Shown one piece after another: positions 1 through 64,000 of a stretch of 64,000 nucleotides of DNA. The notes beneath the pieces are model-generated. The model searched no databases. It had not been told where the DNA came from and saw only the letters and a program-made list of their open reading frames with translations. The position numbers and the translations under genes are program-made. Each line of letters opens with the position of its first letter. Positions within the stretch are counted from its first letter, which is position 1. Source of the DNA: Agelas oroides (Eukaryota; Porifera; Demospongiae; Agelasida; Agelasidae); contig OX422183.1 of NCBI GenBank assembly GCA_949130485.1, positions 3,360,136 through 3,424,135 on the forward strand. The letters run 5' to 3'.

Positions 1-574
1 TGTTGTTTAGAAGGGCCCTGGGCCTTGGATGAGGCATCTTAGACCATGTGACATCATCATGCAGCAAGAGAGTGGCTGTGCATGTGGATTGATATCAGCA
101 GCATTGCAAGGTCCAAGGTCCATGTTGGTACGCCTACTGTAGCCAAGGCACATAACAATTAGAATTATTCATGCAACAACAGAGTGGCTGTTGGTGTGGC
201 TCAGCGTTGCAAGGCCCAAGATATTTGCTTAGAAGCATTGTAGGTTATGGTATGTGGCTGTAAACAGACAACAACCTTCTTATAGCGTGGTAATGATTGG
301 TCCATGAGTAGTATAGTCACAGTTCAGCCTTTGACCATCAGCCCATAGAAATTGACCCAGGTCCTCAGAGATCTCGATAAATGTACTACCTCCGCTCTTG
401 TGAAATACCAAGAGATACTCATGCATGTCGTGTGCTCACTCTGCCCTCTTGAACTGTTCTTGGGACAGAACCCAAGTCTCAGGTAACCTGTTGTCAATTT
501 ACAAAGCACATTTACATTATGTCAATATACACAGAGAGCAACAGAACCTCTTCTATAGCTTAGATAACTGATTC
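1..574. other. No recognisable gene
   Basis: AT-rich sequence with only short open frames on either strand and no splice-supported coding. I see no repeat structure beyond short word similarities. Confidence 0.6.
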
Positions 575-604
575 GGAGTGGGAAATAGTCGTTGTGGAGC
601 TCCG

Positions 605-682
605 CATCGGTCCAAAACTCAGTCCAAAAATCAGTCCATAGTCCAGTCCATAGTCCAGTCCAGAGTCCAGAGTCCAGGTTTT
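605..682 (+). repeat. Short tandem repeat, AGTCCA-type
   Basis: Repeated AGTCCA/AGTCCAGTCC words with small variations. It is a simple degenerate tandem repeat. The open frame across it (578-763) is a by-product of the repetition. Confidence 0.6.
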
Positions 683-1570
683 ACACCGACCCCTACCATA
701 CGCCATGATATCTACGATGTATGGATACAGCACGTGACATACCCTTTACCCTTTACCCCTTGAATTGGGAAGTGATATGAACCCCTTCAGCTATATAACT
801 CCCAGAGGATGGAGCATGGGGTACCTATCTGCCTGCTGGATGAAACACAAACCATTGAGTTGGAAATCTTTTATGCATAATGATTCTTGTCCATGCAGAT
901 GAGAGATGGTCAGAAAGCATGGTCAAATGCATGTTATGGTGGTACTCCACCCTGGATTTTTCAAGGTTGACAAACTTGATGATCCAAGCTGATAGGCTTC
1001 TTTTGTCTTCTTAAACTTTAGCAGGCAGGCAGTTTTGGGAGTCTTCCCTGCTTCCTGTCAGCATTGCCATCCAATAATCAGTTTATAATTAAGTTAGTTA
1101 AGATGTGGCCTGGCGTACCCCTCATGTGGTGGTCGGGACTTTGAAGATAAGCTTAGATCGACTAAAAAAAAAAAAAAGGGTTTAGTAGAGTGCTGTAGTG
1201 TCAGTAGCTGTGATAGTGCGTAATGCCTGCTTGTGAAAGCAAGCTTGTGTCTAGAAACAGCAGAAAGGCCACAGTGGCCAAGACTGTACTCATTGGGCAG
1301 GCCCAGGTCTTGCGATCGTATACCAAGCCTAGTAGGTGACCGTGGCCCGGTGCTTCGAGTGTCAGGTTGGGCTTTAAGGTGGCAGTGAAGTCTCTCGGCA
1401 GAGGTTAACGAAAACACAAACCTGGGTTACAGTCATGACCAGGGTTACTCCTACTTTCAGGGTTATAGGGTTTGATTTAGGGCAATCTTGCTTTGCCTAA
1501 TTTTAAAAAAGGGTTTTAGCCACTCATTAATATATTCATGAGCCAAAATTGCCGGGTGTGCCACCTTAAA

Positions 1571-1925
1571 GTGACCATTAGTGCATGGTTACTGCAGTTC
1601 ATGGTTCACTGAACAGTTGGGTAATATAATATAATCATCCATCAGCCCCCTCAAAATCCATCAAGCTTCAAAGAGCTAGCAGAGACACTTGTCTGCTTGC
1701 CAAGGTATACCAGTTCATATGCATTCACCAGATAATAGCCAGCAGATGAATGCATATGAACTGATATGTTGGCTAGCAGACAAGTGTCTGTGCTAGCTCT
1801 TTGAGGCTATAGATGAAATTGTGAGGGGATTGATGGATGATAACTGTGTTTCGGATTTCTTTAATCATATTACTCACCTGTTCAATAAACCATGAAACTG
1901 CAGTAACCATGCATTAGTGGTTATT
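1571..1925. mobile_element. Foldback MITE, copy 1
   Basis: About 355 bp with long inverted arms. The left arm begins GTGACCATTAGTGCATGG and the right arm ends with its imperfect reverse complement. The centre is a strong hairpin built on AGAGCTAGCAGAGACACTTG and its complement. A homologous copy lies at 10870-11245. It carries no coding sequence, so it is a non-autonomous foldback element. The superfamily is not determined. Confidence 0.65.
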
Positions 1926-2104
1926 CATGTAGCTAGTTTGATATAGCTAGCTATAGCATCTATAGAAACAGACAGCAGAAGTTGGAATATAGAGCAGCCT
2001 ATGACAGACCTGCATAAAAAAGATTGTGTAGTACATGCATGATCACTTCTGCCATGAGTCACTTCTCCCAGAAACAAATGTAGCTACTGTACGGTTACCA
2101 TGCA

Positions 2105-2347
2105 ATGGTCATAACTGTCCAAATTATGTACACGCTGTTCTTGTACAAGATTTGCAGGAGGAGAAATGGGGCATCTTTGAGGAGCAACATTTTGGTGAAA
2201 GTTGAGTCAAGCAGTGACCCACAGTTGAATCAACAAATGTTTCATTATACCATCAGAGCAGACTCAGAGGATCTCAAACAAGGAAGTGGAGTAGAGGAGG
2301 AACTGCCAGGTGATGCTATCACTAACACATGCTGCACTGAACTGTGA
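2105..2347 (+). CDS. Possible short exon: membrane helix plus cytoplasmic tail, copy 1
   Basis: An 80-codon frame with a hydrophobic N-terminal stretch (about residues 2-16), then a CRRR stop-transfer cluster and a polar tail containing SSSDPQL and RADSEDLKQGSG. A second version at 11414-11620 keeps the frame despite an 18-bp in-frame length difference and several substitutions. That favours past or present coding, perhaps the last exon of an upstream receptor-type gene. No clear splice context was established. It could instead be a recently duplicated non-coding block. I do not recognise the family. Confidence 0.35.
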   Translation: MVITVQIMYTLFLYKICRRRNGASLRSNILVKVESSSDPQLNQQMFHYTIRADSEDLKQGSGVEEELPGDAITNTCCTEL

Positions 2348-2560
2348 ACATGGATAAATTTCAAAGTGACTAACAAACTATTATAAAATTGACACACAAG
2401 ATGAGATCTGGAGATAAAATCCCAAATCTTTGACCAAGACACTGGACCAGCCAGACCAGACACTCAGCCAGTGCCAAATAAATGGTCAACAACAATGACC
2501 CATGCAAGTTCATTTCAAAATGTCTGATGACTCATAGTGCTCCAGAGCTACATGCACTGC

Positions 2561-2740
2561 GTGCCAGGGGAAGGCTTGTCTGTCCTCCATGCAGTCTGTC
2601 CTCTGGTTACCCAGAGAGGGGTGCCAGGGGAAGGCTTGTCTGTCCTCCATGTAGTCTGTCCTCTGTTAACCCCAGGAGGGGTGCCAGGGGAAGGCTAGTC
2701 TGTCCTCCATGTAGTCTGTCCTCTGCAGTGGCGGTGTCAG
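2561..2740 (+). repeat. Three tandem 60-bp repeats
   Basis: Three adjacent copies of a 60-bp unit starting GTGCCAGGGGAAGGCT, differing at a few positions. The 60-bp period keeps a frame open (2482-2880), with a repeated RGRLVCPPCSLSS motif. The unit is absent from the homologous block upstream of gene B, so it expanded after the duplication. Confidence 0.8.
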
Positions 2741-3265
2741 AGGGATGTATTGGATGTCAGGAAATGGGGAAAATCCCCAATTTTACGGACAGTGAACGGA
2801 TGAAGACTCCCAAAACGGACTGTGCGCTAAAAGTTTACAAAGACAAAGAATTCTATCAACTTGGATTCCAGGTTTGTTGACCTTGAAAATGCAGGGTTTC
2901 CTGCCACCTTAAGTGAAGTGCACACTTCGCTACAGGCTTGCTGCACTACAGCACATCCCATGCCTCCACAGTGCTTTTGATGGCAACGACGCTTCTTTAC
3001 AACACCGACTGATGTCTCTCAGTAGCATTTGTGTGGTGTTCTTATTTTCTATACAATTTAGATATAGATGCATACAACAGTAGCATGGCCATCTTCAGCC
3101 CAGCAAGTTGGCTACCTTTGTATCATCTTGCCTCTACAGGGCTTCAATTACCACCTGTTAGAAGCTGGATTGTGCACCTAACTCCAATCCCCTGTTCCCT
3201 GTTCCACTTTTGCCCTAATCTATCCAGGCTTCCACACTATGTGTAGTTAGTGGGTTTCTCTTAGT

Positions 3266-3680
3266 CAAAGTTTGTGCCCTTGCTGCTTGCTCACCATGCA
3301 CCTGGAAGTGTGTGACTCTAGTGGATCTGCTCAACAGTCTGCTATGGGTAGGACAATCGAAATGGCCTGCCACTTACACCCGATACTTTGTACTTGGAAT
3401 GCAGCTACCACCTGCACTCCAGTCACCATTTTCTTTCCACTAGGACCTGTCTTCATTTAACCCTCTGTCTTTACCATTGCTTACCACACCTTTCATACCT
3501 ATGGCCTTAGTCAAAGGGTGTGCTCTTGCTGCTTGCTCGCCACCTGGAAGTGTGTGCCTCTATTGGATCTCCTGTTATGAGCAGTATGAAATGGCCTACC
3601 ACCTATACCCGATACTTTGCACTTCGGATGCAGTTACTGCCTGCACCCCAGTCACCCTTTTCTTTCCACTTGGGGTGCGG
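3266..3680 (+). repeat. Two diverged tandem repeats of about 245 bp
   Basis: The stretch at about 3266-3448 recurs at about 3511-3680 with clear similarity. Shared words include GCTGCTTGCTC, TGGAAGTGTGTG and CACTCCAGTCACC/CACCCCAGTCACC. No conserved frame was seen. 3690-4900 contains nothing else I recognise. Confidence 0.6.
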
Positions 3681-4910
3681 TTATGCTCGAAATAATTAAA
3701 AAAATAAAAAATAAATTGCCTAGAATTACTGACTGCCATATGTCAACTGGCCCGGGTTTTCCTAGTGAAAGTGTCTGGATCCTTTTTTTTAATTTTTTTA
3801 TGAGATCGCAGGGCACATGCAAAACATTTGGTCTGGGGATGGGACTATATATCCCCACCTGTCTACCTAATTAGACAGAGAATTACACAGAGAAGGGAGG
3901 GATCATCATTAACATGACAAAATCTCCCAGGCCTTCCCTCTCCATTTTACTATAGGTCAGAAACTAAACACAGTCATCTGTTTCAGTCTGTTAGCTAGCA
4001 GCAATGTACATTACTGACCAGGCCAAAGATATAGGAGCAGTGACAACAGCAACAAACATGTTTGCTTAGCTAACTCCTGTATCCAAGCAATGAACATTCA
4101 ATCTGAGTAAATATTGGCTAGTGCAATGGTGTACCTATACCACATTAACAAACTCCCATTCACCGTGGCAACAAACCAACCTGGAAAATGGTGTTATATA
4201 TGCGCAAAAACCCTTACACTGTACTAAGTATACCTCCTGTTTTACTCAAGACCTTGATAATGTGTGGTGCCATGCACCCTCTCCACTGCATTTTAATGTT
4301 TAAGTGGGTATGGTAGTAGCTATTTAACTTCGGAAAGCCACTTCTTGAGGTAAAATGCAGGTAACCCAAGCAGTATGTGTACAGTTCTGTTGCTCTGAGG
4401 CTAATTTTAAGACTAGATTGACTTTTTTTCGATTTGGACTTGCTACCATTTATTCAAAGTCAACTGAGAAGCCACTGAAAGCAGTAAAACTACTGGCTTG
4501 ATGCAGCTAGCCATCGTAACATGCAGCAATCCAGCAACAAATCAGACATTTACTGCTGTAGCTACTATCTTATTTTCTATGGTTGCCTATATATTATCCT
4601 AAGTTGTACAACGTGTCTAGTAAAGGTCTTATTTATGTCCTATCACTGCAACCACTCGGTTTCCATGGTAACGACCCGCCCATTGTAAACAACGGCATAC
4701 AGATCTATAATTTGTGTCAATATTACTATTGGTAGAGGCATCCACCAATCAGTTTAATACTGACACAAATTTAGGTATCCGGATACGTCCATAGAGTGTC
4801 GTGGGTGGGGCTCAAAACACTGCCAGATCAGGAGGAGGGTAGCTAGCTAGCTACGGCTGTGTTGCGATCGGTAGTATTCACTTCCAGTGGAGGTTATCTA
4901 CATGAATGCG

Positions 4911-5021
4911 TAATCAGTTTGACGTGTGCTGGCAATCAGTTTGACGTGTGCTGGCAATCTGTTTGACGTGTGCTGGTAATCAGTTTGACGTGTGCTGGCA
5001 ATCAGTTTGACGTGTGCTTGT
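4911..5021 (+). promoter_or_regulatory. Five 22-bp tandem repeats with TGACGTG cores, upstream of gene A
   Basis: Five near-identical units of AATCAGTTTGACGTGTGCTGGC end about 80 bp before the gene A start codon. Each carries TGACGTG, which matches the core bound by CREB/ATF/XBP1-type bZIP factors. Gene B has one diverged unit at about 12201-12226, so the array expanded in A only. A regulatory role is inference; it may be a neutral minisatellite in the promoter or 5' UTR. Confidence 0.5.
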
Positions 5022-5100
5022 GTAAGTTGCACGTGTTCTTGATGAATTCAAGGGGCGTTTTGTAGTACTGTACCTTTTATATTATTTTATGTACAGGACA

Positions 5101-8100
5101 ATGGCGATGAAGCAAGCTACTGTCCACACCCTCATGTTACTACTAGTGATACCCTTGGCCACTGCACAGTCTCTTCAATTGGTCTACATTGGTCGATCTG
5201 GAAGACAACCAGGGGATAATCAGATTCTCCTTGAGTGTCGTCGTAATACTATCCCTGTAGCCAGTCCCCAGCTCTTTGTTGAGCGGTCAGACCTAGCCAG
5301 GCAGCCAGTCACAACTAGTGTGGGCAACCAAAGTGGGCAGGTGACAGTTGAGATGACCCAGGACCTAGAAGGGCTGTATTCATGCAGTGACAATGGAGAT
5401 AGGTCTACCAATACATTGGAGTTTGTAGGTGAGGAAACTGCCATCAATGTATGAATTGGTAGGATTTCGATGACTACTTAATCGTCTTCTTCTTCTGCAG
5501 CGTACCCTCAAGCAAATATCTCGATACCTTCGTCCTATGCCTTTCAGGAAGGACAACAAGCCACCATCAATTGTCGTGTAATGCCTGGAGGACTGAGCCA
5601 ATACTACAGTGTTAGGTGGATGAATGGCAGTGTGACTATCGCCACATCAACCCCTCGTTCTGTGTTACCAGGATACCAACTCCATGACAACTTTTCCCTC
5701 ACAATCAATAACATACAACCTAGTGATTCCAGCACAAGTTATCGATGCAGTGTGACCATAGATGACCCTCGAATACCTGGTAGTACTCATGATGTAGTTT
5801 ACAACCAAAGCCACCTTGGCCTTATCACTGTGATGGTGTATGGTGAGTTACCTAACCAATACACCCATGCAGAGACATTATCCACAGTCAAGCAATGTAT
5901 TAACAAGATAATGGAGCCAAACATGAACATTACTGTGGTCTACAGGGAATTGTTAATCAACCGGCCATTTCCATGAGATAAGTATCTCTTAAGGTAGGAC
6001 AACCTTGAATCACAAATCTCCGAGTCATGTGGACGGACAGATGGGTAATGTCCAAGTGTACACAAAAAGTTTGTACCAAACTGCTTTCTCTACCTGATAA
6101 GGCCAAAAAACTCAATTTTTAGTCCCTCAGCTAAAATAAAAGTTTGCACCCTCTCCAAGGCTCCCCTCCCCCAGTCTGATCACATCATCAACATACACAC
6201 AAATCAAGTAAAAATTTTACGTACGGATTTGTCCTGGGACCACTTCAATTCCAGTCTACAGGCCAAAACACAGATTTGACCTCACAAACAGTATGCTGGC
6301 TTTGAAGAAAAATTTGACACACCCCCACTCAAACCAGCCAAAACTGAGCCCAGTTTCAGAAAGCTCAACTCAATGACACACATGGAGGGCCCCGTCGACC
6401 ATCCAATGCTACCACAGAACATACATGGCACCAATAATGATATTTATGAGGACCAATGACCGGAATGTTGCCTATGATTTGGCCACACAGTGCTAGCTAG
6501 ATCCAACTTATCAAGATTGTAGGCAGTTATGTTGGGCTTTAATTAGAGTCCTGGACTCATTAAGTGTTAGGATTAGGGAAAAATTTAGGCTTAGGGCTTA
6601 ACTAAGCCCTAAGCTTTTCATACTTCAGATTTGGAATACCTCAGGATATAAAAAATTATGATGTAGAATTACATAGGCAATGCTGCTTATGTAGCTTGTC
6701 TTCCGCTCCTCTGCAAGGGGTCCAGTGGCTTAACGGTAAGAGCGTCTGACTAGTATTCAGAAGGTCTTGGGCTCGAATCCCAGCTAGATCCCAGATATAT
6801 TCTCACTCTCTCAGCAAAAACAATCATCATTATCCAACCATTTATGTTGCTATAGAGGGTCCAGTGGGGGTTCAAATAGATTTACACTGTTTGGTAACTC
6901 ATCCCTCATAGCTGCTGCATCCCTTATAGAAAAACTGTGTACCCCCACAAAGAATTTTCCCTTATTTTATTAAGGGAAAAAACTGTGCCTGGAGTGCCAG
7001 CCTTCGACGTGATTGTTTATTCTCGGGCCATTGTAATTGTAGTAGTTCCACTGCTGGAGTCTAAATTGGCCATTGATCCAGGCTCTGTCAAATATGTGAC
7101 AAAGTCATTGATGTTGTCCAACTCTGGGGCTTCTTGTTGAACTCCTTGCCATACCACTCGAACAAAGCTGGGGGGAACAAAGCGGGTGGCTGCTGTCTTC
7201 CGCACAAAGCTTTTGAGGATTCCATCCTCAGATCTGTACTCCTCTTGCAGCCCCAAAGCCTGGATCTTTTGCCGAATTGCTTGCGAGTAGTGGTAGTAGC
7301 AGCCTCTGTGTTCAGCGGTCGGAAAGTTCAATCGGAGAGCATTGATGAGAGCCTGCTTGAAGTCGGAAAGAACTGAGAGGGGGTGAGATCCAGACAAAGA
7401 TCTAGTGCAGCTTCTTTCACCATCAATTCCGAATTCTACATTTTAATGTAACTTACTTTGTGTGTACTCTGCTGCTTGTTGGGAAGCAGGGCATACACCA
7501 TAGGGAATGTCTGGCTGTACTTGATGATGTGGATGGTGAAGATCTGATAGAACAGACATGGACACGTTTCGAAAGTTCCATCCATGTAGAAACACTCACT
7601 CAACAGCCATACTAATAGCTTGGCAACCAGTATTTGTGAGATACCCTTAAAATTCTCCCATTTCTATAGCCTCAAGCTTGACAGCAGTTGAGTAGCTACA
7701 ACCTTGTACCTTATGACACCACTTGAGTAGTGACAGGAAGTACCTATGTACCCTTACTTACCCCTAGGCTGAAATTTAAGTATGCCCATTATAATACTGC
7801 TGTTGATTTTGTGGGAAGTTGATTTAATGGGAGTTGACCTGGTGGGAAGTGGGAGTTGATTTAGTGGGAGTTGATCTCGTGAGAGTTGATCTCGTGGGCC
7901 TAAATCAGTAACACTATATTGGGGTACACAGGCACATCATGTTGGAAATTTTGTGTGGGGTACACAGTTTTTTCCCTTTATATAAGGGAACATTTTGTGT
8001 GGGGGTACACCATTTTTTCCCTTAATAAATTCTGTGTGGGGGTACACAGTTTTTCCCCTTTATATAAGGGATGCAGCAGCTGTGTTTCAAATAACCCAGG

Positions 8101-9387
8101 CACAGTTTTTTCCCTTAATAATAAGGGAAAAAACTGTGCCTGGGGTACACAGTCTCTCCCCTTAATATAAGGAATAGTTCACTAAATAGTGTAATCGTCT
8201 ACCAAACTGTCCAGTGGCTTAATGGTCTTGGGTTCAGATCCCAGCTGGATCCCAGATTTTTTTTCTTTCTGTGGATTTGTTTTTCACTCTCTCACCAAAA
8301 ACATCATTATTCAAGAGTGCCTACAGTCGTTTACAGTAATTAACATCAAGCCTCGGAACATCAATAGTGGCTTGCTAATTTTTACCCTAACCCTTTTGCA
8401 AAGAGTCTATATTAAATTTCCCAGGCTTAGCGTTAGACTAGTAAATGAATAAACATAAACACACTCCTCCCCCCCCCCCCCACACACACACACACATGCA
8501 CAAAACACACAGAACAACCCACTCCCTCTGTCACTGCTGTTACCATGCCCACATTTTTCACTCCCTCTGCCACTTCCACTGTCATGCTCACAATGCTTCC
8601 TCCTACAAGACACACTCTTGATAGTGCATACCCCCCTGTTACTTCCACTATCATGTTCACAACGTCATCTACAAGAAGCACTGTTGGTGTCTCTGTCACT
8701 CCCACTATCATGCCTACATCTTCTCCTTTCATGCTTGAACGTTGGCACATCATTTTGATAGCTGCTGTTGGTGGAGTAGTAATAATGGTGGTACTATTAA
8801 TACTTGGATGTATGTGTATAGTATGCTGCTATAAACTTAGCAAATGCAAGCCTTGCATATCTGCTAAACAGAAAGAGTTACATGAAAGAGCTGACAAGTT
8901 GGAACAAAATGGAATAAAAATGGCAAATAAGCTACCCAAAGATCCAAACAAGAGAAAAGTGAAGGAAAGTCTCATATCACATGAGAAGCAACAAGCCTCC
9001 AAACTTCGAGATCAAGCAGCAAAACTTCCAGATGATAATGCCAAACGCTGCAAAGACTTACGTGACCAAGCTGACAAGAAGGAACAGAAACAGAAGAGTT
9101 TGATAGACAACTTGGACCCAGATCCCATAAAGAGAAAAGAGCAGCGAAAACTAATAAAAAGGCTGGGAGAAGAAATAGAACGCCTCCGTAAAGCAGCAGA
9201 TCGAATGACCATTGATTCAGGTGAGAAGAAAGAAGGTGGTAACAGTGATGAAGACAATGTACAAGAGGACACTAGTAATGGAGTGGATGCAACATGCCGC
9301 AGCACAACAAACCCAAATTCAACAGGCCAGAAAGAACATGAGGTGGTTGACAGTGAGAATGATGAAGGCAATGTACGGGAGGACTAG
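5101..9387 (+). CDS. Gene A: two-Ig-domain single-pass receptor with charged helical tail
   Basis: Predicted exons are 5101-5428, 5501-5842 and 8513-9387. All introns are phase 1 with GT-AG ends, and the joined frame is 514 residues ending in TAG. Residues 1-23 are a signal peptide. Ig domain 1 has the cysteine pair C46/C95 (LYSC). Ig domain 2 has C134, W149 and C192 (SYRC). A Thr/Ser/Pro-rich stalk follows, then a membrane helix at about 303-330 and a Lys/Glu-rich helical tail. ATG 5101 is preferred over an in-frame ATG at 5089, because TTATGTACAG just upstream looks like a splice acceptor and gene B has no ATG at that position. A cell-surface recognition or adhesion role is inferred. The tail has no kinase, ITIM or death domain. 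It is paralogous to gene B. Confidence 0.8.
6719..6840 (+). mobile_element. tRNA-derived SINE, full head
   Basis: Positions 6719-6790 fold as a tRNA-like cloverleaf. D stem is GCTT/GAGC, the anticodon stem TCTGA/TCAGA encloses loop CTAGTAT (AGT at the anticodon position), the T loop is CTCGAAT, and the acceptor stem has one mismatch. B-box-like sequence GGCTCGAATCC is present. The following tail (CACTCTCTCAGCAAAAAC) recurs after a shorter copy at 8206. It is therefore a SINE with a tRNA head rather than a working tRNA gene. It lies in gene A intron 2. Confidence 0.65.
6930..7985. mobile_element. MULE-type DNA transposon remnant
   Basis: A transposase fragment on the - strand is bracketed by related inverted ends. 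The left end contains AAAACTGTGTACCCCCACA and the right end carries its near complement, GTGTGGGGTACACAGTTTT, around 7952-7980. It sits in intron 2 of gene A, which explains why that intron is about 2.7 kb against 0.8 kb in gene B. The exact ends and target duplication are blurred by extra copies of the end motif. Confidence 0.5.
7017..7625 (-). pseudogene. MULE transposase fragment
   Basis: Read from 7625 downward, the first segment contains FYMDGTFETCPCLFYQIFTI, the conserved DGTF block of Mutator-like transposases with the first catalytic Asp. It ends at a good donor (CACAAA|GTAAGT). The second segment (7017-7397) contains SDFKQALINALRLNFP, with the second catalytic Asp in its usual place, and GCYYHYSQAI. 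The region with the third acidic residue and the N-terminal DNA-binding domain are missing. It is a dead fragment. Confidence 0.75.
7940..8170. repeat. Cluster of palindromic GGGTACACAGTTTTTTCCC units
   Basis: Several alternating-orientation copies of GGGTACACAGTTTTTTCCCTTnATAAGGG. One is a nearly perfect palindrome at 8101-8140. The words match the ends of the adjacent MULE remnant, so this looks like expanded transposon termini. Confidence 0.6.
8206..8330 (+). mobile_element. tRNA-derived SINE, copy lacking the anticodon arm
   Basis: CTGTCCAGTGGCTTAATGGT joins directly to CTTGGGTTCAGATCCCAGCT, so the D and T arms of the tRNA-like head are present but the anticodon arm is deleted. The downstream body (TTCACTCTCTCACCAAAAAC) matches the copy at 6719. 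Confidence 0.6.
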
Positions 9388-10860
9388 TGATAGAGGGGAA
9401 CCAGATACAACATCATCATTATGCAACATGTAGTGACAGAGATTGAAACTACACTATTATGTTTATAGTTATCCCTATGTATTAGTTTGAGCTATTAGGT
9501 AGCTATGATAGCTATTTTCATTACAGATGGGTGATAGTGATACCATGGATAATGCTACAGTGTACTTAAGTTGGTTCCTTGTGATTTATGATACAATACT
9601 TAGCTCACCCATGAGGGACATTTGGCAGCTTGTGATAAGAAATAGTGACCCAAGCAAGGACTGAAAGCATTCAAGGACTGCATTTTGATGCTGACCAGAA
9701 ATGCACCTTACGTTTTGTTTTCCTTGGGAAGGGGGAGGCCAGGGAGGGGCCATTATCATGTGGTATCATATCACATTGATATACCTTGTAGCTACTCAAT
9801 AAAAAGTTTTTGAGGGAAAAGTGGGGGAATCGGTAAGTCATATGCATCTCTGCTTGCTTCACACACATCTAATAGAACTACCCCAGTATATTCTGCTAGT
9901 CAAATGAGCTTATTATATAAGTTTAGTCACACTTCCCAATCCCCTCCACCCATTATACCCACTAATCTATCTTCATTCTGATGGTATGCTTCATCTACAA
10001 CCCATCTACAATCGTGCAAGTCAGCCTTCTTGACTCCTGCCCTCCATCAGCATCAGTCCAACATCCTAAAAAAAAAAAATGAAATACCAAGTTAGTAGTG
10101 TTCAGAGCAGTTTCTATCAGCACATGGTGGAGGAGAGGGGGATACTGTGAAAACGTGGGAGTGTGCATGTAGCATGAATGGTGAGCATAAAGCCAATTGC
10201 ACATTATAAATTGAACTACACTGCAGCCTCTTCTTTGCACCCTTGCTCTTGGAACATCAGCACATGGTTACAGCTGCCAGCAACAGATTTGCAAGCTCTT
10301 AATTGTCTCTGGTATGACGATACTAGAGCCACAACTCATGCACCATCTTCATAAACCTCTTTGATTAACACTTTGCTGAAGAATACCAGAATTCCGTCAT
10401 TCCAACATGCAGTTAACAGTGCAAGCAGCCATGATAGTGAGGAGACCTTTCAACAGAGTAAGCTACTATATGTATGTATAAAGACTGTTAGCCAACACAT
10501 TCCTGTTGAAAGCCCACTTTTCTTCCCAATCAATAAATGCACACAGTGGTGACTTGTCACTATATAGCTATAGTCACTATATAGGCCCTGTTGATAAATA
10601 TATGCATGTACAGATTCAACACGCTATCTTTTGTACAATAATTTATACCAGGTAATTGCAAGTTAGCCTTGTGTAGCCATCGCATACAGCAGGAGCTTAT
10701 GAACTGCTACACCACTTTGGGGCACTCATAAGCTCCTGCATGCAGTATGCAACAAAATTGGGGAAAGAATCCTGCAGAAACTACATGGTTAAAGCCCCCC
10801 TAGCCCCCCCCCATTCCTACGCCCTTGGACCCTGAGAAGGTGGTACACTGCAGAAACTAC
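9388..10860. other. Intergenic spacer between genes A and B
   Basis: No coding exon recognised. AATAAA at about 9799 is a possible polyadenylation signal for gene A. A perfect-looking hairpin, GCAGGAGCTTATGA...TCATAAGCTCCTGC, occupies about 10688-10738 and may be a very small MITE. Confidence 0.5.
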
Positions 10861-10869
10861 ATGGTTTAA

Positions 10870-11245
10870 GTGACCATTAGCGCATGGTTACTGCAGTTTC
10901 ATGGTTCATTGAACAGGTGGGTAATATGATATGATCATCCATCAGCCACCTCAAAATCCATCAAGCTTCAAAGAGCTAGCAGAGACACTTGTCTGCTCGT
11001 CAAGGTATACCAGTTCATATGCATTCATCTGCTGGCTATTATCTGGTTCTGAACCAGATAATAGCCAGCAGATGAATTATGAACTGATATGTTGGCTAGC
11101 AGACAAGTGTCTGTGCTAGCTCTTTGAGGCTAGATGAAATTGTGAGGGAGTTGATGGATGATAATTGTGTTTTGGATTCCTTTAATCATATTACTCACCT
11201 GTTCAATAAACCCTGAAACTGCAGTAAACATGCACTTGTGGTTAT
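10870..11245. mobile_element. Foldback MITE, copy 2
   Basis: Homologue of 1571-1925 with a longer uninterrupted central palindrome (about 10974-11126). The arms start GTGACCATTAGCGCATGG and end with the imperfect reverse complement. Together with the flanking homology it marks the start of the duplicated block that precedes gene B. Confidence 0.7.
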
Positions 11246-11413
11246 TTTTTATTGTAGTTTTTGCAGTGATATAGCTATAGCATCTATGGAAGTGGACAGC
11301 AGAAGTTGGAATGTAGAGCAGCCTATGACATGCAGACCTGCACAAAAAAGATTGTGTAGTACATGCTATCGTGAGTCACTTCTCCCAGAAACAAATGTAG
11401 CTACAGTTACCCA

Positions 11414-11620
11414 ATGGTCATAACTGTCCTCATTATGTACACACTCTTCTTGAACAAGATTTGCAGGAGGAGGAGCAGCATTTTGGTGAAAGTTGAGTCA
11501 AGCAGTGACCCACAGTTGAGTCAACAACTGTTTCATTATACCATCAGAGCAGACTCAGAGGATCTCAAACAAGGAAGTGGAGTAGACGAGGAACTGCCAG
11601 GTGATGCTAGCTATCACTGA
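11414..11620 (+). CDS. Possible short exon: membrane helix plus cytoplasmic tail, copy 2
   Basis: A 68-codon version of the frame at 2105-2347, with the same hydrophobic start, CRRR cluster and RADSEDLKQGSG tail. Relative to copy 1 it has an 18-bp in-frame deletion and mostly conservative residue changes. The frame then ends slightly earlier through a local indel. The case for coding is the retained frame; the case against is the absence of splice evidence. Confidence 0.35.
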   Translation: MVITVLIMYTLFLNKICRRRSSILVKVESSSDPQLSQQLFHYTIRADSEDLKQGSGVDEELPGDASYH

Positions 11621-12332
11621 CACATGCTGCACTGAGCTGTGAACATGGAACAAACTATGAAAAATTGACACACAAGACGAGATCTGGAGGACCAGCCAGA
11701 CCAGACACTCAGCCGGTGCCAATGAATGGTCAGCAACAATGACCCAAGTTCATTTCAAAATGTCTGATGATCGATTCATAGTGGTCCTGAGCTACACTCA
11801 GTGATGGTAGCATCTGCTGTGGATGTGTGAAGGGAGAGTGGTGGGCTGCAGCCACTAGCAGAGCAGGGTGACAGAGAACATTGATGAGATGCATTCAATG
11901 GGAAAAGCACCACTTCATGGCATGCGCACCTTGTAAGATTTATATATTCTCTTAACCTTTGTTACCCATACTTTATTATGAATATGGGCATCAGGATATG
12001 ACTGAACCTGTGATCTACTGCTACATCCCGTATTCGTACTGTCACATGATCATGTACGTAAAGGAGGTGGGGCTACGATATGTCGACACTCAGCAAATTG
12101 CAAACGCTGCAGCGTGACAATGCAATCACTCGAGCCAAGTTTTAAAACTGAACTCAAAGCTAGTGCATGAGAAAAGGTTAAAGAAGGTACTAATCACAGT
12201 GAGTAATCGGTTTGGCGCGTCTGCTGGCGACGAGACAATGCGTTGTGTGTCCGGGAAGTAGCTAACGTTAGTACGCAAGTGTTCAGGCTTGATTATAGTT
12301 GGTACTGTTGCTTGCATTCTACGTACAGCACA

Positions 12333-14621
12333 ATGGTACTGAAGCGAGCTACTGTCCACACCCTCATGTTGCTACTGGTGATGACCTTGGCCACTGCACA
12401 GTCTCTTCAATTGGTCTACATTGGTCGATCTGGAAGACAACCAGGAAGTAATCGGGTTACCCTTGAGTGTCGCCGTGATGGCTTTGCTGTATCCAGTCCC
12501 CAGCTCTTTGTTGAGCGGTCAGACCTAGCCAGGCAGCCAGTCACAATTGTTGGCAACCAGAATGGGCAGGTGACAGTTGAGATAACCCAGGACCTAGAAG
12601 GATCATATTCTTGCAGTGACAATGGAGATAGGTCCACCAATACACTGGAACTTGTAGGTGAGGAATGCTGCCATCAAGTGTGTGAATTGGTAGAACTGTG
12701 GTGAGTTCTTAATTGTTGTTCTTCTCTTTAATTAGCTTACCCTCAAGCAAATGTCTCGATTCCTTCATCCTATGCCTTTCGGGAAGGACGACCTGCCACC
12801 ATCAATTGTCGTGTAATGCCTGGAAGATTGAGCCAGTACTACAGTGTTAGGTGGATGAATGGGAGTTTGACCATTGGCACATCAAACCCTCACTCTGTGT
12901 TGCAAGGATACCAACTCCATGACAACTTTTCCCTCACAATCAATAACATAGAACCTAGTGATTCCAGCACAAGTTATCGATGCAGTGTGACCATAGATGA
13001 CCCTCGAATACCTGGCACTGTTAACATAGTTTATGACCAGCTTGGCAGTACCACTGTAATGGTGCATGGTAAGTCACCTAACATACACCATACCCATAGC
13101 CTCGTTCCTGGCTCTTGGTCTCCTTGGCGAGGAGAGCATAGGAACGAGGCTATGTAACACTGTAATGGTGCATGGTAAGTCACCTAACATACACCACTCA
13201 TAGACTCGTTCCCAGCTCTCTGCCTCCTTAATGTGGAGAGCATGGGAACGAGGCTACATCACCCAGTCACCCACCCATGCAGTTGCATAAATACAACAGT
13301 CAAGGAATGTATTTTTAAAAATCAGGCTACATGATTGAGTTGAGCCTGAGCATACCTCCACATTCTACTACAGGATATTGTCAATCAACAAGCCATGTCT
13401 ATGTACTGTTACGTATGCAGGATAACTCTTGGTGTCAGTATAAACTTTTGCTAGTTTTGACTAAGCCTGTGAACAGTAAAGTGAATAACTCTCCATGTTT
13501 ACTTATGGACCATGAGAGAATGAATGAAAGAGTAAATGAATGAAGAGTGAATGAATAAATGAATGATAGTTATTCATTATTTCCCCTACCACACACAATA
13601 GAGTGAATGAATTATGATGAATGGTGAATGAACTATGATGAATGAATTATGATGAATGAGTGAATGAATGAGTGAATGAATGAGTGAATGAATGAGTGAA
13701 TGAATGAGTGAATGAATGAGTGAATGAATGAACTATAATGAATGAATGAATAAATCACAATTACTCATTACTTCCCTACCACACACACACGCATGCACAC
13801 AATAGTTTGAATGAATTAATGAATTATTTATTACTTTCCCCTACCACACACACATGCATACACACACAGAACAAATCATTCCCCATGGTACTTCCACTAT
13901 CATGGTACATCAACTCATTACCCCTGACACTTCCATTATCATGTTCACGTCACCTCCTACAGAAAGCAGTCTTAGTCTTGTAAACCCTTCTGCCACTCCA
14001 ACTACCACACTCACACGATCTCCTGTAGGAAGCACTCTTGAACTTAGAGATATTATTTTGATAGTTGCCAGTGGCATTATAGTTGTAGTAGTGATGATGA
14101 TACTGCTAATAGTTGGGTGTATATGCTGCTATATACGTAGCAAACACACTCATACTACTACTGAACAGAAGGTGTTATATGAGAGAGCTGACAAGTTGGA
14201 AAGAGAAGCAATGGAAATGACAAAAGAGCTACCCCAAGATCCAGACAAGAGGAAAGTAAAGGAAGATCTCATATCACATAAGACACAAGAAGCCTCCAAA
14301 CTTCGAGATCTAGCAGCAAGACTGCCACAGGAAAGGTACAAAGATTTACTTGAACAAGCTGACCAGAAACAACGTGAAGAGGATGAAAAGATAAAGAATT
14401 TGAGTTCGGATCCCCAAATAGCAAAATTACAGAAAAGAATAATAGAGGACATAAGAAAAGAGAAAAATGCACTTCGTAAAGAGGCACATCGTCGTATGGC
14501 CACTGATGAGGGTGAGGAGGATAATGAAGATGAGGATGGTGGCGAGCAACACCATGTACCAGAGGACGCTAGTGATGGAGGGGAGCCAGAACCAAAATAT
14601 TATAATGACACTTGCAATTAA
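12333..14621 (+). CDS. Gene B: paralogue of gene A
   Basis: Predicted exons are 12333-12657, 12736-13068 and 13870-14621, all with phase-1 GT-AG introns. They join to 469 residues ending in TAA. The layout is signal peptide 1-23, Ig domain 1 (C46/C94), Ig domain 2 in exon 2, Thr/Ser-rich stalk, membrane helix at about 280-307, and a Lys/Glu helical tail ending in an acidic stretch. Exons 1-2 are very close to gene A. Exon 3 is clearly more diverged, most in the stalk and distal tail. The upstream ATG at 12243 is in frame but lies before the acceptor-like CTACGTACAG, so I start at 12333. The role is unknown; a surface receptor is inferred. Confidence 0.8.
13050..13256 (+). repeat. Tandem duplication of the exon 2 donor plus a hairpin MITE (gene B)
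   Basis: ACTGTAATGGTGCATGGTAA, covering the end of exon 2 and its splice donor, occurs at about 13051 and again at about 13159. Each copy is followed by a small hairpin with TAGCCTCGTTCC-type ends (13097-13152 and 13201-13256). This is a roughly 105-bp tandem duplication that created a second donor-like GTAAGT at 13175. Confidence 0.75.
13500..13760 (+). repeat. GAGTGAATGAAT minisatellite
   Basis: Tandem 12-bp units of GAGTGAATGAAT with shorter GAATGAAT variants, inside intron 2 of gene B. Confidence 0.85.
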
Positions 14622-15550
14622 AGTAATAGTGAAGGCCTGAAACTATATTAGCTATCATATTTATACATCTTATGTTTTGTAGTTGCCCCTATCCAGTATA
14701 TAGCTGGTTTGAGTTAGTTGGCATACTATCTTATCAGTCTCATTTTATAAAGTGACTGATATTCAAATGTACATCTCTGCATCCTCTACTCTACAAGATA
14801 AGGATAGTCATGCTTCCCAATTCCTTCTGGAGTGGCAGTAAGGATATTCAGTACTTCCACTACCATATTATATTATGTGCATCTGTGTCAATACGAAAAT
14901 AGAAGAGGTCTGGAAGCATGGCTAAGACATCTATAATTATTGTTAACTCAGTGGTTACGCTACGTAGCCAACTTCCGGTGTTTTAATTTGAACCGGATGT
15001 AAGTTGGAAACGGTTCCGTCGCATTGATAAGTAACAAGCCCCCGAGCGTTGTTTTTATGGACCACTTTTCCGACTCTACTTGTATCTTTTCGAAAGTTAG
15101 ACATACTTGGTTAGCTATATTGGCTACAGTAGAACTGGTGTATACATTTTATTTACCTCTAGAATGCGTGGTTTGTCCACACAAGCGCTTTTCCCTCGAG
15201 CTATCTGCAACTGCTAGGTGGAGGTTAGTGTACGAATGTGCTGCACAAATCCAGATGCCGCATGCATCGACGCTAAAACTCAAGAATTAGCAAGTACAAT
15301 GTTAGTAGTTGTCGTGATGTCAAGCTCATTTTTGTCTCTCCACTTCAAAGTTTTCTAGGCGACACTAAAGAACGTGCATTATTTGGAGAAACTGGCGGGG
15401 TCCAACATTGCAGCAGCTGCCTTTTGATTGATAGTGCATGCATGTTAGAAGTTGAATCATGATATGAAACAAATCAAGTATGATAAAGTATAAAAAAATA
15501 ATTACATAAACCAGGTAATTAAATGACACACAAATTAATAGGGGGTCAGA

Positions 15551-15969
15551 TAGCCTCGTTCCCAGGCCTCCCCTGTATTTTTTACCTTCTTTGGCATTTA
15601 CATAATACACGGGAGCGGAAGAGTAGTGAAAACGGGGAAAGGTCTGGGAGCATTCATCAGGTCAATGACGTCAGGTGGACGCAAGCTGGACACGAGGGGG
15701 GGGGGGGGGCAACTGCCAAAACGACACATTGGATCATCCATTTGAGTGCTCTACCGCAGTTTTAGACTCCAGACCTTAGCATGATCGTAACTACTCGTCT
15801 TGACCGGTAGGAAACTTGTTTTCAAGTTTACTGTGTGAATATTAGCCCCCTCCCCCTCTATGTCCACCTCACATCCACTCACGTGATGAATACTCCTAGG
15901 CCTTCCTCGTCTTATTATCGTTAACTCCAAGGGATGGTAAAAAAAAAAGGGGGAGGCCTGGGAACAAGC
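15551..15969. mobile_element. TAGCCTCGTTCCC-family MITE nested in the 2.7 kb element
   Basis: The left end is TAGCCTCGTTCCCAGGCCTC and the right end is its imperfect complement, GAGGCCTGGGAACAAGCA. About 420 bp, non-coding, with a G-run at 15698-15709. Confidence 0.65.
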
Positions 15970-16721
15970 AACAGTCAGAGATGTCTGATTGTGTTCAGAC
16001 TCCCAGCAAACCAACGAGGACAGTTCTACACTGCAAATGTAAAACAAAGTGTTCAAAGCGTTAGTATGGATGTGTTAGGCAGCACCACCCTTGTGGGCCA
16101 GGATGTGTATGCCAAACCCAGTTTGTGTCAAAATCCACACAGTGCTAGAGATGACGTTCCCTACAGAGATTGTTGCCCTCATACAGACATCACACCAGGT
16201 GCTCATTGCATACCTACAAGTGAGGAAGAATCGCTAAGTGAATCTGAAGGCAACTATATACATCCATGATGAAGAATTGGAACAGTTAATGGCATGCCAT
16301 ACTATAAGTGGTACCTTCCAAAAGCCACCTCCCCGGACTATCCATAGCAGTCCATCCTGGACCATCCATGGCACTTACGGAACTGCAAACAGTCCCCCCT
16401 CGCCATAATTGATCCGCCCTCTACTTCACTATTCCAGGTCACAAACGTGCCCTACAGAGTCAACTATAGAGTGAGAGAGCTTACTGAAGTAACTTAAGTC
16501 TCCATGTCCCGAACCATTGCAGAGGCCCTATGATAATAATTCCCAAATTAATAGATTCCACACAGTTTCTTGATCGAATACTGCGCTTGCCGTTCTTCAC
16601 GCAGTTAACTGGATACCTCTTCTCAGTGAAATAATAAAAATATGCCTTCCCCAACATGTGACTTCGTCATCCTCCTTCAGTAGCTTGGAGATATTCCAGA
16701 CTCTACTATTTGCCGGGGAGG

Positions 16722-16759
16722 GGGAGGGGGAGGGGGGGGGGGGGGGGGGGGGGGGGGGT
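16722..16759 (+). repeat. Poly-G tract
   Basis: An interrupted run of G (GGGGAGGGGG followed by about 30 G). It is simple sequence, and the proline-rich frame on the other strand is an artefact. Confidence 0.9.
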
Positions 16760-18263
16760 ACTGGGTGAGTAGCTAAAGGGCCTCGAGTCCATAACTTCAA
16801 ATACACTGAGTGGTCACAGTTTTAGCTCGCCTTGAAACCCAGCCTAAGGCTGATTGGTCAGTGTCATCCTTCCTGGTAAACTTATCAACGTTGACAAGCT
16901 TGCTGAACACCATGTCAGGGGTGGGACCATTTGTAGCAAGGGGGGACTAGGTATGGCTGCAATATTTGGTCCAGGCAGACCAATTATTCTGCTATGGACA
17001 GTCTGGGGGACCACTTTTGAGAGTGGACCATCCACGACATGACAGGCAGACGTATTTGGAGAAGTCATTGATAAGGAGAATTTTTACAAGATTGTTTTGA
17101 ATTTCATTTGCAATTCTGGTCAACATCAGGTAAAAGTTACTTTTGCCACGTTTTATAACCACGCATTTTACTACTCACCTCTAAACTGTTGCATAATTCC
17201 AGATGGAGCACACCACTTCGAAACACCTCCAGAAAACGCTTTAACCTGTTGCAGACAAAAACGAAAAACTAAGTACTCAAAATATAGACAGTGTAGCACC
17301 GTTCTACCATAGTTTTATTCTACTCACAAAAGGCATCTGGATTTGTGCAGCACAATCAGACACCTACCTTAGAAAGCAGCATCGGAACATGCCCCAGAAA
17401 ATCCCGTCACAGAGCATGCATGGTGGCAAATCTAGGCAAATAAACACTGCAAATAACGAAAAGGGTGCCTAATAGTATCGACCATCTGAAAAAGGGCCGC
17501 CAACAGCACCCTGCATTCACCTAAGAAGGTCGCAAACTCGACACTCGATTTCAGCCGCCGTCGCGCTCCTGCCACGTGCTCGTACTTTTCCCCAGCCGCT
17601 GTTAATTAAAACCTTCCAAATAAGGAAATTATTGCGACGTAGCGTAACCACTGAACTAGAACACTAAGACTACAACTTGAAACTCAAGTTTATTGCTCTA
17701 TGTTACCTCTCCCATGCTTTCTTCTCCACTTACCATGGTGGCCCTAAACAGTATATAAATTCTGCAAGCCAACCAAGTTGCACACATTATGTAATGTCAC
17801 ACACTTTCGTACCATATGTATGGCCTCAGGCCTAAATGTAGGTATAATATGTTTTATTTATTTTTACACACCCTCTCCACTCACTATGGTGGCCCTATAG
17901 CTATACAGTGCGACTAATCGATGCAAGCCAACCAAGTTCCACACATTATGCAATGTCACACACTTTCGTGTAGCTAGCTGTAACAGCTAAATTCTGAAAT
18001 TGTGTGGAACGATTATTTTCTTTGCTGTGCACTGTTTCTTGCTTAATTGTTCACGCTCTCGTTCTTGCTCATATTTGCTTCTTGCTGAGTTTGCTTTAAA
18101 TAGCCTAAGCATAGTATAAGTTAGATACCCTGAAAAGCAGGATGTTATATCCTACACCGCTTGGAAGGGATATATCCTACACTTACATGACCACGCCAGT
18201 TTTTTTCTCTCGCACCAACCAAATAGGCAACCATGCAGATAGTTCTCAAGTTGGGATCAAGCG

Positions 18264-18293
18264 TTTTGGCCACTATACAGTGGCCCTCATCAG
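18264..18293 (-). ncRNA. Hammerhead-ribozyme-like motif (degenerate)
   Basis: On the - strand CTGATGA is followed by a 7-bp hairpin (GGCCACT/AGTGGCC, loop GTAT) and then AAAA where the hammerhead core needs GAAA. It is probably inactive. Confidence 0.4.
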
Positions 18294-18536
18294 TGCAATA
18301 CAGGCAATACAACTGCATGAGAATAAATACAGGAAGGGAATAGTGGCGGGAATAAAAGGTGGGTGAAGAAATTTGAAAAATAACAGGTGTAACAGAACAA
18401 AAATAAGGAGAGGGAGGACACAGTACAGGGAATACAAGATTGGAAGACTTGGAAATCTGTAGACAGTTTTTTGAAGGTGGGGGGGGGGAGATCTATAATG
18501 AATGATGGCTGGTCTGTGTGATCAACTGATCGTAGA

Positions 18537-18850
18537 CTAGACTGAGGAAGAACATGTCAGAGAGGTCCTGACAAACGATGGATACCCGACCAGATCCTCA
18601 CCCATCCCCACCCAATACACCAACAGCAGGCCAACACGCTCCCAGAGGCTACTGTGGTCATCCTGTATGTGAACCGCACATCTGAGGCGGTCAGCTAGAG
18701 GAGTGCTGGCTCCCCTCAGCATCAGGACCTGTTTCAAACTGCACAAAACATTCAGGAACCTCCTGACTTGAGTAAAAGATCCTGTCCCACCAGAGGAGAA
18801 GGCAGGAGTGGTGTACAAGGTCCCTTGTGGTGACTGCCCTGCCACTTATG
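18537..18850 (+). pseudogene. Penelope-like element coding fragment
   Basis: Reads in pieces as TCFKLHKTFRNLLT, then VKDPVPPEEKAGVVYKVPCG and DCPATY. This is the region linking the reverse transcriptase to the GIY-YIG endonuclease in Penelope-like elements. In-frame stops are present, and the frame breaks where the YIG part of the nuclease motif should follow. Only this short piece is left. Confidence 0.7.
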
Positions 18851-19398
18851 TATTGGCCATGGCCATGACATTGATTGGTCAGATGCCCAAATCATCTATT
18901 GTATAGCCAGAAAATTTGGCAGGTAATTAAATTTGGCGGTTTGGTGGATCAACCAGCCTACTGTCAAATTAAAATCTGCCAATATTTTTTGTTCACGCTG
19001 GTTTCGGCCAAACTGCCAAATTTTCCGGCTATACGGAATGCCAGCCCCCTCCCCCAACAGTGGTGCACCATGGAGAGTTGCAATTGGCACATCCACAGAC
19101 AAACACAACCCTTGAACAGAGAGAGAGGCATGTTACTGACAGTCTACGATCAGTTGATCACACAGACCAGCCATCATTCATTGTAGCTCTCCACCCTTCC
19201 CCCCCCACCCCCCCCCCCCCCCCCCCTCACCTTCAAAAAACTGTCTACAGATTTTAGTCTTGTATGGCCTGTATTGTGTCCTCCCTCTCCTTATTTTCGT
19301 TTACACCAGTTATTTTTCAAATTTCTTCACTCACTTTTTATTCCCGCCACTTTCCCTTGCTGTATTTATTCTCATGCAGTTGTACTGCCTGTATTGCA

Positions 19399-19428
19399 CT
19401 GATGAGGGCCACTGTATAGTGGCCGAAA
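19399..19428 (+). ncRNA. Hammerhead-ribozyme-like motif in a Penelope-type arm
   Basis: CTGATGA, hairpin GGCCACT-GTAT-AGTGGCC, then GAAA. This is the conserved hammerhead core with stem II. One extra G lies between CTGATGA and the stem, and I could not pair a convincing stem III. Hammerheads of this minimal type are established in Penelope-like elements. Confidence 0.5.
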
Positions 19429-19814
19429 TGTTTGATTTCAATTTGAGAACTATCTGGTTGCTATTTGGTTGGTGCGAGAGAAGAAAACTGACATGGATAT
19501 ACCCAACCACACAGAACTCTACAAACTTACATGTCCAAAAAGCTGAGGAGGAGCCTGCTAATCATAATCTGTTGACAAATGTACAACAGCACATTTTAAT
19601 AACTCAACAATCATTGATAATATTATTAATACTAGCTATAGAGGGAATACCAGGACCAAGTTAAAGGTTAACATAATTGTTTGTGAAGTGCATAAAATAG
19701 TAACTGTACAATTGTCATTGTCCCAAGAATGGGTAATCGTCCGGTAGAAGGGCATGGTTTCGGCAAGTGGGACAAGTGTTCTGCTCCCTGAACCATGAAC
19801 GAATACACTGGAAA

Positions 19815-19849
<35 letters not shown>

Positions 19850-19852
<3 letters not shown>

Positions 19853-20041
19853 CAATGTGGATTGTTATTAATTTTGTTGTGTACTCATTATCTCTATTAT
19901 GTAACCATTATTATTGTAATTGGACTGGGCATGTGTGAAGATATAAGTTTTGGTGCTGGCACATGCTTTGAGCGGGTGGACAACAGTCTCCATGAAGTGA
20001 CAACAGACAGCTGAAATTACAGTGGAGGCCCCACCAAGAAT
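19850..20041 (+). mobile_element. LTR fragment with primer-binding site
   Basis: Near-identical to the 5' LTR at 21676-21847 plus its primer-binding site. It begins TGACAATGTGG directly after a GT microsatellite and breaks off at CCCCACCAAG, which is the junction of the segmental duplication. It is a duplicate of the start of the outer LTR element rather than an independent solo LTR. Confidence 0.7.
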
Positions 20042-20845
20042 TAGCTGGCATACTATCTTACCGGCTAATTAATGTGACTGATATTCAAATGTACACCTCT
20101 GCATCCTCTACTCTAAAAGATAAGGATGTTCATGCTTCCCAATTCCTTCTGGAGTGGCAGTAAGGATATTCAGTACTTCCGCTACCATATATGCATACAT
20201 CTGTGTCAATATAAGCCGAAAATAGAAGAGGTCTGGAAGCAGGGCTAAGATAACTGTAATACTAAAACTACAACTCAAAACTCAAGTTTATTGCTCTGTG
20301 TTACCTCTCCCATGCTTTCTTCTCCACTTACCATGGTGGCCCTATACAAGCCAACCAAGTTCCACACATTATGTAATGTCACACACATTCGTACCATGGC
20401 CTCAGGCCTAAATGTAGGTATAATAAGTTTTATTTCCAATTTATATTTACACACCCTCTCCACTCACTATGGTGGCCCTAGCTATACAGTGAGACTAATC
20501 GTTGCAAGCCAACCAAGTTCCACACATTATGCAATGTCACACACTTTCGTGTAGCTAGCTGTAACAGCTAAATTCTGAAATTGTGTGGAGCGATTATTTT
20601 CTTTGCTGCGCACTGTTTCTTGCTTGTTCACGCTCTCGTTCTTGCTCATATTTGCTTCTTGCTTTTTATCTTGTCAGAAAATAGCCTAAGCATAGTATAA
20701 GTTAGATACGTCCCTGAAAAGCGGGATATTATATCCTACATCGCTTGGCAGGGATATATCCTACACTTACATGACCATGTCGATAATTTCTTTCTCTCGC
20801 ACCAACCAAATAGCAACCAGATAGTTCTCAAGTTGGGATCAAATG

Positions 20846-20875
20846 TTTCGGCCACTATACAGTGGCCCTCATCAG
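20846..20875 (-). ncRNA. Hammerhead-ribozyme-like motif
   Basis: On the - strand CTGATGA, hairpin GGCCACT-GTAT-AGTGGCC, GAAAC. This core keeps both conserved blocks. Stem III is not evident. Confidence 0.5.
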
Positions 20876-21191
20876 TGCAATACAGGCAGTACAACTGCAT
20901 GAGAATAAATACAGGAAGGGAATAGTGGCGGGAATAAAAGGTGGGTGAAGAAATTAAAAAAATAACAGGTGTAAACGAAAATAAGGAGAGGGAGGACACA
21001 ATACAGGCCATACAAGACTAAAATCTGTAGACAGTTTTTTGAAGGTGGGGGGGGGGGGGGGGGGGGGGGAAGGGTGGAGAGCTACAATGAAAGATGGCTC
21101 GTCTGTGTTCAAATTTCTTCACTCACTTTTTATTCCCGCCACTTTTCCCTTGCTGTATTTATTCTCATGCAGTTGTACTGCCTGTATTGCA

Positions 21192-21221
21192 CTGATGAGG
21201 GCCACTGTATAGTGGCCGAAA
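21192..21221 (+). ncRNA. Hammerhead-ribozyme-like motif
   Basis: Same core as at 19399: CTGATGA, 7-bp hairpin, GAAA. Duplicate copy in unit 2. Confidence 0.5.
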
Positions 21222-21608
21222 TGTTTGATTTCAATTTGAGAACTATCTGGTTGCTATTTGGTTGGTGCGAGAGAAGAAAACTGAGATGGATATGCCCAGA
21301 ACTCTACAAACTTACATGTCCAAAAAACTGAGGAGGAGCCTGTAAAGGAAGCTAATCATAATCTGTTGACAAATGTACAACAGCACATTTTAATAACTCA
21401 ACAATCATTGATAATATTATTAATACTAGCTATAGATGGAATACCAGGACCAAGTTAAAGGTTAACATAATTGTTTGTGAAGTGCATAAAATAGTAACTG
21501 TATAATTGTCATTGTCCCAAGAATGGGTAATCGTCCGGTAGAAGGGCATGGTTTCGGCAAGTGGGACAAGTGTTCTGCTCCCTGAACCATGAACGAATAC
21601 ACTGGAAA

Positions 21609-21675
<67 letters not shown>

Positions 21676-21678
<3 letters not shown>

Positions 21679-21847
21679 CAATGTGGATTGTTATTAATTT
21701 TGTTGTGTACTCATTATCTCTATTATGTAACCATTATTATTGTAATTGGACTGGGCATGTGTGAAGATATAAGTTTTGGTGCTGGCACATGCTTTGAGCG
21801 GGTGGACAACAGTCTCCATGAAGTGACAACAGACAGCTGAAATTACA
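21676..21847 (+). repeat. 5' LTR of the outer element
   Basis: About 172 bp, from TGACAATGTGG to GCTGAAATTACA, immediately before the primer-binding site TGGAGGCCCCACC at 21849. Confidence 0.75.
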
Positions 21848-22344
21848 GTGGAGGCCCCACCAAGACTGCAACAGACACACGGACGCGGCAGATAGGCGAC
21901 TGTTGCGCCTCTGACACCAGCTGTCTATGGCTGAACTTGTACCCAACTCCAGTTCTGAGTGTGCTCCTAAATCCGACTGTCGGGGGAACGGAGTGTAGCG
22001 TTGGACAGGAGTGTAGCAGAGGTAGGGTGTGTGTATGCGAGGGATATTGTGAATACTTGTTTGGTGTGCTAGTGTCTAATTTGGCGCAATATCTCACCAT
22101 GTGGGAGTGGGTGGGGAATGGTGACACTGTAGTGTATTGTATTGCATAGTTTTGTGTATTGTCATTGTGTTATTTGGTTCTGTAGACTGTTTGTGTTGTA
22201 CTATGTATTATGTAATTATTTGTAATCTTTGCGCATGCTCAGTTATATACTCCTCCTCGTGTGTATGGACCACCATTTTGTATGAGCAGTTGTATGACCG
22301 GCTGTCCTTGGACATAATATTGGCGACGAGATTCGAGACGAACC

Positions 22345-22899
22345 ATGGCTACAGGGAGTACCTTTGGTCAAATGAATGCGTTTCGCCCGGGACGCGAGTG
22401 GCTGTTGGTGTATTTGGAGAGATTCGAGCTGTACATCTCTGTCAACAGTGTCGACGAGGAGAAGGTACCGTTGTTCCTTACTGTCATTGGGGGAACGGTG
22501 TACAGTTTGCTGCATGATCTGTTTGCCCCAGAGAGTCCCATTGACAAGCCCTACACCACTATCGTTGAGAAGTTAAAGGCGCACTTTGAGCCTAAGCCTG
22601 TGAACATCCTTACCCACCGATATACCTTCCATCACAGGAACCAAGGTCCCGACGAATCCATCGCCGAATACGTGGCGGAGCTTCACCGCCTAGCTTCGCA
22701 TTGTGAGTTGGGGACATTCCTGGAGCAAGCACTCCAAGACCGCCTAGTGTTTGGTATGAGAAGCGAGTCGACGAAAAAACGCTTACTCATGGAGAAAAGC
22801 CTTCGCTTAAAGGTGTCATGGAAGTATCGCTCAGCTTGGAGGCAGCCCAGAACGTGCAGACACTCAGGGGCTCTGAAGTGCCACAGCTCCACAAGTTAG
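22345..22899 (+). pseudogene. Gag of the nested retrotransposon
   Basis: A 184-codon frame with a retrotransposon gag capsid-like segment (YTTIVEKLKAHFEPKPVNIL and SIAEYVAELHRLASHCELG). The frame shifts near 22830. A downstream frame at about 22945-23045 holds zinc knuckles: one complete CCHC (CYCCGRAGHAPNAC) and a second in which the His is replaced. Confidence 0.75.
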
Positions 22900-23207
22900 A
22901 CTGATGACGGCCGACTGAAAAGAAGAGTCCAAAGGAAGGACAGAAGCCATGCTACTGCTGTGGTAGGGCGGGGCACGCCCCCAACGCCTGCGGGTTTAGA
23001 CAAGCCAAGTGCTTCAACTGCAGTAAAAGTGGGTTGCTAGCTGTCTGCAGAAGTAAGAAAAAGCAGACAGAAGGACACAGAAGCAAAAGGTCACCCCCTG
23101 GAAGGACCCAATGAGTAGTCACAGAACCCCAGGCAAGCAGTGACGAGCCTGCAGAGGAGCTGATTTGGCAACTGGGAGCCAAGACTTCACATCCCTACCA
23201 AGCAATC

Positions 23208-23816
23208 TTGGAGGTGAATGGACAGTCTCTCACAATGGAGATAGACACGGCAGCAGCTGTCAGCCCAAACCACCCATTCTTGCTACGCTACCGGGCCACT
23301 CCTCATGCCACGACTGGTGTTCCACCAAGCATGCTGCTGATGGGTCGCATTCTCTGCACAAGACTAGACTTGATTAAGCCAGATGTAGGCAGGCAAGTGA
23401 GAGAGCAACAGGCCCACCAAAAGACTCAGCATGACACTCACAGCTGTGAGCGACAATTCGCCCTTGGTCAGAGAGTATGGGTTCGGAATATGCGAGAAGG
23501 CTCTCGCTGGGTTGATAGAGTTATTACGGGGATATAAGGACCTGTTTCATATCTTGTACGTGTGGCTAGTGGAGCTGTGTGGCGCCGACATGTGGACCAT
23601 ATCAGAGATGGCAAACTACGCCCACCTGCTACCTCAGCTGATGATCAGAAGGCTGACCCACCTGATCTGGAGGACAGTTTAGTACTGCCAGAGCGCCTCT
23701 CCAGTTCATCTACCAGTGATACTAGCCAGGCCACTGTACTGTCAGAGCCGCCTGGTTCTTCCGGTCGCCGTTATCCCTCACGGGTCCATCAACCACCAGT
23801 TCGTTACGGACAGTGA
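23208..23816 (+). pseudogene. Protease start fused to integrase C terminus (nested element)
   Basis: LTMEIDTAAAV is the retropepsin active-site region with DTG changed to DTA. It runs straight into TTGVPPSMLLMGRILCTRLD, a typical end of a Ty3/gypsy integrase, and then RQFALGQRVWVRN. The join is the scar of a large internal deletion. A frameshift follows, and a last piece (23562-23816) reads up to the purine tract. Confidence 0.75.
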
Positions 23817-24061
23817 AACTATGGGGGGGAGGAGATGTAGTGTATTGTATTGCATAGTTTTGTGTATTGTCATTGTGTTGTTATTTGGTTCTGTAGACTG
23901 TTTGTGTTGTACTATGTATTATGTAATTATTTGTAATCTTTGCGCATACTCAGTTATATACTCTTCCTCGTGTGTATGGTCCACCATTTTGTATGAACAG
24001 TTGTATGACCGGCTGTCCTTGGACATAATAGACATGATCAGGTCGGGGATTGTGGTGACCC

Positions 24062-25189
24062 TTGCCGCTCAATTCCAAGTGGCTCACCACTCCATTGCTG
24101 AAGCACCTAGCTACTGGGCTGGATGTACCTACTATCGCTTCATTGGCCGAAATAAGGCTGCTTATAGAAGTAAAACTTGGGGAGATGGGGCGCAATCCAC
24201 AGAATATCCAAGTGGTGTTGGAGGAAGCGGATGGGGGAACTAAGCTGGATCTACAGGATGTGGATGGGGTGTTCTTGGAAGTTGGACCGCCAGGTGATGC
24301 ACTGGAGTGTGAGGAAGAGAGTGAGGAAGGGGGTGGTGCTGACGATGTGGAAAGATTGAAGGAATTCCTGGAGGTGGCTAGGAGGGAGAGGAGGTACTAC
24401 AGGGGGAGGTGACTGACTTGCGGCAGGAGTTGGAGAGGGAGAAGGCAAAGGCTAAGGAACTGTGGCGGGAAGATTGTATCCAGGCTGCAGAGTCTGACGG
24501 TATTCTGTCACAGATGGAGGAGATAGTACAGCTCTGGAAGCAGCTAGCCCACTCAAGCCATGTTGGTTCTGCACATAGCAGGAGCTCTAGGTTGGAGACA
24601 GATGAAGAGTCATTGGAGGATGGGGAGTGGCATCCTGCTCCTCAGAGATCAACTTGATGGAGAATGGTGAAGACCCTGAGGATTGGTTTGCTGACTGGCT
24701 CTCATCATTGCAGAGAGCTGCTCATTGGAATGGCTGGAAGCCAGAGGAGGTCCTGATCAGGCTAGCCAGTCACTTGAAGGGACGGGCCCTTTAAGAGTTG
24801 GACATCATGAGTGAAGAGGAGAAAGATGAGTATGAAAATGCTGTTGGTAGTCTATGTGACAGGCTTGAACAGGAAGCAAGGTCATGGCAGCTCCAGATTT
24901 TCGCCACTTGATGGAAAAGGATAATGAGAAGGTAACGGATTCTATTAACAGGCTTGAATGGACATTTCGGTTGGCATATGGACACAACAACTTACTTCCA
25001 GAGACAAGGGATGCCCTGCTGTTTGCACAAATGCAGGAGGGGCTCAGGTATAGCCTGATGGAGAGCCCGGCTGTATCAGGTGCCACTAGCTATCAAAGCT
25101 TGTGGGTTGCTGCCAAAAGTGAGGAGAGGCAGCAAGGAGCCCTCATGAGGAGGTGCCAGTATGACCATCGGCGCCTGCCACCCACTTGT
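24062..25189 (+). pseudogene. Gag of the outer LTR element, first part
   Basis: Three overlapping frames (24062-24412, 24409-24657, 24884-25201) read as an acidic, coiled-coil-prone gag N terminus followed by a capsid-like part (EKVTDSINRLEWTFRLAYGH). Stops and frameshifts separate them. The gag is then cut by the MITE at 25197. Confidence 0.65.
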
Positions 25190-25196
25190 GTTCCAG

Positions 25197-26055
25197 CATA
25201 GATACTATAAACGGACTTGGATGGGAAACATTGCAATTTTCCGCGGGTGCAGCCGTTTTATGGGCGGGGCCACATACATCGACATCCTCTCATGCGAGAG
25301 CGCATAGCAACGCATAGCAAAGTGCAGCTGCAGCGCTGTTGGATGCCGAGATCATCGGAGATGTCTGGACATGATTCTGCGCGGGAGATACTACTGTCTG
25401 TTTCCAAAATTAAAGAGTTCCGCGTGAGAACTGCCAGGACAGAGCAAGCATTGAGGCACTCCTAAGAGCCGTAGATGCTGCAGCAACTCATCAATATTAC
25501 AGAGCAATCCTTGTACTAAGCATGGATGCTAACAATAACAAAATTTATCTCTTCATGATTTAGTAAATGTGCCCGCAAACTAGGGTATCACATCATGCTA
25601 CCGATAACGATAAATCTGAGTAAAATACACATTAAAACCCATTGGTTTGCTTGCATTGCATATATTATTGTACACTATCACAATGCACAGGTAGCAATAA
25701 GCTCCATAAACCTCAGACACAACTAGTATCGAAGTATATGTGTCCACAAATTCACAACAACCGATACCAAGACGGGACATATGTAAACAGTTGCCTTGCT
25801 TTCCCGCTTCTATCATTTTTGTCAGCCATTGAGACTCTCAATTAGTTTAGCGCTCAAAACCTACCCAAGTGATACATAGCTCTAGCCATACCAACGTAAG
25901 AAAAGTGTTAGAACGTACCTTCCCTCCACTGCCTCTCCTGCACAGCTGTCACTCTGCCGCGTAAAGCGCGTGGTACCATCACGTGAGAATTTTATATGGG
26001 ACTAACATACGTAATTTGCAATGTTTCCCATCCATGTCCGTTTATAGTATCTATG
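25197..26055. mobile_element. 859-bp MITE with about 40-bp inverted repeats, inserted in gag
   Basis: The left end is CATAGATACTATAAACGGAC and the right end is its complement, with one mismatch over about 40 bp. It is flanked by a direct 7-bp GTTCCAG on both sides (25190-25196 and 26056-26062). Removing it restores continuity of the gag context. No coding sequence. The 7-bp duplication does not fix the superfamily for me. Confidence 0.8.
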
Positions 26056-26062
26056 GTTCCAG

Positions 26063-26670
26063 GAACATTGCCCCCAAGTTCATCTGAGGGAGGTCAGGTG
26101 ACTACTCAGATCAAGCCATTGATGGCGTCAAGAAAGAGTTCCAGGAAGTGCTGGAATTGTGACAAGGTCGGTCATGTAGCCAAGGACTGTTGGCAACCCA
26201 AGAGAGAGAGTTGGGTAGTGGTATGTCACAGGCGGTCTGGATGGGCCATTTGCAAATCAGGTTCACAGTGATGTTGGAAGATCACCTGCAGTATCTCTTG
26301 TCTGATTCTGATGATTTGACTAATGCGAGGCTGGTCCTAGTTCAAGACCAGGGAAGTAGACCGCAACATGCAAGAGGGTAATTGGGGGAGTGCCCATGCA
26401 GGGAGTAGTGGACACACGCGTAGATGTCACAACCATGGGTGGCGATATGTTCAAGCGAATTGCTGCAGTTGCCAAGCTTCACAAGCGGGATTTCAAGCCT
26501 GTTCATAAGACCCCACACAATTACGATCGCAAGCCTTAGATGGACAGTTTGAGTTGGAAGTGACTTTCCGGGACCGTACCATGAAGACCACCATATAAGT
26601 GAAGATGGATGCTCCATAACCTCTTCTTCTCTCTGAAGGAGTGTGCTGTCAACTGGGCATTGTGACATAC
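26063..26670 (+). pseudogene. Gag zinc knuckle and protease of the outer LTR element
   Basis: CWNCDKVGHVAKDC at about 26149 is a complete CCHC zinc knuckle. A shifted frame at about 26388-26520 reads GVVDTRVDVTTMGGDMFKRI, a retropepsin active site in which DTG has become DTR. Multiple stops follow. Non-functional. Confidence 0.7.
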
Positions 26671-27239
26671 CACTACCCAGATGTCCTGGCTACCTCAGCC
26701 AATGGAGCAGCTGAGTATCGAGAAATTGGTACGCGGTGTGAGGCTTCCACATAGGCCGGACCAGAATGTGGTGGCGGAGGTGGAGTGGGACTCCCCCGGG
26801 CCCAGTGGTCCTCTACTGCTGGAAGCAGACCTTGGGTTCCAGGCAGACAGGGGTGTGCAAATTGCTGATTTGTTGGTACCATCTCCTAATGACGGTGCTA
26901 CCAGGATAGTTCTGACTAACTGTTTGGGATGCAGAGGCTAGAGGCGGCCACTGAGGTTGGGACTCTTCAGGCGGTTGAGGTGGTGAAGGGAAGTTGAGCA
27001 GTGGGTCAGGTGTGCTGGCTGGAGGGACGTTGAACAGTGAATCAGGGACGTTGAGCAATGAATCAGGAATGGTGACTGTAGTGACAGAGGATGTTGTTGA
27101 AGGGGGTGTGGTGGAACTGGGCACCAGGAAGGTGAAGCAACAGAGGCAGGAGTGTCTACTGGGATTGCTTGAGCAGGCACTAGCACCAAGCTACTGTCAT
27201 CGGTGTGTGATACATCCCCTGACTCTATGGGTCTGAAAG

Positions 27240-28291
27240 TGAACTTTTGGACACTGCGTATGTAGGAAGCGCTAGAATGCAGACAACCGTAAGCCATTGC
27301 TAGCGATATCGGAGTAAAAATTTAAATTAATTTATCACATTAACAACTATGATTTTTGAAAAGAGCATGAAACGGCGATTCTAATGGTACCAATATCATT
27401 AACTTTGAGTCCATATAGCAGGTTGTATGAGCTTAGAAATGCAAGTGATTTGCAGAAAATTTATACGTTGTTTTTGCGTGATTATGCGTCTGGTACACGT
27501 TCCGCAAGTGACTGCTAGTCCAATTGAGATGAAACTCGCTGTGAAGGTTAGTCAGTACCTATTCAGTCCAGTGAAGGTTGTTCATTTTGAATACCTAGTG
27601 TAATGCCTGCACTAGGCTTGATAAACGCTTAAAAAACGGCGTTTTTCGGTTGTAAATAGTACCATTTCCACAGGAGTTGGATCAAAGTTGCAATCAAAAA
27701 CCTGCACTGTCCCCTTGGGCAACCAGTCCGGTATACAAATATAGTTGTTCATCGTTGAATATTGAAAGTCATTGTGAGCAGGAGTACAAAGTCTGTTATT
27801 ACCTCAAAAATACACAGAAAAAGGATGAAATATGACGAAAAAAGTGCATGCATTCTTGACTAAGGCAGACATTTTCACAAAATTAGTAAGTGCAAATGTA
27901 CCTAAGCATCTAAGAAACCTCTGTACTCAATTTGATGCAGATGCGTTGTAGCAATGTGTAGATATGGCCTCTGTAGACGAAAACTGGCATACTTCTGGAG
28001 ACTCTGACATCGCTACCATTGCTTGGTTTCTATTTCCACTGGGCGCATGACTTTGACAGTTGTTTTTACCTTTCTTGAGAAGCCTACATTGGCCTTAGAA
28101 GACTTGTCTTCAGCTGCCATACAACAGGTAGAGCGAGCACTGAAACCCTTGATATCGGCCATTTGAACAGCTACAACCAGGTTCCCATTGACGAAAGTAG
28201 CTGGAAATAGTGGGTGTGGCTTTGCTAAACACGTTTGGATAACTTACGTGTCCGGATAACTGAAGTTTGGATAGGTGACTTCCTACTGTAT
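27240..28291. mobile_element. Insertion with a pogo-type right end, inside the reverse transcriptase region
   Basis: The right end reads CCGGATAACTGAAGTTTGGA then GACTTCCTACTG-TA, matching the ends of the pogo-type MITE at 42153-42647. Immediately after the TA the outer element resumes with YSDVFSLNRTEQG. The left end was not located. The interior (27240-28230) has no gene I recognise. Confidence 0.45.
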
Positions 28292-28440
28292 TCTGATGTG
28301 TTCAGTTTGAATCGGACAGAGCAGGGAGAAACTGATTTGGTAGAGATGCACATTGATACTGTGGAGTCTACACCCAAGAGCCAACCTGTTTGTCGGGTCC
28401 CCTTTGCTGTCCGTAAGGAAATACCATATTTCTTCAAATA
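28292..28440 (+). pseudogene. Start of reverse transcriptase, outer LTR element
   Basis: SDVFSLNRTEQGETDLVEMH followed by RVPFAVRKEI is the segment just before the fingers of a Ty3/gypsy reverse transcriptase. The palm with the catalytic aspartates is absent, and about 90 bp of unrelated sequence follows. Confidence 0.7.
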
Positions 28441-28539
28441 GGCGCTGCCCTCGTATAGTAGCCGCACAATCCGAAGCTCTGAACGAATAAACGATACCCT
28501 TGAATAGTAGCTGGGGCTAGTATACACGGCATGCGCAGG

Positions 28540-29760
28540 AAGGATCCAGAGCTGCAGAAGCTATGTGATTACCTGGTAAAGAATGTGCTGACGAGGAAGC
28601 TTGAATGGTTGAGGCTCAGGCGGTGCAGTTTGCTGTTGTGGATGACATTCCTTACTTTATGAACTGCAAGAATGGCAATAGAAACGAGCTGCCGTACCTA
28701 CTCACATGAGGAAGAGGATCCTTCGAGAGAACCATGGAGGGGTTGTTGCCGGCCATTTCTCGAGCAGTATGGCGCAATGTGTCGGCACTGGTGGTGGCCA
28801 AACCTGTACAAGGATGTCATTGAGTATTGCTGGAATTGTGCTGAGTGTGTAGCTGTGTTAGGGTCTGGTAGACGGCAGATGCCTCACTGAGCCCAATCCC
28901 AGTACAGTACCTTTTTCAGATGCTTGGTGTTGATATCATGGAGCTGCCTACTACTGCTTGGGGTAATCGGTATGTCGTCGTGTTCCAGGACTTCTTCACC
29001 AAGTGGCCTTTTGTGTTCCCAGACCAGAAAGTCATTCGAATTGCCAGATTGCTCAATGAAGAGGTGCTGCCAGTGGTGGGTGTTCCTGAAGCATTGCTGT
29101 CAGTTCGGGGGGCAAATCTGTTGGCTTGGGTGATGGAGGATGTGTGCGGCTTGTTGGGAATTACAAATTGTAACACCACGGCTTACCACCCGCAGTGCAC
29201 GGTGGAAAGGATGAATAGAACCCTCAAAGGGATGCTCTGAAAACATGCTGCTAGGTTCGGGCCACAGTGGGACCAATACTTGCCAGGAGTCTTGTGGGCC
29301 TATCGTAACTCACCACATGAATCCACTAAGGAGAAGCTGTCTTTTTCGATGTTTGGGGTGGATTGTCAGTCACCCACAGAAGCAGCATTACTACCTACCA
29401 GCCCGATGGAGCCGACAAATGTGGCTGACTACCGGGGGAAACTAATCTTGTTGCTCTCATCTGCACAAGAGTTGGCTACTGTCAATATACACACTGCTCA
29501 GGGGCGTTACAAGACGCATTATGACAAGAAGTGCAAGACCATGCAGTTGGGGGATTGGGACCTGGTGAGGTTCCCCAGGAGGGGAGTTGGTGACACTGGA
29601 AGCTGTCCAGACCGTGGGAAGGGCCTTACCGGATTATTGAATGGAGGGATCCAGATGTGACTGTGGTGCCAGTGTATTTTCCAGAAGCGGGAACAATTCA
29701 GGTCCATCTGACACGGGTATGTCCGTGTACATTGAAGCTCCATGTAGGGTTTTATTGGTA
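28540..29760 (+). pseudogene. Integrase of the outer LTR element
   Basis: A fragmented frame gives the H2C2 zinc region (HWWWPNLYKDVIEYCWNCAEC), the core starting LGVDIMEL with the first catalytic Asp, and VERMNRTLKGML with the catalytic Glu. The second catalytic position reads LLSVRGAN instead of the usual SDRG, so the central Asp is lost. C-terminal pieces (LWAYRNSPHEST, QSPTEAALLP) lie at 29280-29660, after a stop at 29238. Confidence 0.8.
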
Positions 29761-30114
29761 TGGTGGTAATCAGGCGGGATTGCCACCATAGGTAAGTTGT
29801 TGGACAATCCCTCTGTTGATACTTATGGTGTTGAAACAGGGGAGTATGCTGGTGACGATTTGCACCTGTTTAACCAGACTGCTGAAGGAGAAGAAGGATC
29901 TGCGGGAGAAATGCTTGAAGAGGAGTCTGAGCATGTTGCCACGAGTGGAAACCATGAGTGAAGAAGATGAGAATGACACTTCCGAGGTTACCCAACCCTC
30001 CTCTTCCCCTCCACCTGTCTAGGAGCAGAGGACTCACAAGTATCACCTTAGGAAAAACAGATGCCAGCCTCACAGCGAAGCAAAGTGCGGGACGAACCTT
30101 CCCCTGGGAGGGGG

Positions 30115-30277
30115 TGACGTAACAATGTGGATTGTTATTAATTTTGTTGTGTATTCATTATCCCTAATCTCTATAATTACATAACCATTATTATGAACTG
30201 GGCATGCATGAAGATATAATAAGTTGGCACATGTTTTGAGTGAGTGGACAACGGTGACAACAGACTGCTGAAATGAC
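30115..30277 (+). repeat. 3' LTR of the outer element
   Basis: Starts TGACGTAACAATGTGG and ends near GCTGAAATGAC, followed by GTGTGTG. It is shorter and more diverged than the 5' LTR. Confidence 0.7.
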
Positions 30278-31394
30278 GTGTGTGCATATGTGTGTGCCAG
30301 GATATAGTTTATCTATAATGTTCAACTGCACATGCGCATGGATGACACTCTATGGACTTTGAACTGACTAGATTAGTGCTGTTTATCTTTTTTTGAACCA
30401 AAAATAGTGTTCAGTATCAATGGATCCAAAGAAACCTAGTTACCAACGTACTGTACGATGGACAATGCTGTACCTGACGAAGCCATTTATTTGAATATTG
30501 CTATTTTAAAGAGGCAAAAATTTGTGAGGTGTGTACAGTTTACTGGACAAAGGGCTATTTCTGCAACAAAACACTGTCTGGCTCTTGAGTACATTGCAAA
30601 CTGTCGATCTGGAGTATCGTTCATCGCTTTCGGTTGCTTGGATGGTCACATTTTGGTTCAAAAGTTTACTAAGTTTGACTGCGTATGCACAGCTACTTGT
30701 GCAAGGTAACCTATCAGTTCCCGCTGTGAAGAACACGATGAGGGTCTTTGTTTTCATGTTCCGTGTTTTGCAGCTATAGTCTAGTGCTGTGTAATTTGCT
30801 TCGTGGTTAGTAAGTCTGAACCGTTGACTGCGCCCCATTACATATCCCGTAACCTTAATATTCATCTTGTTTTATAGTAACAGGTGGGTCCATATACTGA
30901 GAGAAAGTTGTAGAATCTGTTTTATATACTACAGAAAGTTGGAGAATGTAACACATAATGTATGTTAGTCTGTGTCCTGCTCTAGCATCGACTTGTATGA
31001 TCACAAACTATTACAGTACACTTGTTATTTACTAAAGGTGATTTCTTACGATATAAACGTGGCTTCAAAGGGGAAATTTTCTTTGCTGGTAGTATAGCAT
31101 TTAAGAAACATTTTGCTAAAATTATTTTTAGCAATTGTTGCTGAAGCCCCACCCATCAAAATTAACTGGAGAATTTCACTGGTTGTTTTACGGCGAAATA
31201 CACTCCCGTTATTAAACCATGTCTTGTAGCCAGAGAGAATTGCTACCATTAAATTTGGAAGACAACAGGTGCACGCAAATGAAATGCAATCATTTTTTTT
31301 TACCGGACAACTTGAAATCAATTTTGTTGTACTGTACGTACATTCCAAGCATTCACCGGGCTGTGTTTTTGGCGTGCATCTATGCGTATACGTA

Positions 31395-31426
<32 letters not shown>

Positions 31427-31442
31427 GTGTGTGTATACATAC
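30278..31442. other. Downstream of the last visible TTC3 exon; no exon found
   Basis: The second half of the TTC3 RING finger should begin with Cys soon after 31443 on the - strand. I checked AG-TGY positions here and none leads to a C-x(n)-W-x(n)-C-P-x-C pattern. A GT microsatellite is at 31398-31436. Short frames on both strands look random. Confidence 0.5.
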
Positions 31443-63975
<32,533 letters not shown>

Positions 63976-64000
63976 CTGGCGTGTGTGTGAGGGTGTGTGA

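Follow-up and report, generated by a model that had tools for sequence, protein, structure and literature searches.

Three tandem genes in the sponge Agelas oroides encode putative two-immunoglobulin membrane receptors with a doubled helical-hairpin tail

In a 64,000-nucleotide stretch of the Agelas oroides genome (contig OX422183.1, here C1; C1:3360136-3424135, hereafter the window), two genes, A and B, were found to encode predicted membrane proteins with two immunoglobulin (Ig) domains and a repeated helical tail. Together with a third tandem copy, Z, located at C1:3341096-3344525 on the same strand and ending approximately 16 kb upstream of the window, they may constitute a small group of Ig-superfamily type I membrane receptors in which the Ig pair binds and the helical tail serves as a scaffold, a reading that we hold with confidence and doubt in roughly equal measure. 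The surface location, the binding, and the scaffold role of the three proteins are deduced from their predicted features, and a role in adhesion or recognition is plausible.

Gene A comprises three exons on the forward strand, at 5101-5428 (signal peptide and Ig-like domain 1, Ig1), 5501-5842 (Ig domain 2, Ig2), and 8513-9387 (stalk, membrane helix, cytoplasmic tail, and stop), with a predicted product of 514 aa. Gene B has the corresponding exons at 12333-12657, 12736-13068, and 13870-14621 on the same strand, with a predicted product of 469 aa. From the first ATG of A to the last stop of B, the pair covers 5101-14621, the span given in the initial annotation, and the introns, as read from the sequence, are GT-AG and phase 1. 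Exon 1 of gene A was supported by an open reading frame (ORF), a phase 1 GT donor, a paralogous exon in B and in six other genes, and an Ig-like predicted fold; exon 2 by splice sites and a Pfam match; and exon 3 by an ORF, an AG acceptor, and hydropathy. For gene B, the evidence consisted of splice sites and paralogous exons (exon 1), a Pfam match (exon 2), and an ORF, a splice site, and hydropathy (exon 3). In both proteins the Pfam match was to Ig_3 and concerned Ig2 only (E 1.5e-8; 35.4 bits against a cut-off of 30). Ig1 had no match in the Pfam profile search; its Ig-like assignment comes from a pair of cysteines, a D-L-E-G-x-Y-S-C motif, and a fold predicted with moderate confidence. With Ig2 above the curated cut-off and Ig1 also counted as an Ig fold, sequence and fold prediction place A and B in the Ig superfamily. 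A 19-residue hydropathy scan of each protein returned exactly two stretches, corresponding to the signal peptide and a single membrane segment. S+T+P make up 50-55% of the stalk in A, B, and Z (55% in residues 224-297 of A, 8513-8733 (+), coordinates converted by hand). The initially proposed order of signal peptide, two Ig domains, stalk, single membrane helix, and charged tail was upheld by the exons, the Ig_3 matches, and hydropathy, and for Ig1 by motif and fold.

Several other elements lie within or beside these exons. Intron 2 of gene A carries MULE-type transposase pieces on the reverse strand (7017-7663), with a Pfam MULE match at E 2.2e-7 over 7017-7442 and a second piece at 7436-7663 below the cut-off (E 0.024), as well as a tRNA-Thr(AGT) call at 6719-6792 (+) and a stretch at ~8205-8260 that looks similar by eye; the latter two are possibly tRNA-derived repeats. 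At 13048-13256, a 104-bp tandem duplication copies the 3' end of gene B exon 2, including the donor site and an inverted-repeat-like stretch.

The cytoplasmic tail of A, B, and Z consists of two tandem copies of a predicted helical hairpin of ~52 residues, a duplication that, for A and for B, was reached in 0 of 1000 shuffles. In gene A, the repeats correspond to residues 344-395 (8872-9027) and 404-455 (9052-9207), and in gene B to residues 320-371 (14169-14324) and 377-429 (14340-14498), all on the forward strand with coordinates converted by hand. The hairpin tail had no Pfam match, no PDB sequence match, and no convincing fold match; its resemblance to the bMERB domain of Mical and EHBP1 was not significant for a helical bundle, and no Pfam bMERB match was found. 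Pfam searches and motif patterns revealed no kinase, TIR, ITIM, or ITAM in the tail; no Pfam kinase or TIR family was found in A, B, or two joined long-form relatives (described below), and the ITIM or ITAM patterns occurred in 0 of the 8 tails of the wider family and YxxPhi in 5 of 8. In the 259-Mb assembly, a tail query matched three genes, A, B, and Z, at E up to 0.1, among the matches listed. When the threshold was raised to E up to 10, the gene B tail added only a 23-residue piece just downstream of the Z tail (E 0.235) and one row at chance level (E 8.5). At ~6738-6788 of L036, the stretch holding Z, a short isolated duplicate of the tail's acidic terminus follows closely after Z. A hairpin-repeat profile gave a best E-value of 13 against the long-form tails (database size set to 1000), and only the membrane stretch was similar (28 residues, E 3.8e-4), which may reflect hydrophobic composition; kinship between the two tail types was considered but is not proposed here. 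The C-termini ITTV of Z and TTVF and ETKI of the relatives at C17:5.90 Mb and C17:7.378 Mb, which differ from those of A and B, resemble class I PDZ-binding motifs.

When A and B were compared exon by exon, nucleotide identity was 0.883 in exon 1 and 0.892 in exon 2, as against 0.667 in exon 3, which bears out the initial observation that exons 1-2 are far closer than exon 3. Synonymous differences amounted to 31 of 157 sites in exons 1-2 (0.20) and 35 of 68 in exon 3 outside one tract (0.52), a contrast beyond chance because Fisher's test gave p = 2.3e-6. Most of Z resembles A, whereas ~400 bp of its tail resembles B: among sites informative for A/Z or B/Z affinity, the B-Z type was found at 96 of 107 inside the tract and at 47 of 175 outside it (0 of 300 permutations). 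Judged from these patterns, the tract is best read as gene conversion from B, whose probable donor region, nearly unchanged in Z, is exon-3 codon columns 148-288, or 14181-14588 (+) with approximate, hand-converted ends. The proposal that the genes' two parts had diverged differently or exchanged sequence was thus borne out by both the synonymous contrast and the tract in the Z tail. The mosaic stretch belongs to the cytoplasmic portion and is outside the binding domains.

Within the trio, dN/dS of the Ig exons (1-2) was 0.36-0.49, indicating, at the level of sequence, purifying selection on average. High rates in these exons had been named initially as support for a recognition family; this expectation was not borne out, and the faster-evolving part turned out to be exon 3. 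For the stalk, the A-Z dN/dS of 1.69 had an interval of 0.8-4.8, and no claim of positive selection is made.

The assembly (259 Mb in 141 contigs) was scanned for relatives, with gene and match counts taken from the best-scoring candidates and thus representing lower bounds. With the A ectodomain as query and a threshold of E up to 0.1, 24 of 24 candidates were scored and 24 matches obtained, 17 of them in eight genes with Ig1-Ig2, namely A, B, Z, and five dispersed long forms at C1:18.397 Mb, C17:5.90 Mb, C17:7.378 Mb, C3:6.794 Mb, and C3:12.488 Mb; the remaining seven rows represent fragments or genes more weakly related. Long forms share with A and B the signal peptide region, Ig1, Ig2, phase-1 exon ends, one membrane segment, and a charged tail, and the four that gave one joined match are 45-70% identical to A or B at the protein level across Ig1-Ig2; the end phase of exon 1 is identical in Z and the five dispersed genes (6 of 6), with the Ig exons kept. 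Unlike the trio, they are dispersed, continue downstream with a third Ig, a beta-type domain without Pfam match, and a membrane-plus-tail exon, and bear other tails lacking the hairpin repeat. The beta domain occurs in at least six places, the sixth of which, C3:7290398, contains a stop and lacks an Ig1-Ig2 match in its vicinity. No start codon was found for the C17:7.378 Mb gene in the alignment with other family members, and exon 2 of the C3:6.794 Mb gene, the Ig2 exon, is broken by an insert with stops. This insert of ~400 bp (L051, 1268-1665) has flanking inverted and direct repeats and is apparently a mobile element. When intron 2 of A, intron 2 of B, and the stretch holding Z were searched with 14 long-form queries, accepting E-values up to 0.05, no exon for a third Ig or a beta domain was detected. 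No further A/B matches were present in C1:3328000-3337999 or C1:3348000-3357999, nearby in the genome search, or, apart from one weak row, inside the window. Since the tandem array has three members, with the tail confined to them among the matches listed, the suggestion of a large expanding cluster is rejected. Because the long relatives share Ig1-Ig2 but have extra domains and other tails, A, B, and Z look, from sequence, like a shortened side branch rather than a large expansion. The initial statement that no named family fits holds for the whole combination, for which there is none in Pfam, and gives way for the ectodomain, whose family numbers at least eight genes in this genome. A literature search lying mostly outside subscription journals yielded no description of the Ig pair, stalk, and hairpin tail together.

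Other features were noted in the window and the genome. The former contains a long open frame at 50523-52832 (-) resembling a TRIM/NHL protein (RING, B-box, and NHL repeats by eye), with a broken piece of similar type at L036 170-511 (-); a 707-aa open frame with a very high content of Lys, Asp, Glu, and Arg at 35823-37946 (-), including a 30-bp tandem repeat of approximately nine copies at 37094-37373; and an open frame at 22318-22899 (+) resembling, by eye, a retroelement gag protein. Dense runs of Ig matches, some evenly spaced, at C12:0.94-1.12 Mb, C1:0.67-0.95 Mb, C4:7.17-7.20 Mb, and C19:6.87-6.90 Mb suggest either extensive clusters of Ig genes or genes with many Ig domains each. Among seven cathepsin/silicatein-like stretches, obtained with a query that has cysteine at the catalytic site, three (L054, L056, L057) have the site CGAS and four (L055, L058, L059, L060) have cysteine; serine at this position is the mark of silicatein and points to a probable siliceous demosponge.

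The Geodia adhesion molecules GSAM and GCSAM have two Ig domains, one membrane helix, and no kinase, and A and B agree with them in these respects and are similar in domain order and size, with architecture alone being compared; a hairpin-repeat tail is not known from that family. Membership of A, B, and Z in a GSAM-type group is unlikely in our view, albeit the least so of the alternatives. The best PDB sequence matches of Ig2 were antibody light-chain V domains, which the Geodia GSAM Ig domain is also reported to resemble (PMC7916673), but this likeness is common to V-type Ig domains, and the best E-value was only 8.7e-4. GSAM/GCSAM are described as membrane-bound adhesion types with light-chain-V-like Ig and no kinase (PMC7916673 and PMC11999971). 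A Geodia receptor tyrosine kinase also combines outer Ig domains with one membrane helix (PMC12018476), whereas the Pfam search found no kinase domain in A or B. Sponge Ig-TIR receptors are likewise membrane-bound with Ig ectodomains (PMC6208332 and PMC8242945). The regulation of Ig-domain genes in sponges exposed to microbial patterns (same two papers) would be in keeping with receptors whose Ig pair binds microbial, symbiont, or environmental ligands and whose tail recruits an adaptor. This is the most doubtful of the alternatives: A and B have no TIR in the Pfam search or other known innate-signalling domain, and the accessible text of those two papers does not name the family.

Allorecognition receptors comparable to Hydractinia Alr, with polymorphic Ig ectodomains that recognise their like on adjacent individuals and whose diversity is fed by conversion among tandem copies, would account for the tandem arrangement of stalked Ig receptors and for their sequence exchange. 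We consider them improbable, since only three tandem copies exist, the Ig exons show no excess of amino-acid change or other sign of diversifying selection, the mosaic region lies in the tail rather than the binding domains, and none of the eight tails has the ITIM/ITAM pattern, such tyrosine motifs being a mark of Alr-type receptors. Tandem Ig-type membrane receptors are nonetheless common to both systems, and the Podocoryna complex, with 22 putative allorecognition genes and further members elsewhere, is broadly similar in layout (PMC13119343).

Under the preferred reading of a small receptor group, the short trio would derive from a long form with Ig1-Ig2-Ig3-beta domain, as suggested by the tree, through loss of two ectodomain exons and gain of both a new tail and a stalk of mucin-like type. 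The Ig pair would bind a partner on an adjacent cell or in the matrix, held away from the membrane by the stalk, and the helical tail would act as a scaffold on which cytoplasmic partners, of cytoskeletal or trafficking type, dock or cluster, neither an enzyme nor a classical tyrosine-motif switch. We give only a slim chance to a bolder version, a recognition locus of exchangeable modules in which the binding half is shared with the dispersed receptor genes and the new hairpin tail is passed among copies by conversion, placing different ectodomains on one scaffold. If this were true, it would represent a tyrosine-free coupling of Ig recognition to the cell interior in an early-branching animal.
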